Below are positions 1 to 64,000 of a stretch of 64,000 nt of DNA, in pieces (position 1 is the first letter of the stretch; every line of letters starts with the position of its first letter). Source of the stretch: Candidatus Poseidoniaceae archaeon (GTDB lineage: Archaea > Thermoplasmatota > Poseidoniia > Poseidoniales > Poseidoniaceae); NCBI GenBank assembly GCA_028356125.1, contig JAOMTZ010000005.1, positions 34,889-98,888 on the forward strand, written 5' to 3'. Both the position numbers and the translations under genes were made by a program. Below the pieces are notes generated by a model. It saw only the letters and a list, made by a program, of their open reading frames with translations. It made no database searches and was not told where the DNA came from.

Positions 1-2
1 TC

Positions 3-458
3 TCTATTCTAGATGCAACTCCGAGTGCATTACCAATTTACTTAGGAAGCGAAATAGAAATCAGTTCAGAAAAAACATCTGGCTTGATTATCGCTGGGAA
101 ATCAACAACCAAATTCTATCTCGACTCTAGAGATGGAACCGACATGAAAACCGAACCTAAAATGTCAGACTTAGTTCCTGTTTTCGAAATTAAGTCCTCT
201 TCAATAATAGCCGATGAAGATGCGGAAACAATGCAAAGTTCAATTGTTCAAAATCAAAATTATTTCACTTATTGGATGAACTTCGATACATCGTTGGATT
301 TAATCCCATTCTTGATGTGGTCTATCACCTTGATATTCATTGTAGCATCGTTTGTTATGATGAAGGGTGATCAATTCGAAGATGATGAATACGACATCGA
401 AGAAATCGAAGTCGAGAAGGATGAACCTGTTGGTTTACTCCAAAGGCTTGGAAATTAA
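3..458 (+). CDS. 5'-truncated membrane-anchored protein, C-terminal part (reading frame open from window start)
   Basis: Frame is open from position 3 through the listed ORF at 84; one TM helix (LIPFLMWSITLIFIVASFVMM) and an acidic tail; TAA at 456-458. Confidence 0.75.
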   Translation, partial: SILDATPSALPIYLGSEIEISSEKTSGLIIAGKSTTKFYLDSRDGTDMKTEPKMSDLVPVFEIKSSSIIADEDAETMQSSIVQNQNYFTYWMNFDTSLDLIPFLMWSITLIFIVASFVMMKGDQFEDDEYDIEEIEVEKDEPVGLLQRLGN

Positions 459-868
459 TTCAATAGCATTCGCATCTCTTCAACGGATCTCAATTCGGTG
501 AGATAGATTTGCTCAACGCTATCATACAATTCCCTATCTTCGATTTCATCAAGCATCTTCATTAGTTCACCATATGCTTCAGCCGCTTTGATTTCTGTAT
601 CTAATGCACTTTGAAGCATTACACGATAATCTTCAGTATGTGCTATTGGATGAGAATCTCTCTCTGTCACACAAATGCCTCCATGCTTGACGATTGCATT
701 CCTTATTGTAGCCGCATGAAGCATCGACTCTGTAGCCTCACTCTGGAAAAGTGGTTCTAATTGTAGGCGGTACATTCCTTTAACGTAAGCTGCGTAGTGA
801 GCATACATATTGGTGGCCCGCAATTCTAATCCAAGCGCTTGATTCATTTTATCTACTAATGCTGACAT
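455..868 (-). CDS. ferritin-like four-helix protein (bacterioferritin/DUF-type)
   Basis: Helical protein with E/H residues spaced as in ferritin-like proteins (LELRATNMYAHYAAYVKGM, SEATESMLHAATIR, EIKAAEAYGELM). Convergent 4-bp overlap with the upstream + gene. Confidence 0.6.
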   Translation of the reverse strand: MSALVDKMNQALGLELRATNMYAHYAAYVKGMYRLQLEPLFQSEATESMLHAATIRNAIVKHGGICVTERDSHPIAHTEDYRVMLQSALDTEIKAAEAYGELMKMLDEIEDRELYDSVEQIYLTELRSVEEMRMLLN

Positions 869-907
869 ATTAACACCATTTAGGTTAGACGAAATAAAAT
901 TAATTAC

Positions 908-928
908 TTCTCCTATGTTATAGGAGAA
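908..928. repeat. perfect inverted repeat TTCTCCTAT-GTT-ATAGGAGAA
   Basis: 9-bp arms with 3-nt loop, 40 bp upstream of the ferritin-like gene start. Confidence 0.85.
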
Positions 929-1002
929 AGGAAACGAATACTAAAAGCCTTGCATGTCTCCAATAAACCGGAAAATGATGATTCGTTGATGTAAAAACAT
1001 TC

Positions 1003-1041
1003 ATCATTTGCCATTAAAAAACAATTGCTGTGGCAAATGAT
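1003..1041. repeat. perfect 11-bp inverted repeat ATCATTTGCCA / TGGCAAATGAT with 17-nt spacer
   Basis: Arms 1003-1013 and 1031-1041 read directly from sequence. Confidence 0.85.
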
Positions 1042-1052
1042 ATATCCATGAG

Positions 1053-1069
1053 CAATTGAAAATCAATTG
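1053..1069. repeat. inverted repeat CAATTGA-AAA-TCAATTG adjoining a G8 tract
   Basis: 7-bp arms with 3-nt loop immediately before GGGGGGGGA at the ribosome-binding position of the next gene. Confidence 0.75.
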
Positions 1070-1081
1070 GGGGGGGATATT

Positions 1082-3727
1082 ATGTGGTTAGATAAGAAGT
1101 ACCTCAAAGCAATTGCAGCGATTATAATAATCTCTCTTCCATCGCTAGTTATTACTGGCAACTACATTATTTCCGACTCTCCAGCACCTACGAATAAAGA
1201 TGCTGTTGAGCCAAACCCATACCCTGACGAACCTCTTACAGAGGGGCTGCTATTTGTTGTGATAGATGGCGGACGTAGGGCTGAAATGAGTGACCCAGAA
1301 ATAATGCCTAATCTCAATCGTAGAGTAGCAGATGGAGCATATCTTGAAGTTGAGACAAATCCAATGACTATGACTGCAATTTGCGTTAAGGAAATTGCAA
1401 CAGGCGTACCATCAAGGCCCAATGAGGCACTTCAGAACTTCCATCCAACACACCCTGGAACTCCAGACGGATGGAATCTAGCCAGCACCCATGATGCAGA
1501 TGGAGACGGCGAATACGATCACATGGTTGGAATTGTAGGGGACTATGTATGGAGAGATCTTTACCCTGATAGAGAATTAATCCCATTCGCAAAGCATCGT
1601 TACGGACATGCTGATTATTATCAAGGAGATGAAGAAGCATTCGTTACATTACAGAATTGGGTTGACGGCAAGGCACCTACTGGTTACGAGAATGCCCCTA
1701 ACGTTATCATCACACATATTTCGGGCACAGACAGCGTTGGTCATCGATGGGGAGTAGGACCTGAATATATTGAAAAGCTTGGAATGGTCGATGATAGCCT
1801 TGAACTGATATTCCAATCATTACCAGATACTTGGACTGTTGTCGTAACATCTGACCACGGCCTTACAGACTCAGGCCAACATGGTTCGCCTGAACAAATT
1901 ATTCGAGACACAGCGGCGTTTATGTGGGGGCCTGGAATAAAGAAGGGTGTTGTGGTTGAAGGAGTTGTTCAACGAGATTTATCTACAATACCCTCCATGT
2001 TACTGTCACTACCCTTCCCTCACGCAATACATGGTAAGATACCGCTAGATGCCTTTGACATAAGCGAACCGAAGAAAGAAATCTATGAGCAATGGAACTG
2101 GGATGCCGCAGTTGCTAGGAACTCATGGATGGAAGATAACGGCCACAGTTACGTCGAAGGACTGAGTACGGATGAAATAGAATGGGATAAACTTCCAGGT
2201 GATGAAATTGGAATTAGGAACATTGACATATTGTTGACTGCAATGGCCATAATAGCAATAGGTCTTGCGCTTTATAGAATATTAAAGGATGATGATAAGA
2301 ATCCAAAAATGCTTATTATGGATCTAGTTACAATCCAATTATTGTTTGTTTCTTCTGCATTACTAGCATACAATAGAGAAAATACCACTGGTGTTTACTA
2401 CACCTTGGGGTTGTTCATACCTCTAGCACTGTTCGCAATAAGTTACTATACTGCTAAATCAGAGGATATTAATGAAGATCACTTCAAGAAACTTTGTTAC
2501 ATCTATGTTATTCTGGCAGTATCTTTAGTATTCTATGAGTATAAGTTAGCATTGCTCGCTTTGGTACTATTAGGTATTGCATACTACATTACGAAATCAG
2601 ATCACTTAGTCGAAAAGAAGCGGAATAGTTCTCAAACCTGTGTCGCAACTATGATGGCATTCATGCTAATATATGTAGAAACAAGATTCACGATCCTTTC
2701 ACTTGGAATACTAATGCTATTCCTTCTCGACAAGAAAACCTATGTTAGAGACTCAGAAATGGAAAGGACGCCAAAGAGGGCACTGTATCCTCTTTTGGCA
2801 GTATTATTTACAACAGTGTTCTTCTCAGATTATCGGATTTATGGATTTTCTGCAAATCGAAAGATGATTTTCTGGACACTATCTTACGAACCGGAACTCG
2901 TATTGTTTTCATCAGTAATTGCGTTTATATTCACGCTATTGTATTCCCGTAGAAACGAGGATGTTCCTTTCATTTACGGACTACCAATCGCTGCAGTAAT
3001 GGCTACCATACCTGTGCTAATCAGCCAAAGTAGTGATACTGTGGATTGGATTATGTTATCAGTGCTGTGCGTTGGAGTTGCAATGTCTGCATACAATTAT
3101 TTCGTCAATAAAAAACTCGCAATTATCATTTTCCAGTACTGCGCATTCGCTTGGCTAATAATGAGTTGGGGAGCATGGGCAGGAGCGGCTAGTATGCTAT
3201 TCTTCGGCGCTACCGAATCAATACTCGACAAAGAATGGAAATTCCTGAAAACAAATAACAACAATACATATTCTGAGTTGAGCAGAATCACAATGCTGAC
3301 GATTCTACCTATTGGAATGTGGTTCGCATGGTGGGCTACAATGGGCCAGACTGATGGATTAGCTCACACTAGAGATATCGACCCAGGTAACCTGATATTG
3401 AGAGGCGGATACATCGGAGACAGGATTTCACCAAGCAATGAGTGGGTTGGTTTCATGGGAGCAGGCCCTGTAATCTTGGTAGGAATACTGTTCTGGAATA
3501 TTTTCCGAATGAATGGATGGCCAATCCATTTCGCATTCTTGGCACTGTTGATTAGAGCTGCATTCTTGTCTTTGCAGTTGTCGATCACTCCTGATTTCCC
3601 TAGAATCCTGTTCAAGATTTCGTGGGACTTGTTCTTCTGCTTGATAATCGCTGGTACGATTTTATTCTACATGCTGTATGACAAATGGCTTGTCCAAAAT
3701 GTCTCAGAGCAAAGCAGTGGAATGTGA
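1082..3727 (+). CDS. alkaline-phosphatase-superfamily membrane enzyme resembling GPI ethanolamine-phosphate transferase / type I phosphodiesterase, multi-TM C-terminus
   Basis: LLFVVIDGGRRAEM, TNPMTMTAICVKEIATG, ITHISGTDSVGHRWG and VVVTSDHGLTDSGQHG metal-site motifs; N-terminal TM; about ten or more C-terminal TM segments. The ORF track begins at 1067 (TTG); ATG 1082 follows a G-rich RBS. Confidence 0.8.
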   Translation: MWLDKKYLKAIAAIIIISLPSLVITGNYIISDSPAPTNKDAVEPNPYPDEPLTEGLLFVVIDGGRRAEMSDPEIMPNLNRRVADGAYLEVETNPMTMTAICVKEIATGVPSRPNEALQNFHPTHPGTPDGWNLASTHDADGDGEYDHMVGIVGDYVWRDLYPDRELIPFAKHRYGHADYYQGDEEAFVTLQNWVDGKAPTGYENAPNVIITHISGTDSVGHRWGVGPEYIEKLGMVDDSLELIFQSLPDTWTVVVTSDHGLTDSGQHGSPEQIIRDTAAFMWGPGIKKGVVVEGVVQRDLSTIPSMLLSLPFPHAIHGKIPLDAFDISEPKKEIYEQWNWDAAVARNSWMEDNGHSYVEGLSTDEIEWDKLPGDEIGIRNIDILLTAMAIIAIGLALYRILKDDDKNPKMLIMDLVTIQLLFVSSALLAYNRENTTGVYYTLGLFIPLALFAISYYTAKSEDINEDHFKKLCYIYVILAVSLVFYEYKLALLALVLLGIAYYITKSDHLVEKKRNSSQTCVATMMAFMLIYVETRFTILSLGILMLFLLDKKTYVRDSEMERTPKRALYPLLAVLFTTVFFSDYRIYGFSANRKMIFWTLSYEPELVLFSSVIAFIFTLLYSRRNEDVPFIYGLPIAAVMATIPVLISQSSDTVDWIMLSVLCVGVAMSAYNYFVNKKLAIIIFQYCAFAWLIMSWGAWAGAASMLFFGATESILDKEWKFLKTNNNNTYSELSRITMLTILPIGMWFAWWATMGQTDGLAHTRDIDPGNLILRGGYIGDRISPSNEWVGFMGAGPVILVGILFWNIFRMNGWPIHFAFLALLIRAAFLSLQLSITPDFPRILFKISWDLFFCLIIAGTILFYMLYDKWLVQNVSEQSSGM

Positions 3728-3732
3728 GATTG

Positions 3733-3969
3733 ATGGAAGACTCTCGTCCTCAGAAGATATTGGCAAGTACTGTGTTCAAGTCATTTCTGCTATTCGCTAT
3801 ATTCCGTGCATTCTATGGAGCAGGAATACTGATTGTAACTTGGTTCCTTGCAACGGAATCTGAAGGCCCATGGTGGCTCTCTATCATATTCCTAGCATGT
3901 TCAATGGTATTCTCAAGAGTTCTCTTCAAGTGGATTAAGAGCAAAGGTATTGGCGGAAAATATACCTAA
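3733..3969 (+). CDS. small two-TM hypothetical membrane protein
   Basis: Two hydrophobic segments; ATG at 3733 is more plausible than the listed start, which overlaps the upstream CDS. Confidence 0.5.
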   Translation: MEDSRPQKILASTVFKSFLLFAIFRAFYGAGILIVTWFLATESEGPWWLSIIFLACSMVFSRVLFKWIKSKGIGGKYT

Positions 3970-4036
3970 TGATGCAAATCATACATAAAACCAATGAAGC
4001 GCTAACCTATATGAATACGCAAAATATCGGTATAAC

Positions 4037-7000
4037 ATGGCGAATCATTCGAAACTGTGGGTGGCATTATTTCTGTCGCTACTAATGATAGGATTAGCAC
4101 AGACATCTTACGTCACAGTTGATGATGAGAATATCGATGTAATTTCGCACTCGGATGAGACTATATCCAAGTCATCACCGCTCAATCTTAGTACAGGATT
4201 TAATCCGAAAACATTCGTAGATAATGCAATATTCTTCGACAGCGTAAGGGCAGAATCTGTATCCGTTGGCTTCAGAAGTTCATGTATTGTCTATGATGAC
4301 CAATCTTTGACATGCACTGGCTACAACTATCAAGGTCTATTGGGAGTAGGTTATGACACACCCAATCCTTATCTTTTGAAAGAACATGTTGATGTCAATT
4401 TCCCTGGAAATGTGAAGGTATCGCAAGTTGAAGTTGGCTATGATTCAACATGTGCAATTGACACTGATGGTGGATTGTGGTGCTGGGGATACAACAATCA
4501 TGGCAAAACAGGAACCGGTTCTCCTGAAAGTTATATTATGTCACCTGAAAAGGTATTAATCGACGAAAATGAGTCGGTTAGCGAAGTTGCAATAGGCTAC
4601 CAACATATGTGTGCATTGACTGACTCCAAGAAAATATATTGTTGGGGAAATAACAACTATGGACAATCTTTGCTTCCACACTCAGGCTCAGTAAATGTAC
4701 CTACTGAAGTGAACCTTGATTCGGAAATTATTCCAGTAAGCATTAGTGGAAAAATGCACCACACCTGTATTTTGAATCAAAACGGGGCAGTTTATTGCTG
4801 GGGGCAAAATAACTACGGTCAGTTAGGAGATGGAACGACCAACAACAGAAATGAGATGGTACAGTCGATTTTGCCGTCATCTGATCCTGCAGTGTTTTTA
4901 GTAGCAGGATATATGCACAGTTGCGCTTTACTTGAGAGCGGTGAGATGCGTTGTTGGGGTAATAATGATCAAGGGCAATTAGGAGTAAAATCCATGACAC
5001 CCAATTCATACAAATTTCCTACAAAGGTACTAGATTTACCATTGGATCCAATTAGTTTTGATTTGGGATATCAATATACATGCGCTTTGCTAAAAACACA
5101 AACTAGTATTTGTTGGGGACAAAATACCTACGGCCAGTTAGGTGATGCTACTGTTACTGGCTTCAACACAAATTCGTATAACGGAAATCACAAGCAAGTT
5201 TTGACAAATTATAATTCACAAAATTATGAAAATAGTTTAGGTTTAAGTGTCGGATACTACACTACATGTAGTGTTTTTGATACTGGTAGAGTCGCATGTT
5301 GGGGATATGGTGGAAACGGCCAGATTGGAGATGGGGCAGCCTCATCTCGCACTTACCCATATTACAATCGAGTAACTGTTGGAGAAGAAACATCTGACTT
5401 ACTATTCCCAGTTTCAAAAGAGTTGAGAATTTCTCCTTTTGTTGACGGAATTAATTACTCTGTTTCTGTAACTCCAAGCCTACCCTATGGTTTCGCGCTA
5501 GAATCTGAAACTGGTGCAATTATCCATGATGGTACTGGATCACTGAACACAAGTTTCCACAACCTCACATTTACTGCTGGAGAAGATGAGGTGACAATAC
5601 CTGTATCAATTACTGTCAAAGAATCCCTTCCTTACCCTTCTAGAGTGCGTTCTCACCTTGGCGGTTTATCATTGTTGGATGACTATTCATCCGGCGGAGT
5701 GATGTCTATTTCTTCGACTAAAGACCATGTGTGCATCAATCAGGAATCTGGAGAGATTCATTGCTGGGGTGATGGCCTTGGAGGTAAATTAGCAACTAAT
5801 GCAGATACCGACCAATCTACTCCTCAGCCAACCTCAACATCTGTTTCGTACAATGTATTGCGAGACACATATTATGTTGCTTCTGCAACAGAACACAACT
5901 GTGCCTTGACTAATTCTGGAGAGGTTTATTGTTGGGGAGAAGCAGATGATGGCAGATTAGGCCATAGCTCTACTACTGATTCCAAAGTACCAGTTCTCGC
6001 ACCTTTCCCTAATCACCGCAGTGTGGAAATGATTGCCACTCATGAATCACACAATTGTGCGATAACTGATGATGGTTCTGTATATTGCTGGGGTAATAAT
6101 ACAGATGGCCAAATAGGAGTTGGATACAAATCTAACTACCTCGGAAGTCCAACAAAAACTAACCTACTGGATGGAAGTATGGCAGTTGCGATATCTGTGG
6201 GAGATAGTTTCAGTTGTGCAGTTCTGTCTAATGCAAGCGTTACTTGCTGGGGAGGAAATGACCTTGGACAATTAGGTGATGGCACTAACACAAACTCTAC
6301 AGCGCCTGGCTCAATTGTTCAATTAAGTCAAGATGCAGTAACTGTAAGTTCTGGCCAATCGCATTCTTGCGCAATTTTACAAGATGGCAAAGTTGCATGT
6401 TGGGGTAACAACGATTACGGCCAGTTGGGAGATGGAACACTTATCGACAAGAGTTCCCCCGTAATTGCACAGCTACCTTCATCAAAATCTGCGGTTATGA
6501 TTGACGTAGGTATTTCTCACACTTGTGCGGTCATGAATGATGGATCACTATACTGCTGGGGATTGAATGCTAATCACCAATTAGCAGATGGCACAAACGC
6601 ATTCAAGAGTGTTCCAATCCAATCATCATTACCAAATGGAATATCTGCAACTCTTGTTACAGCTGGTGAAGGACATACTTGCATCTTAACAAATGAATCA
6701 ACTATCTACTGTATAGGTGCAAACTCTGAAGGCCAACTTGGTGACTCTACTACTGCATCTCGCACTATATTCACCGAGACAAAATGGAACCAAAACAACT
6801 CAATTTCTAGTTTATACTACACCTTAGGTTACGCCTCAAACAACAAAATTTCATTCACAGGATGGGGAGATGAATACAACGTAACCTCGACTCTGCTGCC
6901 TGCTGGATTAACTCTTGACAGTGAAAAAGGAGTTCTGATGTACAATGGAATGAGTACATTTAGTGATACAATAACGATTTTTGTAACTGATGGTAATGTG

Positions 7001-10000
7001 AACTTTTCAAAGGATATTTCGATACAAGTTTTCGAACATAACCAATTAGAAGGGCGAATCGATTCTTATTCTTATGATTCAGGATTCGGAACATTCTCGC
7101 AGAAACCTATCTCTGTACGCATGGGCTACCATCATGGATGTTTGATTGACTATGACCATAAAATGAAATGCTGGGGATATAATGGTCATGGTGAAATCGG
7201 AAATTCTTACACGGGTAGTCAGTATACTTATCCAACCAACATAAATCATGGTTACATGACTTCAAGTAGAGATATGGATGTTGGAACATATCAGGTTTGT
7301 TCAATTGATAATGAAAGTCAATTATGGTGTTGGGGATACAACCCCTATGGGAATCTAGGAGTCGGTGATGCCACGGTTAGAAATACCCCCTCTCAGGTAA
7401 AAGACATCACAAATATACTACAAGTTAGTGTTGGGCAATATTTAGCATGTGCTTTAGATAGTTCTTGGGATGTTTACTGCTGGGGTTATAATAACCAAGG
7501 CCAAGCGGGAGAATCTTCCCTTTCTAACCAACTAAGACCAAATTTGATTTCAGGTTTAGGTGATTCCAGGCCGACAATGGTCTCTGCTGGTGATTCTTTC
7601 GCATGTTCTTTGATAGAAAACGGTTCTGTGGCTTGTTGGGGCGCTAATAATTTAGGTCAGTTAGGTATTGGTTCAACTGTGCAATCCTATGAACAAATAC
7701 AGTGGCCTAATTTACCTCAAGGATTATCTGCATCATCTATTTCTGTTGGAAGCAATCATGCTTGTGCAATAATGGATGATTACAGCCTATACTGTTGGGG
7801 ACAGAATAACTACGGGCAAGTTGGGGTTGGAAATACTACAGATATTCTATCTCCAACACAAATTCTAGATTCATCTTACGAAGTTGTTGGAGTTACCACT
7901 GGAGTCTCTAGTACATGCTCATGGCTTAGAAATGGTTCAGCATTATGTTGGGGATACAATCCATATGGTAACCTAGGAAATGGCAACGCAACACAAATGG
8001 ATGAACCGGCTTGGGTAAGACCACACTCTCTGAATACAGACATGAAGATAATTACTATGCATAATACTCTGTATAATACATGCGCAATGTATGATAACGG
8101 TGCGATTAGTTGTTGGGGCCAGGGACAGACATACTGGGGCAATGGAGATGGCTCGGCTGGCAATCGGAACTATCCACAGTCATTCGTTTACAATCAGTAT
8201 ACTGGACAAAGATATGATGGATCAGGAAGTGTGGTTTCAAATTTGAATTACCTAGAAGGCTACCCTAGAGAAGAGAAGTTGCAAAACATAGGCTGGAACT
8301 CCAATAGTTCTGTATCTGGAGTTATGCCAAATGGCCTCTCTTACAATTCTAGTAGTGAGATTTTATCTTATGATGGTTCAACATTAACCCCTGGAAACTT
8401 CAATATCCAGATAACTGATGATTTCGGTTCAAGAAATTTGCAAGTCTCTTACTCATCAGTTAACACCAATTCTAAAGAAGGAAGAATAGATTCTGCGTGG
8501 TTAGGAAATGCTAGTTTCAATTCCGTACAAAACAAAGACTATCAACAAATTGTCAGTATAGATAACTCAAAACAACACACCTGCATATTAGAACTCGATG
8601 GTGATGTATTATGTTGGGGCCTAGGGACATCATATCAGTTAGGAGCAGGAAGTACTACTAGCCACACTTATCCTTATGAAACAAATGTTGATAATTACTA
8701 TCCGAATCTAAATTACTCTTCAATTTCAACAGGTGACACACATACTTGTGCCCTTGATTCAAACTCTGAACTTCTATGCTGGGGATCACGTACATACTAC
8801 ATGTTAGGAGATAACTCTGCATCTGGGACCCAAAATTATCCTTACAAATACACAGGAGATTCTGAAGTTTATGGTAAGAAATTAGCAATGGTCTCTTCAG
8901 GTGGACAGCACACATGTGCAATCAGAGCTGACGCAACCACATGGTGCTGGGGTATGGGTAATTATGGCCAAACTGGTGATGGAAGTGTCAACTCTGGAAC
9001 TCAACCCAAGCAAGTACAATTCCCTAACAATTTGTCAGCAACTAGCCTAAGTCTTGGTTATTCCAGTACTTGTGCAATTGTTGATACTGGCGACATATAT
9101 TGCTGGGGTCGTAATCATGTAGGTCAGTTAGGCATTGGTAATACCACTGATCAATCCTTGCCTCTCAAAGTATTGTTACCAAGTGGTAGAACTGCATTAG
9201 CATTAGAGTCTGGAGATTACCATACCTGTGCTATTTTAGACGACTATTCAGTGAAATGCTGGGGTCAAAATTCTAACGGACAGATTGGAGATGGAACTAC
9301 AGATGATAGAACGTCACCAGCTTCAGTAATTCTTTCAGGAGTAAATGACCCAATTCAATTATCTGCTGGGCAATCAAGTACCTGTGCAGTGTTTGATAAT
9401 GGAAGAATCAAATGCTGGGGTCTGAACTCTAATGGTGAACTTGGAATTGGCAATCAAAATCAACAAAACTCGCCTCAAGACCTTAACTCGATTTCTCATC
9501 TCCACGCTTCACATGTAACTGTTGGAAATGCATTCGCTTGTGCTACATTCCATGATGGAGCACCTAGATGTTGGGGTAATGGTGGTAGCGGAAAATTAGG
9601 TACTGGCTCAACCTCATCAAGCAATGTACCAGTAGCAATTCGTGAATATGCTCCTGGAAATATAACCATAATCGAAGGTAGTGACATTTCAATCCCTCTA
9701 ACTGTTGCAGGCTGGGATTACACCACTTCTGCATCTGGAACTTATCCAACTGGTGTAACTTGGGATAATGTCACAGAATCGATTATTGTTGATTCAAATT
9801 TGCAAGTTGGTAACTATACAGTTTCTGTTACTGTTTCAAATTCGATTAAGAGCGTTTCAGCATCGATTGACTTGGCAGTAATAGACAGAATCGATAGATG
9901 GAGTGACAGAGTAGAGTCACACTCTCTAGGAATGTCAATGCTTAGCAAAAATGATTTGGTTCCAGTGGATATTTCAATAGGAAGGCTGCACTCTTGTTTC

Positions 10001-13000
10001 ATAACAAATTCATCAAATTATTGTCAAGGATACAATACCAATGGCCAACTCGGTGAAAATTCATATTCACAAAGGAATACTCCATACGAGATATATGGTT
10101 TTGATGAACCATTGAATTCCATTTCTAGCGGAAATGAACACACATGTGCAATAGACGAAGGCGGAGAATTGTACTGTTGGGGCTACAACGCATATGGACA
10201 GATTGCGACAGGAACTAGTGCTTGGAATTCCAAATATAACACCCCTCAAAAAATATCTATTGATTATTCATCAAACCAATTACCTCCTGCACTTCAAATA
10301 TCAACTGGAGGTTCCCATTCTTGCGGAATTTTCGAAGATTCAAACCTATATTGTTGGGGATACAATAACTATGGTCAATTAGGACTTGGAGATGTAACCC
10401 AAAGGAATCGTCCAGTAATTGTAGAAACCTCTGGTGATGACTTATTTACCGATATTTCTCTAGGACTCTCTCATAGTTGCGGAATAATCAAAAATGGCTC
10501 TGTTTACTGTTGGGGATACAATAACTATGGTCAACTTGGCGATTCAACCAATGATATTAGCAACGTACCAGTTTACTCTCAGTTGCCATCTGGTAGCAAA
10601 GCTGTCGCAATTTCAGTTGGTCATTACCACAATTGTGCAATCATGGATAATTCATCAGTATACTGTTGGGGACGTAATAGCCATAGCCAATTAGGAAATG
10701 GAAATCAAACAAATATGAATATACCAGTACATGTCAATATACCAATTGGCTCAAACCCAGTTCAAATTTCGAGCGGTGTCAGCCATACATGTACGGTTAT
10801 GGATAATGGTTCGATGTATTGCTGGGGGCACAATGATTACGGGCAAGTCGAAGGTCCAGTTACTGAAAACTTGGGTAGTTATGTTTACAATCCAACCTAC
10901 GTCTCTACAAAATTCAATCACAGAGTCGTTTCAGTAGGTGTTGGCGAAGGATACACATGCATAATCACAGAACACGCAGCTATTTCTTGTTGGGGATCAA
11001 CTAGTTATAGTAAACTTGTAGAACTAAACGAAAATAAGGTCTCTAAACTAAGATATGTTATCTCTGAGGAATACGAATATTCAATTCAACCAATGGGCTG
11101 GAATATCGTAGATTATTCAATCAGTAACCTCCCTCAGGGCATGACAATGAATGAATCCAAATTATCTATCAACTCTGAAGCAAACCAAACTGGAAGCCTT
11201 TCCTGGATTGTAAATACAACTCTTGGAAACACTCAAGGTACAATCGATTATGAAGCTATGTTGATTGATCGCAGACCTAGTTCTGCTCCTGCATGGACGA
11301 ACTCAATTTCTTACAAAGAAGACGATTCTGCAGTTTCAATGACTTCGGTTGATGCATGGTTAAATCATGCATGTGGAATCGATGAAGATGGAAAGGTATA
11401 CTGCTGGGGTGCGAATGGTGATGGCCAGTTAGGTGATTTGTCAACTAACAGAAGGTCAAGTCCGAATCCAGTCCGTTTCTCTGGAGATGACCCTGTAGCG
11501 ATTCAGGTTTCAACTAGCCCACATAACTCATGTATACTTACAGATGAAGGGAGAGTAATGTGTTGGGGAGACGGTTCTAAGGGGCAAAATGGCCAAGGAA
11601 CATGGGATACTAATGGCGATCGCTATGACCTAAAAACTCCAGGGGAAGTTCTTCTACCGTGGTCAAGTAATGCAGTAATGATCAGTACAGGTTACCAATT
11701 TGCATGCTCACTGTTGGATGATGGAGATGTTTACTGTTGGGGAGACAACGGATATGGACAATTAGGTGATGGGACAACAACTGGCTCTGGTTTACCAAAG
11801 AAAGTAATGCTTCCAGATGATAGATTTGCGATTTCAATCGACACTAGTTATGGGCATAGTTGTGCTGTACTAGATAACGGAGAAATGTACTGTTGGGGTA
11901 AACAACAGTACGGGAATATGGGAACTGGGCTGGGGTATATTGCAAGCACTTCTGCTCTTTACAAAATAAAAACTCCTATCAAAGTTGAGATTCCACAATC
12001 AAAATCTGTATCCTTCATGGGAGTTGGTGAATATCATGGCTGTGCAGTAATGACCGACAATACTCTTTGGTGCTGGGGCCGCAATGACCATGGCGAAGTA
12101 GGAGTCGGTAATTCATCTTCAGAAAACAACGAAATAATTCGGAAACCTATGCAGATTGATATGCAATTCTACAGTCCAATTATTGCCATTGATTTAGGTT
12201 CTGAATCAACTTGTACTCTTCATGATGATGGTTCTCTGAATTGTTGGGGAGAGAATGATGATGGAGAAATTGGTAATGGATTAATCGGAGGAGACACCTC
12301 ATCTCCAATTTCAATCCAACTAGATGGTGGAGTAACTGCAACAGGAATCACATCTGGTTATCAATTCAAATGTGCCACTGCATCAGATGGTACTGTCCAA
12401 TGTTGGGGAACTAATGGCTATAGTCAATTGGGCGATGGAACTCAAGAACCGAGTGCTTATCCACAAGTTGTAGATATGGATATTCCATCCACCAGCACAA
12501 CTCTAACTTATCTTGAAGGTGAAATTACTCAAAATCAAAATTATGTATCAGGATGGAATTACACATTCAGTGTATCTCCTCCACTTCCGCAAGGGTTTGC
12601 TCTAGACTATGAAACCGGTTCAATTATGTCAATTGGGAATTCTACATTCGGAGTATCTAGGCATAATGTATCAGCTATGGCTGGACCATACACCACAACA
12701 GTTGAGGTAACAATTGCTGTAATCAGAGATACTGATGGGGACGGAACTCCTGATGCTGAAGATTATGATGATGATGATGATGGAAACCTAGACAGTTTGG
12801 ATAATTGTCCAAGTCAGGCAGGAACCTCAACATTGGGTGGTTATGTGGGATGTCCGGACTCAGATGGAGACGGCTGGGCAGACTTAATCGATCCATTCGA
12901 TGACGATAGCACTCAATGGAAGGACACAGATGGCGATGGTTATGGCGATAATCCGGATGGGACTACACCTGATATTTGGATTCTAGATTCCTCGCAGTGG

Positions 13001-14623
13001 TTTGATTCAGATGGAGACGGCTACGGTGACAATGAATTCGGAACTAGAGGTGACACATGTCCAACCGAAGAAGGTTACAGTACGATTGATGTTTACGGAT
13101 GTATAGACTCTGATTCTGATGGTTGGTCTAATTCGGGAGATTCATTCCCATTCACTAATTCACAATGGGCAGACAGAGATGGAGACGGCTGGGGAGACAA
13201 CCAAACTCAAGGTGCAGAATTGATAGATATATTCCCTTCAGATGGAACTCAGTGGAATGACACTGATGGCGATGGTCATGGAGACAACAAGTACGGAACT
13301 GAAGGAGATTGGTTCCCTAATGATCCTGACCGATGGGCAGATTCTGATAGAGATGGTGTAGCTGATGAGGATGACGATTTCGTAAATGATGCAACTCAGT
13401 CATCCGACAGAGATGGAGACTTGTACGGAGATGACCCATTAGGAAATCGAGCCGATGAATTCCCAGATGACCCTACAGAATGGAAAGATACCGATGGTGA
13501 TGGAGTTGGAAACAACGCAGATGCATTCCCATTCGACCCGACACAAACTACTGACACAGATGGCGACGGGTACGGAGATAACCCTCTTGGTTCAGGGGCT
13601 GATATATTCCCAGATAACCCAACACAATGGGAAGATGACGATGAGGATGGATTGGGAGATAATCTAACTGGAACCGATGCTGACCCATTCCTAAACGACT
13701 TCGATAACGATGGTTACAATGACAGTATTGACGTTCTTCCAAAGTTATATTCTCCAGGAGACTTAGATAATGATGGTTATCTTGATGATGACGATTGGGC
13801 TCCTAGAGACTACAGAGAATGGGCTGACTTTGATGGTGATGGCAAGGGTGACAATGAAGACCCTGATGATGACAATGATGGTTATGCAGATACCGATGAG
13901 ATAAGACAGAAGACAGATCCATATGATGACGGTGATGTACCTGTGGAAAGTTTCGAAATTGTAGTTCCTGGAACAAGTGTCGGACTTGGTGCTTGGGACC
14001 TAATTGGAATGTTTGGAGGAATACCTCTATTCTCTTGGATATTATTTGGATTTGTAACAAGAAACAAGCGTTGTGCTAAATTTGAAGATATGCTAAATGA
14101 AGCACGTTCTAGAGATGAATTAGAACAGGTTGCTCTAAAGTGGGAATATTCTCTGATGCTAAGATTACTCGGTCCACACCAAGGTATTAGACTTGAAAGA
14201 ATTCGTTCAGAGCTCGATGATGTATTTGAAAAATATGAGGACTCAATGGTTTATCCAGGAGAGGATCAAACGCAACTTGTAGAAAAGGTAATTCCTGAAA
14301 TTATTCACACTGTTGAAACTGAACCAACTGTTGTTGAGACTCCAATTCAGCCTGTTTATTCGCAACCTGTCGTGCCGGAAGCAACAACTGCTCCAGTGTA
14401 TTCACAACCAGTTGAACCAGTACCAGAAACTGCACCAGTATATTCACAGCCGGTTGAAACAGTGCAGGAGAATATTCCTGCAGTTGCAGAGACTGCATAT
14501 GCGCCATCGGCTTCTACAGTTGGAACTGTGGGCACAGATGGTTATGAATGGCTGACTGATAATGGTCAAAATTACTACAGATTAGCAAATTCAGGTGCGG
14601 AATGGACATTGTGGCAAGGTTGA
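4037..14623 (+). CDS. giant (3528 aa) cell-surface protein: signal peptide, 6 x 7 RCC1-type repeats separated by He_PIG/Ig-like linkers, TSP3-like Asp-rich Ca-binding repeats, TM anchor, cytoplasmic tail
   Basis: Single uninterrupted ORF; 42 copies of C-x9-CWGxNxxGQLGDGT-type repeats counted by eye; six LPxGxxLxxxTGxxxYxG-type linkers; DxDGDGxGDN repeats; TM GMFGGIPLFSWILFGFVTRNKRC. Confidence 0.93.
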   Translation: MANHSKLWVALFLSLLMIGLAQTSYVTVDDENIDVISHSDETISKSSPLNLSTGFNPKTFVDNAIFFDSVRAESVSVGFRSSCIVYDDQSLTCTGYNYQGLLGVGYDTPNPYLLKEHVDVNFPGNVKVSQVEVGYDSTCAIDTDGGLWCWGYNNHGKTGTGSPESYIMSPEKVLIDENESVSEVAIGYQHMCALTDSKKIYCWGNNNYGQSLLPHSGSVNVPTEVNLDSEIIPVSISGKMHHTCILNQNGAVYCWGQNNYGQLGDGTTNNRNEMVQSILPSSDPAVFLVAGYMHSCALLESGEMRCWGNNDQGQLGVKSMTPNSYKFPTKVLDLPLDPISFDLGYQYTCALLKTQTSICWGQNTYGQLGDATVTGFNTNSYNGNHKQVLTNYNSQNYENSLGLSVGYYTTCSVFDTGRVACWGYGGNGQIGDGAASSRTYPYYNRVTVGEETSDLLFPVSKELRISPFVDGINYSVSVTPSLPYGFALESETGAIIHDGTGSLNTSFHNLTFTAGEDEVTIPVSITVKESLPYPSRVRSHLGGLSLLDDYSSGGVMSISSTKDHVCINQESGEIHCWGDGLGGKLATNADTDQSTPQPTSTSVSYNVLRDTYYVASATEHNCALTNSGEVYCWGEADDGRLGHSSTTDSKVPVLAPFPNHRSVEMIATHESHNCAITDDGSVYCWGNNTDGQIGVGYKSNYLGSPTKTNLLDGSMAVAISVGDSFSCAVLSNASVTCWGGNDLGQLGDGTNTNSTAPGSIVQLSQDAVTVSSGQSHSCAILQDGKVACWGNNDYGQLGDGTLIDKSSPVIAQLPSSKSAVMIDVGISHTCAVMNDGSLYCWGLNANHQLADGTNAFKSVPIQSSLPNGISATLVTAGEGHTCILTNESTIYCIGANSEGQLGDSTTASRTIFTETKWNQNNSISSLYYTLGYASNNKISFTGWGDEYNVTSTLLPAGLTLDSEKGVLMYNGMSTFSDTITIFVTDGNVNFSKDISIQVFEHNQLEGRIDSYSYDSGFGTFSQKPISVRMGYHHGCLIDYDHKMKCWGYNGHGEIGNSYTGSQYTYPTNINHGYMTSSRDMDVGTYQVCSIDNESQLWCWGYNPYGNLGVGDATVRNTPSQVKDITNILQVSVGQYLACALDSSWDVYCWGYNNQGQAGESSLSNQLRPNLISGLGDSRPTMVSAGDSFACSLIENGSVACWGANNLGQLGIGSTVQSYEQIQWPNLPQGLSASSISVGSNHACAIMDDYSLYCWGQNNYGQVGVGNTTDILSPTQILDSSYEVVGVTTGVSSTCSWLRNGSALCWGYNPYGNLGNGNATQMDEPAWVRPHSLNTDMKIITMHNTLYNTCAMYDNGAISCWGQGQTYWGNGDGSAGNRNYPQSFVYNQYTGQRYDGSGSVVSNLNYLEGYPREEKLQNIGWNSNSSVSGVMPNGLSYNSSSEILSYDGSTLTPGNFNIQITDDFGSRNLQVSYSSVNTNSKEGRIDSAWLGNASFNSVQNKDYQQIVSIDNSKQHTCILELDGDVLCWGLGTSYQLGAGSTTSHTYPYETNVDNYYPNLNYSSISTGDTHTCALDSNSELLCWGSRTYYMLGDNSASGTQNYPYKYTGDSEVYGKKLAMVSSGGQHTCAIRADATTWCWGMGNYGQTGDGSVNSGTQPKQVQFPNNLSATSLSLGYSSTCAIVDTGDIYCWGRNHVGQLGIGNTTDQSLPLKVLLPSGRTALALESGDYHTCAILDDYSVKCWGQNSNGQIGDGTTDDRTSPASVILSGVNDPIQLSAGQSSTCAVFDNGRIKCWGLNSNGELGIGNQNQQNSPQDLNSISHLHASHVTVGNAFACATFHDGAPRCWGNGGSGKLGTGSTSSSNVPVAIREYAPGNITIIEGSDISIPLTVAGWDYTTSASGTYPTGVTWDNVTESIIVDSNLQVGNYTVSVTVSNSIKSVSASIDLAVIDRIDRWSDRVESHSLGMSMLSKNDLVPVDISIGRLHSCFITNSSNYCQGYNTNGQLGENSYSQRNTPYEIYGFDEPLNSISSGNEHTCAIDEGGELYCWGYNAYGQIATGTSAWNSKYNTPQKISIDYSSNQLPPALQISTGGSHSCGIFEDSNLYCWGYNNYGQLGLGDVTQRNRPVIVETSGDDLFTDISLGLSHSCGIIKNGSVYCWGYNNYGQLGDSTNDISNVPVYSQLPSGSKAVAISVGHYHNCAIMDNSSVYCWGRNSHSQLGNGNQTNMNIPVHVNIPIGSNPVQISSGVSHTCTVMDNGSMYCWGHNDYGQVEGPVTENLGSYVYNPTYVSTKFNHRVVSVGVGEGYTCIITEHAAISCWGSTSYSKLVELNENKVSKLRYVISEEYEYSIQPMGWNIVDYSISNLPQGMTMNESKLSINSEANQTGSLSWIVNTTLGNTQGTIDYEAMLIDRRPSSAPAWTNSISYKEDDSAVSMTSVDAWLNHACGIDEDGKVYCWGANGDGQLGDLSTNRRSSPNPVRFSGDDPVAIQVSTSPHNSCILTDEGRVMCWGDGSKGQNGQGTWDTNGDRYDLKTPGEVLLPWSSNAVMISTGYQFACSLLDDGDVYCWGDNGYGQLGDGTTTGSGLPKKVMLPDDRFAISIDTSYGHSCAVLDNGEMYCWGKQQYGNMGTGLGYIASTSALYKIKTPIKVEIPQSKSVSFMGVGEYHGCAVMTDNTLWCWGRNDHGEVGVGNSSSENNEIIRKPMQIDMQFYSPIIAIDLGSESTCTLHDDGSLNCWGENDDGEIGNGLIGGDTSSPISIQLDGGVTATGITSGYQFKCATASDGTVQCWGTNGYSQLGDGTQEPSAYPQVVDMDIPSTSTTLTYLEGEITQNQNYVSGWNYTFSVSPPLPQGFALDYETGSIMSIGNSTFGVSRHNVSAMAGPYTTTVEVTIAVIRDTDGDGTPDAEDYDDDDDGNLDSLDNCPSQAGTSTLGGYVGCPDSDGDGWADLIDPFDDDSTQWKDTDGDGYGDNPDGTTPDIWILDSSQWFDSDGDGYGDNEFGTRGDTCPTEEGYSTIDVYGCIDSDSDGWSNSGDSFPFTNSQWADRDGDGWGDNQTQGAELIDIFPSDGTQWNDTDGDGHGDNKYGTEGDWFPNDPDRWADSDRDGVADEDDDFVNDATQSSDRDGDLYGDDPLGNRADEFPDDPTEWKDTDGDGVGNNADAFPFDPTQTTDTDGDGYGDNPLGSGADIFPDNPTQWEDDDEDGLGDNLTGTDADPFLNDFDNDGYNDSIDVLPKLYSPGDLDNDGYLDDDDWAPRDYREWADFDGDGKGDNEDPDDDNDGYADTDEIRQKTDPYDDGDVPVESFEIVVPGTSVGLGAWDLIGMFGGIPLFSWILFGFVTRNKRCAKFEDMLNEARSRDELEQVALKWEYSLMLRLLGPHQGIRLERIRSELDDVFEKYEDSMVYPGEDQTQLVEKVIPEIIHTVETEPTVVETPIQPVYSQPVVPEATTAPVYSQPVEPVPETAPVYSQPVETVQENIPAVAETAYAPSASTVGTVGTDGYEWLTDNGQNYYRLANSGAEWTLWQG
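4250..12490 (+). repeat. RCC1 repeat array encoding 42 repeats in six blocks of seven
   Basis: Approximate blocks: 4262-5400, 5700-6780, 7090-8200, 8540-9640, 9960-11060, 11340-12480, separated by Ig-like linkers. Confidence 0.88.
12727..13950 (+). repeat. TSP3-like Ca2+-binding repeat region (DTDGDGYGDN...FPxDxTQW)
   Basis: Repeated Asp-rich DxDGDGxxDN motif visible in translation. Confidence 0.9.
14343..14463 (+). repeat. three copies of PVYSQPV in the cytoplasmic tail
   Basis: PVYSQPVVPEATTA / PVYSQPVEPVPETA / PVYSQPVETVQEN. Confidence 0.85.
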
Positions 14624-14667
14624 CTTGAAACACTAATCGTTATGATGTGTAGCCGCCTAGTCCAATT

Positions 14668-17409
14668 GTGACAGTAAAGCCTTGGGTAGTAGTTGCCGTA
14701 ATGGCTATGATGTGCTTAATGCCATATCAATCGATAGATTTCGGTTATTTGAGCGATGAAACTGAATCAAAGGAGGGCTCTGGCCAAGGACAAGGTCCCG
14801 CAGATATTCTTCTGATGGGAAACAGTTACGTCGCCTCTAATTCACTTCACAATTTGGTAGATGGAGTGATGAGTGCAGCATCAACTCCAGCTAATCTATC
14901 CACCCTGAATGGTGGTGGAATGTTATTATCACAGCATGCTAGCAATGTAGCAACGTCAGGTCACCAATGGAATACCACACTCAATAATGGCGTATGGGAC
15001 TGGGTTGTATTGCAGGACCAAAGCCAAGTTCCAGGCTTGCCAAGAACAGATACGTATTGGATTAATAGCAACGATGGCGCAGTTGAACTTGCTGAAGTTA
15101 TCGAAGATAATGGTGGAGAGACTGTACTGATGATGACATGGGGACGTCGTGCAGGAGACGGTGCTAATCCTTGGCACGGCTACAACCAGAGATTCTCTAA
15201 CTTCTCAAATATGCAAGGCGAGTTAGCAAGTGGTTACTTAGATTATCGAGACAACATTACTGCCAATGGAGACACCGCTTGGGTTGCCCCAGTTGGACTT
15301 GCTTTCGAGCACATTCATGACAAGATTGTGGCAGAAGGTGGAACACCTACCGATTCAGGAAACACGTTCTATGATCTGTATACAGGAGACGGGAGTCATC
15401 CTTCACTTTCCGGCTCTTATCTTGCTGCAACTGTAATCTATGCAACGATTACAGGAAACGATCCTGTCGGCCTATCTCATTCTACAAGCCTATCCAATGG
15501 CCTTGTACTAGAACTACAACAAGCAGCTGCAGCAACTGTATTCAACGAAACAAGCCACCTATATTACCCCTGGCAAACCACATCATCAAACCAAAATTCC
15601 CTAGGTTTCAATCCAATTCCTGACCCCCAAAATAGTTCAAGACTGCGTTCTACATTCAGTCTCTCTTCAACCTCTAGCACCTCATTCCAAGAAAATCCAA
15701 ACATGTACTCTAATGAATACGCAGACGGTAGAGTTGTAACCTTGTTCCAAGATGCTTTCGTATCAGTTGGTGGTGTAGTTTATCTGCCAAGTATTATCCT
15801 ATCATCATATCCAGAAGTAGGTGGGGAAAACGAACTCTCAATCGACGATTTAAACTTAGAATTAAGCATCTCTCTGAGTAATAATTTCTCTAATTTCAAA
15901 TCCTGTAAACCTTACGTAACGGCACACAATATCATAGCATACTGCAATGATTATGATTCGGAGCCTGCGAATTTGATTCTTGACAATAATTCCTCGACTT
16001 ACCTATATCAAAATCAAGATTTATTTGTCAAGTGGGACATGAACGGACAATTACAAGATTATTGGACACCACATATCAACTCCACAACCAATCAATGGAA
16101 CAGTTTTCTTAGGCTTCACTCTAGCACAAGATACCAATGGAACACCCAAATTATGGGTCAAGATTTGTTGATGCTAATTAAAACAACTTCTACTGATACT
16201 GTTGATTTCCCAAATGGAAGTGTCGGTTGTGTAGTCTACGGAAACTGTGTGACTTTAGTAAAAATTGACCTGAATGGAACTGTTCTAGAGCATATTTCAT
16301 TTGGAAAATATTCGAATGCTATGAGCCGATACACAGGGTGCAGTATTGATAGATTCCATGTTGCAAATAATTCTGCGGTACAAATGAAAATTAGTGAGGC
16401 TTGTGATGTATTTGATTCTTCAGGAAATCAAATCACAACAGGCCACTCATTAAGTAGCCACATAGGATTTGATTCAAGCCTCAATCTAATAAGAACAATC
16501 CCTGAAACACCATGCAGTGGCCTAAATATTTTTGAGGCAATAATACTTCACGATAAGACATACTACACAACAAAAGGCGGTAGTAATAGCCAATGTAACT
16601 CTGTGCGCAGCCAATATCTGCCGAGTACTATAACTCAATATAATCCGGAAGTAATTAATTCAATAGTTTCACTCCTTGCAAATGGTACTATTGAATGGTC
16701 ATACTCTTGGACTGATAATAGCAATTTGCTGGACACATATGGTTTGGTTGCGCTATCTTATGGCATTATTTGGACCGGACCAAAACTAACATCGGAAAAT
16801 AATTGGGATGCTGAGATTAGTGCGAGGAGTTCTCCTTACTACGGCCCCGGGGGTTCAAATCGCGATTGGAGTCCTGTGTTTTCTCATTCAGGCGAATGGA
16901 TTGATATCCACGATGGTATTGTATGTAGTGGAGTTGGTAGCCTACAAAATAGACCAATCATTTACTCAGAATTTTCTACAGGATTCTCATGTGGCTATTA
17001 CTACGGAAATACTTGGAAATATAATTCCTATTCGATAGACATAGATAATGATGGAGTGGGTCATAACCTAGACTCTTTTCCGTTCGATTCAACCCAAGTG
17101 AAAGATTCTGATTTAGATGGATATGGAGACAACATATTTGGAAATAATTCTGATGATTGCCCGACCGAACCAGGTAATTCTACATTCGATAGATTGGGTT
17201 GCTTGGACACAGATGGCGACGGTCAATCCAATCTCAATGACTTCTATCCAACTGATCCAACACAAGTCAAAGATAGCGACTTTGACGGATATGGAGATAA
17301 TCTAAATGGGACAAGAGGAGATAATTGTCCTGATGTTTATGGAGAATCAAACAGAAACAACACCTATGGATGCCCTGACGCTGATTTTGATGGTTGGGCG
17401 GATGATTAA
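14668..17409 (+). CDS. N-terminal open segment: SGNH/DUF4886-like hydrolase domain plus start of TSP3 repeats
   Basis: ILLMGNSYVASNSLHNLV block, WDWVVLQDQSQVPG, DGSHPSLSGSYLAATVIY (catalytic DxxH-like); GTG start. Confidence 0.75.
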   Translation: MTVKPWVVVAVMAMMCLMPYQSIDFGYLSDETESKEGSGQGQGPADILLMGNSYVASNSLHNLVDGVMSAASTPANLSTLNGGGMLLSQHASNVATSGHQWNTTLNNGVWDWVVLQDQSQVPGLPRTDTYWINSNDGAVELAEVIEDNGGETVLMMTWGRRAGDGANPWHGYNQRFSNFSNMQGELASGYLDYRDNITANGDTAWVAPVGLAFEHIHDKIVAEGGTPTDSGNTFYDLYTGDGSHPSLSGSYLAATVIYATITGNDPVGLSHSTSLSNGLVLELQQAAAATVFNETSHLYYPWQTTSSNQNSLGFNPIPDPQNSSRLRSTFSLSSTSSTSFQENPNMYSNEYADGRVVTLFQDAFVSVGGVVYLPSIILSSYPEVGGENELSIDDLNLELSISLSNNFSNFKSCKPYVTAHNIIAYCNDYDSEPANLILDNNSSTYLYQNQDLFVKWDMNGQLQDYWTPHINSTTNQWNSFLRLHSSTRYQWNTQIMGQDLLMLIKTTSTDTVDFPNGSVGCVVYGNCVTLVKIDLNGTVLEHISFGKYSNAMSRYTGCSIDRFHVANNSAVQMKISEACDVFDSSGNQITTGHSLSSHIGFDSSLNLIRTIPETPCSGLNIFEAIILHDKTYYTTKGGSNSQCNSVRSQYLPSTITQYNPEVINSIVSLLANGTIEWSYSWTDNSNLLDTYGLVALSYGIIWTGPKLTSENNWDAEISARSSPYYGPGGSNRDWSPVFSHSGEWIDIHDGIVCSGVGSLQNRPIIYSEFSTGFSCGYYYGNTWKYNSYSIDIDNDGVGHNLDSFPFDSTQVKDSDLDGYGDNIFGNNSDDCPTEPGNSTFDRLGCLDTDGDGQSNLNDFYPTDPTQVKDSDFDGYGDNLNGTRGDNCPDVYGESNRNNTYGCPDADFDGWADD

Positions 17410-17439
17410 GACCACTTTGAAAACGAATCTAGTCAATGG

Positions 17440-18573
17440 ATGGATTCTGATGGCGATGGATATGGAGATGAATTCAATGGATACCAAGGCGATACTTGTC
17501 CTGAAGATTACGGGTTGAGTACCATGGACACATTCGGTTGCCCAGATGCAGATGGTGATGGCTGGTCTGATGCTGGAGACGATTTACCTAATGAGGCAAC
17601 TCAGTGGCTAGATGGTGATGGAGACGGTTATGGAAATAACCAGTCTGAAGAAGCTAACTTGGTAGACCTGTTTCCTAACGATGCCACACAGTGGAATGAT
17701 ACTGATGGAGACGGATATGGAGACAATCGCTATGGTTCAGAAGGGGACAAATTCCCGGATGACCCACTAAGGTGGGAAGATACTGACAATGATGGAGTAA
17801 CCGATTCAGAAGATGAATTCCCTAACGATATTACCCAATGGAACGACACAGATGGTGACGGATATGGTGACGAGATTACAGGAAACAGTGGTGATGCTTG
17901 CCCAACATTATGGGGTAACTCAACTGCCGATCGTAGAGGTTGTATTGACACAGACGGTGATGGATGGAGTGATGAAAGAGATGACTTCCCTAACGACCCT
18001 AGCCTATACCTAGATACCGATGGTGATGGAGTTCCTGACGAATTAGATATGTTTCCATTCGACCCAACACAAACCGAAGATAGAGATGGGGACAAAATGG
18101 GCGACAACCCGATGGGTATTGGAGCTGACAAGTTCCCTGATGATGCTACACAGTGGGGAGACATTGACGGAGATGGATACGGAGATAATCCAAACGGAAC
18201 AAACCCTGATGCCTTCCCGACTGATGCTACTCAATGGTCTGACATGGACGGTGACGGATACGGAGATAATCCAGCAGGCAGACTGTATGACTTGTTCCCT
18301 GACAATCCGACTCAATGGGTTGATGATGATGAAGATAGTTTAGGAGACAACCCGAATGGTACTGACGCTGATCCATTCTTGAATGACTTTGATAATGATG
18401 GATTCAATGATACTATCGACATCCTTCCTCGTCTTGCATCTCCAGGAGACTTAAATGCTGATGGATGTCTGGATGAAGATGATGCGTTTAACGAAAACCC
18501 ATTAAAATACTTAAACTCTAATAAAAACAAAATTGGTAACAATAATGATACTAATGACGATAATAACGGTTAA
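17440..18573 (+). CDS. middle open segment: TSP3-like repeats (same frame as 14668 ORF)
   Basis: DSDGDGYGDEFNGYQGDTCPEDYG and similar repeats; in-frame continuation after TAA 17407. Confidence 0.6.
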   Translation: MDSDGDGYGDEFNGYQGDTCPEDYGLSTMDTFGCPDADGDGWSDAGDDLPNEATQWLDGDGDGYGNNQSEEANLVDLFPNDATQWNDTDGDGYGDNRYGSEGDKFPDDPLRWEDTDNDGVTDSEDEFPNDITQWNDTDGDGYGDEITGNSGDACPTLWGNSTADRRGCIDTDGDGWSDERDDFPNDPSLYLDTDGDGVPDELDMFPFDPTQTEDRDGDKMGDNPMGIGADKFPDDATQWGDIDGDGYGDNPNGTNPDAFPTDATQWSDMDGDGYGDNPAGRLYDLFPDNPTQWVDDDEDSLGDNPNGTDADPFLNDFDNDGFNDTIDILPRLASPGDLNADGCLDEDDAFNENPLKYLNSNKNKIGNNNDTNDDNNG

Positions 18574-18645
18574 ACTGATGCAGATGAAGGAAGAGAGGGT
18601 ACAGACCCTCTTGACCCTAATGACACACCAATAAACAGTTTTGAG

Positions 18646-19146
18646 ATGGTTATTCCGGGAACTGAGATTGGAATTGGTGCATGGGACTTAATCGGAATGT
18701 TTGGCGGAATACCTTTATTCTCTTGGATTCTATTTGGATTTGTTACGCGTAACAAACGCTGTGCTCGCTATGAGGAACAGTTGGAAGAAGCACAATCTAG
18801 AGATGAATTAGAACAAGTCGCTCTGAAGTGGGAATATAGCCTAATGCTGAGACTACTAGGTCCGCACCAAGGTATTCGCTTGGAACGAATACGCTCTGAA
18901 TTAGATGATAAGTTCGAGAATGCTGAGAACCTAATGGCTGCAGGGGAGTTTGAGCCAATGACTGAAGTTGACCAAACTCCAATCATTGAAGCGCAGGAGA
19001 AAGATATCCCTGAGATTGGCTCAGGCCCCTCAATTAGTGCTGTGGCAGACCAAATTGATGAGAATGGTTACTCATGGCTGATGCATGAAGGCAAGCAGTG
19101 GTATCGTACCAATAGCGAATCGCATTGGTTTGAATTTGAGAATTAA
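18646..19146 (+). CDS. C-terminal open segment: TM anchor and cytoplasmic domain (same frame)
   Basis: IPGTEIGIGAWDLIGMFGGIPLFSWILFGFVTRNKRCARYE..., near-identical to the C-terminus of the 4037-14623 protein. Its stop overlaps the convergent subtilase stop. Confidence 0.65.
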   Translation: MVIPGTEIGIGAWDLIGMFGGIPLFSWILFGFVTRNKRCARYEEQLEEAQSRDELEQVALKWEYSLMLRLLGPHQGIRLERIRSELDDKFENAENLMAAGEFEPMTEVDQTPIIEAQEKDIPEIGSGPSISAVADQIDENGYSWLMHEGKQWYRTNSESHWFEFEN

Positions 19147-22100
19147 AACGCTCCGGGAGGAGGCGGTAATGTCGGTGCAGAAGGCACTGCAGAATACTGG
19201 TTTGCCACAGGTTGGTATCTTGGATCAATGAATGCTGATTGCTCCGCCTTAGGAGGTTTATTTCCTCTAAAGAGAAGGATTGCCAGTAAGATTGTAATCA
19301 CTATTCCAAATCCAATATATGTCATCTGAGTTTTGGAAATATCTAGTGATGATTTTGCCTCTGCTTCATCATCTTTCTCTTCAACAACTGGCTCAGGCGG
19401 GTGCCATACTTCGTACGAAATATACCAAGTAACGTAGATGTCTTGGACATCATCTGAAATTATCGCACTTATGAGCCAAGGTCCGATAAAGCCTGTATGA
19501 TTGCAAAGAGCCAAGCCGAAATCAGCCGTTTGGTTATCTTCACAATTCCATGCTTCCTCAAAGAAGAAATCTCCCGTTCCTACTTCTGTGCCGTTCCGCA
19601 TCCATATTATCGAGAGATTGAGATTATCTTTCTCCTCTTGTGTCAAATTGATAACTACTGACAAATCTAGATTATCAGATGTTGCATTAAGCAAGATGTT
19701 GGTTTGATTAGGTGCCCAAGAAATGTATGACAGACGATCTATTACTTCGTCTATATCACCATCACAGTCATCGTCCACTCCATTCCAAAACTCATCTTGA
19801 TTTGGATTGATTAAGGGGTTGGAGTCATCACATTCTTGGAACCAGCGGAAGCCGTCAGAATCGTTGTCCAAATCAGGAACTAGAGGGTCTGTCAGAGTTT
19901 GAAGGACTTCTTCGCCGTCTTCCAGACCATCATCATCAGAGTCTTTGTCCATGGGATTTGTTGAGAGGTTGTTGTATTCTGTACCATCATTCAAACCATC
20001 TGCATCTGAATCTGGATCAAAAGGATCTGTGGTCAAGTTGTTGTATTCAAATAAATCGAGCAAGCCGTCGTTATCTGAATCCTGACCAATGAAATCCTCA
20101 TCTATCCCATCACGGCAATTATTGTCAATCCCATCTAATAATTCAGAAGCATCAGGATTTATCGACGGGTCTGAATCATTACAATCTTGGAACCAGTACC
20201 AACCATCAACATCTGAGTCATTATCCTTGACAAGAGGATTGGTAAAGTGGATTAATATCTCATCTCCGTCACTCAGTTGGTCGCCATCAGTGTCATAATT
20301 TGACAGATTAGTACCGTGTAAATGGTATTCAGAATAATCAGACAAATTGTCTGCATCTGTATCTGTTGAGTTGAATCCTTCATCCCATAAGTTATCACAG
20401 TCATCATCTATTCCATTCAGTAATTCAGGTGCGAAGGGGTAAATTTGGTCATTCGTATCATTGCAGTCTTGGAACCAATAGTAGGAGTCTGCGTCTTCAT
20501 CTGCATCAGCTACAAGGGGATTGGTTAGATAGTGCAGTACTTCCAAACCATCAGTTAGTCCATCACCATCAGTATCATTGTTGAATGGGTCAGTATTGTT
20601 GATATTGACTTCAACTCCATCGTTTAGGAAGTCATCATCCGTATCTGCATCTGTGGCATTAGTACCTGTTGTGAATAACTCAACATAGTCGCTTAATCCA
20701 TCACCATCAGTGTCTGCATTGTTAGGATTCGTACCATAGACATCTGTTTCATTGGAATCGGTAATACCATCTCCATCACTATCAAGGTCAATCTCTGTTC
20801 CATGAACTATCAATTCCCAGTGATTGAAGGTGCCAACATCTTGGTTACCGTCATCATATACTTCCAAAGTCCAAGTTCCAGCAGATACTTCTCCCCAATG
20901 CTGAACACTACTGAATAACCATTCGTTGTAGTCATTATTGCTGTCTCGGTTTGCGAAATAATTTACCAACTCCGATTCGGTTCCATCGGGAGAAATTAGA
21001 GTTACATCTAGGTCACTGCGGTAAGTGTGGTCTGCATCAAATAGAATCTCAACAGACTCTACAATTAGAGATTCTGAAATCGTATGAGATGAAGTCACAG
21101 GATTATTTGGGTCATTATCTGGAATTGTCTGTGTTACTGAGATCTGTCCACTACTTACATTCACTTCTGGTCCCAAAGTAGTCCATGTTTTTGAGAGATT
21201 TACAGCATGACCTGCATCAACCACACCGAATCCATACTTATGGTTGAAATCATAACCTCCACCGTTAGTATTCCAGCCCGTATCGGTTGCATCGTTAGTT
21301 CTAGCACTCTCGATTAGGATTTGTTGAACATCTCTCCAGGTAAGGTTGGAGTTAGCCTCCAGCATCAAAGCCACGACACCAGATACGAGCGGAGTTGCGC
21401 TTGATGTACCTCCGAAACTACTTGTGTAATCATTACTGGTGTAGCCACTATTCCCTTCTAAGTCGGTAGTGGTTATGCCGACTCCACTACCATCTGAAGA
21501 AGGAGATGAAATCAGTACATTAGCTCCCGGTTCTCCATAATTTGTCTGTTCCCCTAGATGGTCAACAGCGGTTACTGAGATTGTGAAGCGACTGTTAGCA
21601 TAAGCATCCAAGTTTGAATCATCATCATTGCCTAGTCCATTACCTGCAGCCCATGTGATGATATTTCCTAATCCGTTTCTTCCATTGTAGGCATCATCCT
21701 CGAATGCTGCCAACATCAATGGACCCGCTGAACCAAGAATCTCTCCATTATCTGAAGGGCCCCAACTATTACTGTAGATATCGATTTGATTGTTTAGGTG
21801 AGATAGAGTATTGGCCTCATCGCTGTCAGAGTTCCCACAGGCTATTAACATCAAACCTGCAAGAGATGCGTCTGGAGCAGAACCGCTTACTCCAATCCCG
21901 TTATCTCCAGTTGCTGCTGCAACCCCTGCAGCAGCTGTACCATGGGCATCAAAACTACTAGGAGTAGGGTCGCCATCATTATTGCAATAGTCATAATCCA
22001 AGGAAGACTCGTAATTCGCAGATAGATCGGCATGGTCCCATTCAAGACCATCATCAACAATCCCAATCACGATTCCAGTGCCACGAACCTCGTCCCAGGC

Positions 22101-22634
22101 ACCTGTAATGTTTACATCTTCTCCAGCAACTCCATTTTCTTGGCCTGTGTTCACTAGATGCCATTGATTGGAGAAATATGGGTCGTTAGGTGTCCATTTG
22201 GGAGTGTTATGACGCTTCACTAAGGGGTAAGCAACTTCGATATCCCCTTTTGCTTGCAAATCAGAGAAATGCTCCAACGCATCATCCGAATCGATTTCAA
22301 CATACCAAGTATTAGCAAGGTGACCAGTGGGTTCCCCTAGGGCCTGAGAACTAACAACGACCCACTCAGTGGTCGATTCTAATTCATCTGCCGAATATTG
22401 TGAGAGGTCGCTTACTCGAGCAAATGCGGCTCTAATTGCTGTAGAAAAAGAATATGTCAAAGGAGCATCGTCCGGAGAATCACTCAAAGGAGCACCAGTG
22501 TAAATTGGTTCTGATAAATCGGCACTTGCGACAGGAGCAATGCTGCTCAAAAGAAGAACAAGAACTAGGCAAGCGCTTCTCATAAAATGTTGAGAAGTTC
22601 CAAGCGTATTATTCATACGCATCTTCTCAACCAT
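19143..22634 (-). CDS. kexin/furin-like subtilase (S8) with P-domain, TSP3-like and MopE-like metal-binding repeats, C-terminal TM
   Basis: Catalytic blocks IVDDGLEWDHADL, DAHGTAAAGV, GGTSSATPLVSG; P-domain SDLDVTLISPDGTESEL...WTLEVYDDG; DCNDxxxxINPxAxELLDGIDNNC repeats; signal peptide and C-terminal TM. Confidence 0.92.
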   Translation of the reverse strand: MVEKMRMNNTLGTSQHFMRSACLVLVLLLSSIAPVASADLSEPIYTGAPLSDSPDDAPLTYSFSTAIRAAFARVSDLSQYSADELESTTEWVVVSSQALGEPTGHLANTWYVEIDSDDALEHFSDLQAKGDIEVAYPLVKRHNTPKWTPNDPYFSNQWHLVNTGQENGVAGEDVNITGAWDEVRGTGIVIGIVDDGLEWDHADLSANYESSLDYDYCNNDGDPTPSSFDAHGTAAAGVAAATGDNGIGVSGSAPDASLAGLMLIACGNSDSDEANTLSHLNNQIDIYSNSWGPSDNGEILGSAGPLMLAAFEDDAYNGRNGLGNIITWAAGNGLGNDDDSNLDAYANSRFTISVTAVDHLGEQTNYGEPGANVLISSPSSDGSGVGITTTDLEGNSGYTSNDYTSSFGGTSSATPLVSGVVALMLEANSNLTWRDVQQILIESARTNDATDTGWNTNGGGYDFNHKYGFGVVDAGHAVNLSKTWTTLGPEVNVSSGQISVTQTIPDNDPNNPVTSSHTISESLIVESVEILFDADHTYRSDLDVTLISPDGTESELVNYFANRDSNNDYNEWLFSSVQHWGEVSAGTWTLEVYDDGNQDVGTFNHWELIVHGTEIDLDSDGDGITDSNETDVYGTNPNNADTDGDGLSDYVELFTTGTNATDADTDDDFLNDGVEVNINNTDPFNNDTDGDGLTDGLEVLHYLTNPLVADADEDADSYYWFQDCNDTNDQIYPFAPELLNGIDDDCDNLWDEGFNSTDTDADNLSDYSEYHLHGTNLSNYDTDGDQLSDGDEILIHFTNPLVKDNDSDVDGWYWFQDCNDSDPSINPDASELLDGIDNNCRDGIDEDFIGQDSDNDGLLDLFEYNNLTTDPFDPDSDADGLNDGTEYNNLSTNPMDKDSDDDGLEDGEEVLQTLTDPLVPDLDNDSDGFRWFQECDDSNPLINPNQDEFWNGVDDDCDGDIDEVIDRLSYISWAPNQTNILLNATSDNLDLSVVINLTQEEKDNLNLSIIWMRNGTEVGTGDFFFEEAWNCEDNQTADFGLALCNHTGFIGPWLISAIISDDVQDIYVTWYISYEVWHPPEPVVEEKDDEAEAKSSLDISKTQMTYIGFGIVITILLAILLFRGNKPPKAEQSAFIDPRYQPVANQYSAVPSAPTLPPPPGAF

Positions 22635-22704
22635 GTAACTAGTCTCTCAAAGAAGTATATCAAACCCTGTTTAAACTGTACAGGTTGATAAGAAATAATC
22701 AATC

Positions 22705-24234
22705 TCAATTGTGATCATTACGAGATGTACGCTTGTTATCTCCGCCACGACCACGGCTACGACCTGGGCCTTTTGGAGGTCGATTATTACGATTGAAAGT
22801 TGGCTTTCCACCGCCGCCACGTCTTCCGCCTCTAGTTCCGCCATCACGGCCACCGCCGCTTGAACCACCTCGGCCACCGCCGCCTCCGCCGCCGCGTCGG
22901 CCACCTCGGCCTCCGCCACCACGGCCTCCGCCTGAACTCGAGCCGTTGTTGGACCAACTTCGCTTACCGTAGTGGTTACCATCTCGTCTATCATTCGAGC
23001 GGCCGCTTCTATCTTTACGATCACCAGAATTTCTTCCACCTCTTCTTGGTGCAGGAATATGGGAGATATCCTCGTGTTGAATTACATCTTTGAATTCCGG
23101 TGTTTCAAACTTAATCTTCAGTCCAACTTCCTTTTGAATTCGAGACCACTTACCCTTTTGTGGGTTCTGAACTAGACTGATGACGTTACCTGAACCACCT
23201 GCACGAGCTGTTCTTCCTGAACGGTGTTTGAATGCCTTACCATTCTCAGGAGGGTCGAAATGAACGACACAGTGAATCCCTTTGATATCAAGACCACGGG
23301 CTGCAACATCGGTTGCTACAATTGCATGAGTTTTACCTTCGCTGAACTCTTCTACAGCCTGAGAACGCTTCCTCTGAGGTAATCCCCCGTGGATACTTGT
23401 TACTCTGAGTCCCTCTCCTTCTAATTCATCAGCGACTCTGTCTACACCTGCTCTTGTGCGGCAAAAGACGAATCCTCGACCCGACTTGCGAATTACTTCA
23501 GCAGTAATCCTGCTTTTCATGGAGTTAGGCATCATCCAGAAGTGATGATTCATTTCTGTGACTGAAATTTCTTCAGGACCAATCTCAATTATTTGAGGTT
23601 CGGTCTGATATTTGTTTCTAATATGGGCTACTTCGTCGTCGAGTGTAGCACTGAACATGATAGTTTGACGTTCGGGAGAACATTCTTCCAGAATTTGACA
23701 CACATCATCTGTGAATCCCATATCTGCCATTCTGTCCGCTTCATCAAGAATTACGATTTCGACTTCGTCAAGGAATACATTTCCTCTATCGATCAAATCT
23801 AATAAACGACCAGGGCAAGCCACTACAACATCAACACCTTTGTCGAGTCTACGAGTTTGTTTGGTGTATGAGACACCGCCGTAAATTGACATTACCTTCA
23901 GATTCAATCCCCAAGCAATTGGGTCAAGAACTCCGTGAATTTGTTCTGCTAATTCTCGAGTAGGAGTTAGAATTAGGGCTTTAGGAAGGCTTGGCTCGCC
24001 TCTGCCTACCCTTTCTAGCATTGGAATTCCAAATGCTAGAGTCTTACCGCTTCCAGTAGGTGCTCGGCAGCATACGTCTCGACCTAGGAGCATGTCTGGA
24101 ATCGTCTCTCGTTGAACCTCAAAAGGTTCGTCGAAACCTGCTCGCTTGAGCTCGTGGCACATCTGGGCACTTATGCCTAAATCTGCGAATCGCACCTGCA
24201 TTGCCATTTCCTCCAAACCGTGGCCGTCTGCCAA
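22705..24234 (-). CDS. DEAD-box RNA helicase with RGG/glycine-arginine-rich C-terminal tail
   Basis: APTGSGKT, PTRELA, DEAD, SAT and HRSGRTARAG motifs; tail GGGRGGGGRGGRRGGGGGGGRGG. Confidence 0.95.
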   Translation of the reverse strand: MADGHGLEEMAMQVRFADLGISAQMCHELKRAGFDEPFEVQRETIPDMLLGRDVCCRAPTGSGKTLAFGIPMLERVGRGEPSLPKALILTPTRELAEQIHGVLDPIAWGLNLKVMSIYGGVSYTKQTRRLDKGVDVVVACPGRLLDLIDRGNVFLDEVEIVILDEADRMADMGFTDDVCQILEECSPERQTIMFSATLDDEVAHIRNKYQTEPQIIEIGPEEISVTEMNHHFWMMPNSMKSRITAEVIRKSGRGFVFCRTRAGVDRVADELEGEGLRVTSIHGGLPQRKRSQAVEEFSEGKTHAIVATDVAARGLDIKGIHCVVHFDPPENGKAFKHRSGRTARAGGSGNVISLVQNPQKGKWSRIQKEVGLKIKFETPEFKDVIQHEDISHIPAPRRGGRNSGDRKDRSGRSNDRRDGNHYGKRSWSNNGSSSGGGRGGGGRGGRRGGGGGGGRGGSSGGGRDGGTRGGRRGGGGKPTFNRNNRPPKGPGRSRGRGGDNKRTSRNDHN

Positions 24235-24258
24235 CCCTATTTAGCATGGTCAGTTAAA

Positions 24259-26931
24259 TCAGTCCCAATCTAGCGAACTGGGGGCCTCTAGGGGTTTTTC
24301 GGAAGTCCATTCCTCCTTATCTAAGATTTCGGGGGCCCTAGAGCGCTTTAGTAAGAATATTCCACCGACAACAATCACAGAAATCACGACCAAACTAATC
24401 AGAACTCCTGTCCATGAATCCATGCCCGGGTTTGTTGGGAAAGCATCAACTGAATCTGCAACACCATCACCATCACTATCTCGCTTCCTGCTTGGATCAA
24501 GCGGCCATAAATCCGAATTATCTCCTACCCCATCACCATCACTATCGATAGTCTCAGAGGAGTCATAAGGGTCGAAATCAGAATTATCGCCGACGCCATC
24601 GAAATCACTGTCAGCCCACTCCAATGGATCACTTGGCCACGGGTCAGAATTATCACCAACTCCGTCTAAATCAGAATCAGCGCACTCAGTACCATCATCA
24701 GGGAATGCGTCAGTATTGTCGCCACAGCCATCTAAATCTGCATCAAACCACTCTGTTTCATCTAACGGGAATGCATCACTATTATCGCCATAGCCATCCA
24801 TGTCAGTGTCTACCCACTCTTCGGGATTATCTGGGAATGCGTCGTTATTATCACCGAAGCCGTCCGAATCAGAATCAAACCAATCACTAGAATCATCTGG
24901 AAATTGATCTACATCATCTGAAAAGCCATCCGAATCTCTGTCGGGGCAGCCTTTTGGATAGACTGAGGTACCTGCCTCCAAAGGACAATTATCTGAGTTA
25001 TCACCGAATCCATCTAAATCGCTATCGTCCCATTCTGTTGGGTCGTTAGGGAATAAATCGGAGTTGCCTCCCACACCATCATAATCAGAATCCGTCCATT
25101 CGCTAGAATCATTTGGGAAAGCGTCGATATTGTCGCCATACCCATCCCCATCACTGTCTTTCCATTCACTAGAATCCATAGGGAATGCATCTTGACCATC
25201 CCATACATTGTCTCCATCACTGTCAACATTGAATGGGTCACTTCCAGCTACTGATTCATCAATATCAGACAAACCATCATTGTCATCATCTGAATCTTCA
25301 TTATCATGACAACCATCTCCGTCGAAATCAAAACTATGTACGCCAATCATCCCATGAACGCATGAGTCATCAATGTCTAACACCCCATCATTGTCATCAT
25401 CTTGGTCTACCAAATCGATACAACCATCAGAATCATGATCATTACCAGATACATCTTCAGGGCACGGGTCTATATCATCTGAAAGGCCATCCCCATCCGT
25501 ATCTTTTTGGTAGTCTGCACAACCATTGATATCGACATCATAACCCTCTAAAGTCTCCAAGCAATCATCTCGGCCGTTAGCTACTCCATCGTTGTCTTCA
25601 TCTTGCTGATTCCAATCACAACCCTCAGAATCAACACTTGTGGAATCATTTGTCCAGTCACATTGATCTAAGGAATCCGTGACTCCGTCGCCATCTGTAT
25701 CTGCATCACCGATATTCATTATTGCAAAATCGCCGATAATGCGGTGCATTGTTGCAGTCGGATGTGCTTTGTCAAAGAATAGATACTGGTCTACATTTGC
25801 TACAACATTCGCTCCCGAGCCGCAAATTGGAAGTGGAACAAGCGGAACTGTTGCACCACCAGTGCACGCCTGATCTTGTGTATTAGTAATTCCAACATGG
25901 TCGGAATTACTTACGATTTGATTGAATATAGTCCAAGCATCAATTAAAGTCACATCTAGATTCAAAGAACTTGACAAGTTGTTTATCTCAACAGATAATT
26001 TACTGTTGTAGTCTACTATGTCACTTGCCATTGTAGCTTGTTGTTGGGCAGAACGTGAGGCTCCTTCTGGTGTTAATTCAAGAGGTGGAAGATTAGCAAC
26101 TACGAATCTGCTAGCGCCCGCTGCGGCTAATGCTTGCACATGCGAGGCCATGTTTTGACTAATCAAATCAGGATTCCCCGTACCATAAAGGAAATCATTC
26201 CCACCAGCCCAGATGAAAACTACATCTGAATTGGTAAAACTTGATTGAACATTTGCGAGATAACTATTGATTTGTGAACCAGTATTTGGTAATGTTAGAT
26301 ACGAGTATCCTTGTCCAGTTTGTGAACCACCGAATGCTCTGTTATCTCCGGGAGAAAGGCCATTTCCGAAGGTAGTATTCAATCCGTATTCACCCGATAT
26401 GTGCTCGATCCAAACAGGGCCATTGGAAAACCTCCCATTCCAGTATGGAGGCGATGAGAATACTGTTGAAACTATCAAATCTGCATTCCCGTTACCCATA
26501 TCAGATAGTGAATCACCAAACACAACCAGATTTGAGGCAGGTTCTAGTAAAGAATTTCTTAGAACGGTAAAAGGCATGTTATCTAATGCAGAGGATGAAT
26601 CTAGAATTACTTCTACTGAAAGGTCATGGAAAGTTCCACTGGAATAAAAATGATTCATAGCAAGTTGAATAATGTGAGTGGAACCCCCCATCTGGAATAC
26701 CTTTGAACCATTGGTAACGATTCCATTCTCATCGCTTAGTTCCCAGTTAAGAGTAATATCTCGATTGAATGGAGCCCCTGAAACATAGACCTCTGCCAAT
26801 ACAATATCTGATGAAACCCATACATTTTGAGACATCACTATCTCTGCGGTAATTGCCCTTCCAGAAGTTGCCTCCACATGCATTGGAATTGTAGACATTA
26901 GCAGAATCATCACTAGTGCAATAACCCGCAT
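24259..26931 (-). CDS. secreted GDSL/SGNH esterase (lysophospholipase-like) with TSP3 repeats and C-terminal TM
   Basis: VVFGDSLSDMGNGN, WAGGNDFL and DKAHPTATMH catalytic blocks; about 15 Asp-rich repeats; TM GVLISLVVISVIVVGGIFLL. Confidence 0.9.
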   Translation of the reverse strand: MRVIALVMILLMSTIPMHVEATSGRAITAEIVMSQNVWVSSDIVLAEVYVSGAPFNRDITLNWELSDENGIVTNGSKVFQMGGSTHIIQLAMNHFYSSGTFHDLSVEVILDSSSALDNMPFTVLRNSLLEPASNLVVFGDSLSDMGNGNADLIVSTVFSSPPYWNGRFSNGPVWIEHISGEYGLNTTFGNGLSPGDNRAFGGSQTGQGYSYLTLPNTGSQINSYLANVQSSFTNSDVVFIWAGGNDFLYGTGNPDLISQNMASHVQALAAAGASRFVVANLPPLELTPEGASRSAQQQATMASDIVDYNSKLSVEINNLSSSLNLDVTLIDAWTIFNQIVSNSDHVGITNTQDQACTGGATVPLVPLPICGSGANVVANVDQYLFFDKAHPTATMHRIIGDFAIMNIGDADTDGDGVTDSLDQCDWTNDSTSVDSEGCDWNQQDEDNDGVANGRDDCLETLEGYDVDINGCADYQKDTDGDGLSDDIDPCPEDVSGNDHDSDGCIDLVDQDDDNDGVLDIDDSCVHGMIGVHSFDFDGDGCHDNEDSDDDNDGLSDIDESVAGSDPFNVDSDGDNVWDGQDAFPMDSSEWKDSDGDGYGDNIDAFPNDSSEWTDSDYDGVGGNSDLFPNDPTEWDDSDLDGFGDNSDNCPLEAGTSVYPKGCPDRDSDGFSDDVDQFPDDSSDWFDSDSDGFGDNNDAFPDNPEEWVDTDMDGYGDNSDAFPLDETEWFDADLDGCGDNTDAFPDDGTECADSDLDGVGDNSDPWPSDPLEWADSDFDGVGDNSDFDPYDSSETIDSDGDGVGDNSDLWPLDPSRKRDSDGDGVADSVDAFPTNPGMDSWTGVLISLVVISVIVVGGIFLLKRSRAPEILDKEEWTSEKPLEAPSSLDWD

Positions 26932-27029
26932 GGCAATCGTTTATGCTCACAGTAAATAGCACCATCCATTAAAGAAGCAATAATGCAGAGTTCAACGAAC
27001 TCAATATACGATTAGTCGGTGGACGTTTT

Positions 27030-27548
27030 ATGGCGAGGGCTGTTATTGGAGGAGGCTGCTTTTGGTGTGTCGAGGGTGCATACAAGGATATGCGAGGAGT
27101 AGAGTCTGCATTGCCAGGATATGCTGGCGGTCATGACCCGAATCCAACATACAATTCTGTTTGTGCAGGAGTTACAGGCCATGCAGAAGTTGTTGAGATA
27201 ATTTACGACTCAAGCATAATATCATACGAAACGATTCTAGAAGTATTTTTCACTGTTCATGACCCTACACAACTGAATAGACAAGGTAACGATGTCGGAA
27301 CACAATACCGTTCATCAATATTCTACGTAGATGAAAATCAAAAACTAATTGCAGAAAATGTGTTAGAGGATTTCAAGCAATATTTCGATGATGAAATAGT
27401 CACCGAGATCGGTGAACTAACGAATTATCATGAAGCCGAAAAGTACCATCATAATTACTTCCAATTGAATCCCGGAAATGGATACTGCCAAATGGTTGTA
27501 GCCCCAAAATTGTCTAAGGTTAGACAAAAAATGGCACATCTTTACTGA
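27030..27548 (+). CDS. msrA: peptide-methionine (S)-S-oxide reductase
   Basis: GGGCFWCVEGAY catalytic motif, GYAGG, GHAEVVE, RSSIFY. Confidence 0.95.
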   Translation: MARAVIGGGCFWCVEGAYKDMRGVESALPGYAGGHDPNPTYNSVCAGVTGHAEVVEIIYDSSIISYETILEVFFTVHDPTQLNRQGNDVGTQYRSSIFYVDENQKLIAENVLEDFKQYFDDEIVTEIGELTNYHEAEKYHHNYFQLNPGNGYCQMVVAPKLSKVRQKMAHLY

Positions 27549-27585
27549 TGGGCATTATTTTGAGCCATACCCCTTGGGGGTGAAC

Positions 27586-29217
27586 ATGGTGAACAATGTA
27601 GTCACGCCACCGACCCCCGTCAATGAACCGATTCTAGGATACCTCCCGGGTAGCAAAGAACGTGAAGAACTGAAAGCGCAAATTGCAATTCAAGAAAAGG
27701 AAATCATAGAGATACCATGCATAATCAATGGTGAAGAAATATTCACTGGCAATGTAACTGAACAGGTTATGCCTCATGATCACAGTCACGTAATTGCAAG
27801 AGTTCACTTGGCTGGAGAAAAAGAAGTAAATGCTGCAATAGATGCTGCCCTTGATGCTCATCAAATGTGGTCCACAATGCCTTGGGAATCACGATGTGCC
27901 ATATTCCTGAAAGCCAGTGAATTACTTGCTGGGCCGCGCAGAGCAGAAATCAATGCTTCCACAATGATTAACCAATCAAAAACTTGCCATCAAGCTGAGA
28001 TTGATTCCGCCTGTGAGTTAATCGATTTCTGGAGATTCAATTCAGATTATTGTAGACAAATTTACGAGGACTTACAGCCACCAGTTTCTCCGTCAAGCAT
28101 GTGGAACTCTAGTGAAATTAGACCCCTGGAAGGATTCGTATTCAGTGTCACACCATTCAACTTCAGTAGCATTGCTGCAAACCTTCCATCAAGTGCCGCA
28201 ATTATGGGCAACACGGGAGTTTGGAAACCATCAAGGAACTCCTATGTCTCGAACTATAGATTGATGAAACTGATGATGGATGCAGGACTTCCAGCAGGAG
28301 TAATCAACTTCATACCAGGAAAGGCAAGTGTAGTTGGAGATATTTGTATGTCTCATCCTGAACTAGCAGGAGTGCACTTTACTGGTTCAACTGGAGTATT
28401 CCGTAAACTGTGGAAAGACGTAGCAAATAATCTTGAGAATCTACGCTCATACCCACGTATTGTCGGGGAAACTGGAGGTAAGGACTTCATTGTCGCCCAC
28501 CCTGATTGTGATAGGCGAGCATTGGTAGTGGCTTTGCTGAGGGGATCTTTCGAGTTCCAAGGACAAAAGTGTAGTGCAGCGAGTCGAGCCTACGTCCCAC
28601 AGAGTGTTTGGGATGCTATTGGAGACGAATATTGTGAAGAGGTTTCTAAGATTACAATCGGAGACCCAAGAGACTTTTCCAACTTCATGTCTGCTGTTAT
28701 CGACAAGAAATCCTTCGACAACATTGCAGGTTACATAGACCGTGCAAAAGCAGACCCTGGATGTAAAATTGTGACTGGTGGAGGATATGATGACTCCAAA
28801 GGTTACTTCATTGAACCAACAACTATTCTTTGTGATGACCCGAAATATGAGAGTATGGGTGAGGAAATATTTGGACCGGTTATGTCAATACACATCTATC
28901 CAGATAACGACTTTGAAAACATATTGAAGGTATGTGACTCAACTTCAGAATACGCACTAACTGGCTCGATTTTTGCTAAAGACAGAAGGCATATCGAAAC
29001 AGCACTAGCTGCTCTCAGATACAGCGCTGGAAACTTTTACATCAATGATAAGCCAACTGGCGCAGTTGTAGGACAGCAGCCATTTGGCGGCGCTAGAGGA
29101 AGTGGAACCAACGATAAAGCAGGTTCTCCATTGAACCTTCTAAGATGGGTCAGTCCACGTTCAATCAAGGAAACCTTCGCTCCTCCTCATGACTGGACTT
29201 ACGGATTCTTGAACTGA
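27586..29217 (+). CDS. L-glutamate gamma-semialdehyde (1-pyrroline-5-carboxylate) dehydrogenase
   Basis: Aldehyde dehydrogenase family; SVTPFNFSSIAANLPSSAA, GETGGKDF, FEFQGQKCSAASRAYVP (P5CDH signature). ATG 27586 preferred over the TTG of the ORF track. Confidence 0.9.
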   Translation: MVNNVVTPPTPVNEPILGYLPGSKEREELKAQIAIQEKEIIEIPCIINGEEIFTGNVTEQVMPHDHSHVIARVHLAGEKEVNAAIDAALDAHQMWSTMPWESRCAIFLKASELLAGPRRAEINASTMINQSKTCHQAEIDSACELIDFWRFNSDYCRQIYEDLQPPVSPSSMWNSSEIRPLEGFVFSVTPFNFSSIAANLPSSAAIMGNTGVWKPSRNSYVSNYRLMKLMMDAGLPAGVINFIPGKASVVGDICMSHPELAGVHFTGSTGVFRKLWKDVANNLENLRSYPRIVGETGGKDFIVAHPDCDRRALVVALLRGSFEFQGQKCSAASRAYVPQSVWDAIGDEYCEEVSKITIGDPRDFSNFMSAVIDKKSFDNIAGYIDRAKADPGCKIVTGGGYDDSKGYFIEPTTILCDDPKYESMGEEIFGPVMSIHIYPDNDFENILKVCDSTSEYALTGSIFAKDRRHIETALAALRYSAGNFYINDKPTGAVVGQQPFGGARGSGTNDKAGSPLNLLRWVSPRSIKETFAPPHDWTYGFLN

Positions 29218-29507
29218 TTTGGAAGCCGACCCTTGGATTCTAGAGCCGCTCTGACCTTAGGAGTTAGAAGTTGAACATCCCTGTTCTTGGCCATTAGAGA
29301 GAGTAAATACCAGCCAACTGAAAGCAGTGGTGTTGAAACTAGAATCGTTAGACCCAACCACATAACAAGGTTATCGCTAGCGGCTCCCCATGCCCAATAA
29401 CCAACGGCTACAAGAGTTAGAATTAGGAACATTCTAGACGCCTCACTCGGTGTCGACCAACCTCTATGATCCATTCTTGGAGCGAACAATCTATCCATCC
29501 AACTCAT
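29199..29507 (-). CDS. small two-TM hypothetical membrane protein
   Basis: Two hydrophobic helices; convergent with P5CDH. Confidence 0.55.
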   Translation of the reverse strand: MSWMDRLFAPRMDHRGWSTPSEASRMFLILTLVAVGYWAWGAASDNLVMWLGLTILVSTPLLSVGWYLLSLMAKNRDVQLLTPKVRAALESKGRLPNQFKNP

Positions 29508-29588
29508 GACCGGATGTCATGTGATTTACTTTTGAATGAATGTTTTTTACAACCGGATGGTTAATCTCCATAAGTTGGCAGGAACAAT

Positions 29589-29657
29589 CCCTGCGATGAT
29601 GAGCGCACTTGAGCGGACTGCTGTTTCAGTGACGAGTGATGGGCGAACTGAGCGGGG
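29589..29657 (+). ncRNA. candidate C/D box sRNA (2'-O-methylation guide)
   Basis: Terminal stem CCCTGC/GCGGGG flanks C box ATGATGA (29596-29602) and D box CTGA (29648-29651). Internal C'-like GTGACGA (29629-29635) and weak D'-like CTGC (29618-29621); 12-nt candidate guide GTGATGGGCGAA abuts box D. Confidence 0.6.
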
Positions 29658-29708
29658 ACCAATCTAACCATCACAACCTTGGTTTAGTCTATCCATTCTG
29701 CCCTAACT

Positions 29709-31094
29709 ATGCAAGCGATGGTGGCGCCTTTAACCCCGCCACCAAAAGGGCTAGCTCTAGCGAGTAAATCTACTACCTGGAGCGTCATATGGAGGATGCT
29801 AGGGATTGTCTTACTCTTGTATGTGACAACCCAAGTAGCGATATTGATATTGTACGGAATGATCGAAGGTGACTCCGCATTGTCGATTTGTGCTATGATA
29901 TTCTTAGTACCACTGTTACTATTATTCACATATGTTAGAAGACCTAAAATTACTCATGTTGTAATGGCAGCCCCTGACTCAACAGACGGTGCCCTCCAGC
30001 ACAGCCTTCCTGATTCCAGAATGTTGTTTACACCAGTTCCCACTAGATTTTCTCACCATTTAATCAGAGACTCCCCCCCACTAGAAATGCCACCGACATC
30101 GACACTATGGACTGTTTTCTGCATCACTGTCCTCGCTGCATTCTTAGGATTGCTACCTGTCATGTTGAGTGATGATCCGATCTGGATTTTACTCGCCGTT
30201 CTGGTAGGGGTACCTGCTTGGCTGTTCGGATTCTCACTTCCAGTCCATGCATGGTGGGCATTCTCGACTAGGCACTTCCAATTAATGACGACGAAGAGAG
30301 ATGGCGAACAGATGCTTGTCGCAGGTATGCTTTCCACAATACCCGCTATTGTAATCAACTCCTTACTATTTCCACTGATGCTACTAATAATAGGCATTGA
30401 ATCAATGGAACCAGGGTCTCTAGGAGAATTCCTTATCCTCACAATTAGCGCACCAGTTGGGGAGGAATTGTGTAAAGCCGCATTTGTATTGAGCCTATAC
30501 AAATTGATTGATTCTCCGAAACGAGGATTTCAAATTGGTTTTTCAGTGGGCCTCGGCTTCGCATTACTTGAGAATTTACAGTACATCATGTTGTCACTAG
30601 GTGGAGGAGAATACGCCGCAATATCGTATTCTATGACTACAGTTATCCGAGGTATTGGTTCAATCCCTGGACATGCTTTTTGGACAGGTTTATCCGGAGT
30701 ATCAATAGGGTGGTATCTTTGTACAAAGCGCGGAATATCTGGCGATAAGATTCAGAATGATGATACACAATGGGTAGTTTTCGATGGAGATACGGGTCAG
30801 TTAGTAAATACTCAAAGAGAATTGACTAATATTGGAAAAACCGTAAGAGGATGGTTGTACAAGCCTTACGACAAGGTTTGGAGTTTACCTAGATCTCCAC
30901 TAGTAGGAATACCACTTGCAATCTTTGGACATGCTGCTTGGAACGGGAGTAGTTGGCTTGTATCTTGGCTATTCAGTGAAACCGATATTGTAGTACAGTT
31001 TTTGGCCAGCATTACATGGATTATTGTGATGGTAGTGGGTTTATGGATAATCGGAAGAGAAATCCTAGCAGCTGTAATGCACCTGCCTTCTTAG
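29709..31094 (+). CDS. PrsW-family intramembrane metalloprotease-like protein
   Basis: APVGEELCKAAFV (EExxK), GFALLENLQYI, SIPGHAFWTG and FGHAAWNGSS motifs in a multi-TM protein. Confidence 0.8.
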   Translation: MQAMVAPLTPPPKGLALASKSTTWSVIWRMLGIVLLLYVTTQVAILILYGMIEGDSALSICAMIFLVPLLLLFTYVRRPKITHVVMAAPDSTDGALQHSLPDSRMLFTPVPTRFSHHLIRDSPPLEMPPTSTLWTVFCITVLAAFLGLLPVMLSDDPIWILLAVLVGVPAWLFGFSLPVHAWWAFSTRHFQLMTTKRDGEQMLVAGMLSTIPAIVINSLLFPLMLLIIGIESMEPGSLGEFLILTISAPVGEELCKAAFVLSLYKLIDSPKRGFQIGFSVGLGFALLENLQYIMLSLGGGEYAAISYSMTTVIRGIGSIPGHAFWTGLSGVSIGWYLCTKRGISGDKIQNDDTQWVVFDGDTGQLVNTQRELTNIGKTVRGWLYKPYDKVWSLPRSPLVGIPLAIFGHAAWNGSSWLVSWLFSETDIVVQFLASITWIIVMVVGLWIIGREILAAVMHLPS

Positions 31095-31181
31095 CACCTC
31101 ATTCCAATGTATGTGTCCTAAAGCAGATTATAGGGGCAAATTATAGACGGTGATTATCGTGGGAAGTAAAGAGGCTGACTG

Positions 31182-31922
31182 ATGATGGACATCATGCAAC
31201 CAGGTTTGACCGAGGGCAATCTCTTGGTTACGTTCGGTATTGTTAGCGTCCTAGTACTCATTTCAGAAAAATACCGAGTCTTAGACAGGCTTGGAGTATA
31301 TGCCGCAGCCGCTCTCGGACTTGTGGTGGGTGGATTAGGCCACTGGACATGGTTGGTCATTCTTCTTGGATTCTTAGGAACATCACACAAAGCCACCAAG
31401 TGGAGATTTGATGAAAAGACAGCTAAGGGATTGTCTGAATCCAGTGATGGTCACAGGAGTTGGGGTAATGTCGTAGCTAATGGCGGGCTCCCTGGACTTG
31501 TTGCAATCATATCTTGGTTGCTTGGAGACCACGAAAACGGCCTATGGATTTTCGCAGCATCTGTTGCTGTTGCCGCATCGGATACTTTCGCATCTGAAAT
31601 TGGTTGCCTAGATGAAAGAGTAAGAATGATCACAACCATGAAAAAATGTGAACCAGGCCTAAACGGAGGTTTCTCTCCTAATGGACAAATGGCTGCTTTT
31701 GTAGGCTCATCTATTATTGCAGTTCTAGCATTTTTATCAGACCAGGACGTCGAATTAGCAATACTTGTAGCAGTTATTGGGTGGCTTGGATGCCAAGTGG
31801 ATAGTTTTCTAGGCGCATTACTAGAGAACAGAGGTCTGATGACTAAAGGGACCGTTAACGCAGCAGCAATTACCTCCGGTATTATTGCAATGTGGTTGTA
31901 TCTTGGAAGCCCACATCTATGA
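31182..31922 (+). CDS. DUF92 / TIGR00297-like integral membrane protein (VTE5/VTE6-like kinase family)
   Basis: NGGLPGLVAI, AASDTFASEIG, NGGFSPNGQMAAFVGS, GCQVDSFLGALLENRG motifs. Confidence 0.75.
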   Translation: MMDIMQPGLTEGNLLVTFGIVSVLVLISEKYRVLDRLGVYAAAALGLVVGGLGHWTWLVILLGFLGTSHKATKWRFDEKTAKGLSESSDGHRSWGNVVANGGLPGLVAIISWLLGDHENGLWIFAASVAVAASDTFASEIGCLDERVRMITTMKKCEPGLNGGFSPNGQMAAFVGSSIIAVLAFLSDQDVELAILVAVIGWLGCQVDSFLGALLENRGLMTKGTVNAAAITSGIIAMWLYLGSPHL

Positions 31923-31958
31923 TGTGGTTTCTTCAACTCCTAGTGCTTGGGGTATTAC

Positions 31959-34280
31959 ATGCAGAGGAGGTGGATTGCACTTTTCGCACTATTGTGCTTC
32001 ATGATTCCTTCCTTCACGTCTATGGTGACAAATGCATCAGCAAATAACGAAACATATGAAGCGGGATTCGTTGAATGGGATATCAATAACATCCACCAAA
32101 TTTACCTCAGTGGCGATGATGATGATGATGTCAATCTAACACGTGATTATCAAGGTGCATCTATGGGTGACGTATTGATTAGTTCTGGACGCAGCGCTTC
32201 TATTGGCCCATTATCCATGCCTCCTTTAGAGATGGGGTTCAATGGAACATTCAACATCTCAACCTACATTGCGGCATACATGCAAGTAGGATCGGGGATT
32301 TCGTGGCTACAGTGCAAGACAAGTAATCCTGTAACAATAGATACTCAAGTTCAAATCGGAGATTTCTCATACTTCGGAACAGTTGTTGATTATGTCTGGG
32401 AATCATCTTCTGACGCACACAATATGAGTACTCAAATCTCAATGGGTAATATTACTGCTAGAGAAGGGGACATTATCACTTACTCAATGTCTGCTTCGAC
32501 AAATTGCCCTAACAACATAAACCTCGAGTGGGGAGGTTCGAATCAATTCAGTGGAGGAATTGTAATTCAGGGAGATTTATTTTCTCCTGAATTCGAGGTC
32601 ACTGTTGATGATTCAAAATTAGCTCACATTCAGATGGTTGCGACTCTACCCTGGGGATTCGATGATTTAGATGAAGATTTTACTTCGATGAATATCTATG
32701 GTCCTGTTCAGCCAGATGAAAAAAGAATATACGACGACGATATGCGTCCTGAAGGATTCACTGCAACCAGCACATATGTCGAAAGAACTGATGACATGGG
32801 AAGGCCATCAAAAGTATTCACTGGTAAAAACAAATTGCCAGCAGGTGATAACGTCCTGATTGTCTGTCTCAAGACAGTAGATACACAAACTACTGGAATC
32901 GCAGGTAAAAACTGTGACCATGCTGGAATTATTAGATTTAATGTAGAAGAGGATGCTGATCCAATAGCTAGTGCATTCCTATGGCTTTCAATATCTGGTT
33001 TTGTTGCAGTAATAGCATATCTTTTCGCCCTGATAAGACAAGGAATTTTACTACCGTTACCATTGATTGGTGCACTTATAGTGATGGCTATGTTGATGAT
33101 TCCATTAGCCAGTGACATACCGGACTTAGGCGGTGAATCTATTGTCGAAGATGATGCGAGAGCACCATCATTCATACTTCACCAGAATGGTAACAAATCA
33201 TCTATATCTCTTGATGAATTACTTGACGGGAAAGAAGCCGTAATAATCGGTATCACATTACCCGCATCAAGTAATGCGGTTGACCAAACTAACCAGATTC
33301 AAATTGCAATGGACAGGCTGGATGGCAGAGTAAGTGCTGTCCAAGTTGTAACTGGGGAAAATGTAAGAATGGATGATTTAGATACAATAGCAGGAATTAC
33401 AAATGCATCTTGGCCGATATTGATTGATGATGGCGAAAGTAGATTTGCCAGTCGAATGCCTTTAGGAGTTTCAGATTCGATTGTAATCATAGATTCATCT
33501 GGCCATGTTACTTATTCAGCAAGTGGAACAACAAATGCTGAAAACTTAGTCGATGCTGTAGATGAGATCGGCTTAGGAGGACAACAATCCATCTTCTCAA
33601 CTCTAGAATTATTCTGGGGACCCGGATTAGCGATGCTATTTGTAGCGCTTCCTAGAAAGACATATGATGCACCTGAAGAGTCATTTATTCCAGGTGCGCT
33701 ATGGGGAAGTGTAGCACTTGCAGGAGGAGTTGGTTTCCTCATGGTAAATTCAATTTCACTAATCATGTCATTTATTCCAGGAGACAATGACTTACGAACT
33801 TGGGCAGACATAGCATTGATTGTTTGGTTTGTTAGTGCTGCAATTAGGGCAGCAATGAGTGGAACTCCATGGGAAATCCGATTTGTTTCTAAGCGAATCC
33901 ATAATCTATATTCTAAGGCATTCAGGGAATGGAGAGACATTGAAGATGTAGAGAGAGATCTTCTGATTGGATTTTGGATGGGTTGGTTTATCTGGCTAGC
34001 AAACCCTGCATTGCTATCTCAAGGAGTGGCTGCATTGACCATGATAGGAGGCATCAATTACGTGTTCGGACCATTCATGCTAGTCATACATACTTTGATG
34101 GCAGGAATACTCACACTTATCATCAGATTTGTTGCTTCATGGGGAGGCCCTATTTCCCGTACATTTGGCTCATATGGCTCCGGTCCATTCTCTGAAGCTC
34201 TCGGATGGGCCCTGATACCAATTTCACTTTGGGCTTTGGCTAACATAATCATTAACGCATCCAATGTTGGAATAATTTGA
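31959..34280 (+). CDS. secreted/membrane protein with thioredoxin-like (AhpC/TSA-type) segment and C-terminal multi-TM domain
   Basis: Signal peptide; ITLPASSNAVDQTNQIQIAMDRL...SDSIVIIDSSGHVTYSASG resembles peroxiredoxin-like folds; C-terminal TM helices. Confidence 0.55.
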   Translation: MQRRWIALFALLCFMIPSFTSMVTNASANNETYEAGFVEWDINNIHQIYLSGDDDDDVNLTRDYQGASMGDVLISSGRSASIGPLSMPPLEMGFNGTFNISTYIAAYMQVGSGISWLQCKTSNPVTIDTQVQIGDFSYFGTVVDYVWESSSDAHNMSTQISMGNITAREGDIITYSMSASTNCPNNINLEWGGSNQFSGGIVIQGDLFSPEFEVTVDDSKLAHIQMVATLPWGFDDLDEDFTSMNIYGPVQPDEKRIYDDDMRPEGFTATSTYVERTDDMGRPSKVFTGKNKLPAGDNVLIVCLKTVDTQTTGIAGKNCDHAGIIRFNVEEDADPIASAFLWLSISGFVAVIAYLFALIRQGILLPLPLIGALIVMAMLMIPLASDIPDLGGESIVEDDARAPSFILHQNGNKSSISLDELLDGKEAVIIGITLPASSNAVDQTNQIQIAMDRLDGRVSAVQVVTGENVRMDDLDTIAGITNASWPILIDDGESRFASRMPLGVSDSIVIIDSSGHVTYSASGTTNAENLVDAVDEIGLGGQQSIFSTLELFWGPGLAMLFVALPRKTYDAPEESFIPGALWGSVALAGGVGFLMVNSISLIMSFIPGDNDLRTWADIALIVWFVSAAIRAAMSGTPWEIRFVSKRIHNLYSKAFREWRDIEDVERDLLIGFWMGWFIWLANPALLSQGVAALTMIGGINYVFGPFMLVIHTLMAGILTLIIRFVASWGGPISRTFGSYGSGPFSEALGWALIPISLWALANIIINASNVGII

Positions 34281-34289
34281 GTGTTGAAC

Positions 34290-35027
34290 ATGGCAAGACA
34301 AATTCCTAGGGGCCATCTTCCATTTCCTATGCCTGAAAGAAGTCATGCGCTGGTGCAGGAATGGAGAGACCTAACCTTCATGCATTGGGAAGTAGAGCCT
34401 GAGGCTCTGATGCCTCATATTCCTAAAGGGCTGGAAATAGATTTATTCCAAGGTAAGGCATATGTCGGAACGATTCCATTTGTGATGAAGAATGTAAGGC
34501 CAAGAATGCTACCTTCTTTACCCGGAGTGTCCACTTTCCCCGAGTTTAATATTCGCACATATGTTACAAAAAATGGCAAGCCGGGTGTTCTTTTTATCAC
34601 CCTAGATGCTCAAAGTAGAATCACTTGCTGGCATGCTCCTAGATCTTATGGTCTCCCATATAGGTATGCGAAATGCAAACTTAATGCTAGTAATGAGAAA
34701 TATTCTTGGAAATCACGCAGAACTAGTGATGGAGTAGAATTAGAAGGAGAATGTGAGATACATGGAGAGAGTAGAGTTGCAGAAAAGAACTCGCTTGAGT
34801 ATTTCCTTTTCGAAAGATATTCACTCTACACCGAACACAAGGGTAAATTGCACATGGCATACACCTTACATGCCCCTTGGGTGTTCAAAGATGGAACTGC
34901 AAAGATAATCAAAAACACTCTAACTGAATCATATGGATTGGGAATTGATGTCATGAATCCTCAGCATGTCCACGCTTCAGAAGGTGTTTACGTCCAGACT
35001 TGGCCGATAGAGGAAGTGGTTTCATGA
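34290..35027 (+). CDS. DUF2071 (YqjF-like) family protein
   Basis: LTFMHWEVEPEALMPHIPKGLEIDLFQGKAYVGTIPF, FPEFNIRTYV, HVHASEGVYVQTWP. Confidence 0.85.
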   Translation: MARQIPRGHLPFPMPERSHALVQEWRDLTFMHWEVEPEALMPHIPKGLEIDLFQGKAYVGTIPFVMKNVRPRMLPSLPGVSTFPEFNIRTYVTKNGKPGVLFITLDAQSRITCWHAPRSYGLPYRYAKCKLNASNEKYSWKSRRTSDGVELEGECEIHGESRVAEKNSLEYFLFERYSLYTEHKGKLHMAYTLHAPWVFKDGTAKIIKNTLTESYGLGIDVMNPQHVHASEGVYVQTWPIEEVVS

Positions 35028-35407
35028 GCGATAGAGACTTCTTGTTACTAGACGGCGATTGTGGACTATGTCACAGATTAGCGACTTTCATCGACAAACG
35101 CTTAGCTAAAGGTCAAGACTTAGGATACCGTCCAATTCTATCAGATGATGCCCAAGTGATGATTGCTAATTTTCCTGAAAAACAGCAGAATGCAGATTCT
35201 GTCTATCTACTAAGAAACGGGAAATCGTATATTCGTTCTGCCGCTGGAATCAGATGCCTACTATACATGAGATGGTATTACTCAATGTGGTTTCCCATTT
35301 TGTGGATTATACCTCTGCCGATTCGAGACATTGGATATCGTATTATTGCCAAATATAGGCATAAATTCTTCAAAAAACCAGCAACTTGCCTGTTCAGAGT
35401 AGATTGA
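35024..35407 (+). CDS. DCC-family (DUF393) thiol-disulfide oxidoreductase-like protein
   Basis: LLLDGDCGLCHRLATFI motif; ATGA overlap with upstream gene. Confidence 0.88.
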   Translation: MSDRDFLLLDGDCGLCHRLATFIDKRLAKGQDLGYRPILSDDAQVMIANFPEKQQNADSVYLLRNGKSYIRSAAGIRCLLYMRWYYSMWFPILWIIPLPIRDIGYRIIAKYRHKFFKKPATCLFRVD

Positions 35408-35462
35408 TGATACAGCCTTCAGAAAACAATAGGCTAAGTATGATGCTTATTTTCTTACAATC

Positions 35463-35972
35463 ATGAAGGGAGTTGCCATTGTTGCCATTTTGCTTGCAGT
35501 TATTGCTAGTCCAGCAGTTAATGCTAGTCCTGCGGATTCATCTCATGCAGTAAATCCAGATACGATAATAACGGTAGATAGCACCAATTTGAGATTCAGC
35601 CCCTCTACTGTAACCATCGAAGAAGGAGATGCTGTGCGCTTCTTTTGGGATGGACAGATTCTCCCCCACAATGCTGTTGACGACAATGAGACATTTGACT
35701 CAGGTGACACAAAAACTGACGAAGACTACAGGTTCATATTCATCCAAGGACTTAATGGCACATTCGAATATTATTGTGAGCCTCACAGAAGTTTAGGCAT
35801 GGTAGGGCAAATAATAGTCAACCCTGCTCCTGTAGTAATGGAAAATAATACTACTGAAGAACCGGTAATCGAAGTAGAAGATGAAGATGATTCATTTATG
35901 CCATTCTTATCTTTTCATACAATGTCTATTGCAATAATGATTGCAGCGATCATTAGAACAAAAGAAGATTAA
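35463..35972 (+). CDS. membrane-anchored plastocyanin-like cupredoxin
   Basis: LRFSPSTVTIEEGDAVRFFW, LPHNAV and YYCEPHRSLGMVGQI (type-1 Cu ligands H, C, H, M); signal peptide and C-terminal TM. Confidence 0.88.
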   Translation: MKGVAIVAILLAVIASPAVNASPADSSHAVNPDTIITVDSTNLRFSPSTVTIEEGDAVRFFWDGQILPHNAVDDNETFDSGDTKTDEDYRFIFIQGLNGTFEYYCEPHRSLGMVGQIIVNPAPVVMENNTTEEPVIEVEDEDDSFMPFLSFHTMSIAIMIAAIIRTKED

Positions 35973-37702
35973 ATGATTTCACTGGCTTCTAGAACCGGTC
36001 TTTTCAAACTAGGTGAGAAGTCTACTAACTTCACCCACATTTTGATATTATCACCTTCACGGAGAGATAAGATCTGTTCGTCAAATGATACTGGAACTTT
36101 GACCACTCCGACATAAGGTCCTCCATCAATCAGTCCGTGGACAGATTGCCCGCCTCGATAGACAGGATCTCCTAGTAGAGTTCTTTCCATTGACTTAACC
36201 CTTAGATTAACTAAGTATTCACTAACTTGTTTATTCATTAATTCTCTACGTTCACTTGAGAACCTAGCACCTTCCATTTCAACAATCAATTGTTCAAACT
36301 CAGTATCAATACCATCGGTCAATTCTACATTAGATGCATTACTTCCTGAATGGACGACCTCTTCATTAACATCCTCTGATTCATCAGAAACATTTGCAGA
36401 ATCTTCATCTTCCCAAAACTGTTCCAAGTTAGTTGCCAATGCTTTGTAGGCTTCATCAAATGTATCTACACAGGTAGTTAACATTCCTGTTTCAACCATT
36501 TCTCCGACCCACCAGACATCTCCCCAATCGGAAACTTGTACTGTGAATCTTGTATCAGATAACCACCGCCCAACACCTAAAATGGAGTCATTTACAAGGA
36601 ATGTTCCGTCTAGTCTGATTTCTTTCTTGGTGGAATCTTTTACCCTGATTACTCTACCTGGGCCTGAAAAGTTTTCAGTAATGATTTCTTCATCGATTTC
36701 TTCATCGATTTCTTCCATCACCGAATCAATTTCAGATAGTTCACCTTCCATTGATTGGTCTTCAATTCCGATTCCAAGGTGATTCCATAAGCGGTACAAT
36801 TCAGCGGTATCTAAAGTACCATCTCCATCTGTATCAAACTCTTTGATTGAGTCTTTTACGATGAATAAAGGCACCGTCATTCCAGTTGCAGCCGATAATG
36901 CACCAGCTATTTCCACAGGATCGAGTTTACCGTCTTTATTGAAATCACCAAGTTCAATCAGTGACTCTGGAGTTAGGTTTCTTTGACGAATCTGTTTTGA
37001 AAGTTGATCCATTACTACATTTCCAGCAACTTCTGTTGCCGTTTCACCTTGTTCGTTAGTAGGAAGTGCTGCATTCAGATTGTATTTGCCTTGTTCAACA
37101 TTTTGTCGTAACTTCTCTTTGCCTTGTTCGCGTAACTCTTCAGCACGTTCAATTGCTCTTTCTCGGCCTTTCTTTACAATCTTGGATGCACCAACGGCTC
37201 CCAAACCACCTGCTGTAACAAGTGCGCCTAATTGCAGACCTTTTTTGGCGAGGTCAGAATTATGTAGCGCTTCGATTTTTTGAGTTTTAGAACCGCTATC
37301 AATACCGTATGCACTCGCAACAATATCTAATTCTGAAGTTTCTAAGTCCTCCAGTTTCTTTCCACCACGGACTTCAGAAACAACTCTAGACATAATCTGA
37401 TTTGATTGGTCATTGTATTGTGCTGCACGGCCCTGAACCTGTTCTCCTGCACCGTGTAATTCATTAGCACTCCACTTCCATTCCCCTGAAGAGTCTTGTT
37501 TGAGTACCATATTGCCTTGAGCAGTACTTGCAGCACCTCCGGCTGCAGAAACTAGCCCGCCAAAAATAAGGCCACAGATCCCTAAACCGCAGCAACTCGA
37601 ACCTAATCCTTCGATTCCTACCATTGTGAAAATTAATCCTAAAAAGACTAGACCTCCACTGACCATCTGTGTTGCAGCCTGGGCACTAACTCCTTCGGAC
37701 AT
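35969..37702 (-). CDS. membrane protein with paired EF-hands and uncharacterised C-terminal domain
   Basis: GDFNKDGKLDPVEI and EFDTDGDGTLDTAEL EF-hand loops; N-terminal hydrophobic segment. Confidence 0.65.
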   Translation of the reverse strand: MSEGVSAQAATQMVSGGLVFLGLIFTMVGIEGLGSSCCGLGICGLIFGGLVSAAGGAASTAQGNMVLKQDSSGEWKWSANELHGAGEQVQGRAAQYNDQSNQIMSRVVSEVRGGKKLEDLETSELDIVASAYGIDSGSKTQKIEALHNSDLAKKGLQLGALVTAGGLGAVGASKIVKKGRERAIERAEELREQGKEKLRQNVEQGKYNLNAALPTNEQGETATEVAGNVVMDQLSKQIRQRNLTPESLIELGDFNKDGKLDPVEIAGALSAATGMTVPLFIVKDSIKEFDTDGDGTLDTAELYRLWNHLGIGIEDQSMEGELSEIDSVMEEIDEEIDEEIITENFSGPGRVIRVKDSTKKEIRLDGTFLVNDSILGVGRWLSDTRFTVQVSDWGDVWWVGEMVETGMLTTCVDTFDEAYKALATNLEQFWEDEDSANVSDESEDVNEEVVHSGSNASNVELTDGIDTEFEQLIVEMEGARFSSERRELMNKQVSEYLVNLRVKSMERTLLGDPVYRGGQSVHGLIDGGPYVGVVKVPVSFDEQILSLREGDNIKMWVKLVDFSPSLKRPVLEASEII

Positions 37703-37741
37703 AGACCTACGATGATAAGCGACCTCAATAAATTGTGGGCG

Positions 37742-38995
37742 TCACGGCCATTTAGGACGTGGCCAGTCTTTTGGCTCACCATGTGTCCAAGAGATTGTAC
37801 AAAGCGCAGTCTCTATTTGTGAAATTTGAGTGTATCCTCGCTCTATTTGTATTCTGAAAAGCCAGTCTTTCAAACGTCCAAGTTTGATTCCTGGTTCTAA
37901 TCCCGTTTTAGACATCAACCAACTACCATCTATCAGACAAGATATATCTGTTGGGTAATCTAGTGATTTAACCAAGTCTGAAATGTCAGCACCAATAGCC
38001 TCCATCAAGGAGATATGAGTCTTTACTTCGTCTCCGAGTTGGTTTCTATATATTCTTAAATCATACTTATCTGGAGTCTTGTGCAATAGGAAATGTAACA
38101 ATTTTGTCCTTCCAATTACTTTATTTGAACACTTAAAACGATTCAATAGCGAAGAAACTTCATCCAATTTAAGATAAGTGAAAAGCATTGCAATTCTAGC
38201 TTCCAAATCTTCTGGAAGTTTTTCTATTAAACCAAATATCTCTTTGGCGAATGGATAGCCGAATATGGCCGAAAGAACTCCGTCATCATTCATTCTTGAA
38301 AGTATGACATGCGCATTTTTACCGACTATTATCCTCTCTAACTCATTCCAAACTCGTTCTATTGAAACAAGTCCGAGCATTGCTCGGTTGTCGATTAATG
38401 CAGAAGATAAGTCATTATCGGGATACCAAACTCCTTTCTCCTGACGATCCATGAAACGATAAGCGCGCATTATTCGTAAACCATCTTCGGATAGCCTTTG
38501 TTTTGCCTCACCAACTGCCCTCAAGATACCTGAATCTAAGTCTACTTTACCGTTAAAGGGGTCATGTAAGAGCCCCCTGGCACAATCATATGCCATTGAA
38601 TTCATTGTGAAATCCCGGCGTGAAAGGTCGACTGAAAGACTTGTACCCCACTCAACTGCGTCAGGCCTCCTCCCATCACCATAGCCTGTTTCAGTACGCA
38701 ATGTAGTAACTTCAAACATAGATTTACCACTCTTTACGGTGATGGTACCATACCTTTCTCCCGTCGGTATGGTGTCGCCAAATGATTCGATAACTTGCTG
38801 TGGAGTTGCATCTGTGCAAATATCATAATCTGTTGGAATCTTTCCAAGAATACAATCTCTTACTGAGCCACCAACTACCCAAGCGCCAAATCCTCCGGCA
38901 CAAAGCACGTCTAAAACGTGCACTAAATCCTCATTTTGAGGAATTAAACCATGCATTTCGATGCCTGGGTCATCGGCGGCTCTGCCCTCCTCCAT
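37742..38995 (-). CDS. class II (bacterial-type) CCA-adding tRNA nucleotidyltransferase / poly(A) polymerase family
   Basis: VVGGSVRDCILG, PTDYDICTDATP, SRRDFTMNSMAYD, SEDGLRIMRAYRF: class II nucleotidyltransferase motifs. Confidence 0.9.
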   Translation of the reverse strand: MEEGRAADDPGIEMHGLIPQNEDLVHVLDVLCAGGFGAWVVGGSVRDCILGKIPTDYDICTDATPQQVIESFGDTIPTGERYGTITVKSGKSMFEVTTLRTETGYGDGRRPDAVEWGTSLSVDLSRRDFTMNSMAYDCARGLLHDPFNGKVDLDSGILRAVGEAKQRLSEDGLRIMRAYRFMDRQEKGVWYPDNDLSSALIDNRAMLGLVSIERVWNELERIIVGKNAHVILSRMNDDGVLSAIFGYPFAKEIFGLIEKLPEDLEARIAMLFTYLKLDEVSSLLNRFKCSNKVIGRTKLLHFLLHKTPDKYDLRIYRNQLGDEVKTHISLMEAIGADISDLVKSLDYPTDISCLIDGSWLMSKTGLEPGIKLGRLKDWLFRIQIERGYTQISQIETALCTISWTHGEPKDWPRPKWP

Positions 38996-39054
38996 GTTTT
39001 TGTCACGCTCACCCTTTCCAAAGCATTATCCCAAATATCGCCTTGGATAGGCCT

Positions 39055-39474
39055 ATGTCATGGGAAGCAGACGATGTCACATTAGTTGCTTTAGATTGGT
39101 TAAAGCCCCATGAAGAAATCAAAACTAGGAACAGGGATAAGTTGCTAGACATGACAAAAAGGTGGGGTGGTTTTACCAAACCATTACTGGTAGATTCTGA
39201 AACCGGAGCCATCTTAGATGGACATCACCGCCATTCAGTGGCAATATCATTGGAACTCAAAAGAGTTCCAGTGATTCTAATAAATTATCTCCAGGATGAA
39301 GAGATAACTGTGGATGTATGGCCGGGCTGTGGACTTGATAGTATCTCTAAGGATGACGTAATAGCAATGAGTCTTAGCGGAAACTTATACTCCGCAAAAA
39401 CTAGTAAACACACTATAGCTAATCACATGCCACCGATTCACATCTTACTGGAAGAACTTGAGAAAAATGAGTGA
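39055..39474 (+). CDS. ParB/SerK-like domain protein
   Basis: LVALDWLKPHEEI, KPLLVDSETGAILDGHHRHSVAI. ATG 39055 is the likely start; the N-terminal ORF-track extension overlaps the divergent CCA gene. Confidence 0.75.
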   Translation: MSWEADDVTLVALDWLKPHEEIKTRNRDKLLDMTKRWGGFTKPLLVDSETGAILDGHHRHSVAISLELKRVPVILINYLQDEEITVDVWPGCGLDSISKDDVIAMSLSGNLYSAKTSKHTIANHMPPIHILLEELEKNE

Positions 39475-41223
39475 TTAGCGTCTCGAGCGCTTGATTTCGT
39501 CCCAGATCTTATTTCCTTTACCTTCAACTTTAACCAAATGACTTGGATCTGCCACGGGAGTAATACTTACTTCCATCAAAACACCTTCTCTCGCAATCGT
39601 CATATTAGTAGCGACTCCGGTATTACCGTATATTGCAGCTGATACTTCTTTAGAGGATTTAACTCTCAAACCTTCTATTGCTACGATTTCATCACCAGTG
39701 TGGATTAGTTCTCTACAAGGTGAACCGGTAAGATGAGTTCTTACCTTTACAGAACCACTTGAATTGCCCAGATTAATTCCTAGCCATGCTCCACCCTTCT
39801 TCTTTTCAGGAACCATATCTAGTCCCAGTGATTTCATTGCAGCGGTAGTATCTGGTGCCTGACGGCTACTAACTAGAGAATCTAGCATAACACCTAACCT
39901 TCGACCTCCGGGGAGGTTTACCAGTGTCCTCTTGATGTCGGCATGAGTTATTCCCGGATTACTAGATTCAAGTTTGAACTCATGATACAGGAGAGCCATG
40001 ACGTCGTCCATCCCAGATTCACCCTTCGATCTCCTTCTTAATTCAACGTCTAGGCAAAATATAGCCATTTCACCTTCTAGGTAATATGAAATTTGAACCT
40101 CTCTACTATAGGAATTAGGTTTGTACAAGTGAATCCATGCATCATGGCTACTCTCTTGTAAGGATTCGTGATTCATCCCATTTCGATCGTTATGTCTTTT
40201 CATCTTCCTAGTCCAATCTTTGTTCCAGTCATCTTCTGTCCAAGCTCCACTTCTTAGGCAAAGAATGTCTCCTAGCCACGAAGTTAGTCCTTCGAACCAC
40301 CATAATAAATCGGTGTGGACCTCACGCTGTAGGTCATAATCGAGGAAGTTTCGTGGACGGAGTTGTTTTACGTTCCATTGATGCAAGAACTCGTGGCTAA
40401 ATAATGAAACCAAATCCCTCCACTCCTCTTCATTACCTTCTTGCAAGCACTTGCGTGGCATCATTGAGGTCTGACTCCTAAGGTGCTCTAATCCACCACG
40501 CCCTGATTCGGTTAAGTGAATGACTGTCCAGTATTCTTTCCATTCTGGAACTCCGAACAATGCATAATGCTCTTCTGCAATTAATTTCATAGATTCTAAC
40601 AGTCTATCAACTCCTTTTTCAGGGAATGGAAGGTTACCTGAATCCCATAATTTGAGGTACTGCGTACAGCCTTGAACTTCGAATGAATACATAGAGTTCG
40701 CATTTGATTCCATAATTGCATCCAGAAGTTCATCTCTTCCTTCTGCGAACCATTCGCCCTCTTCTCCTTCTAATTGGATTGCGGTTTGCCAATCATCTGG
40801 CTTAGCAAGGGTGACTTTGTGAGTCCCATCTAATCTTTCGGAGGCAATTCCTCTTGTAGGAAGCATCCAGGTATAAGGTGGCATAATATGAACATGTGTG
40901 CGATCAAGATGATTGGCACGACAGGTCATTTCTGCAGCTAAGACTTTGTAAGTAACCACTACTTTACTTGCACCACTAACTCCCCTAATTCGCACACCAT
41001 CGACATCAACCCTTTGAACTTCAACATCATCCCCATCGCATGTGGCTGAAAGGCTAGTCAAATGTTGCATAGGCTCTCTTATCAAGTAAGAACCAGGTAT
41101 CCACCTCGGGAATCTAAGTTCGAGAATATTCCCCATAAAGGGGCCTTTTATTTCGATAGATACGCCAAGTCTTCGACTGGCTCCATCTGTTGCATCGGCG
41201 TGGAAAATAAGACCTGATATCAT
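39475..41223 (-). CDS. M61-family (glycyl aminopeptidase-like) metallopeptidase with PDZ domain
   Basis: FSHEFLHQWNVKQLRPRNF, LLWWFEGLTSWLGDI, C-terminal PDZ-like segment. Confidence 0.9.
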   Translation of the reverse strand: MISGLIFHADATDGASRRLGVSIEIKGPFMGNILELRFPRWIPGSYLIREPMQHLTSLSATCDGDDVEVQRVDVDGVRIRGVSGASKVVVTYKVLAAEMTCRANHLDRTHVHIMPPYTWMLPTRGIASERLDGTHKVTLAKPDDWQTAIQLEGEEGEWFAEGRDELLDAIMESNANSMYSFEVQGCTQYLKLWDSGNLPFPEKGVDRLLESMKLIAEEHYALFGVPEWKEYWTVIHLTESGRGGLEHLRSQTSMMPRKCLQEGNEEEWRDLVSLFSHEFLHQWNVKQLRPRNFLDYDLQREVHTDLLWWFEGLTSWLGDILCLRSGAWTEDDWNKDWTRKMKRHNDRNGMNHESLQESSHDAWIHLYKPNSYSREVQISYYLEGEMAIFCLDVELRRRSKGESGMDDVMALLYHEFKLESSNPGITHADIKRTLVNLPGGRRLGVMLDSLVSSRQAPDTTAAMKSLGLDMVPEKKKGGAWLGINLGNSSGSVKVRTHLTGSPCRELIHTGDEIVAIEGLRVKSSKEVSAAIYGNTGVATNMTIAREGVLMEVSITPVADPSHLVKVEGKGNKIWDEIKRSRR

Positions 41224-42179
41224 GAGTCCTCGCCTGCCAACTCAGAGACGGAGGCTGATAGGTTGTTCGCTGCTAAGCGGACTAAAGTTGAACTGTCCTC
41301 GCTAACAATTGATAATTTATCGTGGTCAATATCATTTCTTCCTTCCATTTGCTCAATCAATTTAGAACGTGTCCTGGAATTTAATTGGGCATTTTGGATC
41401 ATAGACCATCTAAGAGATTTTGATTTTGAATCATGACGAGAACGTAGCCATCTAACAATAATATCTGGACTGACCTCGGCGATTAGATTTATTCTATCAT
41501 CAACAACTTCAACATCATCCCTCAATGTATCTGCAATCGCTTTACGAACTTTAGGATTTGAATCCATACAAGCTCTTTCCAACATATCGCCACCTGTTTT
41601 TACTGCAAGAGATGCGATTAGTGAACGAAGAGAAGGATCGCTGGATGAAAGTCCACGCTCAAGAGTTTCAGCCTCGAGGTGAAGTCCTTCTCTAGAGGCA
41701 GTAGAGATTGCTGCTCTTCGTACTGAGGAATGCGAGTCCTGAATCAAAGAAGAGATTAGTGCGACATCTATGGAATTTTTAGCAGCCACAATTCTGATTG
41801 AATGGTGCGAATCATTAGCAAAATCCTCATGTAAATTTTCTTCGAGTGCAAGACTATTTGCAGCAAATGACCTGGTTAAGTTATCTTGGCTCTCCAGTAA
41901 TGTTCTAGCTATTTCTGGTGCATCAACCTTCTCTAATAGTTCACCAGCAATGCGTTGATTGCTCTCCATTAATGGTACCAAGTCCTCAGAGTTTTGAGCC
42001 CATTTCCGATGAGCGTCCAATGATTTATTTCTAAACCAAGGATCTTTATCATCAAGTAAGGAAACAAAACCCTTGAGGGCTCGGGGGTTATCATCTTCGA
42101 AAAGATGCCTAACTGCTCTCCTTCTGATTTTAACATCCTTGTGTTTCAATCGGGCGATTTCAGTTTCCATACCTGCCAT
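41220..42179 (-). CDS. HEAT-repeat protein
   Basis: Repeated helical hairpins (DPWFRNKSLDA, HSSVRRAAIS, NPKVRKAIADTL). Confidence 0.8.
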   Translation of the reverse strand: MAGMETEIARLKHKDVKIRRRAVRHLFEDDNPRALKGFVSLLDDKDPWFRNKSLDAHRKWAQNSEDLVPLMESNQRIAGELLEKVDAPEIARTLLESQDNLTRSFAANSLALEENLHEDFANDSHHSIRIVAAKNSIDVALISSLIQDSHSSVRRAAISTASREGLHLEAETLERGLSSSDPSLRSLIASLAVKTGGDMLERACMDSNPKVRKAIADTLRDDVEVVDDRINLIAEVSPDIIVRWLRSRHDSKSKSLRWSMIQNAQLNSRTRSKLIEQMEGRNDIDHDKLSIVSEDSSTLVRLAANNLSASVSELAGEDS

Positions 42180-42188
42180 ATTTTCACC

Positions 42189-43157
42189 TCATGGAATAAA
42201 GTCTGAATGACTATCATTCTCATCTGTATCAGTATTATCTGATGACGCATATGAAGCAATTTCTGGCTCCATCATTGATTGAATCATTGGCCAGAGCTTA
42301 ACAAACCACTCGCCTTTCTCCATGATTAGTTGCATCATTGGATGTTCCGAAGGGTCATCGAGTTCTTCCGGCGGAGGTAAATCATCAGGCAGTTGCCGTA
42401 ATTCCGCAACTAAGTCGTATAATTTTGACCTATCCCCTTGCTCGATAATCCCAACTTCACTCATTAGTTCAACTACCTGCTCAACAAGTTCTGCCATTTC
42501 TTCAGGAGAAGGGGTTGCAACAATTGTGTCCTCAATGTTTAACGGGCCGAAAATAACACTTCCCAAATCTGTTTCAAACAAATCATCGCCTTGCCTTTCT
42601 AACTTCAGTAGTCTTTGGGAATTTGTGGTGCCGATAGGTGCTATTGCGAACCCACCATCTTCGATATTATCAGATAACCAAACGGGTAAAGACAATATTT
42701 GTCCAGTAACTAAAACCCGATTTAGTTCGGGTAATTCGTCAATTGGATTTTCAGTCATAACATGACATTCCACTGTAGGATAACCACGTAAATTGTTTGA
42801 AATGAAGTTTATTACTTCCTCTGAAGGATCAAGAATTGTAACCTTTCCTTCTTCACCGATTATATGCGCAATTAAAGCGCTAATGTATCCACCCTTGGCT
42901 CCATATACCACGATATGTTGTCCTTTTTCTAATTCCAAATTGTCTAACAAAGTTGCAATCATATGAGGTGCAGAAATTGTTTTTATTCCACCAGATGGAG
43001 TTTCTAGGAATACAACAGGCCGGTCATGGAAAAAACCTTCAGGATTATGATTTGTGAAATCTTCGATATTGACCTTCAACATAGCATTTTCAACATGCTT
43101 AGGAATAGGAACACCTGAGGCTCTCAATTTCTTGATGAGCTCCATAGTTTCCCTCAT
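42189..43157 (-). CDS. protein-L-isoaspartate O-methyltransferase-like protein
   Basis: TISAPHMIATLLDNLELEKGQHIVVYGAKGGYISALIA, VLVTGQI. Confidence 0.75.
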   Translation of the reverse strand: MRETMELIKKLRASGVPIPKHVENAMLKVNIEDFTNHNPEGFFHDRPVVFLETPSGGIKTISAPHMIATLLDNLELEKGQHIVVYGAKGGYISALIAHIIGEEGKVTILDPSEEVINFISNNLRGYPTVECHVMTENPIDELPELNRVLVTGQILSLPVWLSDNIEDGGFAIAPIGTTNSQRLLKLERQGDDLFETDLGSVIFGPLNIEDTIVATPSPEEMAELVEQVVELMSEVGIIEQGDRSKLYDLVAELRQLPDDLPPPEELDDPSEHPMMQLIMEKGEWFVKLWPMIQSMMEPEIASYASSDNTDTDENDSHSDFIP

Positions 43158-43205
43158 GTCTTAACCTACTTGGCGGTTCCTTGTAAAGTTGCAGTATTAT
43201 TGTAT

Positions 43206-44069
43206 TCAGTCATCAGCAGGCAAATCTTCGTCCTGCATATTTTTGTGAATATTTTCTAGTAATAACTTGAATTGTTCATCTTCACTATAATCAAGCATTT
43301 GACCATCGGAAACTACCATGTTCTTGAACATCTCATACTCACTAGGTGTGACTTTTAGATTACTAAAAGACCCCATTAAATCATCCATTACAATACTCTC
43401 GATTCTTGCCAGATGCTCAGCCAGAGTCGCTCTGGCTAGTTTCATTTCTTCAGCCATTTCCGATATCCTAACTTTCCTCTTAGGATCATACCATCCTTTG
43501 TCGTATGCGAATTTGGCTAACTTGAGTTGCTTAGGGTTCAGAGGTCCTGAATCTATAGTTGAGGTTATATCGAGGTTTCGAGCAGATATACGATCTGGTT
43601 TTGCCATTAGCCTAGCCATCGCTGCAACAAGACGCAATCTGACATTCCCACCATAAAGCACATATGTCAAACCCTCAAAGTTTAGGCAGCATCCAGGTGC
43701 TGCCGAAGTTCCTCCAGTCCGAGCATTAAAGTTTGAAATCGGATGAGATAATCTAAGGTTCAACACATAACTATCGCCTGAATCATCAGGAGAATGATGA
43801 ATATCCAGCAACTCTAGAAAATAAAGTGAGTTAAGATCTTCAGGAACTTTTCCTGGTTTGAAAGTTGTTTTCAATAAAATCCTTACATCTCTCGGAGTAC
43901 GTTTGATGTAAGAGAGGAATACTGCGCTGCTAACAATTTCTAACAATGGCTGGAGGTCTGTGTCTTTCAAGCGGGACCGTTTCCAGAATAGAGTTATCTC
44001 CCGCATAAACACGCACAGCCCGGGTGTAGGTTTTACCCCTCCGGTATTATCTGCCTTGATTCGTGACAA
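43206..44069 (-). CDS. bacterio-opsin-activator-like HTH transcription regulator
   Basis: LNPKQLKLAKFAYDKGWYDPKRKVRISEMAEEMKLARATLAEHLARIE (HTH_10-like). Start uncertain; ATG at 44006 possible. Confidence 0.78.
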   Translation of the reverse strand: MSRIKADNTGGVKPTPGLCVFMREITLFWKRSRLKDTDLQPLLEIVSSAVFLSYIKRTPRDVRILLKTTFKPGKVPEDLNSLYFLELLDIHHSPDDSGDSYVLNLRLSHPISNFNARTGGTSAAPGCCLNFEGLTYVLYGGNVRLRLVAAMARLMAKPDRISARNLDITSTIDSGPLNPKQLKLAKFAYDKGWYDPKRKVRISEMAEEMKLARATLAEHLARIESIVMDDLMGSFSNLKVTPSEYEMFKNMVVSDGQMLDYSEDEQFKLLLENIHKNMQDEDLPADD

Positions 44070-44742
44070 TCAGCATTCCCAAAACAGCCCCTGCAGTTGC
44101 TCCAATTAACACAAGCAATGGCTGCCCAGGAGCTACAGAGTAGAACCCCATAGAACCTGCAACCATAAGTGGTGGACAAAGCATCATCACTCTTGTTATG
44201 ATTGTAGAACGGTCGATTTTGACTTCAGGAACAATTGTCAAGGACTTTGTCCTACGTTGTATTCTTGAAGAAGAAACCTTTTCTTCTAATATCAACAATG
44301 TTCGATCTCGTAAAGAAGGATCGCTTTTCGAGAACCGGAAAGATAGTTTACATTTTTCAGTTATTTGTAATGCCTTTTCGATTATAATCAGAGGATTAGA
44401 TGCATTCGAAAGAGAGATAGAAACTCCCATCCCCTCTCCTCTAACATGAGATAATGTTCTCCATCCTCCGACTCCTTCGTTAAATTCATCAAGAATCTCA
44501 CGAAGTTTCTTCACATCTTGATCAGTATTTGGAACTCCTCTTTTACGCCCCATTGCGAGTAAAGGCGTCAGAAATAGTGCACAAGTTACAATTGTTAGGC
44601 CCCACAAGAAAGCTGCTATTTTGAGTCCCTCATTACCTAAACTCATTGCTATTGCAACAGCCAACATGAAACCTGTGTATAGGCCTAGTACTACCGATGC
44701 AGAGAAGGCTCTCCTGAAACCAACCTTCTCCTCCATATCCAC
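44047..44742 (-). CDS. hypothetical membrane protein
   Basis: Two TM hairpins flanking a soluble region. Confidence 0.5.
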   Translation of the reverse strand: MDMEEKVGFRRAFSASVVLGLYTGFMLAVAIAMSLGNEGLKIAAFLWGLTIVTCALFLTPLLAMGRKRGVPNTDQDVKKLREILDEFNEGVGGWRTLSHVRGEGMGVSISLSNASNPLIIIEKALQITEKCKLSFRFSKSDPSLRDRTLLILEEKVSSSRIQRRTKSLTIVPEVKIDRSTIITRVMMLCPPLMVAGSMGFYSVAPGQPLLVLIGATAGAVLGMLIVTNQGR

Positions 44743-44793
44743 GCCACTACAGTTCTAGGCAAAACATATCCGCTCAATCTCCTTAGACCAACC

Positions 44794-45552
44794 ATGGAGC
44801 GCAACGGACTTGATAACCGCAACCGCGAAAGAAAAGTCGGTAATTGGGTTGGAGGGATTTCTTCATTCCTCCTGATTTCGTTTTTCTTAGTCCCAGCATA
44901 CTTACCAGCAGATAGCGTCCCTGAATTGTCAGGTCGGGCAAATGCATTCGACTACTATTCTGAAGACTCCTGGGGAAATATACAAAGTGATGATTCGAAG
45001 GAAGTGGGCCATAACCAAAGTGAACACGGAATATTCGCATGGGGAGATTTAGACCCATATGCTGCTTTTGTCTATGGATTTGGAGACTTAAATTGCCATA
45101 ACAAAGCTGAGCGTTCATGGGAGATAAATGGCAACCAAATGCCGGTATGTGTCAGAGATGTTGGGATATTCTTAGGACTCGCAATAGGTGGATTCTTATT
45201 CTCGAGAAGAGGTTTGAACCGGTGGACAATTAGGGATTCATTCCTTTCACTATGGCCAGACAATTACATGCAGAGTGTTTACAAAAACAATCGACGCACG
45301 TTAGCCATGCTAGCAATTGCAGGAATTTTTGTGTTACCTATGGCATTAGATGGTTTTTCTCAGTTGCTGTTTACTTCATACGAATCTAATGCTATACTGC
45401 GACTGGCTACTGGGGCACCATTTGGTATGTTCTTAGGGGCATTCATCGCAGCATCATTTTCAGCAAGGCCAGCGTTGTTCTCCCTAGACCCTACAAGAGT
45501 AATTCTTCCATCAGGCAGCCGTTTCCAGATACCTGTAAATGAAGAAGAGTGA
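44794..45552 (+). CDS. hypothetical DUF2085-like membrane protein
   Basis: FGDLNCHNKAERSWEINGNQMPVCVRDVGIFLGLAIGG resembles the DUF2085 conserved block; 4 TM. Confidence 0.6.
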   Translation: MERNGLDNRNRERKVGNWVGGISSFLLISFFLVPAYLPADSVPELSGRANAFDYYSEDSWGNIQSDDSKEVGHNQSEHGIFAWGDLDPYAAFVYGFGDLNCHNKAERSWEINGNQMPVCVRDVGIFLGLAIGGFLFSRRGLNRWTIRDSFLSLWPDNYMQSVYKNNRRTLAMLAIAGIFVLPMALDGFSQLLFTSYESNAILRLATGAPFGMFLGAFIAASFSARPALFSLDPTRVILPSGSRFQIPVNEEE

Positions 45553-46905
45553 TTACTTGGGTGGCTCAGTAGCCCACCAAATCAATAACTCTTCATCGCT
45601 AGAAGGAACAGGGCATTCTGCATGTCCGCTAGAAATCAAGTGTAACCTTTCGAATACATTCTTTACAGCACGACGAATTTGCAATGGGACTTTCCTGTCC
45701 TCTTTTTCGATAATTATCTCCTCTAGAGCATGCTTCCAATCTGTATCAGGATTAGATCTCCTCCAACTAGCAAGTGCCGACCTCAAAGGCCACATTGCCA
45801 AACACAAACGCCCATAGCCAAGTCTGCTTTTACGTAATTTGAACATCTGTGCTTCTGCAAATGGCACATGGCTCTGCTGTCGGTGTATCCACCTTTCCTG
45901 TTCCAGCCACTTAACCAACCTCTGAGTATGCCTTTTAGTAACCGAACGCACCGGACCTAACTGCCTGTGTAAAGTGGGAACATCAGTAGTATCTGTAAGG
46001 GACAATGTGCCCAGTATTGCCCAAGATGAATGCGCTATTGGACGTGCAGGGACATCACTTGATTTGGCCTTCTTCTCATCCCATTCATCCTCTGCAAGAT
46101 TCATCCACTGAGCAGGAGACATTCCATCCAACCAATCCTCAAGCAATGAGATATGTTGTGAAGGAGCTCCCGGTAGTCTTTGTTGAGTTTGGACCCCTGT
46201 TGTCAAACTCTTCAGAAGATGCCTGTCCACTTCATCACGGCTTACGTTTAGTGGCTCAGGCCTACGATTGAAAAACGTGCTAAGTACCTGTGATAGTTGT
46301 TTTTCTAAATCATCTAAACCGCTCTCATTCAATACCGGCCCCATAACAGTACTACGACTAAAAGGCGGAGGAGTCTCTATTTCGCCCGATAATATACCCT
46401 TGAAACCGGCACGGATTCGTGTCTGGATTTCAGTGGTTTCAAAGTATTCATGCTTTTGTCCAGCCATTCTAAGAGTGCCTGAATTTATCCGTTTCATCGC
46501 CTTTTTAGGGTCGCAGTCAATCCATATTACTAAATCAGGAATCATAGCCGCAGCATTCATTTTTGCAACCTGAGACAAACCTAATTCTCCAACTACACCT
46601 TGGTAAACTAGACTTGAATGGATATTACGGTCGGAAATTATCAGGTCCCCTTTCAACAATCTTGGTCTTATCCAAGTATGCGAATGATCGACTCTATCTG
46701 CAGCAAATAATCCAGCCTCTTCCAGGGGAGTGTAACCTCCCTTACTCACTGCATTAAGTGCCAATTTACCCAATTCACTATGTCTTCTAGGTTCGTGAGT
46801 AATATGCACATTTGGGAAGGCCATTCGATTGGCTAAATTCCCCAATATCCTAACGGCTTCACCTTTACCTGAACCATCGCCACCTTCGACGGTAATGAGG
46901 TACAT
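45553..46905 (-). CDS. tmk: thymidylate kinase with ~240-aa C-terminal extension
   Basis: ITVEGGDGSGKGEAVR, THEPRRHSELGKLAL, DRVDHSHTWIRPRLLKGDLIISDRNIHSSLVYQG; C-terminal region without recognisable enzyme motifs. Confidence 0.82.
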   Translation of the reverse strand: MYLITVEGGDGSGKGEAVRILGNLANRMAFPNVHITHEPRRHSELGKLALNAVSKGGYTPLEEAGLFAADRVDHSHTWIRPRLLKGDLIISDRNIHSSLVYQGVVGELGLSQVAKMNAAAMIPDLVIWIDCDPKKAMKRINSGTLRMAGQKHEYFETTEIQTRIRAGFKGILSGEIETPPPFSRSTVMGPVLNESGLDDLEKQLSQVLSTFFNRRPEPLNVSRDEVDRHLLKSLTTGVQTQQRLPGAPSQHISLLEDWLDGMSPAQWMNLAEDEWDEKKAKSSDVPARPIAHSSWAILGTLSLTDTTDVPTLHRQLGPVRSVTKRHTQRLVKWLEQERWIHRQQSHVPFAEAQMFKLRKSRLGYGRLCLAMWPLRSALASWRRSNPDTDWKHALEEIIIEKEDRKVPLQIRRAVKNVFERLHLISSGHAECPVPSSDEELLIWWATEPPK

Positions 46906-46907
46906 TG

Positions 46908-47786
46908 TCAGAATACCTCCAGTCCTTTCTGGTCTTCGAACTCGTCTCTATTGAGCATTAGTAGTACCATGCTTAGAAGAATCAAAGCTGGACCGAATAT
47001 TATCAGTCCTCTGCTGAACAGCGCTATCCAACAGAATGCTTGCGTCCTTCTGTAACGCTTTTTCCTCTTAATTTCAAAGGATGCATGAACGCCAACAAGA
47101 GCGCATCCAATTGTGAATAGGCCTTCGAATGTCGCTAATGCAACCGCATTTTCTAAAGACCAACCCTCGGTTTCTGAACGCTCATCTTTGAACCTTTCAC
47201 CATCCCCTTCAACCATTGTTATAGGCGATATGCCAATCGGTTCTGGGGTGAAATACAGTATCACTGTGGTGTAATTCTCTTTTGAAACATGTAATTCGTA
47301 GTCTTTCACAGAAACTGCATCAATTACGTATCTACCGTTGGAATCAGAAAAACTGCTTTTGATAGTTGAACCGGTATCTCCATCAACGAGTTCAATTGAT
47401 ACTAATTCGACAGGGTTTCCATCTTGGTCTAGAACCATACCGTGTAAATCAAGGGCATCGTTGGTATTGAATATTGATGAGTTCAGTAATCCAGAAGGGT
47501 TACCTTGTAAAATTAGAGTTCCCGACAAAATCCCCATTATTGCCCCAATCATTACCAAGGCTGCTGCGATTTTCCTTCTGCGGTCTCCATCTGAAGGAAG
47601 GTAGTCATCCATATCTAAGAATTCTGACTCTTCTTTTTGAGGAACCTGCACAACAATTTCTTGTTCTGCCTTGCGTTCTCTTCTTTTAGAAGCGATTCGA
47701 GAATTTACCAACTTTGATTGCACCCTTTGGCGCAATGCTGCAAGCCGGTTATCTTTGTCATCGCTGATATTTACTCCCCCGGCCAA
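46908..47786 (-). CDS. membrane protein with carboxypeptidase-regulatory-like (CarboxypepD_reg) domain
   Basis: DLHGMVLDQDGNPVELVSIELVDGDTGSTIKSSFSDSNGRYVIDAVSVKDYELHVSKENY. Confidence 0.72.
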   Translation of the reverse strand: MAGGVNISDDKDNRLAALRQRVQSKLVNSRIASKRRERKAEQEIVVQVPQKEESEFLDMDDYLPSDGDRRRKIAAALVMIGAIMGILSGTLILQGNPSGLLNSSIFNTNDALDLHGMVLDQDGNPVELVSIELVDGDTGSTIKSSFSDSNGRYVIDAVSVKDYELHVSKENYTTVILYFTPEPIGISPITMVEGDGERFKDERSETEGWSLENAVALATFEGLFTIGCALVGVHASFEIKRKKRYRRTQAFCWIALFSRGLIIFGPALILLSMVLLMLNRDEFEDQKGLEVF

Positions 47787-47810
47787 GTTAGCGGAGGTCG
47801 TGCGCGGATT

Positions 47811-48974
47811 TCACCCCTCCCCTCGGTTATCCGCGAAAATTAGCCACACTAGATTACCCCAAACGAGCAAAATGCATACTACAAGAAGTATTCCAATAAC
47901 CATTTCACTATCGTCTTGACTTTCTTCTAATTCCTCATTTTCTTCGACTAATTCTGGTTCAGAATCAATTTCTTCTAACTCGCCGTCATCAATCACCCTG
48001 ACATTAGACCAAGAGCCTGTTAGCAGACCAGACTCTAGAATGAATCCGATTTTGCCCAAAGACTCTGCACTTACTTTGTCAGCGGTGTCATTGTGAGTGT
48101 GCCAATGGCCGCCTAAATATGATGCATTCTCTCCATATCTAGTATCGATTATGTCAATTGCAGGGATGCCTAAGTCATGTGCGGGCACGTGATCATCGTA
48201 TATCCCGTCTGTTCTTTCGAAATCGAAATAATTTGAAGGACCTAATTCGCAGACTTCATCCAAAAATAGTATTTTTTCTTCAGTTCTATCCCATAGGCTG
48301 GAATTACCAGGATAAGTTTTTCGAATTGTCAAATCTGAGTCACCAATCATATCGACCAAAATGAAAGATTCTATCGAATCAGCTTCCTCTTGGGTTAAAT
48401 TTTCACCCCACGCCTTGGCTCCTAAAATCCATCCTGCTTGACTGTTGTAATCTCCTTGATCTTCACCATCTGTGAAGAATAAGGTTACTTCATGGGACAA
48501 ATTCATAGAAGGGATGTGCCTTGCTAATTCGATTAGTACCGCCACACCACTCGCACCATCATTTGCACCATCGATTGGCTCATCATGGCGGCTCTCATTC
48601 CAATCTTTATCGCCGGCAGACCTAGAATCGTAATGAGCAGCGAACATTACAGTAGAGCCGGCTCCTTTGTTCCATGTCGCATACAAATTAGTCAAGACCA
48701 TTCCGTTAACATGATGGGTGGATTCGGTAATGTGCCAACCTGTAAGGTTGGATTTTATCGATTCACGCAATTCAGAACTTGCTGCTGAACCGGGGATTCT
48801 AGGGCCCAAAGATGTCTGGAATCCTACTGATTCATTTGCAAGATTGCCATCAAAGGATAGTTGGCAACCTAAAGGCGCTTCAGTGCCTTCTTGAGCTCCA
48901 GAAATTGACAAAGTTGGAGCAATTACAAGAAGTGCCAAAACTAGCGCAATTCCCATTCGCATTGATGATGCCAC
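47811..48974 (-). CDS. M28-family secreted aminopeptidase with C-terminal TM
   Basis: VMFAAHYDSRS, DGANDGASGVAVLIELAR, LFFTDGEDQG, HWHTHNDTADKVSAESL. Confidence 0.92.
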   Translation of the reverse strand: MASSMRMGIALVLALLVIAPTLSISGAQEGTEAPLGCQLSFDGNLANESVGFQTSLGPRIPGSAASSELRESIKSNLTGWHITESTHHVNGMVLTNLYATWNKGAGSTVMFAAHYDSRSAGDKDWNESRHDEPIDGANDGASGVAVLIELARHIPSMNLSHEVTLFFTDGEDQGDYNSQAGWILGAKAWGENLTQEEADSIESFILVDMIGDSDLTIRKTYPGNSSLWDRTEEKILFLDEVCELGPSNYFDFERTDGIYDDHVPAHDLGIPAIDIIDTRYGENASYLGGHWHTHNDTADKVSAESLGKIGFILESGLLTGSWSNVRVIDDGELEEIDSEPELVEENEELEESQDDSEMVIGILLVVCILLVWGNLVWLIFADNRGEG

Positions 48975-49051
48975 ATTCGCCGACTATTAAATACCTCATT
49001 TGAACTCGGTTATTTGTAATGCAGTGATGCGTTTCCCTAAAGGTGTGTTAA

Positions 49052-52000
49052 ATGTCCGAACCGTGCTCTACTCGTGCTTACACACTTCTCCTAATATTCA
49101 TGCTCTCTGCAATGTCTCCAATGGCATCTGCAGACCCGGCTGAAGAACCTGCTCTTGAACCAGATGAATTCACCCCCGTGTTTGCAGATATAGATGACTT
49201 TACGCCTACTGGAGCTCACCCCTACATGATCCCAGATAGTAATGAATCACTTTACAGTGCTACAAGATTGATGAAACAATCATGGGTTGATGAGGGAATG
49301 CCTGGCGTTGAAATCGCAACATCACCACAAGCAAAAACTAGCGGTAGGGCGTGCACACCATACGGCGAAGGAGACACTGCTACTGTTCCAACCTCCGGTG
49401 GCTCAATTGATGTAACCATCGAAAAAACAACTTCAACAGCCGCATTCATGGTTCAGACCGGAAGGACTGTTTCTTCTACTGTCCTGAACAACTGGGCAAG
49501 CACTTGGGATTCAACAGTATATCCAACTCTAATGACTTACTTTGGGAAAGACTACTTCGACGGTAGAGGAATTGCCGCCCCAGACGTGGATAACAATTGC
49601 CAGATTGAAATTGTAATCTATGCAATTGATGGCGCATACAATATTGGAGGGTATTTCTCACCAGGTATGTCTTCTTCAAGAGAAGCAATTTTCATAGATA
49701 TTGATGATGCTCCTCTCGCATGGTCGAAGGTTATACTAGCTCACGAACTTCAACACTTAATGCACAATGCTCTCGACCCGTATGAGAATTTGTGGATAGA
49801 TGAAGGAGCAGCAGACATGGCTGCTTTCCTTTGCTTTGGAGGTTCATCAACCCTTTACGGGCACGTCAATGCTTGGACTACTGCTAGTGAAATATCTGTT
49901 CGTTGGTGGAATCAAAGAATCGCAGATTATGGAGGGGGCTTCATTTTCCTACTGTATTTAGCAGACCACCTTGGTGGAGGTCCAGCGATTAGAAAACTAG
50001 CTCAGGATTCATCTACTGGGGCTTCTGGAATAGAAGACCTTGCTAGAAATCCAATTGGAGCCACACCTGGAGTTATAGGTCGTGATTTCATAGACATATA
50101 CACAAATTTCACTATTGCTGCCACCCTAGATAGCGATCAAGGAATTTATGGGATGTCTAACCTTTACATGACTCCTGCATGCGGATCGAGTGACTTCTGT
50201 AGAATACAACCTGCTGACACCAATAGCGATTGGATTGGGCCTTGGTCATCCACTGGTAACACAGTTGAAGGCTGGGGTGTTCAAGTCTTCAAATTCACAC
50301 CTGGTTCAGCATCACCTGCACCTCTTACCATGCGCTTTACTGGAGACGTTCCTGGAATGGATGGAGTAATAATGAGTAGAGCGTCTGCTGATGGCATCTA
50401 TACTCGCTCGGACATAAATTTCAATGGAGCAGTTGGTACTGCATTAGTACCAGGATTTGGAAACTTAACCGATGAAATTTGGGCAATAACATGGTATGCT
50501 GCGAACAAGGGTGACTGCGATTACACATCTTGTGGAGGATCTTACCCTCAAGCAGTAATCGATGTGGAAGCTGCTCGTATTACATCTCCTGCTACTTTGA
50601 GCCTTAATTCTACAGTTCTCGCAGATAGAGATGGAGATTCTCTGATAGATACTGCTGAGATTGAATTTAACGTTCTTTCAAATGCATTCTTCGAGGATTT
50701 GGATGTTGAGATCCAAGTACTAAATTCATCGGGTATTGTTCTTGATACAATGGAAACTAGAGTGCAAGCAGGTGGAGGAGTTGATGTATCTACTAAGTTC
50801 TGGTACACTGCCAAAGATAGCGAAGTACATACCTTCCATCTGACTATGAGAGATATGCTAGGAGATTTGATTGACAATACTCAAACCGGTGCACTGTTCA
50901 TGGATAACATGAAGCCTGTATCCAACGCAAGCATCGATACAGTCGATGCCCAAACATGGGACAATATTCAATTCGTAGGAAATGGATTCGATGCATGGGG
51001 ACTCTCTCTGGCAAACAACACATTACCTTACTTAGACGCCCCTGTTGCGTATGCATGGGATTTCGATGACGGTAACACCTCATCTCTCAAGAGTCCTGTT
51101 CGGCCATATCTTGAAGTCGGCCAATACAATGCCTCACTAAGAGTAATGGACCAAGGAGGAACTTGGTCTCAATCTGATGTCAAGTCGATCAACATCACTG
51201 ACACGACCCTACCAAATCCAATAATCACTGTTAATGGCCTTATTATTGAGGATAACATTTCGATTCTAACTGGACAAATTGTTCAATTTAGTGCTGGAAG
51301 GACTACTGACAATGTCCCCGTAAATAATCTACAATTTACCTGGGACTGGGGAGATGGTGAATTAGAAGGCGGAAAAGGTGTTTCTTCCGCATACCACCTG
51401 TGGGCTGATGGATTAACTGCAGTCACAACATATAACCTAACTTTGACAGTTGATGATGGAGTTAACACTGCTTCCAAAATCATTCAAGTATTCGTAAACA
51501 ACCGTGCACCGGGACAGATAAATTCTGATGTGATAATTACTGAGACATTTACCGCCACAATGCTACCAAATGTGTTTGAAGATGAAGACGGAGTATTGGT
51601 TGAATGGAATTGGAATTTCGATGAAGGAGTAAATCTTGATGGTGGAATCGTTGACAGAACTGACCTTTTCGTTGAGATGATGTCAGCCAACCAAAACCCA
51701 ATGGCTGCATGGTCCACACCTGGAATCAAATTAGTCAATATCACTGTCTTAGATAACGACGGGGCACCTGCAAGTGCTCAAATGACGGTACAGGTATTGA
51801 ATCAACTACCCGTAGCACAATTCACTGTACGTGACTCAGGCTCAGCCGGCAGTCCAATTATTGACTTCAGAATAGATGACGGCCAAGTTGATGTGCCTTA
51901 CACATTTGATGGAAGGTCGAGTTTTGACCCGGATGGGCAAGTTGGAGATTCAACTGACTTGACATTTAACTGGACATTCTCTGATGGTACAACCTCTGAA

Positions 52001-53230
52001 CAATCTCTGGTCACTCATAACTTCTCAACCCCCGGTGAACACTTTGTAACCCTGTATGTGATAGACGAGAATGGAATGTCCAGCGAACAAAGAACACTAT
52101 CTATTAGAATTCAAAACCCTAAGCCAGTGATCTCTGTCAAGATATTCGATGTTTGGTTTGATGACGAGTTAGTCACTTCAACAACCCCGACTCCAGAAGG
52201 GTCATCTTTCGACTATTCGCATACTTTTGATGATGAAGGAAATGTGGTCACAACCCCAGACCAGGTACTATACTTCGACTCAATAGGAACAAGAGACGGA
52301 GATAGATCATACGAAGGGAGATTCGTACCGCTTGAATCTAATAACTCTGATTGGAATGGAATTGTAGAATATTCTTGGGACTTTGGAGATGCCACTCCAA
52401 TTTCACATGAACCAATGCCTTGGCATTCTTTCGAAAGACCAGGGACATACAAGGTATCTTTGACTGTAAGAGATTCATACTTGACTGGTGATGTCACTAG
52501 AGCTACTTTCACGGTAGTAGTGAACCAACCTCCGGTCATCGGTGATTTCGACATAGTGGAAACAATCTATGTTGGTGATTCGATAGTTCTGGATGCCAAC
52601 ATTACAGACGCTGAAGATATTTCTGAATATGTTATTTGGAGAGATCTAGATGTTAATGACGGATTACACACCGATAGAGACGAAAGAATCTCTTCCAACA
52701 TTATTGTTCGATGGGAATTTGATGTCAACTTTGATGATGACGGAAACGAAGATACTGCTGATGATTGGATAACACCATCAGGTGCTGATGGCATTAGAGT
52801 TGCTGCAAGTTGGGATGTTGAAGGAATAACAATTGTCAGAGTATCTGTGTGCGATGGAATGGGCGTCTGCGTAGAAAAAGATACTGAGCTAACAATTCTG
52901 GCTAAAGAAGACGCTGAAACAAGTCTCTCTGACTTCTCTGTCCAGGATTGGCAAGATTGGTTGGTAGATGCTAGCGGTGAATCGATGGTAATCCTAGCAC
53001 TAATTGTTGCAGTCTTAGTTCTTGGATGGGCAGTAATGCGTAGCCCTACTGAGATTGAAGAAGATGCTGAACAAGCTGCAGCGACATACGAAGTTGATGA
53101 AGTTCAATCTTATGGAGGCGTTCTTGGGATGGACCAGCATACACCTCCTCCTGCCCCTGGCATTCTCTCGAAAGATGAACGCCGGAGTGACTCTTCTGGC
53201 TACATTAGGCCACTCAGAAGAAGACGCTGA
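49052..53230 (+). CDS. secreted M30 (hyicolysin)-like metallopeptidase with multiple PKD domains and C-terminal TM
   Basis: LAHELQHLMHNALDPYENLWIDEGAADMAAFL; PKD motifs YAWDFDDGN, FTWDWGDG, FNWTFSDGT, YSWDFGDA; signal peptide; TM near C-terminus. Confidence 0.85.
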   Translation: MSEPCSTRAYTLLLIFMLSAMSPMASADPAEEPALEPDEFTPVFADIDDFTPTGAHPYMIPDSNESLYSATRLMKQSWVDEGMPGVEIATSPQAKTSGRACTPYGEGDTATVPTSGGSIDVTIEKTTSTAAFMVQTGRTVSSTVLNNWASTWDSTVYPTLMTYFGKDYFDGRGIAAPDVDNNCQIEIVIYAIDGAYNIGGYFSPGMSSSREAIFIDIDDAPLAWSKVILAHELQHLMHNALDPYENLWIDEGAADMAAFLCFGGSSTLYGHVNAWTTASEISVRWWNQRIADYGGGFIFLLYLADHLGGGPAIRKLAQDSSTGASGIEDLARNPIGATPGVIGRDFIDIYTNFTIAATLDSDQGIYGMSNLYMTPACGSSDFCRIQPADTNSDWIGPWSSTGNTVEGWGVQVFKFTPGSASPAPLTMRFTGDVPGMDGVIMSRASADGIYTRSDINFNGAVGTALVPGFGNLTDEIWAITWYAANKGDCDYTSCGGSYPQAVIDVEAARITSPATLSLNSTVLADRDGDSLIDTAEIEFNVLSNAFFEDLDVEIQVLNSSGIVLDTMETRVQAGGGVDVSTKFWYTAKDSEVHTFHLTMRDMLGDLIDNTQTGALFMDNMKPVSNASIDTVDAQTWDNIQFVGNGFDAWGLSLANNTLPYLDAPVAYAWDFDDGNTSSLKSPVRPYLEVGQYNASLRVMDQGGTWSQSDVKSINITDTTLPNPIITVNGLIIEDNISILTGQIVQFSAGRTTDNVPVNNLQFTWDWGDGELEGGKGVSSAYHLWADGLTAVTTYNLTLTVDDGVNTASKIIQVFVNNRAPGQINSDVIITETFTATMLPNVFEDEDGVLVEWNWNFDEGVNLDGGIVDRTDLFVEMMSANQNPMAAWSTPGIKLVNITVLDNDGAPASAQMTVQVLNQLPVAQFTVRDSGSAGSPIIDFRIDDGQVDVPYTFDGRSSFDPDGQVGDSTDLTFNWTFSDGTTSEQSLVTHNFSTPGEHFVTLYVIDENGMSSEQRTLSIRIQNPKPVISVKIFDVWFDDELVTSTTPTPEGSSFDYSHTFDDEGNVVTTPDQVLYFDSIGTRDGDRSYEGRFVPLESNNSDWNGIVEYSWDFGDATPISHEPMPWHSFERPGTYKVSLTVRDSYLTGDVTRATFTVVVNQPPVIGDFDIVETIYVGDSIVLDANITDAEDISEYVIWRDLDVNDGLHTDRDERISSNIIVRWEFDVNFDDDGNEDTADDWITPSGADGIRVAASWDVEGITIVRVSVCDGMGVCVEKDTELTILAKEDAETSLSDFSVQDWQDWLVDASGESMVILALIVAVLVLGWAVMRSPTEIEEDAEQAAATYEVDEVQSYGGVLGMDQHTPPPAPGILSKDERRSDSSGYIRPLRRRR

Positions 53231-53262
53231 AGGTAAAGGAGATTAACCTCCGACCATACCTT

Positions 53263-53279
53263 ACCCTCCGTAGGAGGGT
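53263..53279 (+). promoter_or_regulatory. RBS-overlapping hairpin ACCCTCC-GTA-GGAGGGT upstream of ATG 53286
   Basis: 7-bp perfect stem; 3' arm GGAGGGT is the candidate Shine-Dalgarno sequence 6 nt before the ATG. Confidence 0.6.
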
Positions 53280-53285
53280 GTGAGC

Positions 53286-54287
53286 ATGAGAATTAGGCTA
53301 GCGATATTTTTGGCTCTAGTATTCATGATACCAATGATCACACCTACTGAACTGTCTCCAATCAGAGAGGCAGCAGCAGAATCAAATTGTGACGGTGGCG
53401 AATTTGTCACTCCGAATTGGAACAAAACCGTCGAAAGACACGCCAAAGTACCCAATTTGAAGGACTTTGAAAACGACTATGCAAAAAACAAAAGAAATCG
53501 TGACCGAGATAATGACGATGATGAAGAGCAAGATGATGATGATGAAGAAATCCTCTACGACGGACCAGAAGAAGACTGGATGTCATTTGGTTTTGATAAC
53601 GAACTATCATTACTCAGGGAGGATTTCCAAACTACAATGTTGATTGGCAATGATGCTGTTGGAACTCTGACAGTAAACCTGGACCACGAAAGACGCACTA
53701 CTATTTGCGTAACTATAGAGACTACAAATAATTCCTATAACCCATCTGCAGACGTTTATCTGATGACTGACACTCAATATGACCGCTATACTGCTGCATA
53801 CGATGTTGAACATGGCGCCTGGGGAGGCAGAAGTTACGAAGCCGAATTAAACGAAATTGCTCCGGAGTGGAGAAGTTTCAACGTAGCAGGCTGGCAAACT
53901 TTCAGAGACTCACACCAGTATGAAGATATCAAAGAGGTATCTTTCTCCGTGTCATTAGATGGACCTGAAATTAGCAGTGGTCTTTTCGGTGGAGATACAA
54001 ACCAATATTTCAACATAGTAATAGACAACACAAATAATTCCCATTCAGGAGATGCATTGCCTGAAACCACTATTGCTGCATATGTATCTGTTGTTTCAGA
54101 AGAAAGATCGACAATACTACCAAACTGGACAGTATCACTAGTTTGTTGTGGATTAATGATAGCAACAATGGTGATTCCAATTCTCATGAACAAGCGCTAC
54201 ATGGAAGCTGGATTAAGCCTAACTTCTGAAAATCAACAACTCGACAAAGGCTTAGTTCCGTCATTGGAACAGACTGAGAATAATTAG
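53286..54287 (+). CDS. secreted/anchored hypothetical protein with acidic low-complexity segment
   Basis: Signal peptide, DRDNDDDEEQDDDDEE tract, C-terminal TM. The ORF track uses GTG 53280. Confidence 0.6.
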   Translation: MRIRLAIFLALVFMIPMITPTELSPIREAAAESNCDGGEFVTPNWNKTVERHAKVPNLKDFENDYAKNKRNRDRDNDDDEEQDDDDEEILYDGPEEDWMSFGFDNELSLLREDFQTTMLIGNDAVGTLTVNLDHERRTTICVTIETTNNSYNPSADVYLMTDTQYDRYTAAYDVEHGAWGGRSYEAELNEIAPEWRSFNVAGWQTFRDSHQYEDIKEVSFSVSLDGPEISSGLFGGDTNQYFNIVIDNTNNSHSGDALPETTIAAYVSVVSEERSTILPNWTVSLVCCGLMIATMVIPILMNKRYMEAGLSLTSENQQLDKGLVPSLEQTENN

Positions 54288-55078
54288 TATTCTAGTAATG
54301 TCCATGCATCACGAAGATCTCTAACGTTGATTAGGCCTTTATCCGAGATGCGGAATTCATTCCTCATAGTAGCATATACTAGACTCTGATCAAGCATTGG
54401 TGCGTGTACTCTAGCCCAGTCTCCGCCACCGTTGATAGCCATCAGACTGTGACTCAGGCCTTCGCCCTTCAGTTCGACTGCAGCCTCTACAATTTGAAGA
54501 GCGTCGCTTGGGTTGTGAGCAGTTCCACAGAACTTTACAATATCTCCAAACTCCTGACTTTCCTTAACAAGTGTAACAATATCTGCAGAATCTGGGATTC
54601 CGTTGATGTCATGCTTGGATGCAATTATTTTACATTCGTTCTTTGAAGCTGCTTCATGAAGTGATTTGCGGACTGAGTCTTCAATAGATAGTTCGAGGTC
54701 AATCCATGACACCTTAGAATCGATTGCCTTCTCTAGAATAGCGATTCTTTCTGATTCGATTCCAGGGAAGTAGCCGCCTTCTGAAACCGGCCTTACTGTG
54801 AAGACAACAGGAAGTGGTAGTCCTTCTTTCAAAGAAGAAATTGTAGCATCAACATCCACTTCGGACATGTCGCTAGTATCCCACTCGTTCTCAGGAGGTA
54901 GTGAGACCTTCTCTCCTTCTTCTTCTTCTGAAATTGTAGGATCTGGGCGAACTAAATACAGGCGGTCGAATCTAACTTCGACCATATCCGCACCTGCTAA
55001 GTTAGCACGTGCTGCTTCATCTGTCATTTCTTCGACGGTTATTCCATCTAGAGCAACGCACACTTTTGGGTCAGCCAT
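54284..55078 (-). CDS. aroD: type I 3-dehydroquinate dehydratase
   Basis: VCVALDG, GADMVEVRFDRL, VVFTVRPVSEGG, IIASKHDING, DIVKFCGTA. Confidence 0.85.
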   Translation of the reverse strand: MADPKVCVALDGITVEEMTDEAARANLAGADMVEVRFDRLYLVRPDPTISEEEEGEKVSLPPENEWDTSDMSEVDVDATISSLKEGLPLPVVFTVRPVSEGGYFPGIESERIAILEKAIDSKVSWIDLELSIEDSVRKSLHEAASKNECKIIASKHDINGIPDSADIVTLVKESQEFGDIVKFCGTAHNPSDALQIVEAAVELKGEGLSHSLMAINGGGDWARVHAPMLDQSLVYATMRNEFRISDKGLINVRDLRDAWTLLEY

Positions 55079-55272
55079 GCTGTCGGCGACCTAACCTTCT
55101 TCATTAACGGTTGCGATTAATTATGTGAACGAAACATGGCGGTTTTTGGATAGAATTGACAAAAATCGCTCTGATTTTATTTCTTTAAACAGGCACATCT
55201 GAAACTGGTTTTTGGCTATGTTCATATACCCCCTCCGACACCCTATTGTTTGTGTACGAGAATACAAGGTGC

Positions 55273-55293
55273 AATCGCCAGACTGAGGCGATT
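55273..55293. repeat. inverted repeat AATCGCC-AGACTGA-GGCGATT in the gyrB upstream region
   Basis: 7-bp arms read directly; stem extendable by GCAA/TTGC across a short bulge. Confidence 0.65.
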
Positions 55294-55356
55294 TTGCCAC
55301 TGTAATCAATAGTGCAAGAAAAAGCCAAGAATAAGGCACTAAATTGCGAGAAGTAA

Positions 55357-60106
<4,750 letters not shown>

Positions 60107-60172
60107 GTTATTTCATCCGACGGGTTCAAACGCTGACCGCCCATCTGCGGCCTAGGGAGCGTAAGCCCCTGG

Positions 60173-61444
60173 ATGGTGAATACTATGAATGAGCAGAATC
60201 TAATATATGATTGGAACGTTGTCGATTATGAGTATACTAGAGATTCAAACAATCATCCACATGGTGTTTGGTTTGATGATGAAACTTTGAGAGATGGCCT
60301 ACAAAGCCCTAGTGCTCTAAATCCATCAATAGAACAGAAAATCGAGTTATTGACTTACATGGAAAATTTAGGCATCCAAAAGGTAGACCTTGGACTACCG
60401 GGAGCAGGGCCATTCCACTTAGATCACATCGATTCAATGCTAAATCATATTAAGCAAAATGATTACAAAATTCGCCCTGGTGCCGCTGTAAGAACTCTGA
60501 TGAATGACATTGAACCATTGGTTGAATTGCAATCGAAACATGAAATGGAAATCCAAGCAAGTGCCTTCTTAGGTACAAGTCCAATTCGACAATTCACTGA
60601 AGGTTGGACTATGGAGAAGTTGGTTTCAACAATGGAAAAAGCAGTTTCCTTTGCTGTTGAAAATGACGTACCTGTCATGTTTGTTACCGAAGATACAACT
60701 CGTTCAAAACCTGAAGATGTCAAACTAATTTATCAGCGAGCTATGGATTTGGGAGTAAGGAGACTTTGTATCTGCGACACATGTGGGCACGTAACGCCAA
60801 ACGGTGTCAAGAAATTACTTTCATTTATTGATGAGGAAGTGATCAAAGATGGTGGATATCAGAGGAGAGATATCGAAGTTAATTGGCACGGTCATCAAGA
60901 CCGAGGACTAGGAGTTGCAAACAATATTGCTGCAGTAGAAGCAGGAGCAGATGTAATTCATGGAACTGCACTAGGCGTTGGTGAAAGAGCGGGTAACGCA
61001 CCTCTAGATCAGACACTAGTAAACTTGTCACTAATGGGAGTAATCGATAATGACTTATCGCTGCTAAATGATTATGTCAAGAAAGCAAATGAATACATCA
61101 AGGTCCCACTACCAAGAAACTACCCTGTTTTCGGACAAGATGCATTTGAAACCGGCACTGGGGTACATGCCAGTGCTGTCATCAAGGCAATCAGAAAAGG
61201 CGACATGTGGCTTGCAGACAGAGTATACAGCGGTGTTCCAGCAGGAGACTTTGGGCTCAAACAAGTAATCAGGATTGGACACATGTCTGGCCGTTCAAAC
61301 ATAATTCATTGGCTTGAAAGCAAGAAGATTGAAGCAACTGATGAACTAGTTGCGCATTTATTTGAAGTTGCCAAGAGTCAACCACGAAATATGGAAGAAG
61401 AAGAAATTGAGAACGCTGTGGAATCATTCCTACAACAATCATGA
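60173..61444 (+). CDS. 2-isopropylmalate/homocitrate synthase-like HMGL-family enzyme
   Basis: WFDDETLRDGLQSP, CICDTCGHVTPNGVKKLL, NWHGHQDRGLGVANNIAAVEAGADVIHGTALGVGERAGN. Confidence 0.85.
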   Translation: MVNTMNEQNLIYDWNVVDYEYTRDSNNHPHGVWFDDETLRDGLQSPSALNPSIEQKIELLTYMENLGIQKVDLGLPGAGPFHLDHIDSMLNHIKQNDYKIRPGAAVRTLMNDIEPLVELQSKHEMEIQASAFLGTSPIRQFTEGWTMEKLVSTMEKAVSFAVENDVPVMFVTEDTTRSKPEDVKLIYQRAMDLGVRRLCICDTCGHVTPNGVKKLLSFIDEEVIKDGGYQRRDIEVNWHGHQDRGLGVANNIAAVEAGADVIHGTALGVGERAGNAPLDQTLVNLSLMGVIDNDLSLLNDYVKKANEYIKVPLPRNYPVFGQDAFETGTGVHASAVIKAIRKGDMWLADRVYSGVPAGDFGLKQVIRIGHMSGRSNIIHWLESKKIEATDELVAHLFEVAKSQPRNMEEEEIENAVESFLQQS

Positions 61445-62737
61445 GTCGGCTTCTTCTTGCTCAGTCTCATCAGCATTAATCGGATTCCATTCTGCATCGA
61501 CAGAACCGCCTGACCATTCGCCTTTGACATCGATCTCTACCATCTCATCGCCATCCTCTCTCCAGATAGCGTCTCCTTGGCTTCCGTTGACGATAAGAAC
61601 TCCTCTCTCATTAATTTGGGTCCTTAGCAATTCTATATGCTTGGAAATCGGTAAGAAGTGACCAACTGGAGTTCCTGCTGTAACGAATGGATTGGTAGCA
61701 GTACAAATCATCAAACCATCCTCGGGTGCAACGATGTCCACCGATAATCCAGGTGATCCGGGGTCTGAAATAGTGGCAACAACGTCTCCTTTCTCGACTA
61801 CGCTGCCGGGGCTAACGAACATGTCGAGAAGCCCTCCTTCACCTGCTCTAAGCCAAGTTGAACCTCCCGCATTTAGTCTGAAACGAGGACGACTAGGGTT
61901 CTTTGGAATGACTTTCAATGCCCTAAGTACATTCAAGCAACCATGAACTGCAACTTTAACTGCAGATTGGTCTAGCAAATTAGCCCCTCCTCCTTCATAT
62001 GTAACAGCAGCAATGTCCAATTCATTTGCAACTCTTCGAAGACTTCCTTTAGGTGGTCTGCTATCTAGCACCACTTCAATTCCAAATGCTTTAGCTAAAA
62101 TATTGGACTCAGGATGAGAGAGGTCGCCCCTAATCTGAGGCATGTTTGAACGGCCTACAGCGGCGCTATGCAAATCAATAATCACATCTGAATCTACGAT
62201 CAACCTCTTCTTGACAACGCTGGCTACTCTTGAAGTTGTGTTGCCCTTAGGTTTGCCGGGGAAGGCTCGATTCAAATCCCTTCCATCTGGGAAATATCTC
62301 GACTTCGCTCTATATCCTGGCAAATTTAGCACTGGAACGATACGAACTGTTCCCGCCATTGTATTCGGATCCAAAGCGCCCTCTGGGCCAGTGAATATTG
62401 AAGATAGTAAATTAGTGCACGCACTAGGCCCTGTTAACTCATCACCGTGAGTTCCACCAATTATTGTTACAACAGGACCTGGCCTTACTCCATGGAAAAC
62501 CGTCACTGGTATTGGCCAAGAATCACCCATGTCCACATCTAGCAGTGGCAGCATAATAGTTCGCATTTCTCCCGGTTTGATTCTTTTCCTAAGAAATCTA
62601 GTTACCCCCCACTCTGATGAACGGTCCCAATCCGGACGATCCTCTGATTCGTGTTCCTGAAGAGCTTTTTTGATCGCCAAGCGTCTTGTTTTGGGAAGTT
62701 CATGTGCGACTCTAACTCGCCTCTTCTTCCCCGCCAT
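61439..62737 (-). CDS. succinylglutamate desuccinylase / aspartoacylase (AstE/ASPA) family protein
   Basis: VVTIIGGTHGDELTGPSA, GRDLNRAFPG, DVIIDLHSAAVGRSNMPQ, C-terminal barrel-sandwich-like segment. Confidence 0.85.
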   Translation of the reverse strand: MAGKKRRVRVAHELPKTRRLAIKKALQEHESEDRPDWDRSSEWGVTRFLRKRIKPGEMRTIMLPLLDVDMGDSWPIPVTVFHGVRPGPVVTIIGGTHGDELTGPSACTNLLSSIFTGPEGALDPNTMAGTVRIVPVLNLPGYRAKSRYFPDGRDLNRAFPGKPKGNTTSRVASVVKKRLIVDSDVIIDLHSAAVGRSNMPQIRGDLSHPESNILAKAFGIEVVLDSRPPKGSLRRVANELDIAAVTYEGGGANLLDQSAVKVAVHGCLNVLRALKVIPKNPSRPRFRLNAGGSTWLRAGEGGLLDMFVSPGSVVEKGDVVATISDPGSPGLSVDIVAPEDGLMICTATNPFVTAGTPVGHFLPISKHIELLRTQINERGVLIVNGSQGDAIWREDGDEMVEIDVKGEWSGGSVDAEWNPINADETEQEEADS

Positions 62738-62815
62738 GTTGGGCCATTAATCAATGTGACATCAAAGTGATGGAAGACAGGATAAACAAATCAACCTCCT
62801 GTAACTTGGATAACC

Positions 62816-63280
62816 ATGGGAGAAGGAGTTCAACGACAATATGCCCCCTCATCGATTTGCTTCGGCTGTGGACCGGCTAATACCAAAGGTTTGCAAATCG
62901 ATTCATTCCGATGTAAAGAAGGACTAGAGATGCATTTCACTCCATCTGAAGAACACCAGGCATTCCCTGGAATGGTAAATGGAGGAATAATTGGTAGCCT
63001 TCTTGATTGTCATGGTAATTGGGCTGCTGCAATCGCATTGATGGATGCATCAGGGGCTGATGAGCCACCATGCACAGTTACTGCAAGTTACAGTATCTCT
63101 CTCAGAAGACCTACCCCCACTGGTACAGAGTTACACGTTCTTGCAGAAATTGAAGAACTATTAGAAGACAGAGTAAATGTGAAAATGACACTAACTGCTG
63201 ATGGAAAGGTTTGCGCTACGGGGAAAGGTCTTTTTGTAGCTGTCAAAGAAGGGCATCCTGCATATCACCGGTGGTCATGA
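62816..63280 (+). CDS. PaaI-like hotdog thioesterase
   Basis: CFGCGPANTKGLQIDSF, HQAFPGMVNGGIIGSLLDCHGNWAA. Confidence 0.85.
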   Translation: MGEGVQRQYAPSSICFGCGPANTKGLQIDSFRCKEGLEMHFTPSEEHQAFPGMVNGGIIGSLLDCHGNWAAAIALMDASGADEPPCTVTASYSISLRRPTPTGTELHVLAEIEELLEDRVNVKMTLTADGKVCATGKGLFVAVKEGHPAYHRWS

Positions 63281-63820
63281 ATGGCAAAGGCAAGTGATTC
63301 ACAAATTGAAGATTTGAATAGTCTTCGCGAATTTGTAATCGAGGTAATGCTCGCAATGGGAGTGTGGAGTGAAGAACAACTTACAAAACTCACTGCAATT
63401 GATTTAGGCGTGCTAAAACGAAATGCAACACAAAGGCATGGAGTCACCAGGTGGAGAAGAGGGGTTACAAAACCTAGCAAACCAGAGGAAGTAGAAGTGA
63501 TCGATTTACATCCGAGACTAATTTCTGAAGAATGGAAACCATATGCTGCATGGGTTATGCATCATGAATTTGTTCATGCACTAGGATATACCGCACATGA
63601 TTCGACATTCCGCTCCCTAGAGAATCTGTGGCCTAGCCAAGAATCTTCGCAGATGGGGGCATCTTTTACTGAAATGTTGCGAGCAGAGAAAGCATCTTGG
63701 CTATGGGTTTGCAATACTTGTCAGAAGGAATACCCTAGACAAAAGCCAGGCAAGGGCCGGTATCAATGCAGAATTTGCAGAACGGTTTTGGTAGATGTGC
63801 CCAAACCAGCGTCACAGTGA
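63281..63820 (+). CDS. SprT-like zinc metalloprotease-domain protein with C-terminal zinc ribbon
   Basis: WVMHHEFVHALGYTAHDSTFRSLENLWP; VCNTCQKEY...YQCRICRTVL. Confidence 0.82.
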   Translation: MAKASDSQIEDLNSLREFVIEVMLAMGVWSEEQLTKLTAIDLGVLKRNATQRHGVTRWRRGVTKPSKPEEVEVIDLHPRLISEEWKPYAAWVMHHEFVHALGYTAHDSTFRSLENLWPSQESSQMGASFTEMLRAEKASWLWVCNTCQKEYPRQKPGKGRYQCRICRTVLVDVPKPASQ

Positions 63821-63846
63821 TTAGTCACTTTTGATGACAGCAATTC

Positions 63847-64000
63847 ATGCGGAGGTTAATTGCAATCATATTACTCTGCATACTTTGTAGCCCCGTTTCA
63901 ATGGCAGCCATTAGTTCAAATGAAGGAGGCGGAGAATTATGGTTCTCATGTAATGACATTAATGATTGCTTGTTGACTGAATTTCAGATTGGTGAAGAGA
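63847..64000 (+). CDS. 3'-truncated secreted protein (runs off window)
   Basis: ATG 63847 gives MRRLIAIILLCILCSPVSMAAISSNEGGGELWFSCNDIND..., open to window end. Confidence 0.6.
   Translation, partial: MRRLIAIILLCILCSPVSMAAISSNEGGGELWFSCNDINDCLLTEFQIGEE

Follow-up and report, generated by a model that had tools for sequence, protein, structure and literature searches.

In archaeal C/D box RNAs, the proteins L7Ae, Nop5 and fibrillarin assemble on a guide RNA, and the class is already well known. For 18S Cm1703 and Cm1639, the eukaryotic guides are U43/SNORD43/snR70. The nucleotide on which they act corresponds to the second candidate target discussed below, but they are dedicated small-subunit guides. 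In plants, AtU43 is listed for Cm1645 (PMC11542601). An archaeal counterpart is P. abyssi sR25, a predicted guide for the same A-loop hairpin (PMC2584109); unlike that of the present guide, its predicted methylation site is U2552 in the loop, six nucleotides further upstream. The literature on archaeal guides stresses their fast evolution, and no site was common to all seven species studied.

Here we describe a locus in a 64,000-nucleotide stretch of a Candidatus Poseidoniaceae archaeon; this whole stretch, as analysed, is called the window. The locus is like archaeal C/D box sRNAs in having boxes C and D, candidate D' and C' boxes between them, a terminal stem, a 12-nt guide that follows the N+5 rule and a length near 50-70 nt (PMC7994747). 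It is unlike archaeal C/D box sRNAs at large in that box D' is degenerate in the present genus and the guide is conserved over three phyla. The best explanation, which on sequence comparison we hold to be highly probable, is a C/D box guide sRNA whose D guide would direct 2'-O-methylation of 23S C2558.

In the mechanism that we propose, 29588-29658 on the + strand would be the gene of an archaeal guide sRNA of the C/D box type. The terminal stem would hold boxes C and D together in a kink-turn, C' and D' would form a weaker kink-loop, and L7Ae, Nop5 and fibrillarin would assemble on the sRNA. The D guide would pair with 23S UUCGCCCAUUA and direct 2'-O-methylation at LSU C2530 (E. coli C2558) in the H92 stem. 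There is also a real chance, somewhat below even, that 16S C1340 (E. coli C1402) would be methylated under the guidance of this core. We infer transcription of the sRNA, its assembly into an RNP and methylation of the target. The guide machinery is present in relatives: fibrillarin and Nop genes are adjacent in 16 of the 18 genomes tested, including all five of the genus's other genomes in that set. Both are missing from the same two genomes, one of which is the present MAG, 65% complete, where neither fibrillarin nor Nop5 was found.

Layout of the element

The preliminary description had proposed a C/D box guide sRNA in the gap before a PrsW-like gene, and it is indeed there. The C box ATGATGA, the C' box GTGACGA, the 12-nt spacer, the D box CTGA and the terminal stem that it named can all be read directly at 29589-29657. 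CCCTGC occupies 29589-29594 and is followed by a single G at 29595; T29588 and A29658 form a further pair, which makes the terminal stem 7 bp long. The features are as follows.

29588-29658, + strand: C/D box sRNA gene, stem to stem, 71 nt including the outermost T-A pair
29588-29594, + strand: terminal stem 5' arm TCCCTGC, pairing kept in homologues
29596-29602, + strand: box C ATGATGA, RTGATGA in every homologue of the order Poseidoniales extracted
29603-29613, + strand: D' guide GCGCACTTGAG (box C-D' spacer), an orphan guide that differs among relatives
29614-29617, + strand: box D' CGGA, a degenerate form; relatives have CTGA or CCGA
29618-29628, + strand: D'-C' loop CTGCTGTTTCA, 99% identity within the genus
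29629-29635, + strand: box C' GTGACGA, RTGAYGA in most f1 relatives
29636-29647, + strand: D guide GTGATGGGCGAA, 12 nt, core at positions 3-11
29637-29645, + strand: D guide core TGATGGGCG (positions 3-11), pairs with 23S and 16S
29648-29651, + strand: box D CTGA, in all homologues extracted
29652-29658, + strand: terminal stem 3' arm GCGGGGA, compensatory changes in relatives
29199-29507, - strand: 102-aa ORF, no Pfam match, conserved in much of family f1
29709-31094, + strand: PrsW-family intramembrane protease gene (Pfam PF13367), a neighbour and not part of the sRNA

Measured stem to stem, the element spans 69-71 nt and falls in the range of about 50-70 nt of archaeal C/D box sRNAs. Box C and box D are joined by the 7-bp terminal stem, which is the kink-turn arrangement of these RNAs. 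Boxes C' and D' are off consensus in the window and canonical in L048 and other phyla. Box D' had been called weak, and rightly so: the position that reads CGGA here is CTGA in L026, L048 and L058 and CCGA in many other relatives. We found a single instance of the full motif (C, C', D and a stem of 5 bp or more) in the window, and 200 dinucleotide shuffles yielded none. Folding energy by itself is uninformative (z -0.98), which is to be expected of a C/D RNA with its short helices. For the D' guide we found no credible rRNA target, the best in-register rRNA match being 8 bp with one G-U. Given the degenerate D' box and this orphan guide, the sRNA may be a single guide.

As a separate observation, GACTGCTG at 29616-29623 in the D'-C' loop is near-invariant across much of family f1 and genus g17 of f2, for no evident reason.

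Conservation and homologues in other archaea

In a DNA search, 24 of the genus's 26 other genomes gave strong matches to the element (E below 1e-18), and weaker ones extended to most of the family and order; at E<=1, 58 of 61 genomes had a homologue. Identity within the genus (25 genomes) is 89-100% over the different parts of the element, with boxes C, C' and D at 100% and the D guide at 97%, and it drops to 51% in the upstream flank and 29% in the downstream one. Each of the 46 distinct homologues from the order retains stem pairs 1-4, and 45 of them retain pair 5, though the sequence of the stem changes in a compensatory manner (CCCTGC/GCGGGG, GTCGC/GCGAC, GCTAC/GTAGC, GTCCC/GGGAC). In an alignment of 17 sequences, 96% of stem cells are paired and there are 21 two-sided changes, against 5.5 in shuffles. 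With a covariance model, the element is detected in 224 of the 293 class genomes, usually as a single copy; among near-complete genomes of the class, 34 of 38 have a single-copy element. In the guide itself, positions 3-7 and 9-11 are invariant and position 8 is kept in 45 of the 46 distinct elements, while positions 1 and 12 vary freely. Thus the guide RNA reading of the preliminary description is supported by the conservation of RTGATGA and CTGA in the homologues extracted, by stem covariation and by complementarity to the organism's own 23S.

The homologues vary in their internal boxes. Box C' is RTGATGA in L048 and in other phyla, against RTGAYGA in most f1 relatives. In many f2 homologues (L036-L043, L045, L047, L049-L051, L053, L054, L057), the C' and D' boxes are lost and the D guide is kept. 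An apical hairpin takes the place of C'/D' in most of f2, and it covaries, with two-sided changes in three of its six pairs; the f2 variant may be an archaeal C/D RNA that works with one kink-turn. Matches to TGATGGGCGAC at G036 and G048:C23 were considered as paralogues and rejected, being without boxes or stem and resembling a gene start.

Beyond the order, a loose pattern (C box ... GGGCGANCTGA) matched 231 of 391 genomes of the phylum, and the reversed pattern gave none among the matches listed. Many of the phylum homologues are textbook C/D RNAs, for example TGATGATGAACGCAATTCTGAAAAATGAAGAATGATGGGCGAACTGA. A strict pattern run over the GTDB species collection found at least 80 loci, a lower bound from which absence from haloarchaea or Thermoproteota is not inferable. 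Among the matches listed, all titles are archaeal, all loci show a terminal stem, 4 bp or longer, and the taxa are Methanobrevibacter, Methanosphaera, Altiarchaeota, Methanothermococcus, Methanocaldococcaceae, Nanohaloarchaea and Thermoplasmata. The homologues of other phyla have a canonical CTGA D' box, an RTGATGA C' box and the same D guide. In the Methanobrevibacter phylum 127 of 132 genomes match, and the sRNAs among the matches listed all read TGATGGGCGA, save one chance match in G619. The second (D') guide of that phylum, ACCCTATGAGCT, is almost invariant (L303-L332 and phylum genomes), and no good match to it was found near the A-loop. As far as sequence can tell, near-identical guides are present in at least three archaeal phyla, and we regard 29588-29658 as a genuine, deeply conserved C/D box sRNA gene.

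At curated cut-offs, no Rfam family matches in the window. The best Rfam match of the element is sR2 (RF01139) at 24.4 bits, below the gathering cut-off of 42 bits. Homologues in Methanocaldococcaceae and Methanothermococcus pass that cut-off (55.2 and 48.2), and therefore part of the lineage is already in an Rfam family with another consensus D guide: that of sR2 (GAUGGCgGcu) is not the A-loop guide. Apart from these sR2-like members, none of the homologues tested reached any family cut-off, and such genes therefore go unannotated.

Complementarity of the D guide to rRNA

An A-loop-adjacent 23S sequence had been suggested as the target in the preliminary description, and the complementarity is borne out in the organism's own 23S gene (L031), which carries GTTGTTCGCCCATTAAAAG. 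Positions 1-11 of the D guide pair with it at LSU 2526-2536 over 11 bp with one G-U, which exceeds the minimum of 9 nt of complementarity sought at the suggested place; counting C, the first nucleotide of box D, the duplex has 12 pairs. Only 0.3% of shuffled guides find a site like this 11-nt match at LSU 2526. As in guides with 10-12 nt of complementarity, the pairing runs across the N+5 nucleotide: opposite the guide nucleotide five positions upstream of box D lies LSU C2530, which is E. coli C2558 when counted from the A-loop, where U2552 is the first loop nucleotide and C2556 the fifth (Dennis 2015). This refines the earlier reading, since C2558 sits in the stem closing the A-loop hairpin (H92) and outside the loop. 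We consider 23S C2558 the likely target of the D guide. No published report of C2558 methylation, of the present sRNA family or of a two-target guide of this kind was found in the literature surveyed; members from M. jannaschii, M. maripaludis or Pyrococcus may already have been described.

The 23S target is invariant in the genes read from Poseidoniales, other Thermoplasmatota, an Altiarchaeote and Methanobacteriota, with the exception of G060. This Poseidoniales MAG holds a bacterial-type 23S gene (L073, G060:C25), which is probably contamination. Separately, the over-long (3.6 kb) 23S gene of G364 contains a 161-aa LAGLIDADG-like frame (L355:3593-4078), probably within an intron.

The second guides of some homologues also bear on the 23S target. 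In Altiarchaeota the second guide pairs with GGUUGUUCG, for which the predicted nucleotide is U2552 (shuffle P 0.0006-0.01 within 100 nt), and the f7 second guide is complementary to CGUGAGAUG, with A2577 as its predicted nucleotide (P 0.007); L164 and f7 were compared with their own 23S, and the other Altiarchaeota with the 23S of L164's genome. Double guides are expected to act within about 100 nt (Dennis 2015). Since both guides of these RNAs fall on one 23S hairpin region, a role on 23S is supported. In the Altiarchaeota L164, L179, L214, L237 and L240, a single RNA would address U2552 with its D' guide and C2558 with its D guide; the two footprints overlap on the A-loop, and therefore the guides could not bind one rRNA molecule simultaneously.

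The core also matches 16S, an addition that the earlier reading had not seen, so 23S may be neither its sole nor its principal target. With at most one G-U, core positions 3-11 find exactly two rRNA sites, LSU 2528 and SSU 1338, the latter being CGCCCGUCA with one G-U; both subunits are matched by 0.26% of shuffled cores. The SSU N+5 nucleotide is C1340, as placed by the CACACACCGCCCGUC anchor. At the equivalent position, E. coli C1402, bacteria carry m4Cm, and P. abyssi, yeast and human carry Cm (PMC7005279 Table 4; PMC11542601 Table 2), with the P. abyssi number differing between PMC7005279 (1376) and PMC11542601 (1369). The 23S and 16S duplexes are about equal in calculated energy (-17.0 and -17.4 kcal/mol). 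The two sites differ opposite guide positions 8 (A vs G) and 10 (U vs C), where U and G are the only bases that pair with both, and the guide carries both: G10 is found in 46 of the 46 distinct elements and U8 in 45, and both are kept in the Methanobrevibacter-phylum list. The free variation at positions 1 and 12 fits published limits for guides, a 9-bp core and a 10-nt maximum (Chen 2007 and Yang 2016, cited in PMC8162545). A search for a dedicated 16S C1402 guide (YRAYGGGYGGNCTGA) matched 16 of 61 genomes, scattered and with differing sequences, against 5 of 61 for the reversed-pattern control; among the 16, the G034 match is to the element itself.

Competing explanations and significance

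We hypothesize that one D guide could methylate both 23S C2558, on the peptidyl-transferase side, and 16S C1402, in the decoding centre, with U8 and G10 held by the need to pair with both. C1402 as a second target of the same core is plausible, at somewhat less than an even chance, and this extension of the best explanation stays tentative, a shade nearer to doubt. The two rRNA sites, their near-equal energies, the ribose methylation of C1402 in bacteria, yeast, human and P. abyssi, the persistence of U8 and G10 while positions 1 and 12 drift, and the lack of any consistent dedicated C1402 guide among the 61 genomes all argue for it. However, the 16S duplex forms without guide positions 1-2 and has nine pairs at positions 3-11, one of them an internal U-G, which falls short of the at least nine consecutive Watson-Crick pairs including N+5 set by Dennis 2015. 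In addition, A2 is kept in 43 of 46 elements, and it pairs with 23S and mismatches 16S. The A10A11 guides of family f15 (L135-L148) cannot form the full 16S core, and the C8 guide of genus g2 (L055) has a mismatch that breaks the 23S core and leaves the 16S core intact. A10 would be open to a 23S-only guide and C8 to a 16S-only guide, and these variants are exceptions; fully pairing with one site each, they would be natural tests of the two-target idea. U8 and G10 could also persist through slow drift from one ancestor. The converse, in which the sRNA in truth acts on C1402 and its match to 23S is incidental, is unlikely in our view. C1402 is a known archaeal ribose-methylation site and C2558 methylation was not found in the literature surveyed, L034 (G2) pairs better with 16S, L055 spares only the 16S core, and in f2 the D' guide has a 9-bp match at SSU position 889. 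Yet the 23S duplex is longer, A2 is retained despite its 16S mismatch, and the second guides of Altiarchaeota and f7 fall on the same part of 23S.

The genomic context suggests a further alternative, in which the element is not a free guide RNA but a kink-turn leader through which L7Ae would regulate the PrsW-like gene. Box C lies about 100 nt before the PrsW-like gene in nearly all f1 genomes and many f2 genera, and the upstream neighbour varies while the PrsW-like gene stays; in much of family f1, the 102-aa ORF lies between an aldehyde dehydrogenase gene and the sRNA. The linkage is seen at 29588-31094 and at most of L001-L029, L034, L039, L041-L048, L051-L054 and L057-L060. L7Ae-based translational control in archaea is suggested in PMC5539422. 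We nevertheless consider a leader very improbable, since the guide core is invariant and not the kink-turn alone, and since in other families and phyla this RNA is found where no PrsW relative can be detected close by. A chance look-alike without function deserves almost no weight: boxes C and D are just a few nucleotides long, and false positives of the C/D type are generally frequent (PMC7994747), but conservation, covariation and the target match contradict it. We favor the C/D box guide sRNA directed at 23S C2558.

As such, the present guide is a clear exception to the picture of archaeal guides as fast-evolving with few shared targets, and it offers a defined guide and defined nucleotides that could be tested in archaea that grow in culture, methanogens among them. 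Should the two-target reading prove true, one RNA would couple modification of the decoding centre and the peptidyl-transferase centre, and Cm1402, a three-domain site, would have a candidate guide in archaea. A single guide, near-unchanged over Thermoplasmatota, the Methanobrevibacter phylum and Altiarchaeota, would then serve both subunits.
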